Shown: positions 1 to 64,000 of the stretch, in pieces
Layout of the letters: each line of letters opens with the position of its first letter
Position numbering within the stretch: position 1 is the stretch's first letter
Position numbers and translations under genes: made by a program
Assembly: GCA_016647705.1 (NCBI GenBank)
Contig: CM028339.1
Span: 23,847,803-23,911,802, forward strand
Reading direction: 5' to 3'
Length of the DNA: 64,000 bases
Origin: Eucommia ulmoides
Taxonomy: Eukaryota > Streptophyta > Magnoliopsida > Garryales > Eucommiaceae
The notes under the pieces: generated by a model
Seen by the model: only the letters and a program-made list of their open reading frames with translations
The model's database searches: none
Told to the model about the DNA's origin: nothing

Positions 1-81
1 CAACCGATGTGAGATATAAGGTTTTGTGGGAAAAGACCATTTGACACAAAACATTTTTTTCAAAATTAATTTGCTCCAACA
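1..81 (-). repeat. 3' LTR of copia-1 (first 81 bp; runs off window)
   Basis: Bases 1-81 match 5429-5506 closely, including CTCCAACA at the boundary. On the minus strand the LTR opens with TGTTGGAGCAAATTAATTTT. The rest lies to the left of the window. Confidence 0.9.
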
Positions 82-94
82 ATCCCCCACTTGA
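82..94 (-). other. Polypurine tract of copia-1
   Basis: On the minus strand, a purine run of the form AAGTGGGGGAT directly precedes the LTR start TGTTGG. This is the expected plus-strand priming site of an LTR retrotransposon. Confidence 0.75.
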
Positions 95-639
95 ATTTTT
101 AAAAAACAATTTTTCCTCGAGCAGTATTAACAATATAAGATTGAGCATAAGCAAAGGTGTCTATCGACTTGAAACTTTACATAGTGAAGATGTTTTAGAT
201 TATAATAGAGTAATTCGTAATTTTGAACTCTATCTCTAACAACATCACACGCACAACCTTATTAGGGTGTAGTCCAAAAGCCCGTGCTTTACGGCCATGC
301 ACGTATATCCCAGTATAGTGAATGCTCTAGAGAATTTGTCCAAAATTCCATAGGAAGCGGCCACACTTCCACATTCACATAGGTGAGTCTATCAAGAGTA
401 CTCTTGTAGCTAGGTACTCCACTCCAAATAGAGTATAGATCTCATTAAGAGTTAATAAAAGAAAACTCAACCTTCTATCGCTTCAGGATGTCATACTACA
501 AACAACACATATTTGGAATAGAACTCAAAATTATTATTATAGTATGTTTTTCTTCATATCACTTCATAAGTTGTTATTACCCTTTGAACCTATTTCTTGG
601 GATCTCCAGTCTTTAGGTTGGGTTTCCCTCACAAGTGAG
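95..639 (-). other. 3' untranslated stretch of copia-1
   Basis: This stretch of roughly 545 bp lies between the end of RNase H and the polypurine tract. No coding similarity was seen. Untranslated stretches at this place are normal in Tnt1-like copia elements. Confidence 0.6.
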
Positions 640-3600
640 TCAATCCATGGGCTTGAGTCCCATTCCTTTCGAGGTTTTGTAAACCTTTTCTCGTGCTAAT
701 CCTTTCGTCAAAGGATCGGCTAAGTTATCATCAGACCGTACATGATTCACTCTTACAGCCTCTGTAGAGATATACTCCCTAATAGTGCTGTGTTTGCGAC
801 GTATTTGTCGCATTTTTCCGTTATAGTAACGGTTCTGAATTTTTGCAATAGCCGCGGTACTATCGCAATGGATCAAGACAGCTGGAATCGATCTCTCCCA
901 TAAAGGGGTATCAGAAAGCAGGCTCCTTAACCACCATGCTTCCTCACTAGCCGAAGCTAGTGCAATCATCTCAGACTCCATAGTAGATTGAGCCAAAATA
1001 GTCTGTTTCTTAGACTTCCAAGAAACAGCTCCACCAGCTATACTAAATATATAGCCGCTAGTTGCCTTGGAGTCATCTGAAAGGGTATTCCAATCAGCAT
1101 CGCTATATCCTTCCAGAACAGCGGGAAACTTCTGATAATGTAATCCAAGGTTCATAGTTCTTTTTAGGTATCTCATGATCCTATCAATAGCATGTCAATG
1201 CTCAATACTAGGTCTACTTGTAAACCTGCATAGTAATCCCACAGCATACGCTATGTCGGGCCTAGTGCAGTCAGTGGCATATCGGAGACTGCCTATGATG
1301 CTCGCATACTCAATTTATCTAACACCGTCACCGGTGTTCTTGAACAACTTCACACTAGGGTCATAAGGAGTACATGCTGGTTTACAATCAAAATAATTAT
1401 ATTTCTTTAGAATCTTCTTTATATAATGAGATTGATCCAAAAATTAACAAGTCATCCACATAAAGACATATAATAGTGCAAATATCATTTTCAGATTTAT
1501 AGTAAATGAATTTGTCACTTTCATTAACTTTAAAACCATATGAAATGACTAGATTATCAAATTTCTCATGCCATTGCTTAGGTGCTTGTTTCAAACCATA
1601 AAGAGATTTATCTAATTTGCATACTTTGTATTCTTGACCAGGAATAACAAAACCTTCAGGTTGGTCCATATAAATCTCTTATTCTAATTCACCATTTAAA
1701 AAAGCAGTTTTAACATCCATTTGGTGCACAACGAGATCATGAATAGCAGCAAGTGATAAAAGCACACGAATAGAAGTAATTCTAGAGACAGGTGAGAATG
1801 TATCAAAGAAATCTACATTCTCTCTTTGTCTAAACCCTTTGTCTACAAGACGAGCCTTATATTTTTCAATGGTTCCATCGGGTTTAAATTTTTTCTTTAG
1901 AATCCATTTACATCCTATTGTTTTACAACCAGGAGGTAAATCTACTAAATGCCAAGTTCTATTTGACTTGAGAGAGTCCATTTCATCATCTATAACTTCT
2001 TGCCACAAATTGGCATCTATAGAGGACAATGCCTCTTGGAGGGTGTGCGGATCCTCCTCTAAAGTGTATGCAAAGAAATCTGAACCATAATCCTTAGCAG
2101 TACGAGTCCGTTTACTTTTCCTAGGTTCAAATTCTAATTCATTAACATGCTCATTAATTCTAATGATAGGCATATTACTAGATGTCGAGCCCCCACTATT
2201 CTTCAATTTAAACGGAAATCTATGTTCATAAAAATCAGCATCATTAGATTCAATAATAACATGATCATGCAAGTCGTAAAATCTATAAGCTTTACTATTC
2301 ACAGCATAACCAACAAAAACACATTCATATGCTCTACTAGCAAGTTTTCTCCTTTTTGGATCAGGAATCCGAACATATGCTAAACGTTTTCTCCTTTTTG
2401 GATCAGGAATCCGAACATATGCTAAACAACCCCAAGTTTTAAAACAAGACAAATTTGGTTTCTTATTTTTGAAAACTTTATACGGTGAAATTTTACTATG
2501 CGATTTGGGAACCCTATTAAGCACGTAACAAACAGTCAACAAAATCTCATCCCACTAGTGAGAAGCAGCACCAGAGTTAAGTAAAATAGCAACTACGGAT
2601 TCAGCAAAAGTTCTATTTTTCCTTTCAGCCTTTCCATTCATTTCAGGAGAATATGGTGCAGTCCTTTCATGAATTATCCCATGAGAATTATAAAATTCAA
2701 TGAACATATCAGAATCATATTCGGTACCTCTATCACTATGCAGCCTTTTAATTTTCTTATTGCACTGATTTTCAATCTCAGTCACAAACAATTTAAACAT
2801 ATCAAGTGCTTCACTTTTATTTTTATGAGATAAACATAAGTAAAATCAGAACAATCATCTATGAATGTAATAAAATAGCGTTTACCATTCCTAGTCAAGA
2901 CACCATCAAGTTCACAAATATCAGAGTGTATCAAGTCAAGAGATTCAGATTCTCTAATTACTAATTTATGAGGGGTTTTGGTAATTTTAGCTTGACTACA
3001 AAATTCACATTTTTCAAAATCATTTAAAGACAATTTAGGAATTAGTTCTAAGTTTCTTAAGTTTTTAATGATGCGTTTGTTAGCGTGACAAAGTCTAGCA
3101 TGCCAAATATTAAAAGAACACAACATATAAGTAGAAGAAGAAATTTTATTCCCATCAACATTCAGTTTGAACATTCCATCAGTTGCATAACCCTTCCCAA
3201 CAAAAACATTATTTTTGGTTAAGGTGTACAAATCAGCCCCGATAGTTTGAGTGAACCCCGCTTTGTTAAGAAGATAACCCGAAATCAAATTCTTTCTCAT
3301 CTCTGGGGTATGCAGAACATCCTTAAGAATGACCGTTTTTCCAGAGGTAAACTTCAATTCCACGTCACCAGAACCAGCGACAATAGTGGAGTGGGAATCA
3401 CCCAGCAACACTTTCTTATCTTCACTTTCAGAATAAGTTTTGAACATAGTACGATCAAAGCAGACATGGCGTGAAGCACCCGTGTCTACCCACCACCCTT
3501 CGGATCCACCAACTATGTTGATTTCAGAAATCATAGCAATTAGTTGGTCCTCGGTAAGATTTGCCTGCGGAGCAGGACGACGTCTTTGCCGGCAGTTCCG

Positions 3601-4407
3601 AGCCATATGGCCCTCCTTTCCACAGTTGAAGCAAGTAAACTGTTCAGAAGTATTTCTTGAAGGGGGTTTAAACTTATTTTGATTTTGATGTGCATTTCTG
3701 TTCTGGTTGTTGTGGTGGCGATTTTGATTCTGATTCTTCATATTTTTTCTTTTGGGTTTCAGAATTGCAGAGGATGATTTTCTGTGAGCGTTGTTAGACA
3801 CAACGAGCACTTCATCTTTTTGATCTTGTTTTCGGGCTTCCTCCTCAATCCGAAGACGAGTGATCAAACTTTCTAAAGAAAACTCTTTTGTTTTGTGCCT
3901 GAGAGTATTCTTAAAATCTTTCCAAGAAGGGGGTAATTTGTCAATTAAAACAGCAACTTGAAATTGTTCATCAAGGGACATACCTTCAGCAATTATTTCA
4001 TGAGCAATTTTCTGAAGTTCATGAGACTGAGCTTCCACAGATTTGTCATCGGTCATTTGATATTTCAGATATCGACTTACAGCATATTTCTTCGTTCAAG
4101 CCTCCTCAGTGTCGTATTTCTTTGAAAGAGCATCCCATATTTCCTTGGCAGTTTGGTTAGAACTATAATAATCATACAGGTCATCAGACACACCATTAAG
4201 AATAAAATTCTTACAACGAAAATTATTTTCAGCCCATGTCTTATCTTCCTGAATCTGGGCATCGGTAGGATCTTTCGGTAAAACAGGTTTTTCAGTGGTA
4301 CAGACATATGCTACTTTTTCAATAGTTAGAAAAAATATCTTCTGTCTCCATCTTTTAAAATGGAACCCTTCGAAACGAAAGGGCTTGTTGAGATCGATAG
4401 CAGACAT
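640..4407 (-). pseudogene. copia-1 gag-pol coding region (fossil)
   Basis: The minus-strand parts in order are as follows. The gag start is near 4407, with residues MSAIDLNKPFRFEGFHFKRW as in Tnt1-type gag, and the gag body continues to about 3590. The CCHC zinc knuckle is at about 3590-3640. The aspartic protease motif VDTGASRHVC is near 3465-3500. Integrase spans about 3150-2000, with the core residues HSDICE, FIDDCSD and DRGTEYDSD. Reverse transcriptase spans about 2000-1400, with QMDVKTAFLNGELE, YGLKQAPKQWHEKFD and YVDDLLIFG. RNase H spans 1176-640, with YSDADW, HCDSTAA and LADPLTKGL. These would make the particle and carry out reverse transcription and integration. The region is broken in several places and is treated as a fossil. 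Confidence 0.9.
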
Positions 4408-4445
4408 TGTAGTAGATAATTGGCAGAATTAAAACGTCTTAAAAT
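4408..4445 (-). other. Very short copia-1 leader without a typical primer-binding site
   Basis: Only 38 bp separate the LTR end from the gag ATG. On the minus strand the first bases are ATTTTAAGACGTTTTAATTC, which do not resemble the initiator-Met primer site (TGGTATCAGAGC) of most plant copia elements. The LTR end is supported independently by the solo copy at 48124-48965, whose TSD fixes the same terminal bases. Confidence 0.6.
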
Positions 4446-5506
4446 TGTTGCTGCAGAAAATAATAAAGAACGAGTTTACCGAATTAGCTTGGGTTGAGTC
4501 GCGGACTAGGTCGCTCTCTTTAAGACGTTTCGTGGCTCTGCCCAAGAAGCGTGCAAGCAGAATATTAGCCCCGTCGTCCCCAGGATAAAACAGCCGAGAA
4601 ATATTCTCTGTCTAGGACGTTCTTTGCACTGTAGAAGTTCCGAAAACCAAACACCCCCACACACTGTTCGCAAAACGAACAAATTGCTCGGAAAACGATT
4701 TTGAACCGAAGAAACAAAACCGGAACAAATTCTTGCAGATCGGAACAGAACAGAACCAAACCGGAACAATGTACTGTTTCGGAACAAATCAAATCTGATG
4801 CAATGTACTGTTTCGGAAAAAACGAAGAACATAACAATTTCGGAAAGCCAGCCAAAGAACTGTTTCGGAAAGCAAAGAACAGTTTCGGAAAGCCAGCCAA
4901 AGAACTGTTTCGGAAAGCAAAGAACAGTTTCGGAAAGCAAAGAACAGAACATTGTTTCGGAAACAGATCTGAAGAAGAAGAATCTGTTTTTTTTTTTAAG
5001 AGAACGAACTCATACCTCTGATTTGAAAATCGTCTGAATTTATAGAAGAAATTCAGATCTGAAATCAGTTAGAATCATGGAGAAATCTTAGGAAAACGTG
5101 GGAGCAAAATCTGGGCACTGAAAACAGTTTTTTACCAAGTCGTGGGAGCAAAATCTGGAAACTGAAAACAGTTTTTTACCAAGTCATCTGAAAACCGTTC
5201 TTAATTAATTATATTATTTAAATAAATTTTGTCCAAAAAATTAAGTGTCACCTCACCACACGCGCGACTCGGCTCGGCACGGCCGGACGGCGGCGGCGGC
5301 GCGCGCGTGTGTGTGTTAAACCAGTAGGGATGTAACTCTTCTCCTCTCCACAAAATGTGGGTACCCTTTGGGGCACACCCCAAGTATCTCACATACCACT
5401 AGTTATACACCACAATAAAACATCTCCCAACCGATGTGGGATATAAGGTTTTGTGGGAAAAAACCATTTGACACAACATTTTTTTCAAAATTAATTTGCT
5501 CCAACA
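4446..5506 (-). repeat. 5' LTR of copia-1 (1061 bp)
   Basis: The LTR is bounded by TGTTG and CAACA inverted ends. Its outer 78 bp match bases 1-81. It contains two tandem duplications, a 45-bp unit twice (4838-4882 and 4883-4927) and a 44-bp unit twice (5097-5140 and 5141-5184), plus a CGG/CG/TG-rich simple stretch near 5283-5316. The related solo LTR at 48124-48965 lacks both duplications, which explains much of the length difference (1061 against 842 bp). Confidence 0.9.
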
Positions 5507-5840
5507 TAAGTTATATCACTAATTACTATTTATGTGAATGTACAAATGTAATTGTTTCAAATTATTGTATTTAAATTTGAACTGAAATTTCTTGATTTAT
5601 ATAAATCATGTGAGATGAACATTTAACTGTAATGTAAAGAATATATAATCTTTCTTTGTCTTATTCACTTATTGGGAAGCTCTTTATATTGATATAAGTT
5701 TTAGTCTTTATTTTTTTAGTTGTTATTTTTGTTTAATTGAAATAAGAGGTATAAATAGGGGATATTATGTCAAAAAATTAAAGATATATATTTTTTTTTT
5801 TACATTTGTTCCTTCAGGCACGGGTTAAATGCTATTATGT
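5507..5840. other. Gene-free AT-rich spacer
   Basis: This is AT-rich sequence between copia-1 and copia-2. No open frame or known repeat was recognised. Its last five bases, TATGT (5836-5840), are the left copy of the copia-2 target-site duplication. Confidence 0.5.
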
Positions 5841-6528
5841 ATATAGGGTAGGTCAACCCAAGTGGACGTAGACTTAACCCAAAGTCAATTAGATCTTAAG
5901 AGAGAGAGAGAAACGCTCGTTTGGCCTAAATAAAATAAAGAAGGAAAAACCAACAAAAGCCTACTAGGGCTTTACTTGTTGAATTTTGTAGGAGTGAATA
6001 AAAAAATAAAAAAACCGAACTCCTTTTTCGGAGAGGTCAATCATAAGCAGCAGAAGAATTGATATTTCGGCACTTCAACTTGATAATCGGACGACGATTC
6101 ATATTCCGATTGGGTTGAAATTTCAGGGGTTTATTTTTGGCATCAAGTACTTCATTTCCATCACTCTTAATGTTTGGTAACTATCTTCTAATTGGTGATC
6201 TGGTATTTCTCTCTAAACCCTTAGTTTTCATTTGTTGTTGTATCCATTGGTTTGGGTGATGTTTAAGTGGTGATTCAAAAGTTTCTCTCTTAAAAGTATG
6301 AACGATTGTAAAACTATTATTTTTGTAATAGTGGAAGTTGAGATCAGACTTTGTTCTCGTGGTTTTTTCTCTAACTTGGGGTTTTCCACGTAAAAATCGT
6401 GTCTCCAGTTTTATATGTTACTTGTGTTTATCTTGGTTAATATTTATGGATATTGAAATTGATAATCCTATTTTAATCACATAGAGAGAAAAAAATAAAA
6501 TTTAATTAATTAGTGAATTTTCTCAACA
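5841..6528 (+). repeat. 5' LTR of copia-2 (688 bp)
   Basis: This LTR aligns with 13906-14744 along its length and ends in TTTCTCAACA where the other copy ends in TTTTCTAACA. Its first bases have decayed from the TGTTGGGTAAG start kept by the 3' copy. The sequence after it, with GTGTCAAGAG, may be a worn initiator-Met primer site. Confidence 0.83.
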
Positions 6529-6960
6529 AAGTAGTGTCAAGAGTTTCAGGTTATTGGAGAAATATTTATTTGTGCAATTTAAAATGGAATATAATAATGA
6601 GGCCATTGTAAAATTGACATTTGCCAATTGTAATATTTCAAAATCTAGAACGATGGACATCATTTATTGTAAAGATTTGTAGTTGCCTTTAAAATGTAAT
6701 GCGGGTAAACAAAGTGACAAAAGTAATGAATAATAAGAGATATTACATAGGAAAATAGTTCGTTACATTCATTAATGGATTAATCAGAGTGTGTACCAAT
6801 ATGTTATTATTGAAACTAAAGGTGATGAATTGGGGAAAAAAAAATAGAGTTCTTGTGAGAACGGAATACTGGATTGAATAAGACTAATTTGATTAAGAAA
6901 ATTGTTTACTTGACTTATAAGGATTGGCTAAAATACAATTAATCACATGAATAATTTTCA
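6529..6960 (+). other. copia-2 leader and worn 5' gag region
   Basis: No clear open frame is present. The position between the LTR and the first recognisable gag residues points to the untranslated leader and decayed 5' gag. Confidence 0.4.
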
Positions 6961-9147
6961 AGACCTTATTAATCAGTTGATTACTATGAAACTTATTTTG
7001 GAAGATGAAGTGCAAACATTACTACTTCTCATCATATTACTTGACAATTGGGAAACGTTTAAAATATCACTCAGTAATTTAGTGCCAGATCATTAATGAA
7101 TAGGCAAGGAGAAAAGAGCATGAATTGTCCTCAGAATCACAGGCACTGGTTTTTGAAAATCAAGAAAGACGGGGGAGAAGCAAAAGCAAAAATCCTCGTA
7201 ATATTGGGTGGTTTGACAAATCGAGAGGTAGATCAAAAGGCAAAAGTGAATTCATGTGCTTTTACTGCGACAAGTTAGGACACATGATTCGAGATTGTAG
7301 AATATTAATAAGGGAAAAATCTAAAGACTGGATTGACAAGGATAAAGAAGATAAGGAGACTAATACGGTCGTTGCTAATGGCGATGATGTGATTCTTTAT
7401 GAAGATGGTCGTGTTAACGTTGCATGCCATGACAACAATTGGATGATTGATTCAGGTGCATCATTTCATGTTATTTCTCGTGGTGATTTCTTCTCATCTT
7501 ACACTAGTGGTGACTTTGGTTATGTAAAGATGGAGAATGACGGTGCATCCAAGATCATTGGCATAAGAGACATTTATATAGAAACCAATATTAGTTGCAA
7601 ATTATTACTTAAAGATGTTAGACATGTTCCAAATATTCGGCACAATTTGATCTCCACCAGAAAGATAGATGACGAAGGTTATAGTAGCCATTTCAATGAA
7701 GGAAAGTGAAAACTCACTAGAGGTTCTTTGGTGTTGGCTAAAGGTAATAAACCAAGTAGCTTATATGTGATGCAAGTGAGATTTGCTTAAGGAGAGGTCA
7801 ATGCAGTTAAGGATTCTTCTATGGAGTTATGACATCTACTACTTGGTCACCTAAGTGAAAAAGGCCTTCACATGCTCATAAAAAAAATAACTCTTGATAT
7901 GTATAAAACTTATATGAATTGTTTTGCTGCTAAACAACATCGAGTTGCATATTAGAACTTTAATCTATCTAGAAGGCATCATCGTTTGGATTTGGTGCAT
8001 ACAGATATTTGTTTCATGAAACATATAATATTTGGTGATGCTTCATATTTTGTTACATTAACTGATGATTTTTCTAGAAAAGTGTTTGTCAATTCTTTGA
8101 AAACTAAGACTAAGTATTTGAGGTGTTCAAGCATTTTCACACTAAGGTTGAAAGAAAACTATGAAAGCAACTCAGGTGTGTGCGCATAGATAAGAGTGGT
8201 GAATATAGAGGCCCTTTTTAGGAATACTACAAGAAATATGGCATCGGACTTAAGAAAAGTGTGCCTAAGACTCCTCAACATATTGGAGTTATCGAGAAAA
8301 TAAATCAGGCCATTTGTGAACGAATCAAGTGCATCATTTTTCACACAAAGTTGCCTAAATTATTTTGGGGTATGGCAAAAAGAATCGTAGTTGACTTGAT
8401 CAATTTGTCTCCATCAGTTATTTTGAATGGTGATATTCCAGAAAGTGTGTTAATTGGAAAAGACATCTCTTAAAAGTATTTGAGGGTATTTGGATTCTGG
8501 GCATTTGTTCATGTTTCGAATAATGAGAGGTCCAAGCTTGATGATAAGACAAAATAGTGTATATTCTTGGGCTATCAATATAAAGAATTTGACTACAGAT
8601 TGCGGGATCCAGTTGGAAGGAAAGTGATTCATAGTAGGGACTTGATATTCCATAAAGATCAGCCTATTGAGGATATTGAGAAATGTGTAAAATTGAAATC
8701 CTCTATCGAGTATCCAATCAACATAGATCCGGTTCCAACACCCATGATAGATCCACCAGAAGAGTAGGGAAGTGAGACTATTGATTAAGCATATGTCCGT
8801 GATCAAATAGTGCACGGGCAACTACCTCTATCTCCTCTAGTTGATGTTTAACTGAGAAGGTCCAATTGGAAATTAGGGATCGAAGAACTTCTACAAAATA
8901 CCTGTCTAATGAGTATGTGATGCTTACAGATGGGAGATAGCTAGAAAACTGTGAAGAAGTCTTGTTGAGTAAAAATAAAAACGAGTGGAGAAAAACCATG
9001 CAAGAAGATATGAAGTCTTTGCATGAGAAGTACACCTATGACTTGGTACAACTTCCTAAAGACAAGAGAAGTTTGAAGAACAAATGGGTTTACAAATTGA
9101 GAATTGAAAAGAATAACTTACATCTGTGTTAGATATGAAGTTACAAC
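6961..9147 (+). pseudogene. copia-2 gag-pol remains, 5' part (fossil)
   Basis: The longest readable piece (7125-7709) covers the end of gag and the protease. A basic stretch rich in Arg, Ser and Lys is followed by the CCHC knuckle FYCDKLGHMIRDC, then IDSGASFHV (protease active site), KMENDGASKIIGI and LLKDVRHVPNIRHNLIS, all typical of plant copia protease and early integrase. Integrase fragments follow (HRLDLVHTDIC, YFVTLTDDFSRK, then TPQHIGVIEKINQ). Near 8990-9110 a piece with EWRKTMQEDMKSL and LPKDKRSLKNKWVYKL marks the start of reverse transcriptase. The region is broken throughout. Confidence 0.8.
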
Positions 9148-9354
9148 TGTAATATTCCGAAAATTTATATTTTTAAAAATAATTTTGTATATAAGTTTAA
9201 TATTTTTTGGATTATTCAGTAAATTTATGATATTTGATTATTTTTTGGAGAGATAAGTGTAATTATTGAGTTTAATATGAATTATTTTATAATTATGAGA
9301 TGTTAAATATAATTTATTAAATTCTTAGTGGTTAAGGAATCAATTGTGATCAAG

Positions 9355-9387
<33 letters not shown>

Positions 9388-10343
9388 TTCATTTGATTAC
9401 AGGTGTGTGTATTAATAAATATAATAATAATAAGGATAAAGTGATCATTAGTCTTCCTTATAAATAACACATATTATGTGTTCATATACAGTGGTTTTAG
9501 GCGGAAAAAAAAAAGAAGAAAAAGGAGAAAGAAAAAAAGGGGGGAAAAGATGAGAAAGGGAAAATAAAATTTATACCGAGGTGATTCCGATTCGAATTTG
9601 AGGTAGAATTTCTAACTATTTTAATATATGTATTTAATATTCCCATGTATTGTGCGATTTATGTTATCACGGTTATAATTGTTGTTTTTTATTAAATTTT
9701 TATGAGTTCGTATTATGTGAAAATTATGTGAGATGCACGTTTATGTGTTTATTTGAGACTTGATTAGATACACATATTAGAGGCGTTGAAATTCTACCGA
9801 GCGTTGTCTAACAACCCCACAGTTTTGATTGCAGAGCCGGTGAGGATAATGCCGCGTCAGGAATTTATTTGAAAATAGTGTAGCGCTAAGAATTTTATTC
9901 GGATTTTTATTAAATTTGTAATAATTGTATTTATTGTTTACCATTATAAAATTGATTTGATAAATCGATAATTAAAATTCGCATTTTTAAATAATTGAGT
10001 TCTAAATTATGGTTTTTGTTAAATTCATATATTTTATTATTATTGCTAAATAATGAATTATTCCATAAACAGTAAATAAATACAATTAATATGAATTGAT
10101 CAATTTATTATTCCATTATAATAAACTATAAATAAATTAATATGAGTTGATCATTATAATTAATATGAATTCATAATGAATTAATATGAATTGGTCGTTC
10201 GGTATAATTCGACAAATTATAATTGTCGCTATCGTATTGTAAAAATTCTCCGATTTATTAAATAAAATATTAACTGTTCGGTTGTAGTGTTAATTCTCCT
10301 AGGGGAGAAACTTAGTGGTGGCTCTGGAAACCGGGCTGTTATA
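9148..10343 (+). repeat. 5' LTR of the nested gypsy-type element (1196 bp)
   Basis: This LTR is the direct repeat of 12476-13766. It contains a poly(T) tract near 9354-9379 and a purine-rich stretch near 9505-9570. It ends CCGGGCTGTTATA, followed by the primer-site-like bases. Confidence 0.85.
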
Positions 10344-12475
10344 GTTAGTATCAAAGCAGGTTTACGATAACTCTAGGTTTAGGTTATGGTATCTATTGAC
10401 CCACTACTCAAAATAAATTAAGTAATATTAAAAATAATTTTAGTATAATTTTTGTTTTAATTGTTGCTTATTATTTTTTATGCATTTAACGGCTATATGC
10501 TCTCGTTACTCCACTTTTGAACCTATCAAGATGATATTAGTGGAATCATTTAATTGGGGTTTCCATAGAATACAACTAGTGAGAGGATGATGAATATCTT
10601 CCCTCAATATAACTCTGTCGCTCTCACTTCGGAGGAAATTGTGGGGCATATGTATAACTTCTCTCTCTTTTATTGTTAGCCTCGTCACATTTGTCAATCT
10701 AGTCGTTTTTCAGTGCAGAGCCATTAGCCACAAAAAAATAAAAAACAAAAAAAATATATGAATGCTACAGCTAAGAAAGTGGTGCTCAAAGGTTGTGCAC
10801 TAATTTATAACATGTGACCACTGCACAGTTGTCATCTCTGTTTGCACTCATCATATTGAATCTTAGATAGTTTATGCTCACCTTCTTGCAATTTAAATCT
10901 ATATTTACTCACCAAGTCAACAAAATTTAAATTGTTTATATAGCACCACTAATTGGGTGAATGTCGTGTTAGTCGTAGATTATAGAGATTGATTTAAAAA
11001 GAGTGGTTATTGTCTTCTATGTAATTGTGAAATTATATATTCGTATTAAATTGTGGAAAAAAAAGAGCGTTGATGAAAATTGATAGTTTTATAATGATTA
11101 GTGGATCAAGTAATTTTTTGTTTAAAAAAAAAAAGTTTGGAGAATGATTTTGATTATCCTGCTATGTCATAGTTGTTACCTGTCAGGCAAGTCCTACAAG
11201 GTTGATATATGTTGTTACCTCTCAGACAAATCTTGCAGGGTGATTGCTCCTACCATTCGAGATATTAAACGGCATTGACACTGATAACCACCTTAGATAA
11301 CACAGTTGGATAGGTTACAATATTGTTACAACTCCTTATCGTGAGGTAAATGATCATATGGCTGGTAAGAACGTATGTTATTTTATTATATATAAATGAG
11401 TTGATCAGTTAATTTAAATTCGGTTGTTCCGTTACGATGATATTTTTGTTGAGATTTGGATATTGCCCAATCTTACTATATTTTATTGGAAAGTGAATTT
11501 TGATAACAATACTTGATTCATAAAATGTTTTTATATTACGAAAACAGTACACTGATAAAATATTCAGATAGATATTGGTCCACTATTAACAATGGGTGGA
11601 GTTGGAGTGTGGGTAATTGTTGAAATTTTTGGAGGCTATGTGAAATATTTTACTTGTATATTGACCATTTGTGACGTATCCGATTTTTGTAGTTTGACAC
11701 GTATTTATGCGTTTCGAGGAGTATTTATGTGGTTGACATGCACTTATGTGTCTGAGACGTGTTTTTATATTTCAATACATATTTATGTAGTTGACATGTG
11801 TTTATATGTTTGAGACGTATTTATGTGGATTGAAATGTATTTATGTATCTCGAGACGTATTTATGTGGTTGACACGTATTTGTGTGTTTTGAGACGCATT
11901 TACGTGGTTAAAATGTACCTATGTGTTTCCAGATATATTTATATGATTGAAACGTATTTGGATGTTTTGAGACATATTTATGTGTTTTCAGATGCATTGT
12001 TGAAAATTTATTTTGTTTGATATTTATGAAGAAATTTACGAGATTATGGAATTAAATTGGAATTTTAATGCGGATACTGGAGATGATTGTTTTTAGTCGC
12101 ACGGGGCAGTTCACGAGGAATTTGAGCTATCTATTGGTTATGATATTGACTCCGATATGTTGGCTTGAGATGTTGGATAAAACTGATGAACGCTGATTAT
12201 GGGATATGACAGTGGACTTGAAAAATCATGTCAAGTGGAAGAATTATTGAGATCATAGACTTGTTGGAATTGAGATAGATTTAATCCAGTGAGATTACTA
12301 TGATATTTTAAAGATATATTGTTATTTATTGCTATTTTTATCGGAATAGTACAGCGGGAGCGTAGTGATGACTTTCGATTATTATTTAACTGAGTTTGAC
12401 TAGTACGGTGCGATTTTGAATTATTATTGTTTTGACCAGAATTTCGAGTACGAACTTTATTTAAGGGGAGTCGAT
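10344..12475 (+). other. Internal region of the nested gypsy-type element, non-coding
   Basis: This 2.1-kb stretch has only short open frames and no recognisable protein motif. A degenerate tandem repeat fills about 11690-12010 (separate entry). A purine tract near 12464-12471 serves as the probable polypurine tract. Confidence 0.7.
11690..12010 (+). repeat. Degenerate minisatellite, about 40-bp unit
   Basis: About eight worn copies of a unit like ACGTATTTATGTGGTTGACA plus a variant half (TATTTATGTGTTTCGAG) run in tandem. Each roughly 40-bp unit is itself two related 20-bp halves. The open frames across it (11592-11813 and 11823-12020) simply reflect the repeat. Confidence 0.75.
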
Positions 12476-12680
12476 TGTAATACCCCGAAAATTATATTTT
12501 TTTAAATATTATTTTATAGAAGTTTAATATTTTTTGGATTATTCTGTAAATTTATGATATTTGATTATTTTTTGGAAGATAAGTGTAATTATTGAATTTA
12601 ATATGAATTATTTTATAATTATAGGGTGTTAAATGTATTTTTTTAAATCATTAGTGGTTAAAGAATCAATTGTGACCAAG

Positions 12681-12774
<94 letters not shown>

Positions 12775-13766
12775 ACATTACACGTGTGTGTGTTAATAAT
12801 AAAAATAATAAGAAAAAGAAAAAGAAGGATAAATTTATCATTAGTCTTCCTTATATATAATACATATATTATGTGTTCATATACAATGGCTTTAGGCGGC
12901 CCAAAAAAAAAAAAAAAGAAGAAGAAGAAGAAAAAGGAGATAGAAAAAAAAGGGGGAAAAAATCATAAAGGAAAAATAAAATTTATACCATGGTGATTCC
13001 GGTTCAGATTTTAAGTAGAATTTCTAACTCTTTTAATTTTGTATTTAATCTTCCTATGTATTGTGTGATTTATGTTATCACGGTTATAATTGTTGTTTTT
13101 CATAAATTTTTTATGAGTTCGTATTATGTGAAAATTATGTGAGATGTACGTTTATATGTCTATTTGGGACTTGATTAGCTACACGTATTAGAGGAGTTGA
13201 AATTTTACTAAGTGTTGGTTCACAAACTCATAGTTTTGATTGTAGAGACGGTGAAGATAATACTGCGCCATGAATATATTTGAATGTATTTAAAATTAGT
13301 GCAGCGCCAAGAATTTTATTCAGATTTTTATTAAATTTATAATAATTATATTATCATTTATCGTTGTAAAATTTACTTGATAAATCGATAATTAAAATTC
13401 AAAATTTTAAATAATTGATTTCTAAAGTATGGTTATTGTTAAATTCATATATTTTATTATTATTGCTAAATAATGAATTATTCCATAAACTATAAATAAA
13501 TACAATTAATATGAATTGATCAATTTGTTATTCCATTATAATAAACTATAAACAAATTAATATGAGTTGATCATTATAATTAATATGAATCAATAATGAA
13601 TTAATATGAATTGGTCGTTTAGTATAATTTGACAAATTATAATTATCTTCGTCGACGTATTGTAAAAATTCTCCGATTTATGAAATAAAATATTGGCCGT
13701 TTGATTTTAGTGTTAATTCTCCGATTGGAGAAATCTTGTGATAGTCCTAGAAATCGGGTTGTTACA
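12476..13766 (+). repeat. 3' LTR of the nested gypsy-type element (1291 bp)
   Basis: This is the direct repeat of 9148-10343. It is longer mainly because of a poly(T) tract joined to an (AT)n run at about 12680-12766. It ends ATCGGGTTGTTACA. Confidence 0.85.
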
Positions 13767-13905
13767 ACTACAGTTTAATAAGATAAAACGACAATGAGAA
13801 TGATTCAGATGCAATGACAAAAGTTCTTCCGGAATAGAAGTTTGAGAGTTGCACAAAGAGAGCAAGTCTTCTGCATTTTCTCCATAAAAGGTGGAGGGGG
13901 AAATT

Positions 13906-13984
13906 TGTTGGGTAAGTCCAACTCATATAGGGGTGGACTTGATCCAAAGTCAATTGGGTCAAAAAGGAAAAAAAAAAAAAAAAA

Positions 13985-14015
<31 letters not shown>

Positions 14016-14744
14016 AAGAAGAAGAAGAAGAAGAAGAAGAAGAAGAAGCCCATCTGGTCTCAATAAAAAAAAAAAAGGAAAAACCAACAAAGCCCACTAA
14101 GACTTTAACTGTTGAATTTTGCGGGAGTGAAATAATTAAAAAAAATGAGCAACCTCCTTTTTTGGAGAGGCCAATTATAAGCAGCAGTAGGGTTATATAT
14201 ATATATATATAACATATCACAAGGCAACAGAAGAATTGATATGGCGATAATGCTTAGAGAGAGAAATGAAGAGAAGAGAGAGAATTAACACTTCGATTTG
14301 ACGGTCGGATGTCAATTCGGATTCTAAATCGGCTGAAATTTCAGGGGTTGTTCTCAGAATCAAGTACCTCTTTTTTATTAATTGGTCTTGACCATTGATA
14401 ACCCTATTTTAATTGGTGATTTGGTATTCCTCTCTAAACCCGTAGTTATCATTTCTTATTATATCTACCGTTTCGGTGATGTTTAAGTGGTGATCCAAGA
14501 ATTTTTCTTTTAAAGGTGTGAACGATTGTAATTCCATTACTTCTGTGATGGTAGAAGTTGGGATCGGACTTCAGTCCCGTGATTTTTTTTTTCCTTGGGG
14601 TTTTCTACATAAAAATTGTGTCTCCCGCTTTATTTATTATTTGTGTTTATCTTGGTTAATATTTGTGGGTATTGAAATTGATGAAATCATTTTAATCACA
14701 TAAAAAGACAATAAAATTTAATTAATTGGTGAATTTTTCTAACA
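13906..14744 (+). repeat. 3' LTR of copia-2 (839 bp)
   Basis: It starts TGTTGGGTAAGTCC after the purine tract GGTGGAGGGGG. It is longer than the 5' copy mainly because of an A-run and a (GAA)n tract at about 13968-14048. The long reading frames here on both strands are produced by that microsatellite. It ends TTTTCTAACA before TATGT. Confidence 0.85.
13968..14048. repeat. (GAA)n microsatellite
   Basis: An A-run is followed by about 20 GAA triplets inside the copia-2 3' LTR. Confidence 0.95.
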
Positions 14745-14749
14745 TATGT

Positions 14750-15163
14750 ATATAATAAAACACAACAATATATAGGTAAAGGGGTAGATAAGGGACAACA
14801 AAATAATAGTTAAGCAGACATCATTGACTAGGGTTAAGTTTAACTAAACCCTAACTCAGCTGGAAAAAAGTCACATATTTCTCACATTTCCACAGTTGCA
14901 TCTCACGCCCTCTCTCTCTTTCTCATTCTCTCTCTCTCTCTAACCCTTAGATCTACCACCACCAACCCCTTTTTCATCGCTTTCTCAGTTGATGGAAAAC
15001 CTCGGGGCACTCCCATTTTTCTCTCCCTCATTTTGCTCTAGCAAATCAGGCACCAATGCTTTACTTTAAGCAGGTTTTTGGAACCTTGAGATTGTCAATA
15101 ATGACCAGCAAACAACAAATTGAACATGGGTTGTTTTCATCACATCTAATTCGTGTATGATTT
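14750..15163 (+). other. Single-copy-looking spacer, possible promoter and 5' end of a split host gene
   Basis: This 414-bp stretch lies between copia-2 and the Tat element and matches no repeat in the window. It has a CT-rich leader-like run (about 14910-14945), then an ATG at 14992 opening a 25-codon frame (MENLGALPFFSPSFCSSKSG...) rich in Ser and Phe. Near 15070 the sequence TTTAAGCAG could be a splice acceptor. No TATA box stands out. If a gene began here, the Tat insertion at 15164 cut it. The evidence is weak. Confidence 0.22.
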
Positions 15164-15778
15164 TGATGTTGATGAATTTGGCCCAGGTCCGCCTACTTCG
15201 AAAGCCTAAGGGATCTATTGAAAAAGGCTTGGGTTGTGTCCATTTTGGGCCCAGGCCCATCACTGTTAGTGGGCCAAACCTTTGGGAGAAAATAAACGCC
15301 TTTGGAGAAACCCAAAACTCATCAACTATAAGGGTCAGGTCGGCGGGTACAACTGAAGTGAAGTGCAGTGCTAATTGCCAAGGGATGAGTCACCACTAAA
15401 TTAGCGAAGAATATTCAATTAGCGTGGAGGACAGAAAAATAGCAGAGCAATCATTGCGCCATAACTGATTTGGTGACAAGACACTCTATTCTCTCTTTAG
15501 AATCGGCTATGGACTGTATAAATACATAGGTAAGACATGGGCTTAGGTATGTTATGAAATGCGACCTTATGCAAGATCACACAGCGTTTAACAAATACAT
15601 TCGGCTTTATTTTTCTCTACCGTGTACTTAATCTCACGCCGAAGGTCCTTCGCTAGGATCACTCCCCCCTCTTCTATTATTAAGGACTTGTGCAGGAACC
15701 TCCTCTAGAGGAAGTAGGATGGATCCAGTCAAGGGCGAACTTATAAATTCATTGTGTTATAATTTTTCGATAACATCA
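15164..15778 (+). repeat. 5' LTR of the Tat element (615 bp)
   Basis: It begins TGATGTTGATGAATTTGGCC and ends GATAACATCA. A TATA box (TATAAATA) lies at 15517-15524. The sequence aligns along its length with 33607-34184, for example GGGATGAGTCACCAC(T/C)AAATTAG. The primer-binding site follows at 15779. Confidence 0.85.
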
Positions 15779-18700
15779 GTTAGCGCCGTCTGTGAGAACC
15801 ACAGACAAAGCTGTGTTTCCTCTCCGCTGTGCTTCGACAATTCTCCATTCATGCTCGCTGGCTCTAAGAGTGCGGCCTTAAGAGAAAATCCTCTACCAAT
15901 ACAAGAGTTGCAGTACGATTCTTTGCCTCTCCAGGAAGAGTCGATGAACCCTCATGTGCTCGACCTCACGCTGTTGTACGGGGAAGCTCGCCTCGAACAA
16001 ATCAAGAATCAGTTTATTGAGATAAATTATTAGATTGTGTAGCTAGTGAATACGCTCTAAGCACCTCCTCGGCCACATCCAGAGGGAGCTCGTCCTCTTT
16101 TCTGAGAGGGCTCTCGCCAAGGAGTGCAGTTGCATTTTATCGGTAGGCTTTCGTTGTAGCGAAACGTGTACACGACTTCCATGATGAGCACTTGGGATGT
16201 TATATCCATTTGGGAATGGGGTCGTGCCACTAGAGGTCTCTATCTCCTTCATGCGAAGGCTCCTATGCTGAGCCACGACTATGCTAGGCCTAAAAGCGGT
16301 ACCTCTTCAAGGGACATATGCTAGCTAAGGAGCATCGTTTGGACAAAATGGAGGTCATGCTGTAGGCCTAGCTGAGGACACAGGAAATGAGGCACCTCAC
16401 TCGATTCATCCTCTTTTCACTAGGGATATCTTGGACGAACCGATGCCTCATTGGTTCCTCTACCCCTCCAACCAAATGCTTCCCTATGATGGAACGAAAG
16501 ATCCCATCGACTCTGTAGCTATCTTAAAAATGATCTTGGACCTTCAAGGAGCCTCTAACGTACTGCGTTGCAAATCCGTTCCCGTTACCTTGTAGTGTAG
16601 AGCTTAGGAATGATATCTCACACTCCCTCCTCGCTCTATCTCGTGTTTCCCCAACTTTGAGAGGGAGTTCCTGATATGTTTCAAGTGTAGCTGTAAGAAG
16701 GCTAAAACCTCCACTTACATCCTCACCATCAAGCAGGGCTAGGGAAAGTCGCTTAATCAATTTTCAACAGTTTCGACAAGGAGGTGAGGGATGTTGACCG
16801 TCTAGATAATAGTGTGGCCCTCATAACGCTTATGAGTGAATTAAGGCAGAGAAAGTTCCACTTTTCTCGCCAAAACCCTAGCACGAAACCTGGACGATGC
16901 CATATCCCGATGGTACACTTTAGTTAGGTGGACTTTTTGATAGAGGACAAGGTTAGTACGGAAGGACCCAGGAAGCAGGAAGATGTCCGAGAAGAGAGAC
17001 AACCCCCTCCGAAGAGGGCAAGAAGGTCAAAGCAGAAGAAAGACTGAGGGACAACAAGTGGGCCTTAACTTGGAGGCCCAAACAATTTACACCCTTGAGG
17101 CTGTTGTGGCAACAATCCTGTGAGATCGATGGGAAGGAGCCTGGCCTTAGGCAGCCTAGCTTGGTAATGGCTAAAGGGATAAAAAAAACATAAATAAATA
17201 CTATGAGTTCCACAAGGTCCACAATCACAAAACAAATGAATGATACCAGCTAAAGGAAGAAGTAAAAAATCTAATACGACATGGCTATCTCCAGTGCTAC
17301 GTCCATGAAGATAACCGTGAAGGGGACAGAAGACGAGAGCCACCACTGAAGCAGGACAACGAGAGAAAGAAGCCTCGCGACCTCAAAATGATTAAAGAAG
17401 AAATCTAGACAATCCATGGGGGGTTCGCCTTAGGTGGACTCTCTTGCGACATAAAAAAAAGCATATCTGGGCCGCCAAGAGAAGGGCAGAAAGTAGTAAC
17501 AGAGAGGTCCTAGCGACTATGGTGCCCGACACTGTCATCACCTTCTTCGACGAGGATCTCAAAGGCATAAATTTCCCCTACGATGATGCCTTAGTAATCA
17601 CGACTGTAATATCTAATTACTAGGTTCGAAGGATAATGGTGGACAGTAGAAGCTTCGCTGGCATCATCTTCAATGGGTTCTTTGACAAGATGAAAGTCGA
17701 CCCTGTAAGCTCCTGCTGGTGACCTCTCAAATTGTAGGCTTGGTAGGGGGGGGGGGGGGGGGGGGCACGATCCATCCTCTAGGGTGGGTAGAACTTTTGG
17801 TGTCCCTACAATGGGAACCTAGTAGAACCACCGTGTTACTTCAGTTCCTAGTTGTAAATTGCCTATCGACGTACAACGCCGTACTTGGTCAACCCACCAT
17901 GAGTTCCTCAAGTCCATATGCTCCATGTATCACCTAGCTATGAAGTTATCTATGGAAAAAGGGATCGATGTGATGAGAGGAGACCAGATAGTGGCCAGAG
18001 AATGCTTCAGGGCAATGGTCAGAGCTGATCCTCTATCGACGGTGGAATATCAATCATAGGAAGTGTTTGAGTTTGCACTCTTGTAGGACGAGTTGGGGCA
18101 CCTACGTGCAGAGGATCCTAGGGGGGAGAGAGCATGCCCAATGTCCGATGAGAATCTAGTCTTTATCTAAATCCACCCTTAGGACAGTGCCAAAATAGTG
18201 AAGATTGAGATCGAGATGGCTCCAAAGGTACAACAAGCCCTGTAAGAACTCTTCAAGAAGAATAGAGACATCTTTGTGTGGTCATACTCTGACTTTCTGG
18301 GGATCGATAATGGGGTGTCCATGTATCGGTTGTTCATTAATCCCATTCACCCACTTATTCGCTTGAAGAGAAGAAAGTTCCACCTAGAAAAACAGGTTAT
18401 CATCGTATAGGAGACTCAAAAGTTGATAGATACTGAGGTGATCATGAAGATTACCTTCTAGGACTAGCTAGCCAATGTGGTTGTGGCCAAGAAATTGGGA
18501 GAAAAATAGCGAATGTGTGTCGACTATAAGGACCTCAACAAAGCCTATCCCAAAGACTTCTTTTATCTCTCAAGGATCAACGTGGTGATCGATGCCACTG
18601 TCGAGAATGAACTTTTAAGTTTCCTAGATGCATTATCCAGATAAACCAAAGCCTGATGTAGCCTCTTGACTGGCAAAAAACGTCCTTTATAACGGATAAG

Positions 18701-18815
18701 GCTACTTGCTGTTGTAAGGTGATGCGGTTTGGACTAGAGAATGCCGATGCGACCTATCAAAGATGCGTGAACAAGATGTTTAAATCCAAAATTGGGAACT
18801 CCATGGAAGTATATG
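15779..18815 (+). pseudogene. Tat gag, protease and first part of reverse transcriptase (fossil)
   Basis: After the primer site come worn gag pieces: near 16460-16590 residues like LPYDGTKDPIDSVAIL and LQGASNVLRCKS match the Tat gag pattern of a target-capsid region. The protease region lies around 17500-18060, with QIVGLVGG, FLVVNCLSTYNAVLGQPT and a 20-base G run at 17746-17765. Reverse transcriptase starts near 18180 (DIFVWSYSDFLGID, KRRKFHLEKQV, MCVDYKDLNKAYPKD, VMRFGLENADATYQR, GNSMEVYV) and is interrupted at 18815 by the nested element. It is broken throughout. Confidence 0.8.
17746..17765. repeat. 20-base G homopolymer
   Basis: An uninterrupted run of 20 G on the plus strand lies inside the Tat protease region. 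Confidence 0.95.
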
Positions 18816-19613
18816 TGATGAGGGTATTTTTGGGCTTCTCCGAGTCAGCACTTGGGACCCAGCCACGTGTCCGTCGTTGTAGTGACAGGGACACATTCCG
18901 AAATCCACAAACGCCACACTGGAGCATACTCCGACCACGGCTTCTCCTTGGAATCTCATTTGTAGCCAATGGGGAGCGAGGAGCCCTGCTGGGACGTGTC
19001 GCTTTGAGCTTTGTGCCGTGCCCTGGGTAGTCAGTTTCAGGGACTCAGCCGTTCACCTCGACCGGCTTCCCTTTTCACCTTGTTTCTTCTCCAGGACTCC
19101 ACGGATCTCCGCTCTCCTCCACCATCTTACCGCCGCAGGCCTGACAAAGGCCCACGGGCTTTGCCAAATGGGCCCAAAAGCCCAAGCCCAATGATTATCT
19201 CCTAAACGCCTCAGATTATTGGCTAAACACAGGGTTTCGACTACTTAACCGTGTTTAGATTCGACTAATCATCTCCAACGCCTATATATATCGGGGGCTA
19301 TGTAAGCCCGAGGTACGCTTTAATGACTTACATTACGTGCGAGTTCATTTGTTTCCTTACTATATTCTGTACCTTTTCTCTATGAGCACTGATTTCCACG
19401 CCGAAGGGGCTTCACCGGGATAAACCCCGGTCTGAGCCTTCTGCAGGTACACTCCCTGAGGAGTAGGACTCTGGACACAGCAGGTCAGTCCTCCTAGGAC
19501 CCAACACAGCTCGCTCGAGGGCTTTTCAATTGACGACTCCACCTCCGCAAGATGACCCACTTGTCATCCGACTGGACCATACTCGAGGTCTGTACCAGTT
19601 TTATGCACCAACA
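18816..19613 (+). repeat. 5' LTR of the non-autonomous Tat-type element
   Basis: This 798-bp LTR has a TATA box at about 19283-19292 (CCTATATATATCGGGGG) and the downstream motif GAGCACTGATT...CGCCG that is shared with other Tat-type LTRs in the window. Confidence 0.93.
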
Positions 19614-19637
19614 GTTTGGGCGCCGTCTGTGGGAACC
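19614..19637 (+). other. Primer-binding site of the Tat-type element
   Basis: The sequence GGGCGCCGTCTGTGGGAACC begins within five bases of the LTR end. Nearly the same site follows the Tat 5' LTR (15779) and the minus-strand element's 5' LTR (46484). Confidence 0.8.
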
Positions 19638-20359
19638 GAGCAAAAAGCCTTCCCCTGATCATTTCTCTCTGCTCAGCTGAGCTTGAGTAATCACAAGGTC
19701 CAGTTAGATAGACACAAAACAGAAGAACGAGAAGACATGTCGAACAATCCAAGCGCATACCCCCCCCAGCTCCCACCAACGTGGATAACTGTCCCCCCAT
19801 GGTCAAGCAAGACCGTCAACTCTGCCACCTGGGGCTGCGGGACAGACCTCAAGAGCTATGGAGGCATCTTGGGTTGATCTCCTTGAACGCCAAATGCAAG
19901 AGTTCAAGTCGAATGTACAACTCTTTCTTGCGTGCCTACTACTAACCCCCCGTCCAGGGGGAACCGTCTCTCTAGACTACAGGGCCTGAGGAGTGACCCC
20001 AAGATCACGATGCTTGTGTGGAATCTTCAAATGGGCTTGTGCCCGAGAACCGCCCTCCACCTTGCCATACTGAGGCTACCGGACTAGAGAGCCTCCCCGA
20101 CCACGTCAAGACCCCGTTCTCCATAAAAACATGGTGCCAGGGACTGACCAGGGCTACCCTTGGGCTCGGCTTCCCAGCCACACAGTAAGATCCGACCTGA
20201 GGGCCTATCGTGGGCAGGGCCAAGCTCCTACCCGCTACCCTCTCACCACCACGGCGTTTGAGCAGTGGCCAACTGTGAGCATGCAACTCAAAGGTGAAGA
20301 CGAGTAGCCCTCCATCCTACTAAAGATAGAGACGAGCGCCTTCCAGCCTGTCTCCCGCA

Positions 20360-20740
20360 ACGGCGCTCCGACCCCCTGAGTCATGGATGATTCTCCAGAT
20401 CCGCATCCCGGCTCTCGGCGTTGCGAGTGATTCTCCACGGTTACATTCCGACCCCCTGAGTCACATCCTGGCTCCGGCGTCACGAGTAATTCTCCACGGC
20501 TGCATTCCGACCCCCTGGGCCGTATCCCGACTCTCGGCGTTGTGAGTGATTCTCCACGGTTACATTCTGACCCCCTGAGTCGTATCCCGACTCTCGGCGT
20601 CGCGAATGATTCTCCTCAGTGGTACTCCGACCTCCTGAGTCGCGGATAATTCTCCAAATCAACATCGTGACTCTCAGTGTCATGAGTAACTCTCCACAAG
20701 TCTCATCCCGACGCTCAGCGTCGAGGGTGACAACCAGACC
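20360..20740 (+). repeat. Tandem array, about 70-bp unit, GC-rich
   Basis: Five or so diverged copies share CCGACCCCCTGAGTC, a short spacer, CCCGACTCTCGGCGT and GTGAGTGATTCTCCACGG. CTCTCGGCGT recurs in most units, and the last copies are more worn. Short open frames on both strands follow the repeat and look non-functional. Confidence 0.85.
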
Positions 20741-21784
20741 CTCTCTGGAAGTCAATAGTCCGTACCCGGGGACAGACTTAGGTCATCCACCAAGGGCGGG
20801 GCATTGATTGGGTCTGAGGGCCTGCAGCCAAGTACCTCTCCCTACCAGTCGACTATAAGTCCGACATTTTAAAAGGGAAGGTGCTCCTGCATGGACTAAA
20901 TGGAGATAACCTGAAAGGGTTCTTGAATGAGCCTGACTACGGAGAACTCTCCGATGACCGGCCACAAGGGTCCAACCACCGTGTTGCGTTCCTATGGACC
21001 GAGAGGATCAGCTACCCTGGGAAACCCTACTCCTAAGTTCACGACACGATTTCCTTGCAATCAGCTCGTGTCCCGAACTGGGGGGGCTAGTGGACTATGG
21101 TCCTGGACAGAGACGAGAAGTTCTTGAAGTTTTTGTAAACTTTTCAAAATTTTACAACTCTAAAAACTATGCTAGGCAAAGAATGACTTGGCGAAAACGT
21201 TGAGAGAAAGGAGTAAACTCTGAAGTACCCTGGTAATGCCGCTTAAAAGCTTACACACTCGCGCGCAGAAAAATAGGAATAAGCAAAAAAGAGTCTACAA
21301 AATCCTAAGTCCTGAAAAGGCAATGGTTCAAGCTTAGTCCTCTCTACCCTCGTTGTGAGGGGCGTTCGTGCGAGGGGAAGTGGCGTCTAGCTCGCCCTCC
21401 TCAGCCCCCTCGTCAACACTCTCCTCCTCGGCATCCCTCTGCTCGGCGCCCGTGTGCGTGGCACCGTTTGGGACATCGGCCTTGGTGTCCCATATCTAGA
21501 ACCATCAAGTTTGACGGGTACCATCCTGTCACGCTACTGCGAGCCGGCATGGTCCGGGTAGCGACGGACACCGCCCTACCGTGCTACTCCTAGCCGGTAG
21601 GGTCCAGTGACGACCTTATCCAAGAACTTCGTCCAGGAGTATCGTCCAGAGATTTCACCACATCTCCCCGAGCCGGTGTCGTCTAATCTAGCTCCTCCTG
21701 TTCTGTCGTGCTGTCTTAGGCCGGTTGGGCGTAGATGAGAGTCTATCCCAAATTCTCCCCTAAAAAAAAAAAAATCATAAGTAA

Positions 21785-21785
21785 A

Positions 21786-21825
<40 letters not shown>

Positions 21826-21865
21826 AAATTAAAAAATTAAAAAATTAAAAAATTAAAAAATTAGC
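21785..21865. repeat. (AT)n and (AAAATTA)n simple repeats
   Basis: An A-run is followed by an AT dinucleotide tract (about 21788-21822) and several copies of AAAATTA up to 21862, directly before the GC-rich hairpin array. Confidence 0.9.
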
Positions 21866-21890
21866 TCTTACTTTGGGGGCGCAGTCCCCA

Positions 21891-22060
21891 GGGCACTGGT
21901 GTTACCAGTGCCCACTGTGGGCGCTGGTGACACCAGCGCCCAAGATGGGCGTTGCTGGTTAGACCAGCGCCCAGTTGGGCGCTGGGGACAGCTCAGTGCC
22001 CACTTCTGTGGGCGCTGGTCCTAGCGCCCAGCATAAGTGGGTGCTGTCCCCAGCATCCAC
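21891..22060. repeat. Array of six GC-rich hairpin repeats, about 28-bp spacing
   Basis: Successive inverted repeats start at about 21891, 21919, 21947, 21977, 22010 and 22039. The second is perfect: GGGCGCTGGTG, one base, CACCAGCGCCC. The first has 10-bp perfect arms (GGGCACTGGT and ACCAGTGCCC) with a 3-base loop. The others keep GGGCGCTG- and -AGCGCCC-like arms with a few changes. Each unit is self-complementary, so any transcript across it would fold into a row of stems. Confidence 0.9.
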
Positions 22061-22219
22061 CTGGGAGCTGGTCAGCCCGGCTGGGCCGTCGCCCAGTGCA
22101 CGGCGGCAGTCGGCGAGCTCCTGGCCACGCACCGTGAGCCCGCCACCCTGTGGTTCACTTTTAGTTTTTCCGCACTGAACGCCGTCCAGGCTCAGGGCTT
22201 GTTCACGGTGAACGTGTGT

Positions 22220-22700
22220 CGCCCTGAAATTCGAAAAAATTCGGGGCCGCCCTGACGTGCTACCTGACCTCGGACCCCGGCGATATGGGAGCGTATTTCA
22301 ATTTAGTTCCTCTAAAAAAGTTCAACTATGGAATATTGTCGTCGTGAAATCTAAAATATTCGGGGTCGCCCTATCGTGCTACCTGACCCCGGACCCCGGC
22401 GATATGGGAGCGTATTTCAAATTAGCTCCTCTAAAAAAGTTAAACTCTTGGAAAATTATCACTGTGAAATCGAAAAAATTTGGGGTCGCCCTGCCGTGCT
22501 ACCTGACCCTGGACCTCGGCCGTAGGGGAGCGTATTGCAAATTAACTCATCTAAAAAATTTCAACTCTTGAAAAATTGCCGTACTGAAAATCAAAGAAAT
22601 TCGGGACCGCCCTGCCGTGCTACCTGACCCCGGACCCCGACCATGTGGAGGCCTATTTCGAATAAGCTCCTCAAGAAAAAACTAACTCTTGAAAAAGTGT
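22220..22700 (+). repeat. Tandem array, about 120-bp unit, four copies
   Basis: The anchor GTGCTACCTGACC recurs at about 22257, 22376, 22496 and 22617 (spacing 119-121 bp). Each unit also holds GGGAGCGTATT, an AAAAAGTT-like run and ATTCGGG(G/A)(T/C)CGCCCTG. The array lies just upstream of the polypurine tract, a usual place for minisatellites in Tat/Ogre 3' regions. Confidence 0.9.
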
Positions 22701-22810
22701 CGATCAGAGGTGTTTCTCGCAATCCAAAGTCTACAGGATGCCCGTTTCAGCCAGGAATTGATATCCCTGACCGTCTCGCTTCCCTCGTCGCACAGGGCTA
22801 GGGGGGCTAC

Positions 22811-23608
22811 TGATGAGGGTATTTTTGGGCTTCTCCGAGTCAGCACTTGGGACCCAGCCACGTGTCCGTCGTTGTAGTCACAGGGACGCATTCCGAAATC
22901 CACAAACACCACACTGGAGCATACGCCGACCACGGCTCCTCCCTGGAATCTCATTTGCAGCCAATGGGGAGCGAGGAGCCCTGCTGGGACGTGTCGCTTT
23001 GAGCTCTGCGCCGTGCCCTGGATAGTCAGTTTCAGGGACTCAGCCGTTCACCTTGACCGGCTTCCCTTTTCACCTTGTTTCTTCTCCAGGACTCCACGGA
23101 TCTCCGCTCTCCTCCACCATCTTACCGCTACAGGTCTGACAAAGGCCCGCGGGCTTCGCCAAATGGGCCCAAAAGCCCAAGCCCAACGATTATCTCCTAA
23201 ACGCCTCAGATTATTGGCTAAACACAGGGTTTCGATTACTTAACCGTGTTTAGACTCGACTAATCATTTCCAACGCCTATATATATCGGGGGCTATGTAA
23301 GCCCGAGGTACGCTTTAATGACTTACATTACGTGCGAGTTCATTTGTTTCCTTACTATATTCTGTACCTTTTCTCTATGAGCACTGATTACCACGCCGGA
23401 GGGGCTTCACCGGGATAAACTCCGGTCTGAGCCTTCTACAGGTACACTCCATGAGGAGTAGGACTCTGGACACAACAGGTTAGTCCTCCCAGGACCCAGT
23501 ACAGCTCGCTCGAGGACTTTTTAATCGACGACTCCACCTCAGCAAGAGGACCCACCTGTCATCCGACTGGATCATACTCGAGGTGTGTACCAGTTTTATG
23601 CACCAACA
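22811..23608 (+). repeat. 3' LTR of the non-autonomous Tat-type element
   Basis: This 798-bp LTR is near-identical to 18816-19613 (about 95%). ATATG follows, completing the target-site duplication. Confidence 0.93.
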
Positions 23609-26293
23609 ATATGATATGCTAGTCAAAATCCTGCTGGCTGAGAAACACATCGCCGATCTCCGTAGGTGCGTCGTCATTCCCCAGGCGTATAAAATGAAGC
23701 TCAACCCTTCCAAGTGCGTCTTCGAGGTAGCCTCCGGGAAATTTATGGGCTTTATGGTCTCATATAGGGGATAGACACCAACCCATATCAGATCTGAGTT
23801 ATCATCGAAATGTCCTCCCTAAGGACCAAGAGGGAAGTCTAGAGCCTAGCGGGAATGGTGGCAGCCCTAAGCCTCTTCATCTCCTAGTCAAGTGATAGAT
23901 GTTTCCCCTTCTTTAAGCTATTGGGAGAAAACAAAACCTACGAATGGACAAAGGATTGTAAGCTCTCATTCCAAGAGTTGAATCTCTATCTTGAAACTGC
24001 CTCGTTAATCTCTATCTTGCAACCGCCCCATTGTTAACAACTCTAACGCTCGGGGAAGAATTATTCTTGTACCTCATTGTATCTCCTATAGCCCTAAGCA
24101 ATGTTCTGATCTGAGAGGTAGAGAGTGGCCACAACCCAATTTTTTACTCCAAACACGTCTTAACACCCACCACAGTTCGGTATTCAAGAAGGGAAAAATT
24201 AACACTGGCCTTTCTGGTGGCTTCAAGGAAAATAAGATAATATTTCTACACTCCCCTTGTGGCTGTGCTGACTGCGCATCCTGTTCTCCAAATAATCCAT
24301 GCCCCAGATAGATTTGATAGGCTGATCAAATGGTCTATTGAGCTCAGCAAGTTCCACATCGACTATCTCTCGCCCACGACCGTCAAGGGTCACATGGCGG
24401 ATTTTATCGCTAAGTTCACATTTATCGAATAATCTCCACCAGAGATGACGATCTTACCCAGCCCAGAGGAGACTACCTAAGTCTGGTCCAATGGAGGGTA
24501 CTGACCAAATGCCATCGTTATAGGCAAAACTCCAAATGAAGACCATTCCTAGGCTAAGTGCAGGTTGTTCATCGATGGATCTTCCAACTAGAAAGGCAAC
24601 GGGACAAGATCAGTTCTTTCCACCCCCATGGGAGAACAGATCGAGTACTCACTTAAACTTGATTTCAAGGGCACCAATAATGATGCTGAATATAAGGCGC
24701 CAATCGCAGGACTGAGATTAGCTAAGCTCATGGGAACACCAGACTTCCCAATATTTTACGATTCCTAATAAGAGGCCAACTAAGTGAAATAGGAGTACTA
24801 AGCTAAGGATACCACCATATATAGCAAGGTATCTAGATAAGGTAAGAGACCGCTGGAAGGATTGGCCTTCACTTAGCATCACTCAAGTTCCCCCGAGATG
24901 AACACCGCCACGCCAACGCATTGGCAAACCCAGCCTCATCCATGTTGTCGAAAGGTCCTTGGCATGTTCTAATAGAAATCCTGCACGCACTTGGCATTGA
25001 CGAGACAAAACAAGTCAATTTGGTCAACGACTCATAAATCTCCATGTGTTGGAAGGATCCACAACGACAATATATCGAGCATGGCATCCTCTCGAGTGAC
25101 AAGGTTGAAACCAGGAGAGTCCGGTATAGGGCCTCTAAGTATTGTCAGACAAATGGAGTCCTATACCTAAGATTATTTTAAAGTTTGAATTCTTGATGTC
25201 TGTGGCCCAAAGAAGCCTAATATGTCCTGGCGGAAGTCCATAAAGGCATGTGCGGGAATCACACCAGGTGGAGGTCATTTGCATCAAAGATAATCTACAA
25301 TGGGTGTCATTATCTAACTCTAGCACATGACACTAGGCTCTATGTACAAGTGTGCAATAATTTTCGAAGATTCACCTTGCATCCACAGCTACCCCCAACA
25401 TAGATGACACCTATAAGTAGCCCGTCGCCTTTCACCTAGTGAAGAATCAACATCGTCGGTCCCCTCCCTATAATGTATGGGCCAATGCAAGTCTTTTCTA
25501 GTAGAGATCGATTATTTCACCAAATGGGTAGAGGCAGGACCCTTGGATACCATGACCAAAGAGAAAATTCGGAACTTCACATGGAAGAACCTTGTGTGCC
25601 GCTTTGGCATTCCAAGGGCTATTATCACCGACAATGGGAAGCAGTTAGACAATGACCTATTCAAAGAATTCTACTCTAGATTGGGAATTCAAAATCACTT
25701 CTCATTTCTTTGTCACCCCCATGCAAATGGCTAGGTGGATGTAACCAATTTCTCCATTCTCCAAACAATCAAAACACGACTCGATAGATCCAAAGGGGTA
25801 TGGATGGAAGACTTCCTAGGTTTCTTTTGGGCCTACCATAATACCGCTCGGACCTTAACGAGAGAAACACCTTGTGCCCTCACCTTCAAATCAGAGTCAA
25901 TTATTCCAATAGAGTTGCAAGTCTCGAGTCCCTGAGTAGTGGGCTATATAGAGCGAAACAATAAGACTAAACTAAGGCTCAACTTGAATCTCCTCGAAGA
26001 ACAAAGGGAACAGTCTCAAGTGCGAAGGGTAGCGTAACAACAATAGGTGGCCTACTACCACGACAAAAAAGCCTCCCCCCCTTTCGGTGAGAATTTTAAG
26101 TGGGCGACTAATTCTTACAAAGGTCATCATCGCCACCAAGGAGCTGGGGATGGGAAAGTTAGGACCCTTGTGGGAAGGTCCAATAGGGGTGACTTGGATC
26201 GTGAGACCAGGAACCTATAGCCTCGAAACAATAGAAAGGAGGAAGCTACCCAACATATGGAATGCGAAAAACCTGAAAAAACACTTCGTATGA
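23609..26293 (+). pseudogene. Tat pol continued: end of RT, two RNase H domains, integrase (fossil)
   Basis: After the nested element, reverse transcriptase resumes with AEKHIADLRRC and KLNPSKCVFEV. RNase H follows at about 24060-24430 (LIRE-like start, YSRREKLTLAFLVASRK, VLTAHPVLQIIH, HMADFIAKF). A second RNase H at about 24565-24780 has LFIDGSSN, GTRSVLSTPMGE, YSLKLDFKGTNNDAEYKA and IAGLRLAKL; this extra domain is typical of the Tat/Ogre branch. Integrase spans about 25160-26293, with the core EIDYFTKWVEAGPL, GIPRAIITDNGKQ, FWAYHNTARTLTRETP and the end GKLGPLWEGPIGV and WNAKNLKKHFV. It is broken in many places. Confidence 0.85.
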
Positions 26294-27124
26294 AGTTTTT
26301 GTAAAATCCAAGAAAATTAATGAAAAAAATTCTGATGCTTTATGCCTCTCTCAATTCTATAGTACGCGCCTGAATACAGAATTGACCAACATATTTCTCT
26401 GGTACGAAGCTCCTGACAGTGAGGTTAAGCACCTACGTTATCGGTTCAATGGTTACGGTGAGATACCTACGTCTTTGCTTGCTCCATAGAATATACCTCG
26501 GTAGTCAAATCCTCCATCTGAGATCCCAGTTCCACAACTTTGGAACCCACAAAGCTCACTCTGTCTTCATCCTATCCAGTTGGTGACAAAAAATGTCCTC
26601 CACCTTGGAATGATATTACTGACAATAGACAAGCTCCGTCAAGTTGTTGGAGAGTAAGACGTGAGACCTCCCCTGCTGACTTACAAGTTCTTTCCCCCCA
26701 TGAGTCTGCACACGTTTCTGATCGTGGGGGAGGACGACACCCTACTGAAGAGACAAGGCCATGAAGGGCTCCCTAAGACAGAATCCTCAGAAGTCATGAG
26801 AGAGCCGTACACCTTGAACCATGGCATCCAAGTTTTGGTGCTCCTAAAGGGCCCTGCTTGAGGACTGCGTGGATTACACAAGAACCTCCTTTCGAAGCCT
26901 CTTCTAGGGGCAGTTTTGTGTGCTTGAGGATTAATAATAGGGGTAGGAAACACTTTCCGTGGCACATTCCTCCGTTCTTCGGAACCCGATGAACTTCGTT
27001 AAACTAGTCCGCTGGATAGCGTAGGGGTAAAAGGATGAATCAAAGGCTTTTTGGTTAGAAGTCTTACATCGAAAGGAACATATATTGCCCCAATCATCTT
27101 GGACTTGTCAAACAACGCTTCAAT
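26294..27124 (+). other. Tat 3' region between integrase and the antisense frame
   Basis: No protein motif was recognised over these 830 bp. Long 3' regions without pol genes are usual in Tat elements. Confidence 0.5.
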
Positions 27125-27709
27125 TTATGGTCTACCATCTCCCACTCCGCTCGAAAGACAATCATCTACTAGTACGTTCACAATGGCAAGTCCCCATTCG
27201 ATAGATGAATGCAATGGCAATAGACGATCTACTTTCTCATGTCCCTCACTAGAGCAACCCAATGATAGGGCAACGAACAAACTCTGAAAGGTCCGTGCAA
27301 AAGCCTCCAGGGACACAGCCCTTTTTAGCTCTTGATGATCATAATCATAAGGATGGGGAAAATGCTTGTGATCCCCTGGAAGGTACACTTTTCCATGTGG
27401 TACTTTAGGGAAATATTCTTCTGTCGCTCCAAACTCTTGTTGGACAGAAAGGAAGACGGCCTTCTGGTCCCAACCTTTGTTAGTAAAGTCCAACTCCTCC
27501 ACTAGACGAGAAATGTTACCATGAAGAAGATGAAAGAAGTAACCATTACACTTATTTTTCTCTTGAAGAATGTACTGACTGCGTACCTCTCTAACTTCGA
27601 GCGATAGCCCAAACGACTTGTTCAGGGCCACAATCCTTATCATGATACGAACAATATTAGGGGCATAGTAAAACAATGGTAGATTATAGAAACCTAGAAT
27701 TTCGCGCAC
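27125..27709 (-). pseudogene. Antisense reading frame of the Tat element (gypsy-type transposon domain-like)
   Basis: A 194-residue frame runs opposite to gag-pol, 3' of integrase. Its start (REILGFYNLPLFYYAPNIVR followed by a hydrophobic segment and SLEVREVRSQYIL) follows the pattern of the 'putative gypsy type transposon' domain (Pfam PF04195 family as I remember it): an REILDFY-like opening, a conserved Asn/Arg-Ile segment, then an aromatic stretch where this copy has GYFFHLLHG. Tat/Retand elements are known to carry such an antisense frame. Further antisense, coiled-coil-like pieces lie at 28189-28366 (QKLELERELAAVNKE) and at 32868-33071 (ELRKQVEAHAREMEIQ). The role of the product is unknown. 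This belongs to a broken element. Confidence 0.6.
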
Positions 27710-28366
27710 GACACGGGAAAGTGGAAATTGAAGGTCGTGCCTGGTTAAAGGCGAACTAACATTGGGCTGGATAAAGGGCTACTGGGGAATAGAGGAGTGG
27801 ATACACGCGTCAAATCAAAGGCGACCAACTCATCAAAGAGACCACAAAATAGTAAAAGGAAAAATATTTTTTTCATTAAGAAATAAAGAAAGGGGAGGTA
27901 CACAAAAATAAAAAAATAAAAAAAATTGAGTTAGTTCTGCATCTTCTCCTTCCTCATCCCTCTGCTTCTTCCTTCTCCAGAATCAGCGGCCTCGAGACCT
28001 ATTCCCTTCTCTCATAGCCTAGGAATTCAAAGAACTTCTCTCGGTAGAGGATGAGCTAGCCTTCCGGGAAGGCCATGGAGCATCACTGGAACAAGAGGAA
28101 CGTCAGCCCATGTTGTGACGGGCCTGCATATCATGTCTTCAAGCTTGGTGATTCGATCATTCAAGCTGTCAGTGTTGGTTCCGGAGCCTCATCTCTTATA
28201 CTCTCCGCCACTGCGGCAAAGTGCCTCCATACGAAGCACTCGTTCCATTATTTCCATTTGATCATCCAAATCATGTAGTCTCGCCTGAAAACAGACCTTC
28301 TCCTCAAAGCTCTCCTTATTGACGGCGGCCAACTCCCGTTCCAGCTCCAATTTCTGGATGGACATG

Positions 28367-30875
28367 TGATCGCTCAAATTCAATACCTAAGAGTAAAATA
28401 TTGTAGTATAGCGACTTAAGTAAGGTGTCGAACTGCAGGGATTAGATTGTAATTATTAATTTTTATCCTATTTTTCGGTTGAATTTAATAAGATTGGTTT
28501 CAGATTTTTAAAATAAAAATAAAAAAATAATTAAATTAAAATACTAAATGATAAATAACTGAGTTAAGGGCATGCATTCGTCTTTTGATTATCCTAATGT
28601 GTTTTAATTCTTTATTTATTTTGATTATGTGCATAATGAAATAATTTAAATGCAAAAAAATTACAATGAAAGTTTGATTATTTAATCGGCATGAACTATA
28701 TTCGGAATTTGGTTCCTAATTTATGGTGAACCAATCCCTAAGTATAATTTATCTTATCAAATACATCGATTAATCGACCATTTAATCGGTGTGGATTATT
28801 TTCGGATTCGATTTTTACTAATTTACGCTGAATCAATCTCTAAGTATAACTCATTCTATTAATCCATATCGATTCTAATAAATACGGATTATATAACAGT
28901 TAGATCTAAATCACAGGTATTAGATCTAACCGGTAAGCATCAATAATTTTTTCTATCATTTAAAAATGATAAAAACAATAATTAATTTCATAAATAATGT
29001 AAGAACATCAAACCACTGTTATACAATCTTATACATGGATATAATAAATCAAGAAATAAAATTGTATTAAAAAATCTTAAAATAAATACAACCTAACTTG
29101 GTTGAAGCCTTAACCGTTCATGGCGGTTTCTTCTTACTAAAATATTCAAAAAAGAACCAATGGAAGAAACTACCTCCAACAATTTCGGCAGAACAAAAAA
29201 AAATAAAAAATGAAGAAGAAAAAAGTCTAAAACTAAGGATGAACAAAAAAATGATAATAATCACTTCTCCGAAATTCCTTTTTTTTTTTTTTTTGAATCC
29301 TCCCCCCCTTCCCCCACCGAATCTCCTTTTTAATTGCCATTAATGGCCCTAATGGCCCTTGCCACTTGTGTGCAACGGCTGCCACCATTGCCAACGACAA
29401 TCAATTGTAAAGAATGATAATCAATTCTGACCAAAACAATTAATAGAAACTAAATCCTCGCACGCCCACTAATCTTCCAACCTTTCATTTTATTTTATTT
29501 TAATTCCCATTATCTACCTTTCAATGACTCATTGAATGGCCAATGTAGTGGTTCATTACAGACCCAGCCTAACAGGTAGGGTCTGTTGGCGCTGGTCACG
29601 GGCCCGGGTCGCAGATCGGGCTGGTTTCTCCATTTTTGTCCCCTTTTAGCTATTTTTTATCACTATTTTTTCTGCATTTTTTTTTTTATTTCCAAGTTTA
29701 TTCCAATAAAAAATAATAATTTTTATTATTACTAATTGATGAGTGTAAAAATGGTCACTCCAACGCAACCAATTAAAGACCACCACGTGCCTACGACTCT
29801 TCATCAAGATCAATCCATCTGAGGATTAAGTGTGAAGATTGTGCCGAACAGGGGCACACCTTAGCCCATGGCAGCCACTCCGAAGACAGCCAATAACACT
29901 CTCCAGGAAGAGCAAGCAAGCCGTCGTTGAGATGGGGGAACCTTTCTCATCTCAGCTCTCTTCACAATAGCATTGTCCATCTCGAAAATTAACCCCACTA
30001 GCTTTTCAGCAGAAGCCCCCCCTTCCCATTTCCAGCTATCCGAGAAGTGCAGGGCAAGAAGATCCACATGACTCTCCCTTCCCGTCTCCGATTATCCAGG
30101 AAGAGAAGGGATCAAATTCCTCATCTCAGCTACAGCAAGAAAGTGTTCTTTTCGGATCATGGGCTAGATTACTTCTCCAAACTACAAATATATTTTGCCA
30201 TGGGCCTCAACAACAGTACCAAAAAGCCTATGACTGACGTAAAACTATTCCTTGTCACCCTCTCATTGGCCACACGCCGAGATGGGACACTGATATAACA
30301 TTGAGGGGATATTAATCCATGCTTAACCCTTTAAGCTAATCCATTCCATGCCTATATATAAGAGGGCATACCAATGCCCAAAGGCACACACAAAATAAAT
30401 ACTTACTCTTCTAGGTAGCACTTTTATAAATCTTCCCCCTGAGCACTGATTCTCACACCGGAGGGGACACGTCGGGGCCATCCCGGCAAGTCATTTGTGC
30501 AGGTGTCGAAGTGCTGCTCTTCTCGGTTCTACCTCGTCTCAGCTCGGATCCACTTCTCCTTGGGTCATAAAGCATTCCAACTCACATCTTCTCGATCAGA
30601 AGACTCTCCATGGATTAAAAGACTCTCGGGTGGCTCCCCTGCTCGAGAGCCATTCCAGATCACTCTACCTCTGCCCACCTCGAGTCAGACAAACTGATCC
30701 CGAACTTCTCCATCTCCATTCCAGCAAAAAAGCCTATCATCTCCACCAACAATTGATTATATCATACCGTTGAAGTTATCCAAAATCTGAAATCAACACT
30801 AATTAAAATTTGATAGAACGACTAACAAAATTATAGATTCAGGGTAGAAATTTAATACAAAATTGAGAACGATCA
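28367..30875 (-). mobile_element. Athila-type solo LTR (about 1.5 kb) split by a Tat-type solo LTR
   Basis: The ends are TGATCG and CGATCA, flanked by a perfect ACATG duplication (28362-28366 and 30876-30880). Near the left end, read on the minus strand, is the U5-like motif AATCCCTGCAGTTCGACACC. This recalls the 'TCCCTGTGGATACGA' motif near the end of Athila-type LTRs. No internal region remains, so it is a solo LTR. It lies within the antisense frame of the Tat element. A second LTR (29740-30751) is inserted in it. Confidence 0.8.
29740..30751 (+). mobile_element. Tat-type solo LTR (1012 bp), nested
   Basis: It runs from TGAGTGTAAAAATGG to CCACCAACA, flanked by ATTGA (29735-29739 and 30752-30756). 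A TATA box lies at about 30353 (CCTATATATAAGAGGG), followed by GAGCACTGATTCTCACACCGG, the motif shared by Tat-type LTRs here. A minus-strand relative lies at 54689-57107 and begins TGATGAGTATAAAAATAG. The short reading frames inside (for example 29861-30067 and 30495-30773) are not genes. Confidence 0.85.
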
Positions 30876-30880
30876 ACATG

Positions 30881-31547
30881 TGGAGGAATTGGTCGTCCAT
30901 GACGATGACTGCCGATCAGAGGCTACTCATATGGGCAACCTCTTTGGCACTGGTAGGCCTCATCTACCCTGGCCCATTGAAGGGTTAAAAGGCAGTGGGT
31001 TACCTGAACAATGTGCAAACCAACTCTAGACATTCTTTGAAGCAGAAAAGAAAAGATACACAAGGCAACGAAACAAAGGATGGAGTTAATCTAGCACACC
31101 CCCAATATTTATAGAATGAAGGGTGCTGAATGAGATACTTCCCCAAGTATCCTACTGGCTGAATTGAAATGAGGATGCATGCAAGCAGACTGACGTGACT
31201 AACAAGCTTAGGAAATCACGTAGACCATTATTTGGATACTCTTGGAAAGTTATGCAATTACCCTGGATGATACATTAGTCTTAAAAAATTATGGACCTAC
31301 CCCCTACAACCTACTTTGGTGGCATTGTGCTCCCAAAAGTTAGGCGTTCTTCCCAAAGAACGCCTAGCTTGTCCAATCAATTAATTAAGGAGAGAAGATG
31401 TCTCATTTACTTGTTTTAACAAAGCAAAAGAGGCTCTCCATTCCCACCCAACTCGCCACTTGATAGGCAAGGTCACGAATCGACGTCTCCCTCAAGGAAC
31501 CGAGTTGCAAAGGAGCATGAGGACCATTGGCAGAGTGGGCTGCCCCC
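30881..31547 (-). pseudogene. Tat 3' region between two solo LTRs
   Basis: Tat sequence continues between the two Athila-type insertions. Only short frames are readable, on the antisense strand. No domain was recognised in this piece. Confidence 0.45.
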
Positions 31548-32843
31548 TGGTAACGGAATATTACATCGCTACTTTCACTGCAAGTGTACGGGTCAAGTTT
31601 TATAGAATAGTGAATGAGAAGAGTTGTCGTATCCACAGGGATTGGATTAAATTGTTCTTAAGTATCGCGATTATCATAACCGAACTTTATTTAGGCGATA
31701 AAAATTGAGTTTTTATTTTTGTAAATAATATACTAAATTAACAATTAATTAAACTATAATACTGAATATATTATCTAAGGATTAATTTCATTTACTTATA
31801 CGTGTTTGATCCAATCTAGTTTACATTAACGATATTCAAATCTATCCAACAATCTAGGTATCGAAAACTCATTCACTACCTCTCCCGAGTGTAAAGTGAA
31901 TGAATATGCGACTCCGCGTCAATGCCGAAGTCCTCCTCAAGCATCTATATGACACTTGGTCGCATGACTCTTGCCCCAATCTCACTGATTGCACACTTTC
32001 TAATACCCTCTTGGGTAATTAAATCATCGCGTTGTGTTTAAACCCTAGTCTGAATTTAAGGTTACCCTATCTCGAGTGTCAAATCCTGTATTCTCAAATA
32101 AACCACAATATAATAACAATCATATTATAGAGGTAAAAGAACGGTATACACAATCGAATAAAGATAAACAACCGTTAACGAAACACAAATTCACTTAAAC
32201 AACGTATATTAGTAAACTACATCAATCTCATAGATAATCAGTGTTTAGCTTTTGACCATAATCATATATTCAACAATAATCCATATATAAATGATCAAAC
32301 AACCAAAAACGAGTTAAGAATAAAGAGAGAAATAAGGGAGAATAGCCGTTATCTGAAGGTGGTGTCTGTAAAAACCGCTCCAATCTTGTTTCTGTTTCTC
32401 CAATTGTGTTCATCTTCTTTGGTTGGTTGAGAGCTTTTTCAGAACACTAAAAAACACTCCCAAAATATTATTTTAAAAAATGGGAGCGAACCAGGAACAA
32501 AAAAAAACAAAAACAAAATATCTAAAACAATTGGCCATTGATCGCTGCAGTGGTGGGTTTCACCGCTGTAGTGATGGGCATTTTGGTAGGCTTTCTGCCC
32601 TTTCACCGCTGTAGAGGTGAGCAATTAGAAACATTTGAACTCTTTGTTGTTTCACCGCTGCAGCGGTGAAACTATTGCTTTAACACTTCATCGTTTTTCT
32701 ACCGATTTTCTCGTTTTTTTTACTGTTTTCGCTCCTAACCCCTGCTTTTAACAAAAATAAATAAAATAAAATTAAAATATTACAAGAATACTCGAAAACT
32801 ACCAAATTCGATTTGGAAATAGATATATAAATTTCACCTATCA
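31548..32843 (-). mobile_element. Athila-type solo LTR (1296 bp)
   Basis: It is flanked by a perfect CCCCC duplication (31543-31547 and 32844-32848). On the minus strand it runs from TGATAGGTGAAATTT to GTTACCA. Near its 3' end it has AATCCCTGTGGATACGACAA and GACCCGTACACTTGCAGTGA, the U5 signature of Athila-type LTRs. Its U3 holds four palindrome-like motifs at 32541-32555, 32561-32576, 32604-32619 and 32653-32668; the last, CACCGCTGCAGCGGTG, is a perfect palindrome. It shares the whole layout with 54794-56160. Confidence 0.85.
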
Positions 32844-33606
32844 CCCCCGCTTTCTGAGGTCTTACCCCTAATGGCATAGGGGCCCTCTGGAGGACATAAT
32901 GGATCTTGTGTAACTCCTCTTGAACCAATTGAAGTTCCGCACAATCTTTATCCCACTTAAGGTGAGACTCGCTGGCACTGGAGGACGTAAGCCTTGAAAC
33001 TCCTCTTGCATAAGGTGAACTTGGATCTCCATCTCTCTTGCATGGGCCTCGACCTGCTTTCTCAACTCCATATTCTTATCACGATAAAATCACAAAAAGC
33101 CACCTCATGTATAAGCTGCATATAATGAGACATGCAAGCTCGTTTACTACGTGTGGGTCAATTCTCCACAAAGACTCCATGTCGCGGGGCAAGAAAATTG
33201 AACAACAAAAATCCAGGGCATTCGAGGAATTTCCTCAGATAGTGGAGTCAAACGTTAGTCGAGTGTTCCTCACCTCTTAGGCATGATGTATATATGACGG
33301 AGGAACTGCCAGAGATAGCGAATCTGATGGGGTCCCACTCTCGTAACGGCTGGTCCTCCTACTTCTAGCCAGCGCAAACGGCATGGAGGACCTAAATATC
33401 TCATCTTTAGTTTTTCCATTCAATTGTTTTCAGAAGAGAAATGAATCTGAGAAATCTATAAATTCACTTTTGAAAAAAGAGAAAAGTCCTTGAAAAATTC
33501 TCCAAGGAAGGACAGTACGAAGGTAAAGACAGGCGTCACCATGAGAAATCTTGCGCTAGAAGACTCCCAGGATAGGACCACTTGACCTAGGAGTTTGGGG
33601 GGCTAC
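32844..33606 (-). pseudogene. Tat 3' region: antisense coiled-coil-like piece and polypurine tract
   Basis: An antisense frame at 32868-33071 begins MELRKQVEAHAREMEIQVHL, rich in charged heptad-like residues. Near 33595-33606 the plus strand has TTTGGGGGGCTAC, the polypurine tract directly before the 3' LTR. Confidence 0.55.
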
Positions 33607-34184
33607 TAATGGTAGTGAATTTGGTCTTGGGTTGCCCACTCCAAAAGTCCAGGGGACCTAATGGAAAAGGCCCAGATCGTGCCCATCCTGAGCCCAAGAC
33701 CGTCACTGTCAGTGGGCCAAACCCCCGAGGAAAGAGCAACAACTTCGGAGAAACTTGGGACCCATCCATGACACAGGTAGGGTTCGTGGGTACAATTGAA
33801 GCACGACGCTAATTGCTAAGGGATGAGTCACCACCAAATTAGTGGAGAATATTCGTTCGGCATGGAGGACGTACAAATAGCAGAGCAATTATTACGCCAT
33901 AATCGATTTGGTGAAGAGGCAGTCCATTCTCTCTTCAGAACCATCCAGGGATTGTATAAATACCCGGGTAAGACATGGGCTTAGTCATGTTGTGAAATGC
34001 GACCTCACGCAAGATTACGCAGCGTTTAGCAAATACATTTAGCTTTTTATTTTTGCCGGGATCAACCCCCCTTTCCCCCCAGTGTTAAGGACTTGTGAAG
34101 GAAGCCCCTCTAGAGGAAGCAGGACGGAGGGCAGTCAAGAGCAAATTTATAAATTCACTACGTTACCATTTTTGGGAAACATCA
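33607..34184 (+). repeat. 3' LTR of the Tat element (578 bp)
   Basis: It begins TAATGGTAGTGAATTTGG and ends GGAAACATCA. It aligns with 15164-15778 but with many changes, including a shorter region before the CCCCCAGTG stretch near 34075. An (ATT)n tract starts at the next base. Confidence 0.85.

Positions 34185-34259
<75 letters not shown>
34185..34259. repeat. (ATT)n microsatellite
   Basis: About 24 ATT triplets abut the Tat 3' LTR end. Long Tyr or Ile runs in the reading frames here come from this tract. Confidence 0.95.
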
Positions 34260-34680
34260 TTATTTATTTATTTATTTTTTTAATTTTAAGCTTTATGGCT
34301 TACCATTTAGTGTTTGGAGGAGAATATAAATTATAGCTATTTTTCTCTTTACTTCTGTTCTTTTGGAAATAGTATAGATAACATTTTGTAGCAGAACATC
34401 TTTTGGTTAATTTCAGTAAAAATTATTTTTTGTATGGAACTTGTGACCCTAATTTCAGTAACATATGGGAAAGAAAGGTACGTCGTTGCATTATCTTTTA
34501 CTTTTATTTTTAATCCTTGTCCTATGAATCTAACGGATTCTTAAAATTTGTTGAAGAAGGATTTGGTAAATTATGAAAATTACTATCCCTTTCAATTGGT
34601 TATTGGTTTAGGTAATTTTGTGCATGTTTTACATTTGTGATTTTCATATCCTTGGAACGAGTCAAAGTCTTGGTTCAAAA
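34260..34680. other. Gene-free AT-rich spacer
   Basis: No repeat or convincing gene was recognised. There are splice-site-like sequences (TTTCAGTAAC and GAAAGGTACGT near 34455-34485) but no reading frame of useful length between them. Confidence 0.4.
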
Positions 34681-34689
34681 TGTAAGAAA

Positions 34690-37600
34690 ATAAAAAACAT
34701 TCAAGAGAAACTACTTCTCATGTGGAAAGGTTGGACACTGTGCAAGTGAATACCGTGTGAAATGTAATGGAAAGAGGCCCACACATCAAGCTAATGAGAC
34801 TGAAGTCGAGCACCTTATTTCGGATGTTTCCGAGATAAATTTTTCAACAGTGGTGTTTGAAGTTAACCTAGTCGGCAACCCCAAAGAATGGTAAATGGAA
34901 ACTGGGCTTACATGTCATATTTGTTCAGACAAGAGAATGTTCACCACTTATCAACCGCTGGATCAAAATGAACAACTGTATATGGGAAACTCCTCGACTT
35001 CCAAAGTTAAAGGATAAGGAAGGATTGTGCTGAAAATGACTTCTGGGAAAGAGCTTACTCTCAATGATGTACTTAATGTGCTAAACATTTGTGATAATGA
35101 GTAAGAAAGGCTTTTTGTCTTTGAGGCTGAAAAGGTTGTAATATCATAAGTGCAGTGTGTGGGGGAAGGCACTATATGAATGAATGACTCTTCAAACTGA
35201 ATGTAATGACTGTGATTTAGAAAAACCTAACAAACTATATCTTTTATTTATATGATTGAGTCAATTGATGTTTGATATGCTAGATTAGGACATGTTAATT
35301 ATGATGTTTTACATAAATTAATTAGTTTATATTTATTGCTAAAATGAAAAATTGGTTCAAATAATAAATGTGAGACTTGTGTGGGGTCCAAGTTGACTCG
35401 AATTTCTTTCCAACCCATCGAAAGAAGTACTGAACCTCTAGAGTTAATTTATACAGATATTTGTGAATTAAAATTTGTACAAACTAGAAGGCGTAAAAAG
35501 TATTTCATTACTTTTATTGATGATTGCACTAAATACACTAATGTTTATCTTCTAAGGAGTAAGGATGAAGCCTTAAAAAAGTTTATACAATACAAGAACA
35601 AAGTTGAGAATCAACTTAGCAAAAAGATTAAATTTCTTCGAAGTGATAGAGGTGGTGAATGTGAATCACTATTTGTGAAATTCTGTACTCAACACGAAAT
35701 AATTGATCAAACAACTACACCTTATTCCCCTCAGCAAAATGAAGTTGTTGAGGGGAAGAATCAAATTTTAAAAGAAATGATGAGTGCTATGTTGATAAGT
35801 TATGGTCTATCCCAGAACATGTGGGGAAGTGATGAGTGCTATGTTGATAAGTTCTGGTCTAACCCAAATCATGTGGGGGGGAAGTATTGCTTACTGCCAA
35901 TTACGTTCTTAACAAGTTGCCACATAAGAATTTGGATAAAACTTTACATGAAATGTGGAAATGTAAGACTCTTACTTACAAATTTTTGAAAGTGTGGAGG
36001 TATCTTGCTAAGGTGACAGTTTCTATTCCTAAAAGGATTAAAATAGGACCCAAAATGGTTGATTACATATTCATTGGGTACGCTCATTACAATAGTGCTA
36101 ATCTATTTTTAGTTCACAAGCTTGAGATTGAAGATGTACATGAGAATACAATAATGAAATCCATAAATACATTCTTTTATGAGAATATATTTCTTTGTAA
36201 CACTCCTCGAAAGTTAGGTTCTTGAAAAAAAATATGTTCCATACTACAATTGGTGGAGTCCAAAATGAAATATCTTTCGAAGATAATGAACCTAGATGTA
36301 GTAAGAGGGTTAAGACAACAAAGTCATTTGGTCCTGACTTTCTTACCTATATGGTAGAAAGTCATCCTAAGTTTTAAGGATGCAATGCCAACTCCTAAAG
36401 TACCATTTTGGAAAGAAATTGTAAATAGTAAAATAAAATCCGTCTTGAAAAACCATGCATGGGAACTAGTGGATCTTCCATCTGGTTCTAAATCCCTTGG
36501 GTGTAAGTAGATATTCAAAAACAAGATAAAAGCAGATGGATCAATTGATAAACACAAAGCCAGAGTTGTAGCTAAAGGTTTCAAGCAAAGAGAAGATGTT
36601 GATTACTTTGACACGTACTCATCGGTTACTAGAATAACATACATCAGAATGTTGATAGCCATAGTATCTATATATAATATTGAACTACATCAAATGGATA
36701 TTAAGACAACTTTCCTAAATAGTGTACTAGATGAAGAAATCTACATGGAACGACCTGAAGGGTTTATTGTTTCTAGCAAAGAGAACAAAGTTTGTAAATT
36801 TGTTAAGTCTTTATATAGACTTAAACAAGCACCGAAACAGTGGCATGAGAAATTTGACACAAGTTATAATTTAAAATGAATTTAAAATTAATGAATGTGA
36901 GAAATGTGTCTACAATAAACATCATGAATCCAGATATGTCATTGTATGCATTTATGTAGATGACATGCTAATTATTGATAGCAACAATGACACCATTAAG
37001 TCTAGAAAAAGGATGTTAACCAGTAAGTTTGATATGAAAGATTTAGGTGTTGTTGATATAATTCTAGGAATTAAAATTTTTAGATCGATTGAAAGACTGG
37101 TATTGTTGCAATCTCATTATATTGAGAAAATACTTAAGAAATTCAAGAAGTACGATACTAGCTTAGCTAAAATACCTATTGATGTAAATTGTCATCTGAC
37201 TAAGAATACTGCTGAAAGTATCTTTCAGTTAGAGTATGCTCAAATAATAGGCAGTCTAATGTACTTAATGAATTGTACTAGACCTGATATTTTCAACACG
37301 ATAAGCAGACTGAGCAGATATACTAGCAACCTAAGAAACGTTCACTGGAATGCGATAGTTAGGGTTCTTAGATACTTAAGATATACCCTAAATTATGGAT
37401 TACATTACACCAGATATCCAGTTGTATTGGAAGATTATAGTGATGCTAATTGGATAAGGATTGTAAATATACTAAATTCACCTGTGGATATATTTTTGCA
37501 CTTAGAGAGGAGGTGTTGTCTCATGAAACTCCTCCAAACAGACGTGTATTGCAAGGTCTACAATGGAATCTTGGTTTATCGATTTAGACAAAGCAAGTGA

Positions 37601-37905
37601 AGAAACGGAATGGTTTCATCAATTTTTAGAAGATATTCCAATGTGGACGAAACATGTGCCAACTATTTGTATACATTGTGATAGCCAATGTGCAATTGGT
37701 AGGGCACAAAATAGGATGTATAATATTAAGTCTCAACACATATGACGTAAACATAATATTGTTATACAATTACTCTCAAATGGAGTTATCATAATTGACT
37801 ATGTAAAGTCAAAAGATAACATTGAGGACCCCCTAACTAAAGGGTCAACTAGAGAAAGAGTATATTGCTCATCGAGAAGAATAAGTTTAAAGCCTACCAC
37901 AAGAT
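34690..37905 (+). pseudogene. copia-3 pol remains (fossil)
   Basis: Integrase at about 35380-36220 shows LELIYTDICELK, YFITFIDDCTKYTNVYLL, FLRSDRGGECES and TTPYSPQQNEVVEGKN. Reverse transcriptase at about 36480-37000 shows YNIELHQMDIKTTFLN, EEIYMERPEGFIV, YRLKQAPKQWHEKFD and YVDDML. The RT-RNase H link shows [12 protein letters not shown]-like residues and [19 protein letters not shown] (about 37110-37345). RNase H at about 37400-37905 shows [27 protein letters not shown] and NIEDPLTKGSTRERVY. An internal direct duplication of about 53 bp, with the sequence GATGAGTGCTATGTTGATAAG, lies near 35778-35880. Broken. Confidence 0.83.
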
Positions 37906-38487
37906 AGTTACCTTAATGGAAACCCAACGTAACTGACTAGATATCCCAAGATCTAGATTCAAAGGGACAACCTAATTATGTATGGCTTAAGTAATCACTG
38001 GAAGACTCTAAGTCTTATACCCATTCTTATGATGAACCAGTGATAAATATAAATATTAAGGATAAACTTTGATTTTAATGATTCCTATAAGTTGAAAAAT
38101 TCAAGTAGGGTATACGAGATACTCTTGATAGGTTAATCACCTAGATGAGTAAAGAACAAAGCCAGTTTTATGAGAATGAGAAGGCTAAATTCTTTAAAGC
38201 ACTCATTGAAACATCATGATGTTCAAGGCCAAAATGAATACTACCAGATAATTGACTGTGTCCGAAAGTATTTGTGTATATTCTATTGTCTTGGTTTACA
38301 CAAATAGCAGAATAGTTCAAGATATCGCCTTCATTGGTTAGTCAAGTAAATACAATAGTCTTTCACTAGAGAAGATTCAAGGCCAAAAGTTACATTTCTT
38401 AATGCAGTTACTTTCCCTTTGAACTCTCTATGGTGTGTTAGCATTACATACCGATGTATATCCAGTCAATCTCATTCATGTGGGGAT
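37906..38487 (+). other. copia-3 3' untranslated stretch and polypurine tract
   Basis: This stretch of about 580 bp without a gene lies after RNase H, the same layout as in copia-1. It ends in CATGTGGGGAT, a likely polypurine tract. Confidence 0.6.
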
Positions 38488-39600
38488 TACTAGAATTTTT
38501 GACTACTTTAATTTATTAATTAAAGTGAGACCCAATAATTAAATTAATCGAATTAATATTTCATTGCGTTCCTCATCGTTTGAGGATCGATGTAGTATAT
38601 TTATATACAAAAAATGATTAAGTTTTGAATGAGATTTGAATTTTCAAAATAACTCACTTGAGATTGGTTGAGAAGTAGAATGGATAAGCAATTCGAAATC
38701 AATTGTAGAGGAAAAACTTGAACACTATGTCGAGTTATAAGTTATAAGTTATCCCACATTAGTTGTGGAGAAACAACTTGAACTTAATATCAAGTTATAA
38801 TGTTGGAAATGCAGGCAGACCACTAGGCAACAAACATTTAACCTGAATTGAGCCAGGCCACAATCTAGGTCGGGTCAATCCGATCCAAATTTGGATCGTG
38901 TTTGGATTCGTGTCGAGTTTGGGTCTGATTTGAGTTGGGTCGTATCTTGACCTGTCAGGACAGTTTAAAATCTAAATTATCGACAGTTAAAAAGTTAATT
39001 AATAATTAATCTTGAAACACTACTAATGAGCTGACATAAACGTTCATTGGTGATTGTTCGCGTGAACGTTAACGTGAACATGTACCTTTTCAAAATATTT
39101 ATTTCAATTTCTCTGATTCACAACATTATCACTTCATATCTCTATCAAAGCATAAAACATATAGAATTTTGTCAGAATTCAAGCACAGTTTAGTTTACCA
39201 AAGTTTTTGGTTTCAATTGTTTGTACTGAAAACTTGAAGATCATTGTACCTTGGGAGGTAGATATCCATTCAACTATTAGCAAAAATGTGAGAGCACGAA
39301 TCTACTTTAAGGCCATAGAGTCAAATTCTAACCTCGGTCTATTTCGTTATTACTCAATGTTTGCATATTTGGGTAAATTTTTATTTAAAGTTTAATTCGT
39401 TATTTCGGTTGCATAAATGTTCATACATTTTGTCTTTACTGCTTCTTCTATTTCTATTAAGTAAATGTTTACTTCCCTCATTTGTTATTGCCTCTGTTTT
39501 ATTACATAAATATTCACGTCACATTTTTGGTTATATATACACTTTAAAATCTATCATATAATTTCTATATTTTGATTTTGCTGCCCATATATAATTGGTT
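38488..39600 (+). repeat. Worn 3' LTR of copia-3, right end uncertain
   Basis: It starts TACTAGAATTTTTGAC after the polypurine tract. TTATCCCACATTAGTTGTGG (about 38749-38768) resembles the CCCACATCGGTTGG motif of the copia-1 LTR. No second copy is available to fix the right end. Confidence 0.45.
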
Positions 39601-40520
39601 AATGTTTGTGTTGATATTATTTAACTATTATTAGTTTTATTCTATGATTAATTAAGTATTTATTTTGAAATTTTAATAATTATCACTAATATATTTGACT
39701 ACGAAGGAATAATGAGGAATGTGTAAGCCTCGACTTGTACTAATAATTTAACTACAAGAGAATGAGATATAAATTTCTATGATCTTGACTTTGATACAAT
39801 ATTTAGAAGATTCAATTTAAAATCATATGACTCATTTTATAATTATCAAATGATTGACGCTAGATATTGCAATCTAACACTCATTTTGTCAGAGAATTCT
39901 TCAATTGTGGGCCTCCCCATTCAAAATTTTAGTACCCGTTTTTCCGTAGTGTGAAAGTGAGATTACTGATGTTCCATTAACGGAGACAGATGAATGCCCA
40001 CCATTCAAACCTTGCTTCTTTTGACTTTTTAATTGCCCTTTTAACCTGGTGATTAAAAGTTCAAACTGTAGCTAAATCAAGACCTAAAACCATGGCCAAC
40101 CTTAAGTCGTACTACCCTCCGATTAGCCTCCCTCATCGTTTCAGCCCCTTTCCTTTTGTCCTCGTTAGCCCCTATCACCTTCGACAAACACATTGACACA
40201 CCCACACACTTACACATATTATACATATATTTTTGTAATAGGTGCTTAAATCTATAGATCCGAGTTTATTTACAAAGATTCCTGTTTGCATCTGTAGATA
40301 CACACACTACAAAGATAGATTTTTTTTTTTTTGAAAATGGGATAGTAAGGAAGAAATGGATTACGGAAAAAACATAGCGACCAATGGAAGCAGCGCTAGT
40401 CAAGATGGTGATTGTTGACGATGGAAAAAGAAAAAAAAGGGAGAACGAAGATGCAACAAAAAGAGAGAGAAAAAAAGTTATTAATCCAACCCTACCTCCT
40501 CAATTAGTAGGTCATATATA
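39601..40520. other. Gene-free spacer
   Basis: AT-rich sequence with a purine-rich stretch near 40330-40480. No coding signal, LTR pair or known repeat was recognised. Confidence 0.4.
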
Positions 40521-40522
40521 AA

Positions 40523-40625
40523 GGCAACCCAGTGTATGAAGGCTCCCCCATTATAGGGTTCGGAGAAAGTTAGACGTACGCAAGCTTGCCCCTATTTACA
40601 GAGAGCCTATTTAGTGCCACTTTTT
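40523..40625 (-). mobile_element. Au-type SINE fragment
   Basis: On the plus strand the order is CCCAGTGTATGAAGGCTCCC, GGGTTCGGAGAAAGTTAGA, CGTACGCAAGCTTGCCCCTA and AGAGAGCC. This follows the reverse complement of plant Au-type SINEs, whose body runs AGGCTCC...GGGTCNGGGGAGGGT...GTACGCAGCCTTACCCCT...GGCTGTTTCC. The tRNA-derived head to the right is too worn to place, and no TSD was found. Confidence 0.55.
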
Positions 40626-40676
40626 GTGTTTCATGTGGAGAGGTGATACATAATTGGTGGTAGCTCGGCAGACCAC

Positions 40677-41099
40677 TGATATTGTCAAAAAATACCTGGT
40701 ACGTGTTTGATGCCCTCACGGGCCGAGAATCTCCGCAACCTGCAATACTAGCTAGTTCTATGGAAGGAACACTGGTGTGGTGTCGACCAAATAACCTCCG
40801 ACGTGAGAATAAGATTAGATTACTCTTATGAGAGAAGGAAATCTTTAGAGTATATGAGTATATATCAATGTAATATTGAGAGAAAGCTTAATAGTCAACC
40901 AATATGTAAAAGTAATACCTCGCTTTTACAGACTGAATCACTTCCCGAGAGTTACACATTTTTGGCCTATTATTACGTCGTCATTTCTGGGGAGTTACAC
41001 CCCATTTATGTTGCTATTAATTAGGGACTTACACCCTAATTTTAGTGGGGAGTTATACCTTTTCGGTTCCCCTATTAGGCGAGAATTTCTTTTGCATCA
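40677..41099 (-). repeat. 3' LTR of the minus-strand Tat-type element (423 bp)
   Basis: On the plus strand it runs from TGATATTGTCAAAAAATACC to TTTTGCATCA and aligns with 46485-46916 throughout. Confidence 0.9.
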
Positions 41100-41159
41100 T
41101 TTGCCCCCCTAACCTGAGTGTCGATTCGAAGAAGTGAGGCGAAAGGTTAACGTCTCTTC

Positions 41160-42955
41160 TTACGCTTCGTTATTGCTCTAAACTATTTTTGTCAGCTTTA
41201 CGAATGTTTACGTTGATGAGCCGATCTGAGTAGCTCGGTTTCGTTAACAAACTGATCTAAGTCACTTGGTTTACTCTCAACCAAGGTTAAAATCTAGACA
41301 TACGTTCAATTCTGTACTAACTCCATAGCAAGGAGTGATAAATTTAAGATTGGAAAAGAACAGTACCTTGAGAAGGATGTCGAGACTAAAGAGTAATTCT
41401 CATTGGAAGTATTTCCGTGGTGGTGAAGCCTACTTTATGTTGGAAGAAGGTGTAGTCATGTTGGATGAGAAATGTAAAGTACCTTTATTCTTTTTGGATT
41501 ATAATGATGTATCCACTGTTTATCAAAACTATTGGATTTCATCTGTCGCACACAAGTGCCGGAATTTTCAAGAATAATATTTTCCCAAAAAATAAACAAG
41601 TCAAAATTTGATGACTTGTCACCAATCATTTCTTGGATGAACTAAACAACTTGGTTCTCTTGGAGGATCGATCTGAGAAGCTTGGTACGATCTTTGAGAC
41701 GTGATGTTTTGTCGCCAAGTGCGCATTGGATGACTTGGTCTGGGCAGTTTGGTTAAACTTGACGAACTAATTTCAGTGGCTCGGTAAATGAATGAACTGA
41801 GTAAGGCAATTCAGTTTGATTCTAACAAACTAATCTAGGTACCACTGTCTATAAATTGATTGAGCCAGGCTATTCAATTTGAGCTTGATGAATTGATCTA
41901 GGCTGTTCTATTTGCGAATGAACTGAGTTGTTGCAAATAGCTCAGTGTCCTTGCCAAGTCAATCTGAGTAGCTTGGCATAAGCTTCGAGATTTGGTGATT
42001 TTTCATTAAGTGTTTACTAAGTGGATTGGTCAAGGTAGCTTAGTTGGTGCTTCGAGCAAGTCTTGATGCTTCGGTTAATTTGGTGAACTAATCAGTTGAT
42101 ATTCGATACTCAGTTCGATTGGTGAATTAGGTAGTCTAGTTGGTCGATGAGCTGATCTTGGCAACTTGAACTTATCTACGTCATTCAATTTGCAAATGAA
42201 CTGAGCTAGTCAGTTTAGTTGATCTTCACGAACTAATCTACGCAGTTTGGTTTATGAATAAACTAAGTGAGACAATTCACGAACTGAGCTAGGCAGTTGA
42301 CGAACTAAGCTAGCAGTTGTCGAACCGAGGCAACCAGTTAGTTGACGACCTGAGCTAGGTAGTTCTCGAACTGAGTTGGGTAGTCAGTTGATAAACTAAG
42401 CTAGTCAGTTGTCAAATTGAGATAACCAATTGACGAACTAAACTAGGTAGTCAGTTGAAGAATTGAGTTAGGTAGTCAATTGACAAATTGAGCTAGGAAG
42501 TCAGTTGACGAAATGAGCTAAGCAGTTGTTGAACTGAGCTAGGCAATTTAGAAAGAACTAAATATGACAGTTTTGTTCGCATGTGAACTGAGCTAGGCAG
42601 TTATGTCGGATTTGAGCTGATCTTGGCAGCCTAGGAAGAATTGAACTAGGCAATTCTGTTCGTACGTGAACTGGGTTAGGTAGTTACGTTGGATTTGAGC
42701 TGATCTTCGCAGCTCAGGAAGAACTGAACTGGCAGTTCTATTCGTACGTGAACTGGGCTAGGCAGTTATGTCGAATTTGAGCTGATCTTGGCAGCTCAGG
42801 AAGAACTGAACTGGGCAGTTCTGTTCGCATGTGAACTAGGCTAGGTAGTTACATTTGATTTGAGTTAATCTTGGCAACTCAGGAAGAACTGAACTAAGCA
42901 GTTCTGTTTGCACGTAAATAGGGCTAGGCAGTTACACTTGATTTTTTCTTTACAT
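41160..42955 (-). repeat. Long degenerate minisatellite of the minus-strand element
   Basis: The core GAACTGAGCTAGGCAGTT recurs dozens of times in three styles. About 41160-42240 has loosely spaced, worn copies. About 42250-42540 has roughly 26-bp units like CAGTTGACGAACTGAGCTAGG. About 42540-42955 has five units of 82-83 bp (anchor GAGCTGATCTTGGCAGCTC at about 42614, 42697, 42779 and 42862). Tandem arrays in the 3' region are known from Tat/Ogre elements. Confidence 0.85.
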
Positions 42956-44900
42956 TTGGTGATTTTTATCACTGCAAGTGTTTCATTATCGGGGAGGTAT
43001 CCTTAGACCCGTCTTCCGCTGCCAGGAAGATGTTCTCATACCCAAGGAATTTGTAAGTACTTCTATTTTTCTTTGCCCTCCTTCATAACTGGTTTATTTG
43101 CTGAACGAGTTATGAATGCAAAATTGTTCCTGCGATTTGTTTAAAAATGATCTTGCCACCCTACGAAGTGCCCAAGCATTAAGTTCGGAACTTCGACTTC
43201 TTCGCGAGTTTTCATTTAATTCAATTTATTCATAATTAATTATCTTAGGGATGGTTGAACTCTTCTCTCCTTTCTATATTCTTCTGCTTACCCCTTTGTT
43301 CATGGGATTTGACCAGTATATGTAACTTTTTAACCTACTCTATAAGAATAGTAGTTTATATGCCACATAATAATCATTAATAAACAAATAGTTGCATTCT
43401 TCAGGATATAATACAAGTTCATATTTCTATGAATATTCGGGTTACAAGTCGAATTGAGTTTGAATCCTCAAAATTACCGTTTATCAACGAGAAACACTCT
43501 CGGGAATGAGTATTTGATTTTTACTCATGCTATTTCAACTTTTAAGATAAGTTGCAATGGTGTAATTGTCCAAAGCATTTCCTTAGGTGGGTTGTGTTTT
43601 GTGATCTTAAGAATTCTTCATGAGACTTTTAACGCCAGAATATGTAGTCTACCCAATCAATAATGACGTGGGTGTACTGTACATTCGTCACATCATCTAG
43701 TTATGTTAAGTGATGGATTTATTATTCGTTGCACAATAAGTATTTTCTAATTAGTTTTGAATCAATCTTGGACAACACCTTTAAGTGCTTCCTCTCTATG
43801 TAGTATTTTTGTAGGGATCTTATCCAAATAATAGAAGCAGAGGGTACAAATTGCAACTTAAGGGATTTTTTCTTGTATTATCTTTGAGGCAAAGTAAAGC
43901 TTATTTCTATCCATTGAATTCACATGTCCAATGCAAAGTTTTGAGGATACAATTTGTATTTTTAAAACAACCACACGGGTCTTATTTAACTTGATAGACA
44001 TTAATTCCATAGTATAATCGAGCTTATCCAATATTGTACACCGTTGGGTGTACTTGGATATCTGAAGTACCAATAGTGCTCTCATAACATGTAATTTTTC
44101 AGAACAAAAGTTATAGGGGTCAAAGTGTAGTTTTGCTAAGCCCTAGGCTTTTAAATAATCCTTATCAAGTTTATGGGGTGTATTCTGCATTTATAATACA
44201 CTTCCTATATTTATTTCTTTAGTAAATGCTAAACTTCCTCTAATTATCATATGTAGCACCATAATTTATGGGTTAGAAGATACAAAGTGTAATTTCAATA
44301 TTTCTTCAAGGCACTTTAAATATTTAATCAAAAAATGTAATTTTCTCTAACTCTTGATTTATCAGTACACCATCAATAAACCAAAAGCTTATTTAAAACT
44401 TGATGGGTATTAAATGTGAATATACTTATTACCTCAGGAGCTTTAGAATAATTAGCCCTACCTCAGGGGCTTTAGAGTAATTAGCCTTAGGTTGTTAGAT
44501 TGTTTTGCATGGGTGTAATATTATACTACTCTAGTATGTTTCATATTACACATAACACTTGATTTATGACTTAGCACATAGTGCAACATTTAGCTATTAT
44601 ACAGTACTACTAAGGTACTAGTTATTTTCACATACTGTAATATTTATTGCACAGTAATGGTGCTAGAGGAAGGGCTGATGTGCAAGTAGGAAAAAAATGC
44701 GATATGTATATCATGTGTGTCACAATTCGCAAGCAAAGTAAACTTGAGGGTATAAAATGAAAATATAAATATTTCCATAGGGGCTTTAGTGTTTTTAGCT
44801 CTAGGTTTCTCTTTTGCGGCTTATTGACATTGTAGTCCCCAAATATATTTGTTGCTAAGAGTAAACTTAAGGGTGCAAACTGTAAATATAGCCCTAGGAT
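42956..44900. other. AT-rich stretch of uncertain origin inside the minus-strand element
   Basis: No gene was found. Phrases such as CCTCAGGAGCTTTAGAATAA recur (a 29-bp duplication near 44433-44490), and AGGGGCTTTAG comes back near 44779. It may include the U3 of the Athila-type LTR that ends at 45935, whose left edge could not be fixed. Confidence 0.35.
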
Positions 44901-45935
44901 TTTAACTAATCCTTTCTAATTATGGGACATATTCCGTAATTATAATGCACCTCAACATATTTTTGGATCCTATAAATATCCCCTCTTCTCCCCAAACACT
45001 TGTGACGTTTTTGGGAGTCTTGATAGCTCCAAGACACATACCAACCAAGAGGAGATCACCATTTGAAGAGGAGAAATCAATATTGGAGTGGAAATCATGG
45101 ACGTGTAAGCGTTGGTTCTTCAGATAAGGGCTAGTCTCCTTTGATTCTCTCTTTATTTCTTAGTTTGGTTGGTTGTTTTATATATGTATAGCTTTTTTCT
45201 AGTTGTACATAGGGTTATGGCCATGTGTAGCTAAACATATATTGTCTAGGGAGCGATTTACTTCATGAAAATATTGTTTGTATAAAATCGATGTTTTGTT
45301 AATGGTTGTTCTTGTCTATTCGATTGTGTTTACCGTTCTTCCATGTTTATATACTGGTTATGATATATTGAGAATATGGGGTTTGACACTCGGGAGAGGT
45401 AACCTCGAATTCAGACTAAGGTTTAAACACAACGTAACGATCTAATGACCCGGGAGGGCGTTAGAAAATATGCAATCTGTGAGGTTGGGGCGAGACTCAT
45501 ATGAGTAAGTGTCGTATAGACGCTAGGCGGCGACTTCGGCGTTGATGTGAAGTCACATATTCATTCACTTTACATTCAGAGAAGTAGTGAGTGAGATTTC
45601 GATACCTAGATTGTCGAATAGTATGAATGCCGTTAATGTAAATGAGATTGAATCGAACGCGTTTAAATGAACGAAATTAATCCCTAGACAATTTACTCCC
45701 TTAAACGTCAATATTAGTATATTAGTTTAATTAGTTTAATTAACTTAGTTTAGTATATTATATTAACAAAAACTATAAATTGAGTCATCTAGATAAGGTT
45801 AGGTTATGACAATTGCGGTACTCAACGACCATCTAATCCAATCCCTGTGGATACGACAATCACTACTCTTCCCATTATACTAAAACTTGACCCGTACACT
45901 TGCAGTGAACGTAACGACGTAATATTCCGCTACCA
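44900..45935 (+). mobile_element. Athila-type LTR, left end not fixed
   Basis: It shares with 54794-56160 a TATA region (CCTATAAATATCCCC near 44969), TTTTGGGAGTCTTGATAGCT, AGCTAAACATATATTGTCTA, TTTGACACTCGGGAGAGGTA, AATCCCTGTGGATACGACAA, GACCCGTACACTTGCAGTGA and the end GCTACCA. The right edge is clear, but no matching TSD or left edge was found, so it is either truncated or has a long, different U3. Confidence 0.65.
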
Positions 45936-45974
45936 CAGATCGTGGGTTGCAGTTCAGATTGAAGACCAATGATT

Positions 45975-46080
45975 TTTATTCAGATCAGGTCGATGGTGCA
46001 ATTCAGGCCAGATCTAAGGTGCAGCTCAGGTTAGATCTAAGGTCCACTTCAAGTTAGATCTGAGGTTCATTTCTCATTTG
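45975..46080. repeat. Short tandem repeat, about 31 bp unit
   Basis: Three to four copies share CAGGTTAGATCTAAGGT(G/C)CA in the leader of the minus-strand Tat-type element. Confidence 0.7.
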
Positions 46081-46484
46081 TCGATAGTTTATTCATCGAT
46101 CGTGTTTCAATTCTTCTGTCCTGGATCCAATTCAACTTGTTTTCTCGATTCAATTACTGGGTGTCTGAATTGATTCTCAATTCAATTCTTGTTCAGCTTT
46201 CGCAAATCTGTTCGTTGTTGATTGAATAGTGTTTTTCATCGTTGTTTTCTTTGAATATATGATTTTCTTTGTTGCTTCGTCATCTTTTGTTCGATTCAGA
46301 TCCGTTAGCTTCATTGTTCGATTTGCAGTTTTGATTTGAAGATCTATTCGGATCTATTTATTGGACTAATATTATTGAATTACTATTAATGTCAATAGCA
46401 ATTGTAGAACTTGTCGGTGGTCTGTGGTTGTCATGGCACTGACAATCATGTCTTTTTGCTCGGTTTCCCACAGACAGTGTCAAC

Positions 46485-46916
46485 TGATGTTGCCAAAAAA
46501 TACCCGATACATGTTTCAGGCCCTCACGTGTCGGGAACCTCCACAACCTGCAATCCAACCTACAAAACCAGTTAGTTCTATGGGGGACACCGGTGTGGTG
46601 TCGACTAAAGAATCTCCGGCGTGAGAATAAGATCATATTACACTTATGAGAGAAAGAAAGCTTTAGAGCATATGAGTATATATCAATGAAATATTGAGAG
46701 TAAGCTTAAAATCAACTAATATGTAAAAGTGATAGCTTGCTTTTATACACTGAATCACCTCTAGAGAGTTGTACATTTTTTTGCTTATTATTATGTCGTC
46801 ATTTATGGGGAGTTACAATCCCATTTGTGTTGCTATTAATTAAGGAGTTATACCCTAATTTATTGGAAAGTTATACATTTTCGATTCTCTACTAGGCAGG
46901 AAATTCTCTAGCATCA
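46485..46916 (-). repeat. 5' LTR of the minus-strand Tat-type element (432 bp)
   Basis: On the minus strand it opens TGATGCTAGAG. It has a TATA-like TGTATAAAAGC, and the TTATTCTCACGCCGGAGATT motif of Tat-type LTRs, then ends in CAACATCA before the primer site. Confidence 0.9.
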
Positions 46917-46921
46917 ACCAC

Positions 46922-48123
46922 TAGGATGTTTTCCTTGATTCTACCATAATACTATGTTTGTTCTTATCTTCCATTGTTGTAGGGGTATATGGTCATGTAA
47001 TACAAATGTAGAAAATTACACTTCAATTTTATTCCTTCCTATGGGAGGAGTTCAAGGGAACAGTTTAAAAAAAAAAGTCAAAAAAGACCTTTTATTGCCC
47101 GAACTAAGAAACCAACAGATGTATCTAGGTCAAGGTTTTAAATCGCGGTATGATAACGGTTGTGGTAAAACAGTATTAGGAGTATCAACCTATCCGTAAC
47201 GGGAATCAGTCGTAATGGTCGTGAATGTTTTAGAATCACCAGAAATCCTATGTTGGGTTTTTTCTAAAAATCCTCAAGAACATGGTTCATTCTTTCGTCA
47301 TTATAGGAAGGTGGATCAACTTCCTCCAACCGCCTTTGAACCCACGTTCCCTAGCATGAACCCCATGATTCCATGTAATAACTTTCTCCTCTTTTGTAGA
47401 TCATGGCCACTACTGTAAGAGTGGGTTAAGTGGGTTATAAGATTGGCCATACAACCACATGGCTATCACCCATGCTAGAGAGAGAAATGGGTTACATGGA
47501 TTCATGTTCTATATGGTAGGTTACAAAATGTGGGTTTATGGATGGCTAACTGCCCACTACCCTTTTGCACGTCCAAGAGCAACTTTGTGATGGACAGAGT
47601 ATATATAAAGGGACTGTGCATTTGATTTTGGTTCCCTAAGCCTACAATCTCATTTAGAAATAAAAATGCACCATCAAACCGAGATTGACTGAGGTTTAGA
47701 AGAGCTTTAACCTGAAACTAACATTTCCCATGATCTTGAGCAACCGAGAATAGAAATGGCTGGAGGTATGCATCGATCCGTTCGGTTTTATTTCCACATT
47801 GATCTAATTGCTTATTTTATACGCATGAGCACGTTTAGATCGTTAAAGTTTATCCCACATCCTATTGTTTTGATTAGGAAATTCCGCTAGAAATGCTTAG
47901 AGCAACCGAATTCTAAGTGACTCTCAATCTGGAAAAAAGAAATCTTGCATTCTAAGCATATGAAATTCTTGATGCATAAAATAACACTCATATTATGTTT
48001 CCAATTTCGCATTATGCAACACAATCCTTAATTGATATTTTTGAAGGATGGCGTGATTTAGATTCCATAAATCATACATACACACACCATGCTTTATATA
48101 TTTATGGAAAGCCATATGCTTTT
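46922..48123. other. Spacer with a possible host promoter
   Basis: No gene is firmly supported. A TATA box (TATATAAAGGGA) lies at about 47600, and about 155 bp later an ATG at 47756 is followed by GGAGGTATGC, which could be a splice donor. Other ATGs lie upstream of it, so a first exon is only a weak possibility. Near 47140-47240 the stretch GGTTTTAAATCGCGGTATGA resembles a 'CGGTAACGG' type dispersed plant repeat. Confidence 0.25.
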
Positions 48124-48965
48124 TGTTGGAACATATGAATTTTTAAAAGAAAGTGTCAAAAGATTTCCCTTTATTTTTTCTATCCTATATTTATTGGGAG
48201 AAGATGTGATGAGGAGTATAACAAGGGGCATGTGGAATACTTGGGGTGTGCCCCAAGAGGCACCCACATTTTGTGGAGGGAAGAGGAGTTACATCCCTAC
48301 TAGTTTACCACACGTGTGCACCGTCTTTGCCGTCCGTCTGGCCGTACCAAGTCGAGTCGCGTCACGTGTGTGGTGAGATGACACTTAATTTTTTAGACAA
48401 AATTTATAATAATTATTTTTAATTAATAAATTTAGTCCAGAACCGTTTTTTGACTTGGTAAAAAAAAAACAGTTTTTAGATCCCTCATTATTCTCCTTAA
48501 AATTTTCCATTAATTGCACCGATTGGAAATGTTTTCAGTCAGTTTTCTTGGTTTATAAATACTCGCGATATACACAAAAAACGTTCAGAAAAAATTATTG
48601 CGAAATTGTTTTTCGTTCTCTTGAAATAGATCGTCGTCTACTGAAACGGTTCTTCGTCTTCTGAAACAGTGAACTGTTTTATTTTTCGTTCACTTAGAAT
48701 TATTCTGTTCTATTTCGAAACATTTTGTTCCGAAACAATTTATTATTTTACTGTTTCGATTCAATAGAATAGTCTCTTCATTTTTCTATTTTGATTTCCG
48801 AGCAGTTTATTTGTTTTACGAATAGTGTGTGAAGGATGTTAGGTTTTCGGGACTTCTACAGTACAAAGAATGTCTTAGACATAGGAGATTTCTGGGTTTT
48901 TTTTTATCCTGGAGACGACGGGGCTGATATACTGCTTTGTTGTTTATTTTAATTGTGTAGCAACA
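48124..48965 (+). mobile_element. Solo LTR of the copia-1 family (842 bp)
   Basis: It runs from TGTTGGAACATATG to GTGTAGCAACA, flanked by a perfect CTTTT duplication (48119-48123 and 48966-48970). It shares with 4446-5506 the stretches ATACTTGGGGTGTGCCCCAA, CCCACATTTTGTGGAG and GGAGACGACGGGGCT. The two tandem duplications of the copia-1 LTR are absent. The frame at 48089-48376 crosses it by chance. Confidence 0.92.
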
Positions 48966-51900
48966 CTTTTATATTGGAAATTGGAAAGAAAAAAATTAAT
49001 GGGTTGTGAAGTTTTCAAGGTTGCAGTATTTTTGAGAACACCTCATTGGTTGTCCCGTCTATTGTATCTTGTCGATTTCAAAAAAAAAAAAAATTCTAGC
49101 CAAACTGAATAGATATTTTCAAAATATTTTAATCACAAAATAGAAGTCACTAATTTAAAATTTGAAAGCAAAATTTAGTAGATTGAAGCTGTAAATTTGC
49201 AATTAGAAACTATGGTGACCAAAATAAAAATTGAGATATTAAACTAAATTCCCAATGAATCGAATCAATGATTTAAAAAATTCAATTAGATCCGAGAGTA
49301 ACTTGTTTAAAAATTTTAAACCATGATTAGCTCGTTTTAAAAGTCAACTGGATTAATTTTGTGATTTGGAAAAGTTCGGGGTGGAAATAATTTATTTTTT
49401 TTAAATAAATAAATAAAAAGATTAGAAAGGGGATAAGGTCCATCCATGGGAACTAACCGTAATTAATTAGAAGGGATCTAAGTGAAATTTGACAAATAAG
49501 AGGGGGTTTGAGTAAAATTTAGTTAAACTTCAAGGGATGTAAGTGAAATTTTCCGTAAAATGTCTAATGGCTGGCCACAACGAGATAATTATCATATTTA
49601 GTATTTAATTAGTACACTAATGGAGTTGCCGTTGGCCTTAAAGAGGTATTAAAAAATTCGGTTATCTCTTATTAAGTTTGCCGCCTAATTGGACCCGAGT
49701 TGTTGTGCAGCTTTCATAATTACTAAAATGAAGTAATGCTATTAGTGACATTACTTAAGGGAATATTCAATAGAATTTCTTTTTAAGTAATTTTGACTTT
49801 TTATTAAAAAAATATGACTGAATTCTTTCTTGAAATAACTTATCCAAACACACTCATAATTTTTTGGGAATTTTTTTTTTCAATAGTTTTTAGCATAATC
49901 TACAGAATTGTGTATTGTTGATTTTGTTGTATTTTTAGATTTATTAATTACTTGTTTACCTGAATTACTAGATTTTCTTCTCTTTTTTTTTTGGCAATTT
50001 TTGTACATTTTTTTATTTTTTTGCATCTTGACAAACGCCATCGACATAAACATCATAAATTGGTCTGCGTACATCGCGATCAATCTTTTGTCCAAGTATA
50101 GGTGCCGCGACTCAAAAGAAAGACAATTTTTTTTGTAAGTCTTATTTGTAGAATGCAATAATCAGGAGTTTGGTTCGAATCGGTCTATCATTGACAGATC
50201 GATTCGATCCAAGCTCTCTTATTACATGAACTACTAGGATTTTCTTTTTCTTTTTTTATTTTTATTTTTATTTTTATTTTTATATGTGTCTATTTTTTTT
50301 TATTTTTTTCGCTTCTTTTTGATTCCTTAGAAGTGAATTTTAAACGTTACTAATAAATAAATCATTTTAGACCTCATGGCGGTTTTTGTCTGTTAAAATA
50401 ATACCTACTTTTATTTTTCTTCAATTGAAGTGACATTTTTTTCATCACTCTGAGTTAAAATTGTATATGAATTTGTTAGTTTACACTTACAACAATTTAT
50501 GCTAATAGACAATTTGTCATGACCAGCTTTAACTAGTTCTTAATAAGAGCAGTTAGTGAGTAATTCCATTTGCATGTAAAAATTACTTGATAAAATCAAG
50601 AGATTTTGTTTGTACCGATCGGTGCTGATGAAATTTTGCATATAAATTTTTCCCTATTAATGAATTTGCATCTTGCAAACATATTGTCACCCCTAAAATG
50701 CGGAACAAAATATGACAATAAACCACTAACGAAACTAAAAACAAAACTTACAATTTCTCCCAATTGTAATTGTTGTTCAATGAATTTTTTAAACCACAAT
50801 GATCTATAAATCATGAATTTCATAGTGAGATATTAATCATTTTTTTTTTTTTTTTAATTCTGGATTAGGATACATGCAAATGATATATATAATATTAACT
50901 ATGATGTTAATGTTATATATAATATCACTATAATTTGTGTGTCTCGTGAGTGTTAAATATAACATTCAATGTAATAAAAATAATATTAATTAATATTGAT
51001 AATAACACAAATTATATGAACACGTTGAATGTAATATGACTTACTGATAAATGTAATTTGTATATTGAATGTAACACTTAATTGTGTTTTGATAATATAT
51101 AAGACTGTGATAATTGTAACACGAATGTACAAATTGAAAATTATGAAAATAACATATTGAATATAACATGAATGTAAAAACTAAAAATTATAGAAGTACA
51201 TGTGGAATGTAACACAAATTTGAAATTAATAATAATAATAAAAAAAAAAAAATAGTTAATATGATATCATTTTGAAGATCTTATTTAAGCGTATCTGAAT
51301 ATATAATTAGATCGTGAAAAAAATATATATAACAATAGTTATTTTTATTTTAATAAAATGATTTTTATGTAAAATTTAAATATGAAAAATTTCAATTCCA
51401 CGAATCATACAGGGGCAAATCACTCATAACAATTTTTGCATTTTTTTAAATTTGGATTAAATGGTTCAAACTTTCTGGACAACGGATTGTATGGTTCAAA
51501 CTTAAATACTTTAAATCAATTGGTAATTATATTTTTAATTTAGGTCCGCTTGGGAATATTCCATCAATATTCTAATAAAACTACGAATTGGTTCTATGTA
51601 CCACATCAGGTTCTAGGAATCTCAATAGTTCATGTTTGGATTACAAATCAAAATGGTTAGACATATATCAAATCCAAAACCAAAGCAAAAATCATCAGTT
51701 TTTTAAAAATAATTTTAAAATCAAACCATTTAATTTTATGCAAAACCAAAATTGAAACCGCAAAACTGTTAAGATTTTTTAGTTTTATATAAAACCAAAA
51801 TAGAAACCAAAACAATTAATCGTTGTTTTTTATATATAAATAAAAAATAACTAAAATATTGAAATAAATTATGAAAAACACTAAAATTAACCCAATTAAC

Positions 51901-53689
51901 CCTAATATATATATATACACACAGACATACACATACCAGGGATCAAAGTGTAAGTAAATAAAAAATGAGATAATATATATAATAAAAATATATTTAAAAT
52001 ATCGATTGCACGGTTGAGTTATGCGTTCCAGTTTCATGGTTACTCCTAAAATCAAAATAAAAATCGTTTCGATTTTTAATTCTGAAACCAAAATTGTTAT
52101 CAAACTATTTAATCGGTTTTAAAATCGAATCAATCGATTTTGTTTAGTTCAATTATCTATCTATTCGGGTTGAATTGTTCTCTCTATCTGATTCTCTAAC
52201 AAATCACATGGTTAAAATTGGCTTATTGAAAGAAAAGAGGTAATAGAAATGGAAGTAATCTAGTGCAGCTTACATAGGAAAGTGATTTAAAATTTTGAAT
52301 TCATGGAATTATTTGGTGCTTTAATGCATAGTTTCAATCATAAGTGTTATCGAACTAAAATAAACCGTAAAATAAAACCCTATTTAACCATACCTTTTTT
52401 ATATAATTGCGCAGCAGATAAAATATCGTAATGCCATAAGCGGATTAGGTAACATTGGCCAAGACAAAAAAGGATGGATTTTGATTGGTTGGCCGCCTCC
52501 ACAATCTAATTTAATTTCACGAATTTGTTCATGAGAACCACATAATGTGGTTGTGAATTGTGATCATCAACAAGTGGAAATTAATTAACCTCATAAATTA
52601 CATTACAAAACTTGACTTCTTCATGGGTGCCTTTCATATAAATTGTATTGTATTCAGCAACCTAATAAAATTAAATATTTCAATTTTCATTGGTAGTTCG
52701 AACTTTCCGAACCATTCAGATAATCTATTTTACTTGACCACTAGTGCACTTACATTTTAAGTATAATTTTAATTTTTTTTTTTTTTTTTTTTTTTTTAAC
52801 ATAGGACTTGGCCGTCCACAAGTTTGGAATCTTTCTATCTCTAGGGAAGAGAAATATTTATTATCGCAAGATTTATAACCAAGATTTGTAATCTAGTGAA
52901 CATACTCTAATCTCTTTTGTGAAAAGTTCTAATATAAAAAATAAAAAAAATAAAAATAAAAATAAAATTCAACTAGTCAATTTAATATATAATTTATCTT
53001 ATAAAATTTTAACTTAGATATTAATCTCTTAATTATATTTTACCTTGTGTTTTAATTTTATGATTAATTCTCTCTTATATTTCCTATGCTTACAACTAAA
53101 GTTTGCATCGTCAGTCGTAGGTGCCACCTTCCGCTATTACTTGTCGCCGCTTGCCATCGGATCTCAGGCCCGAGGTTGCTAAAGTCCAACAACCGACCGT
53201 CGTAATTTTTTTAGCTACATGTAATTATTTTTTTAATGTATTTTTTTTTTGTTACATTTGTTTCTGTGTTTAGTTACATTTTAATATATTTTTTAGCTAC
53301 ATTTTTAGTTTATTTTAAATTATATTCGTGTAATTTTTCAACGACCGACAATCGAAAAATTAATAAAATGTAACTAAAAATATTAGTAAAAAATTATTTG
53401 AATGTAATTAAAAAAATCTGATGACCGACGGCGACTAGCAGCCAAAAGGATGGTCGGAATCCGACGTCCAGAGTATGGTAACAGATGGCGATACAACCCT
53501 AATTGGAACATTTGTGTTTCCACTGTAATGATGAGCCTAAAACTAAAATACAAATTTGGTTTGAGAGTTTTTATTAATCGGGTCTCATTATTAGAATCTC
53601 TCAATAACTATCCATAAAAAATATACTTATGTTTGTTCCTAAATTTTAAGAACAAGTTTTGGACAATAGAAAGAAAATAGATGTTCTTT

Positions 53690-54665
53690 TATAATTTATT
53701 TATGTTCTAAGTTCATAGAAATGAAAAAAAGAAAAATGAAAAGAAAAATACATCTTGGATTAGAATTACCTCGACCCCGATTGGTTACTATTTCTGTTCA
53801 TTAATTCTTGTTTTCGCTTCCAAAATTTTGGGATTAATGTACAAAAAAACGTTTGGTAAACGCGTTTCTATTCCCAAAAATTTGGAAGTAATCTATGACT
53901 ATTTCCTAAATTCTTTAAAAATGTGAGAAACAAAAAAATTGATACTTATTTACTCTCACGAAAGTATTCTCACTATCATCCTGTTAGCCATCACTACCAC
54001 CTCGCTGGCTACTATTACCACACCAGCCACCGCCACCCGTCGTCCACCCCCATCCTGTACCACCACCACTCTGACCACTACTACCACCATGCGGGCCACC
54101 ACTCACCAGCCACTACCTACACACTGACCACCATGCATTTAAGGGGAAAAAAAGCAAATGTTACACGCAAACGCGTTTCTTGTTTCTATTCTAAAAAATT
54201 AGAAGAAACAATTTCAGGATAATGGGTGTTACCAATTAACATGTTTCCCCTTCAAATCTTGCTAGCTTTGAACATAGAGAAGTGATATTTTTTTAAAATC
54301 TTTCCTTTTCCCCCCTTTTATCCATCCATTTAGTCAACAAGAAGGACAATAAAGTATTTTGTTATAATTACTTTATCTAGTTGCAATTAATATCGTAACT
54401 ATAATTTTTATTTTGTTATAATTTGCAAAAATTAATTGAGCAAAACAAATATATGTCTATCATTGTTTACATAAAGTAAAATTAAAAAATATATTACAAT
54501 CAAATGTGTTTATTTAATTTTGTTAACGTAAATCATGAAATAATTTAAAAATAACTATAATTACCAAATGTATTTCTATTCTCAAAATTATTGAGAACAA
54601 AATATCATTTTTATCCCCTTTTTTTGAGATTAGAAATAGAAAAACAGAAACAATAACGAAACGCA
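53690..54665. other. Possible MITE-like inverted-repeat element
   Basis: Sequences like GTTTGGTAAACGCGTTTCTA (near 53850) and, in the opposite sense, CCAAATGTATTTCTATTCTC and GAAATAGAAAAACAGAAACA (near 54567-54650) face each other around the CAC-rich stretch. The match is imperfect and no TSD was found. Confidence 0.25.
53975..54135. repeat. CAC/CCA-rich low-complexity stretch
   Basis: It is built of CACTACCAC, CACCACC and similar words, in sharp contrast to the AT-rich surroundings. The Thr-rich or His/Tyr-rich frames here result from this composition. Confidence 0.8.
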
Positions 54666-54688
54666 CTGAAGTGATCTAATATACAACA

Positions 54689-57107
54689 TGTTGATGTCAA
54701 ATTTTGGTCGACACTAGTGGGATGGTCCGGTTAGCCTTGGGTGGAGATCTAACGGCTTGGAATGGAGATCTTCAGTTTGTGTAGTTTCTTGTCTGATAGG
54801 TGTAAATTACCTATCTATTTTCAAACCGAATTTGTTAGTTTTCGAGTATGTTTTATTACATTTTAATTCGTTTATATTCTTTTTGTCATAAAACATGTAT
54901 TTGGGGTGAAAAGGGACTAAAACGGTCCTTAAGCGGTCAAATCGGAGCAAGCACGGTGGGAAAATAAGTAAGGAGACAATATTCTGAAAGAAGCCCACCA
55001 CCGCGGCGGTGAAAATGCAGAAAAGAGCCTATAGATGGTGTAAACTCACCACCTAGGCGGTGAAACTGCAGGATGGTCCCTGAATCCACCGCCTTCTCCA
55101 TCGCTATGACGATCACTGAACAGACATACTCATCGCCTAGGCGGTGAATCCCATCGCCTAGGTGGTCACTCTGCTGATAGTTTAGGATATTTAGGATATT
55201 TTTTGATATTTTTGAGCCTATATATATCATCCCTTCTTCTCTATTTCAAGGGTTAGACGTTTTGGGAAGTCTTGAGAGCTCCGATGCCATTTGACTAAGG
55301 GAAGATCATGTTGTGAAGCAGGAGGAAGCGTTCTCGGAACGGTTTTAGCATCGGATCTTCGGATATACAGCTAGTCTCCTCGTTTCTCTCTTTCTCTCTT
55401 AGTTTGGTTGAATGTTTGTATATGTTTAGCTCATTTCTAGTTGTATATAGGGCTACGACCATGTTTAGCTAAACATATATTGTCTAGGGCTTGATTGAAT
55501 TCATGAAAACTTTGTTTATATAAAATCAATGTTTTGTTGGTGGTTATTTATGTTTATCTGATTGTGTTTCCAATGTTGTATTATTTATTATGCTTGTTAT
55601 GATATACCGAGAATACAGGGTTTGACACTCGGGAGAAGTAACCCCGAATTCGAACTAGGTTAAATACAGCACAACGATCTAATAACCCAGGAGGAAGTTG
55701 GAGAGTGTGCAATCGATAACGTTGGGGCAAGACTCACGTGACCTAGGGTCGTTAAGACGTTGAGGATGACTTCTTTGTTGACACGTATTCCCTCATCTTA
55801 CACTCGAGAGAGGTGGTGGGGGAGTTTATGAACTGAGATTGTCGGATAGGATGAACACCATTAATGAAAATAGATTGAAACGAACACGTTTAAATGAACG
55901 ATATTAATCCATAGGCAATAATTCCCATAAACGTCCTACCAATATATTAGTATAATTAGATAAATTAGTATTATAGTATTAGTATTTATTAATTAAATAC
56001 CATTTTTATCGCCTAGATAAAATCAAGTTATGATAATCGCAGTACTCGACAATATTCTCAACCAATCCCCGTGAACACGATACCCTTACTCTCCCCATCT
56101 ATACTAAAATTTAACCTGTACCCTTGCGGTGAAAGTGACGACACGTAATTGTGGCCACCATTGTTTGCGGAAAAGCCTTTGGTCAGGAAGAGAATGATCG
56201 GTAACGGAAAGGACCCGAAAACCTTTTGAGCCGAGAAGAAAATGATCATAATACTTTGTGATCCTTGGAGAGATGAACTAGCGCTTGGAATTGAGCAGTT
56301 TCGGGAAGAATGAGCACTTGGAAACTTGCACGAAGAACTTGCCGGGGTGTTCTCGACGTGAGAATCAGCGTACAGGGAAAGAATTTATAGTGTAATTGTC
56401 AAGAAGAGTGAGTAGAGTTCATCTACCTTTGAGTAATTGTATGCTCTCCTTTTTATAGGGAATGTGGAAATTAGTTTAAGGGCTAAGCATGGGTTAATGT
56501 CTTCTCAAGATCATATCATGGTGTCAACTTGGCATGTAGCCAATGGAAATGTGCCAAGGGGCTTTTGTTTTGGCCATGTTTAGGAGATATTTTGGTTAGG
56601 GAAAAGAGCCACAATGATACTTGGAGATATTTTGAGATATTTAGGATATTTTGGAGATATTTAAGGGGTGGAGAACCGAGCCAACTTATGAATTGAGGAG
56701 GGTACAATGTAGCTACGGCAAGGATGAAGAGATTGACTTTTACCCTTCCTGGGTGACCGGAGACGGGAAGGGGGAGGGTATGGTGCCCCTCTGCCCTACT
56801 CTTCTTGGATAACTTGAGATGAGGAGAGGGGCTTGGCCCGATGAGCCATTCGGAGTTGGTTCCCGAGGTGAGTACCGTTGCGATAGAGAACACCGGGATG
56901 GGGAGTAGTCGCCCATCCCAGTAATGACTTGTTGGCCATCCTAGAGAATGTTGAGTCCCTTGGAGTGACTGGTGCAATTGGAGACGTTCCTCTTCTTGGT
57001 ACAATCTCTTTACTTAGTCTTCGTTGTGCTTTAAACTTTGTAAGGAGTTTTGGATGCGTGGCAGTCTTTGATTGGTTGCATTGGAGTGACTATTTTTATA
57101 CTCATCA
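54689..57107 (-). mobile_element. Tat-type solo LTR (about 1.05 kb) split by an Athila-type solo LTR
   Basis: A perfect CAACA duplication flanks it (54684-54688 and 57108-57112). On the minus strand it opens TGATGAGTATAAAAATAG and ends TTTGACATCAACA. It matches the 29740-30751 solo LTR: GTCACTCCAATGCAACCAAT, a TATA region (CCTATAAAAAGGAGAGC) and a GATTCTCACGTCG motif. Without the insertion at 54794-56160 it is about 1047 bp, close to its 1012-bp relative. The frame at 56516-57004 lies inside it and is not a gene. Confidence 0.88.
54794..56160 (+). mobile_element. Athila-type solo LTR (1367 bp), nested
   Basis: It runs from TGATAGGTGTAAATTACC to GGCCACCA, flanked by TTGTC (54789-54793) and TTGTT (56161-56165), one base different. 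A TATA box lies at about 55219 (CCTATATATATC). Four 14-16 bp palindrome-like motifs lie in U3 at 54998-55011, 55047-55062, 55131-55146 and 55152-55167. The Athila-type U5 signature is present in worn form (CAATCCCCGTGAACACGATA, CCTGTACCCTTGCGGTGAAA). Confidence 0.87.
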
Positions 57108-57112
57108 CAACA

Positions 57113-58100
57113 TATATGGATTATAGCGTCACCATTTTTTTTAAGGATGACTTGACCTTTGTTTTGCATTTTCGGTAAATTATTAATTAAAATAAACTGT
57201 GACTAGTACATATATTTTAAGAATTCAAATAATTAACCCAATATATTTTAGGGATAATTGGCTATTAGTCCCAAATAAATGTAATTTTAAAAAAAATCCC
57301 ATTTAAGACATAAGTTTTCATTTAGTCTTTTAAAGTAGTTTTCACTTGAGTATTAATCCTGTATGTGCACGCATTGCAGGAAATGTAAAGAGAATTTGTT
57401 GAGTAAATTCGTATTATAATAAATATTAGTTACAAACTTATATTACATGTATCTGTGTAATATTATTTACATGTATTTGTGTAATAAAGTTACATGTTAT
57501 AAATGATATATATTTGTGTAATATTTGTTACATCTAACAAATATTCTAAATAGAAATTAGTTTAATATTAGTTATGTGTATTTGTATAATATTAGTTACA
57601 TGTTACAAAATTACATACATTTGCATAATATTTGTTACATTTAATAATTTGTTATACACAAATTAGTCAAATGTTACGAATTATAGTAATATTTGTTACA
57701 TCTAACAAGTATTTTATGCACAAACTAATTATATGTAACTAGACGAGTACAGACGCGTGTATTGGGTCTTCTGTCTTTTTTTAATATGTGAGACTAAAAC
57801 ACAAGTTGCAATTGCACTTGAAACTTTTTAAAAATTAAGGGTAAAATAAAGGACTTGCCCCGAATGACGCTATTTTTTATTAGACGATAATATTTTCAAT
57901 AGAATACATAATATTTAGGACAGAGCTACTAAAGGCCTATCCCCCCTCAACTTAAAATAAATAAATAAAAATCACTATTACCGTCATATTTGTAGAAAAA
58001 ATCAAGTAAAACTCATTAATATTTTTTTTTAACGTAAGTCGCCCTTGAATTATAAATGATAAAGAGAAATCCGAATCGACCACATATATATTATCAACAC
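57113..58100. other. Gene-free AT-rich spacer with a worn minisatellite
   Basis: Between about 57415 and 57740, words like GTTACATGTATTTGTGTAAT and ATTTGTTACATCTAACAA recur every 30-60 bp. No gene was seen. Confidence 0.55.
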
Positions 58101-58149
58101 ATGTCTACAAAGGTGTGTGTTGTGCACAAGAAGCTACAAAATTGCTCTA

Positions 58150-58610
58150 CACTAGCTACAAAAATACCCTGAGATGAGTCGACGATCAGAGTAGATTACT
58201 CCCCAAGAGTGTTAGCTCTCGGCAACAACTTGGCTAGGAAAACAAGGTTGGAGTCTCGATAATTCTTCCCGAGTTGGGTTATAAACCCCGAGATGCACTA
58301 TTGCCGCCATTTTTACTCAGGAAAGAGCTGTTATTACTCCCTAAATAACAACTTATTACTCCATATCCCAATAATTCCACCACATTAATGATAATGGGCC
58401 GGCATTTGGGAAGATTTGCCAAAACAAGTCTTCTTTCGACTATAAATATCAAGAGGGGGAGTCCAGTCAGGTACGCTCACTTTTACATAGCTAATGATCT
58501 TCTAAAATTTCCTCACACACATTCAACTGATTCTCACACTAGAGGTGCAATACTCACAGTCCCACCTACGGTACATTATTTCGAAGGAATTCGAAGGAAT
58601 GAGAAATTCT
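58150..58610 (+). other. Possible Tat-type LTR fragment
   Basis: A TATA box (GACTATAAATATCAAGAGG, near 58438) is followed about 90 bp later by ACTGATTCTCACACTAGAGG, the motif placed likewise in the other Tat-type LTRs here. No ends or TSD were identified. Confidence 0.4.
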
Positions 58611-58619
58611 AAATTCTTA

Positions 58620-59285
58620 ATCCCAAAATCTGATATTTAACGAAACAGGTTTTAGCTCCATCAATAAACATATCTAATACATATTTCTGGGTGAATATAC
58701 AATAGACTTAAGTATGACTATTTTATAAGATGCAAAGCTACATATACGAGTAGGATCCAACTAGGCAGGAGGAATCCTAAATACCATAATAAGGGACCTA
58801 TTGTTTAAACCGCTCTCCAAGCTGACAGGTAGTTTATCCATTAATGTCCAACAGTGCACCAACCATTCTTCCATAACCAATAGCTGTGTTAACTATCCTT
58901 TATTTATTTCTTTATATATTTGGTCGTTTAGTCGTGTAATAACTTACTCATAGTTAGGTGTCACAGGTTTAATTGGACTAAAACTAGGCCACAAGTGAGC
59001 CAAAACGAATCAAAATACATAAAATACAATAATTATGTGACCTCGTGGTTGATCCGATGTACCACCATTAACCTATTATCAATATTTTCCTCACCAAAAT
59101 AGAAATTTGGACGATACTACTAATGGAAAATAAAAAAAAGGACCTTCAATCACTTCTTTGTTCCTATCGATAGCTTACAGAATATCCTGATTTCACAAGG
59201 ATCTTTTGGAAATTTTTTATCCTTTAATAAATCCCCAAGAATTTTTGGAAACTGCTAATGCTAACTGGATAGCAGTTCACGATGC

Positions 59286-59287
<2 letters not shown>
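58620..59287. other. Gene-free spacer
   Basis: No convincing gene or repeat was recognised. The part near 59150-59280 may be a worn upstream piece of the RNase H relic. Confidence 0.35.

Positions 59288-59326
<39 letters not shown>
59288..59326. repeat. Poly(T) tract of 39 bases
   Basis: Thirty-nine uninterrupted T lie immediately before the RNase H relic. Confidence 0.95.
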
Positions 59327-59328
<2 letters not shown>

Positions 59329-59329
<1 letters not shown>

Positions 59330-59826
59330 TCAATACTGACAATTGTGCGAAAGGCAATCCAGGACTGGGAGGATTTGGAGGTGTGCTAAGAGATCAGCAG
59401 GGCATGTGGGTTTCATTGGATTTCTTCCTAACTACAACAGTCCGGAAGCTGAAATTAGAGAAATTCACAAAAGAATATCACTTGTTCGCTACCATAGATA
59501 TCTGAGAGTGGTTGTTAAAACCGATGCTTCTAAAGTGTGTAAGCTCCTGAACGAAGAATGCCCAAACAATCGCCAGTTTAAAACGTGTATTGACGATTGC
59601 AAAAGAATGATGAGGGAGAAATTACATCGTTTAGCTCATCCCAAGAGAAGACAATAGGTGCGATGATCACCTCGCCAAGAGAGGAGCAGAAACAGAGGTT
59701 GAATACAAGTTTATTTGGAATTTCCCTGAAGAAATGACAGATATTATTTTTGCTGAAATGAACCCAAAAGTCTTTGATAGGCCTTTACTTGTTCTTGTCT
59801 GTGCCAAAAAAATTAAAAAAAAAAAA
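59329..59826 (+). pseudogene. LINE-type RNase H relic
   Basis: The start reads LNTDNCAKGNPGLGGFGGVL and then RDQQGMWVS, the pattern at the head of the RNase H domain (NTDG...KGNPG..G.GGV.R) in plant LINE ORF2 proteins and in RNase H-like host proteins. Further on come VVVKTDASKVCKLLNEE, the second catalytic-region motif, and near 59640 PREDNRCDDHLAKRGAE, which matches the H/R..N..AD.LA end of the domain. These lie in different frames, so at least two frameshifts and several stops have accumulated. The strand end at 59809-59826 is A-rich, as at a LINE 3' end. The reverse transcriptase is absent upstream. Whether it came from a LINE or a host RNase H gene cannot be settled here. Confidence 0.65.
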
Positions 59827-60004
59827 GGACCTAGGTCAAATTAAAAGGCTAACAAAAGGACTGTATTACACTAAATTACATCTTTTAGAAACTCATTTGA
59901 AATAATTGAAAACTGAAGGGGGCAATATGCCATTATACCAAACTTTAGGGATGTAATTGGCCGAACACAGAGAAACAAATCCACTAGCTAATGGGGTTAT
60001 GCTC

Positions 60005-60010
60005 TATAAA
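60005..60010 (+). promoter_or_regulatory. TATA box of the small host gene
   Basis: TATAAA lies 94 bp upstream of the chosen ATG (60099), leaving a leader of about 60 nt if transcription starts some 30 bp downstream of the box. The longer frame beginning at 59991 would start upstream of this box. Confidence 0.55.
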
Positions 60011-60098
60011 TTGCTCCTCTTTCTCCCGGCATACACATTCAAATTTTTCTATACGGCTTATACTTTATACCTTTCTCCTTCCATCTCGAATCACGGCA

Positions 60099-60335
60099 AT
60101 GTCGTCCACCGGCGCCAGCTACGCTCACCTTTACGTTCAGCAGAAACGTCAAATGCAGAAAATGAGTAGAATGATGGAGGAGAAGGAGGAGGAGGAGAAA
60201 ACAAGAGACCATGGCGGTTCGGCTGGTAGACGTGGCAAGGGCAAGAAGATTCACCCTGGTGGCGGCAGCGGCGCTGCCTCGCCGTCTAAATCCAACGACA
60301 GTTTAGAAGAGACAACGGGCAAAGTGACTTCATGA
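60099..60335 (+). CDS. Small charged plant protein of unknown function (78 aa)
   Basis: The frame encodes MSSTGASYAHLYVQQKRQMQ, then a Met-rich and acidic helix (MSRMMEEKEEEEK), a basic Gly-rich patch (GSAGRRGKGKKIHPGGGSG) and a Ser/Thr-rich tail ending KVTS. There is no signal peptide, membrane segment or known catalytic motif; the first half is probably helical and the rest disordered. Support for a real gene: a TATA box 94 bp upstream, a leader without other ATGs in this frame after the box, codon and base composition clearly richer in G+C than the surroundings, and several AATAAA motifs 90-140 bp after the stop. The frame could be extended upstream to 59991, but that start lies ahead of the TATA box. 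The N-terminus (SGASYAHLYVQQKR) looks like a conserved small plant family, but I cannot name it. It is probably a single exon. Confidence 0.68.
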   Translation: MSSTGASYAHLYVQQKRQMQKMSRMMEEKEEEEKTRDHGGSAGRRGKGKKIHPGGGSGAASPSKSNDSLEETTGKVTS

Positions 60336-60429
60336 TCACGTGACAACTTAAGGCAGTGTTACCAAATGACAAATGATGGCCTTGTCCTTTGTGGTTTATA
60401 TGTTTCTATGGGTTTGTAATTAGATGGAT

Positions 60430-60478
60430 AAGACAAATAAATAAATAAAATAAAATAAAATAAATAAATAAATATAAA
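60430..60478 (+). terminator. Probable polyadenylation signal region
   Basis: A cluster of overlapping AATAAA and AAATAAAATAAA words lies 95-143 bp after the stop codon of the small host gene. It may serve as the polyadenylation region, though a simple repeat would look the same. Confidence 0.4.
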
Positions 60479-60479
60479 A

Positions 60480-61340
60480 TTACCCGTATGCTTTTTTTTT
60501 TTTTTTTTTTTCTTCATTTAAATGTATTTGTTGAGTTTGTATCTGAAACAATAAAATTGTTGAATTATCCAAAGATGCAAGGCAATCAATTTACATAAAG
60601 CGAGTAATCCAAAGTGGAGATGGACATATGGGATAATGAAGATCTTTCGGACATAGTTTGTGTATTTTCTAGCTAAACAACAACATTTATATCGATTCAC
60701 TGATTTTCTATTTCGTAACTATACCATCCATTAAATCTCCAGGTCAAGCTCTTCGTTGTCTTCGATTCTCCAATGGTTATAAAACTTGAGTCTTCCTTCC
60801 ATGTTCATCTATTAGCCTTCGTATTTGATTCGAAACCAAATTCGATAACAAAATATTCTATTTTCTGTGACAGACCTGACGGTGATAGATAGAATCGGAC
60901 CAATCATTGTTTGAAATCAGTCGTCAAAGACTCAAACGGTAAGTTCTTCTAAACTTCTATTTGTTCTTTGAATTTGATGTTTTGTTTTTTGATATTTGAT
61001 TTTGATTTATGTATGGATTAGGATTTCGATTTCTATTTCAACTAGGGTTTTGATTTTTGTTTCAGTTATGGTTTTTTTATTTCATTTTCGATTAGGGTTT
61101 TGATTTCTGTTTCGCCCGAATCTACTTGAATCTCACCCGAACTGCAACCGAACCCGCTTGCCTGTACCCGCTCGTAATCCGATACACTCGCCCAACACCT
61201 GTTTCCAGCAACCATTCGGTTGAAATTGGGCCTGCAATTCATCACCTGAACATGTTTGGGTTGGGTGTCGGGTGACCCAGTTTACCATACTAGACTCGTG
61301 CACACACCTATTTATTTTATATCCACTTCATAATTAGGTT
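60480..61340. other. Gene-free spacer
   Basis: A T-run at 60491 is followed by AT-rich sequence. Near 60990-61110 the phrase TAGGGTTTTGATTT(T/C)TGTTTC recurs, and near 61120-61270 CCCGAACC-like words recur. No gene was recognised. Confidence 0.45.
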
Positions 61341-62511
61341 TACACATGTTGCACTTTATAATTTGAAAATCATAATTATGTGGCATCAATATGTGTAGAT
61401 ATATTCCTTTCTTGAGATACGACGTTTGGTGCTCAAAACATGTTTAAACTTGTTAAAATTTCACATTTTGTCCAAAACGATCAACTAAATTGGAAAGTAA
61501 TAAGTTTTTCTTAAATGAAAGAGGCTAATTTTAAAAAGTTGTTAATGGTGTTTTAAAGTTGTTAAAGCTTAAATAGTCAACCGAGTGTAATGGTCAGTCC
61601 ACCGATTCAAACATGGGGTCTTAGATATTGAATTTTGTTAAAAGTTAGTTAACTAATTGGCAATAACCAGTCGATTGACGTAGACATAAAGGCTTTAGGG
61701 TTTCCAATGCAGTCAACCATCTGAAGCAGATTTGATGTTATTTTTTAACTTTTTTGTTAAATCCTTGGATCGTTTTTCGCAATTAATTATTTAAAATTAT
61801 ATTTCCAAATATTCTGAAATGAGTTATTATTTATTTGGAATATATTTTCAAAGGATTTTATGTGAGGAATATCTATTTAAAAATGATTTTTGATTACATG
61901 TTTTTTGACCCTTGCTGATTTCTTAGTCTCATTGACTTACTCTTTTTATGGAGCACACTTTTAATTAATCTATAAATGTATGGAAGGCTGGGTTAGATAC
62001 ATTGAAGAATTTTAATTTTCACCAGCTTTAGTCAATATAGTGTTGGATTAAGTGTAAGGGCAGATTTTGAGGGATAGTGATCATATTTTATAGATGTGTC
62101 CTTTGAAAAATAAGAAAAAAATCATATGAAAATACTCTCTATGTTTTACAAATTTTTGACCTTTAATTTTGTGAGAAAGGGAGAAATTTTTTGAAGAAAA
62201 ATTATTGATCTTTGTAGTGTGATTTTTTTTTTTTTTTTTTCTGAAAAAACAATCATTGTGATCATCTTTCAGATTTGAATTGCACTCAGCCTTTGGTGTC
62301 AATCTTCAACAAATTCGGTAAAATATTTTTATTTAAATTTTTTATCGATCTTGATATTAAATTGGTGTCCTTATTTGATTAGATCAACCAAAATCTCTAT
62401 GTGACGAACAATATATCTTTTATGACTTGATTGGTTATTTGTGAAACTCTTGATCTCAACATGACACTTTTTGAAGAGTTTATTTATTTAATAATCAACA
62501 TAATTCTGTTA

Positions 62512-62551
<40 letters not shown>

Positions 62552-63222
62552 TGAGCTGTTAATTTTGAAAAACAAAAAAACGTTAATATAGCTCGCAAAC
62601 CATGAATTGGATTTCTAATCTTATTCGAGTTAAACGATTTGATTGTTTTTATATGGAATACTTGAGAACTTGCTTATATTGATTATATCTTTCAGATTAT
62701 TAACACTTGTATATCATTGATAAAATCTTGATTGTGTTAAAACTTCTATCATACTGAGTCAAATTGATTACATATGATCATTATAAGTATTAGTAGAAAC
62801 TCTTACGAGAAAATAAACACTAACTGGGGAATTGTATTGTAACTCAAATTAGGGTGTTAGTTCAAGTAAGAGTTTTTGTTTTTGAGTTATTTCGAGTGTA
62901 AGGACAATTTCACCCAAAAATGGTGTACGGGATTAGATTCTCACCTGGGAAAAGGATCAGATTTAATAGATTGAACTTTTCGTGAGAGCTTGGAAGAGTA
63001 GACGTAGGCAAGAGTTTCTTGCTCAACTACTATAAAAACTTGTGTATCATTGTATCTATCGTTTACTTTTGTGTGTATGCACGCTTATCTTGCCTAAACG
63101 TTCCCGCTAGTAGTAATATAAGTGACCTACCAAATTATAATGACTTGAAAAGGTTAGAAAACTTAGATAAACTTTAATCTATACCCAATTCACCTCCTGT
63201 TGGGTAGTTCTTTGGGTCAACA
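61340..63222 (+). mobile_element. SIRE-like Ty1/copia LTR, left end not fixed
   Basis: The right end reads TAGTTCTTTGGGTCAACA and is followed by ACTGGTACCAAAAC, a worn initiator-Met primer site. Upstream are phrases typical of SIRE-type LTR ends (GAGAGCTTGGAAGAGTAGACGTAGGC, split here as GAGAGCTTGG and GTAGACGTAGGCAAGAG; CTACTATAAAAACTTGTGTA; AATTCACCTCCTGTTGGGTAG). A TATA-like CTATAAATGTATGG lies near 61970. The left limit is a guess. It contains an (AT)n tract at about 62516-62543. Confidence 0.6.
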
Positions 63223-63310
63223 ACTGGTACCAAAACTATTTTAGCTGAACAGATAAAAAAACTGAGCAAGTCTATCAATCACACATGCCCTATCCGATTT
63301 TGAGGATGAT
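63223..63310 (+). other. 88-bp remnant between two SIRE-like LTR ends
   Basis: It begins with the primer-site-like bases and ends in a weak purine tract (TTTTGAGGATGAT). No coding region remains. Confidence 0.55.
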
Positions 63311-64000
63311 TGTTGACTGTAAGGGTGTGAACCCCATAGATTGGAATTTTGATGCTAACAAGATATTTGTAACTCATTCACTATAGTTCAATACACATTG
63401 ACTCTACAAGGACAAACACGAATCACACTTGTTCTTATGTGGCATATCATTTTTTATTTTATTTTTTAATTTATGTGTTTGGATTGCTTATAGATGTGTA
63501 AAAATAAAAGTAAGCCAACAAGGATTAAGAACATTAATTACAAAATAGGCTAAAATTGAAAGTTTGGGAAATCCGATCGACCAATACCCTAAAATAGTCA
63601 ACCGATTTAACCAATAGCCTTAAATGAATAGAAATATGCCTAAACTGGTTGATAGATAGCCATTCCCAGTTAACTAGTTATAGAAGTAGGATTTGAGCTA
63701 TATTGATTTTGAACAATTAATGAACCGGCCAACCTAGTCGGTCGACCAATTACACCAGTATTTTATTAAAAATAGCTAACCAAGAATATTGGTCAATCGA
63801 TTGATGAAATCGGTCAAACCAATTGTCGAGGTTGTTTAAACACGTTGAGCAAAAACACGAATTTGAGTATGAATTGAATACCAAATTAATTCAAATAAGT
63901 TTAGAATAGTAGTTAGGGTATTTCTATGGAAAGTCCCTTATTTTACCCTTAATTTAAAAAAAAAAAAAAAAAAAACCACACATAATTCCATAACAAAATA
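63311..64000 (+). mobile_element. Start of a second SIRE-like LTR (runs off window)
   Basis: It opens TGTTGACTGTAAGGGTGTGA, then ACCCCATAGATTGGAATTTT and GATGCTAACAAG, the usual opening of SIRE-like LTRs. The first bases TGTTGAC are the inverted complement of the GTCAACA at which the preceding LTR ends. Phrases such as AATAGTCAACCGATTTAACC near 63594 match the earlier LTR near 61573. The right end lies outside the window. Confidence 0.6.

Follow-up and report, generated by a model that had tools for sequence, protein, structure and literature searches.

Template switching as the probable source of a palindromic, hypervariable 3' repeat zone in a protein-less LTR retrotransposon family of Eucommia ulmoides

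Non-autonomous LTR elements that carry gag only, or lack gag altogether, are known under the names TR-GAG and LARD. Elements of the Tat lineage (Ogre, Retand) contain tandem arrays between the coding part and the 3' LTR that vary from copy to copy (PMC7004042; PMC11963269). The origin and function of these 3' repeats have been called unknown (PMC11963269), and abnormal strand transfer has been proposed for them (PMC7004042). The main text of PMC11963269 mentions neither hairpins nor inversion in this region of Tat/Retand elements, palindromes appearing in its references alone, and PMC7004042 makes no mention of palindromes or hairpins there. Sireviruses, which belong to Ty1/copia, carry palindromic motifs of 10-20 bp, 12 of 13 with a CGG-CCG core; 79 copies fall in the pol-3' LTR linker and 127 in the 3' LTR (PMC2829016). 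An excess of small RNAs on these palindromes has been cited from Bousios 2016 (PMC10760457). Template switching, for its part, creates perfect stems and inverts loops (PMC8794818) and, when it takes place between short inverted arms, homogenizes the arms and inverts the spacers (PMC8604942). Tandem repeats in Tat/Retand 3' regions and palindromic repeated motifs in Sireviruses were already known; we found no description, in the open-licence literature, of an LTR element with clustered palindromes whose loops are inverted.

The array that we describe here, from the genome of Eucommia ulmoides, resembles the Tat-lineage 3' region in its position, its variation between copies and the presence of further arrays in the same region (units of 60 bp and 120 bp). 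In contrast to that region, its units are palindromes, are replaced by different palindromes and have inverted loops. With the Sirevirus motifs, part of which lie between pol and the 3' LTR, it shares short, repeated, GC-rich palindromes, but the units here span ~20-30 bp, lie outside the LTR and in many cases have a GGGCGCTGG-type arm. In position and core word the zone departs from the Sirevirus motifs, being outside the LTR and having a common unit, GGGCGCTGGTGACACCAGCGCCC, without CGG...CCG. Perfect stems, inverted loops or spacers and homogenized arms are likewise seen in template-switch hairpins of microRNA, rRNA or protein genes (PMC8794818; PMC8604942), whereas here many such patterns are gathered in the array of one dispersed element. 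The carrier family is comparable to TR-GAG and LARD in having LTRs, a primer-binding site (PBS) and a polypurine tract with no pol found, and in comprising gag-bearing and gag-less forms, a likeness drawn from organization.

We analyzed a window of 64 kb, the whole stretch of DNA under study, in which the array lies within the non-coding 3' portion of an LTR element of 4.8 kb (18816-23608; Table 1). The zone sits between conserved left and right flanks, ~735 bp ahead of the polypurine tract. The TG...CA LTRs, 5-bp target-site duplication (TSD), PBS and polypurine tract identify the carrier as an LTR retrotransposon. If a rate of 1.3e-8 is assumed, the divergence of the two LTRs (95.2% identical) corresponds to ~1.9 My. 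The preliminary description of this locus had placed the array in a retroelement without protein genes, and none was recognized: the longest stop-to-stop frame of the 3.2-kb interior has 126 aa and Pfam matched none of the three frames tested. Nor did Transposase_28, whose antisense frame is a Tat/Retand feature, match either of two antisense frames.

Table 1. Positions in the window of the carrier element's features and of the inverted repeats in its array.
Feature	Position	Strand	Details
Target-site duplication ATATG	18811..18815 (5' copy), 23609-23613 (3' copy)	+	
5' LTR (TG...CA), 798 bp	18816..19613	+	
Primer-binding-site region	19614..19637	+	Junction shared with full-length relatives
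60-bp tandem repeat, 4.1 copies	20401..20643	+	Also in relatives, including gag-type
(AT)n and AAAATTAA tracts	21789..21863	+	Ahead of array
Upstream-hairpin remnant	21870..21890	+	Other copies keep the left half plus one earlier hairpin
Hairpin A	21891..21913	+	Perfect 10-bp arms, loop 3 nt
Hairpin B	21918..21942	+	Perfect 12-bp arms, loop 1 nt (A); 11-bp arms if begun at 21919
Hairpin C	21947..21972	+	Imperfect, bulge present
Perfect palindrome, 10-bp arms	21964..21985	+	Bridges end of C and start of D
Hairpin D	21977..22001	+	8 bp including one G.T, loop 9 nt
Hairpin E	22009..22030	+	Perfect 8-bp arms; from 22010: 7 bp, loop 6 nt
Hairpin G	22037..22060	+	G.T pairs; from 22039: 8 bp including one G.T, loop 4 nt
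120-bp tandem repeat, 4 copies	22217..22702	+	Also in relatives, including gag-type
Polypurine tract	22795..22809	+	Ahead of 3' LTR
3' LTR, 798 bp	22811..23608	+	

Six GC-rich inverted repeats follow one another in 21891-22060, more than chance predicts. Four perfect ones (arm of at least 8 bp, loop of at most 9 nt) compare with a mean of 0.077 and a maximum of 2 in 1000 dinucleotide shuffles, and they make up four of the six such repeats above 50% GC within the window. Three of the six units are perfect over at least 8 bp, and the fourth perfect repeat bridges the third and fourth units. On recheck, all six starts given in the preliminary description (21891, 21919, 21947, 21977, 22010 and 22039) were correct, and so were the 10-bp perfect arms of one unit and the 11-bp perfect arms around a single base of another, which extend to 12 bp. 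The claim that the unit is at once tandem and palindromic also holds, with a tandem call by TRF (21891-22019, period 28, 71% matches) alongside perfect repeats beyond shuffles. Two other statements needed adjustment. The spacing, described as an even ~28 bp, is so for the first two gaps but loose thereafter (start-to-start distances of 28, 28, 30, 33 and 29), and the AT and AAAATTAA tracts said to lie directly before the array are present, with (AT)17, but end 27 bp short of the first unit.

A stable fold, expected from such an array, was predicted for 21870-22070 (-144 kcal/mol, z -10.4; minus strand, z -8.85). The string of stem-loops envisaged for the transcript appears when pairing is limited to a span of 36 nt, which gives six hairpins at -122.1 kcal/mol, but the minimum-energy fold differs (-139.2 kcal/mol unrestricted, both values for a trimmed 194-nt zone). 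In the minimum-energy fold of 21870-22070, unit 1 pairs with unit 2 in a 19-bp stem and units 4-6 form a single nested structure, which rules out six independent hairpins as the ground state. The Rfam search returned no family at gathering score; the highest bit score was that of MIR898 (35.5, against 75 needed), and we attribute this and the other sub-threshold matches, microRNA or not, to composition. A hammerhead or retrozyme, suggested by CTGATGAG at the junction of polypurine tract and 3' LTR, was rejected, no hammerhead being among the Rfam matches up to E 5.

Copies were sought across the 391 contigs of the genome, 946,670,599 bases in total. From 397 candidates 40 were scored, the window copy being compared with 39 others; an LTR search started from 4545 first-look candidates and scored 40 of them. 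The larger counts, of 62 copies and 82 zones, omit L050, L052 and L053, which are at the same places as L043, L015 and L010. Other copies had been expected to carry the array, and a perfect palindrome (arm of at least 7 bp) lies at the corresponding place in 61 of the 62, L055 being the exception. Over the 62 copies, such perfect repeats cover 42% of the zone, compared with 8% in the right flank and 2% after the letters of the zones are shuffled. In all 40 copies of the smaller set the GC-rich zone folds below its shuffles (z -6.8 to -20.0, mean -11.0; 30 shuffles each), with 4-9 hairpins per zone (mean 6.7, versus 3.9 in shuffles). In 45 of 62 copies the 60 bp upstream of the zone have at most 20% GC. 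The interior measures 3.18-3.47 kb in six of eight further full elements, and 4.05 kb and 4.83 kb in the other two; a 5-bp TSD was found in six of the eight (that of L050 in simple AT sequence; L053 ambiguous, L057 not scored). Among nine dated elements L051, at 99.0% LTR identity, is the youngest. In L024 and L032 the LTR runs straight into the palindrome zone, as though the intervening interior had been deleted.

With at most one mismatch allowed, 246 PBS junctions are present in the genome. Of 20 sampled sites, seven (L103, L104, L106, L107, L110, L112 and L113) have the LTR end and the PBS in common with the window element but follow its leader for just 309-485 bp, and another, L100, departs from it after 38 bp. 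Pfam detected Retrotrans_gag in all three of these divergent relatives that were tested (L104, L107 and L112; E 4.9e-18, 9.7e-18 and 1.5e-18), and L103 has a frame of 521 aa. Four, examined apart from the 62-copy and 82-zone counts, were read through to the 3' LTR (L103/L118/L116, L104/L117, L112/L119 and L107/L120), which is 85.9-88.6% identical to that of the window element; by coordinates they measure 4.0-4.7 kb from PBS to 3' LTR. No pol-like frame was noticed in these four, the 5' parts being judged by their longest frame only. No pol-bearing partner with the same LTR was found among the sampled PBS sites. The arrays of the gag-type relatives lie 3' of the gag frame, so that tandem repeats occupy the interval between coding region and 3' LTR, as in Tat/Retand elements. 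In all four, GC-rich palindromes follow the left part and precede the 120-bp repeats, though weakly in L119, where most of the zone is gone (fold z, 50 shuffles: L117 -15.2, L118 -4.8, L119 -2.0, L120 -11.7). From this distribution we infer that the zone is probably older than the loss of gag in the branch of the window element.

It is the content of the zone that changes: the 40 copies have 29 distinct unit orders, subfamilies hold different palindromes at the same place, and units are gained, lost, reordered and replaced. The first hairpin, sought by pattern, is absent from 29 of the 62 copies. Among 604 inverted-repeat instances in 82 zones, seven loop types, with 11 instances, match the reverse complement of another, more frequent loop borne by an identical 5-bp inner stem; no type matches only the reverse or only the complement. 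These seven loops are just 3-5 nt long, a length at which chance is not negligible; letter-shuffled minor loops gave a mean of 2.16 types and a maximum of 6, and none of 500 runs reached seven. We also ran 16 tests on named loops and spacers (two overlapping on unit D) and found inverted forms in six: two instances for unit E, six for the first hairpin, one for unit C and four for three spacers together. The four inverted between-unit spacers are in L011, L032, L079 and L081. Reverse-only and complement-only forms were zero in all 16 tests. A seventh inverted form, for the loop of unit G (23 matches), was left uncounted because unit D itself holds that word, and the nine-base loop of unit D, the largest tested, had no exact inverted form. 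By eye, unit D seems to be inverted in L044 (GGGCACTGAGCTGTCCCCAGCGCCC), a case outside the counts that the exact pattern missed.

The clearest case of flipping is the first hairpin, AAG-CCAAGGGG-CTT (23 matches), which occurs as AAG-CCCCTTGG-CTT in L060, L062, L090, L092, L093 and L094, at six places on five chromosomes; in a relative, L056, the loop is unflipped. Because the inverted loop is common to dispersed copies, the form was present before those copies transposed, and the six could certainly share one inherited event. With one alignment of seven relatives to compare, either orientation of a loop may be the ancestral one, and other copies may share an inherited event in the same way. 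A perfect inverted duplication of 29 bp, its arms 9 nt apart, lies within the zone of L092, and one of these arms is missing from the aligned relative L093. A decayed form with 15-bp arms is found in L094, so L093 may have lost the duplication rather than L092 gained it. Arms also appear repaired. In subfamily II, most of the 22 copies carry an inner mismatch in their second hairpin; in three this mismatch is repaired in two ways, one in L051 and the other in L084 and L085. The hairpin pairs over 13 bp in L051 and L084, differently in each, and L085 combines the repaired inner part of L084 with two mismatches further out. L075, of the same subfamily, has a flipped 2-nt loop in this hairpin.

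Flipped loops, repaired arms and an inverted duplication are published footprints of template switching, here together in one array, and the inversion of loops between unchanged arms stands above the reverse-only and complement-only controls. We therefore consider it probable that the zone corresponds to the hypervariable 3' repeat region of Tat/Retand-like elements, in a palindromic form that template switching renews. Its carrier family is protein-less in the window element and, in relatives, gag-bearing and apparently pol-less. RT phylogeny and an additional RNase H domain are further marks of Tat/Retand elements. A polymerase would pause at a hairpin and switch template between short inverted arms, whereby hairpins would be created, perfected and flipped; ordinary strand transfer between similar arms would delete and duplicate units. 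The switch would fit replication of the element, during plus-strand synthesis, when both strands are present, or could have happened during chromosomal replication of a source copy, and the polymerase may be the reverse transcriptase of the element or the host replication machinery. If template switching renews it, the zone need not serve any function in order to persist. We advance more tentatively, and at somewhat less than even chances, the idea of a self-reinforcing hairpin generator, in which template switching at the short inverted repeats of a replicating retroelement keeps making, perfecting, flipping and replacing hairpins so that palindromic character would be inherited but no particular sequence. 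If template switching is indeed responsible, the many related copies form a natural archive of a retroelement's short template switches, with which the origin and persistence of hairpins in the absence of selection could be measured. It would also offer a mechanism for the unexplained turnover of repeats in Tat-type 3' regions, which are able to seed plant satellites, and a warning that in transposons an 'RNA structure' found to be conserved can result from mutation.

A palindromic character maintained across very different palindromes, gag-bearing relatives included, is also expected if the structure itself is selected, and this is one counter-point to template switching. The hairpins would then aid the RNA of the element, with source elements keeping palindromes of any sequence, and dimerization, packaging by the Gag of a relative or protection of the 3' end would be the uses under selection. 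The near-universal retention of a perfect repeat, the low fold z of every copy in the 40-copy set (none above -6.8) and the folding of different palindromes in the gag-type relatives all favor this reading. Compensated arm changes, by which the preliminary description proposed to recognize structure, did not emerge: double changes at paired positions numbered 14 versus 13.35 expected by independence, next to 215 single changes. The count covers 202 of 270 units in seven classes (33 right-flank artifacts and 35 unclassed units excluded) and omits pairs whose commonest letters do not pair; units had to match one arm word with at most three mismatches per arm, which favors that word, and five class-C units with a longer loop were out of register. 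Single changes left G.T 90 times and A.C 79 times, no clear preference for the RNA strand. Excluding those five class-C units, arms diverge from the majority letters (5.7% at non-CpG sites, 13.5% at CpG sites) like the flanks (5.4-5.8% and 10.3-11.1%; left flank in 35 and right flank in 39 of 40 copies). Shared variants even break pairing, with C.A at position 4 of unit G in 13 of 38 units and a G.G mismatch of unit F in 22 of 25, and most of the zone is gone from L119.

With no compensation and with arms diverging like flanks, these copies give no sign of selection on pairing; once inserted they decay without visible pairing constraint, as dead copies should. The uncompensated changes leave the proposed packaging signal, small-RNA source or protein-binding platform unsupported by the copies. 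The test reads mainly changes that postdate insertion and says little about selection in source elements, so the points against a selected structure weigh little on the source lineage; overall we regard such selection, and the uses proposed for it, as unlikely. More improbable again, by analogy with the palindrome clusters of maize Sireviruses, is a zone that would act as a source or target of small RNAs or silencing: strong local structure and the precedent cited in PMC10760457 suit it, against the Rfam search without a family at gathering score. Still less credible is a DNA-level platform for proteins or an array of regulatory boxes, as might be drawn from the palindromic repeated motifs of Sireviruses. 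The repeated GC-rich units do have dyad symmetry, and the Sirevirus motifs likewise lie between pol and the 3' LTR (PMC2829016), yet a binding array should keep its word, and here the arms diverge like flanks and other words occupy other subfamilies. Least probable of all, despite palindromic modules that vary in number, is an independent mobile hairpin that colonized the element in the manner of mitochondrial GC clusters, a reading rejected for the one unit searched genome-wide because all 34 exact matches of GGGCGCTGGTNNNACCAGCGCCC (17 sequence-checked, each adjoined by the right flank, and 17 assigned by coordinates to known loci or the window) lie in the array-bearing family and at the same place.

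The array-bearing element is itself a nested insertion in a larger, Retand-like element (15370-34188), whose LTR pieces at 15370-15782 and 33808-34188 are 81-83% identical. The insertion interrupts a reverse-transcriptase-like reading frame that matches RVT_1 weakly (18662-18815, E 0.0052, under the cut-off). A weak antisense match to Transposase_28 (27125-27778, E 0.0036) also falls below the Pfam cut-off; among Retand clusters, 97% are reported to have Transposase_28 in antisense (PMC11963269). At 15781, the LTR end of the surrounding element, the relatives' 18-nt PBS word has a match with two mismatches. Elsewhere in the window, a lone perfect 11-bp inverted repeat, GTTTCACCGCTGCAGCGGTGAAAC, lies outside the array-bearing element (32649-32672), and tandem arrays with periods of 21-25, 46 and 83-165 bp occupy 42261-42935.
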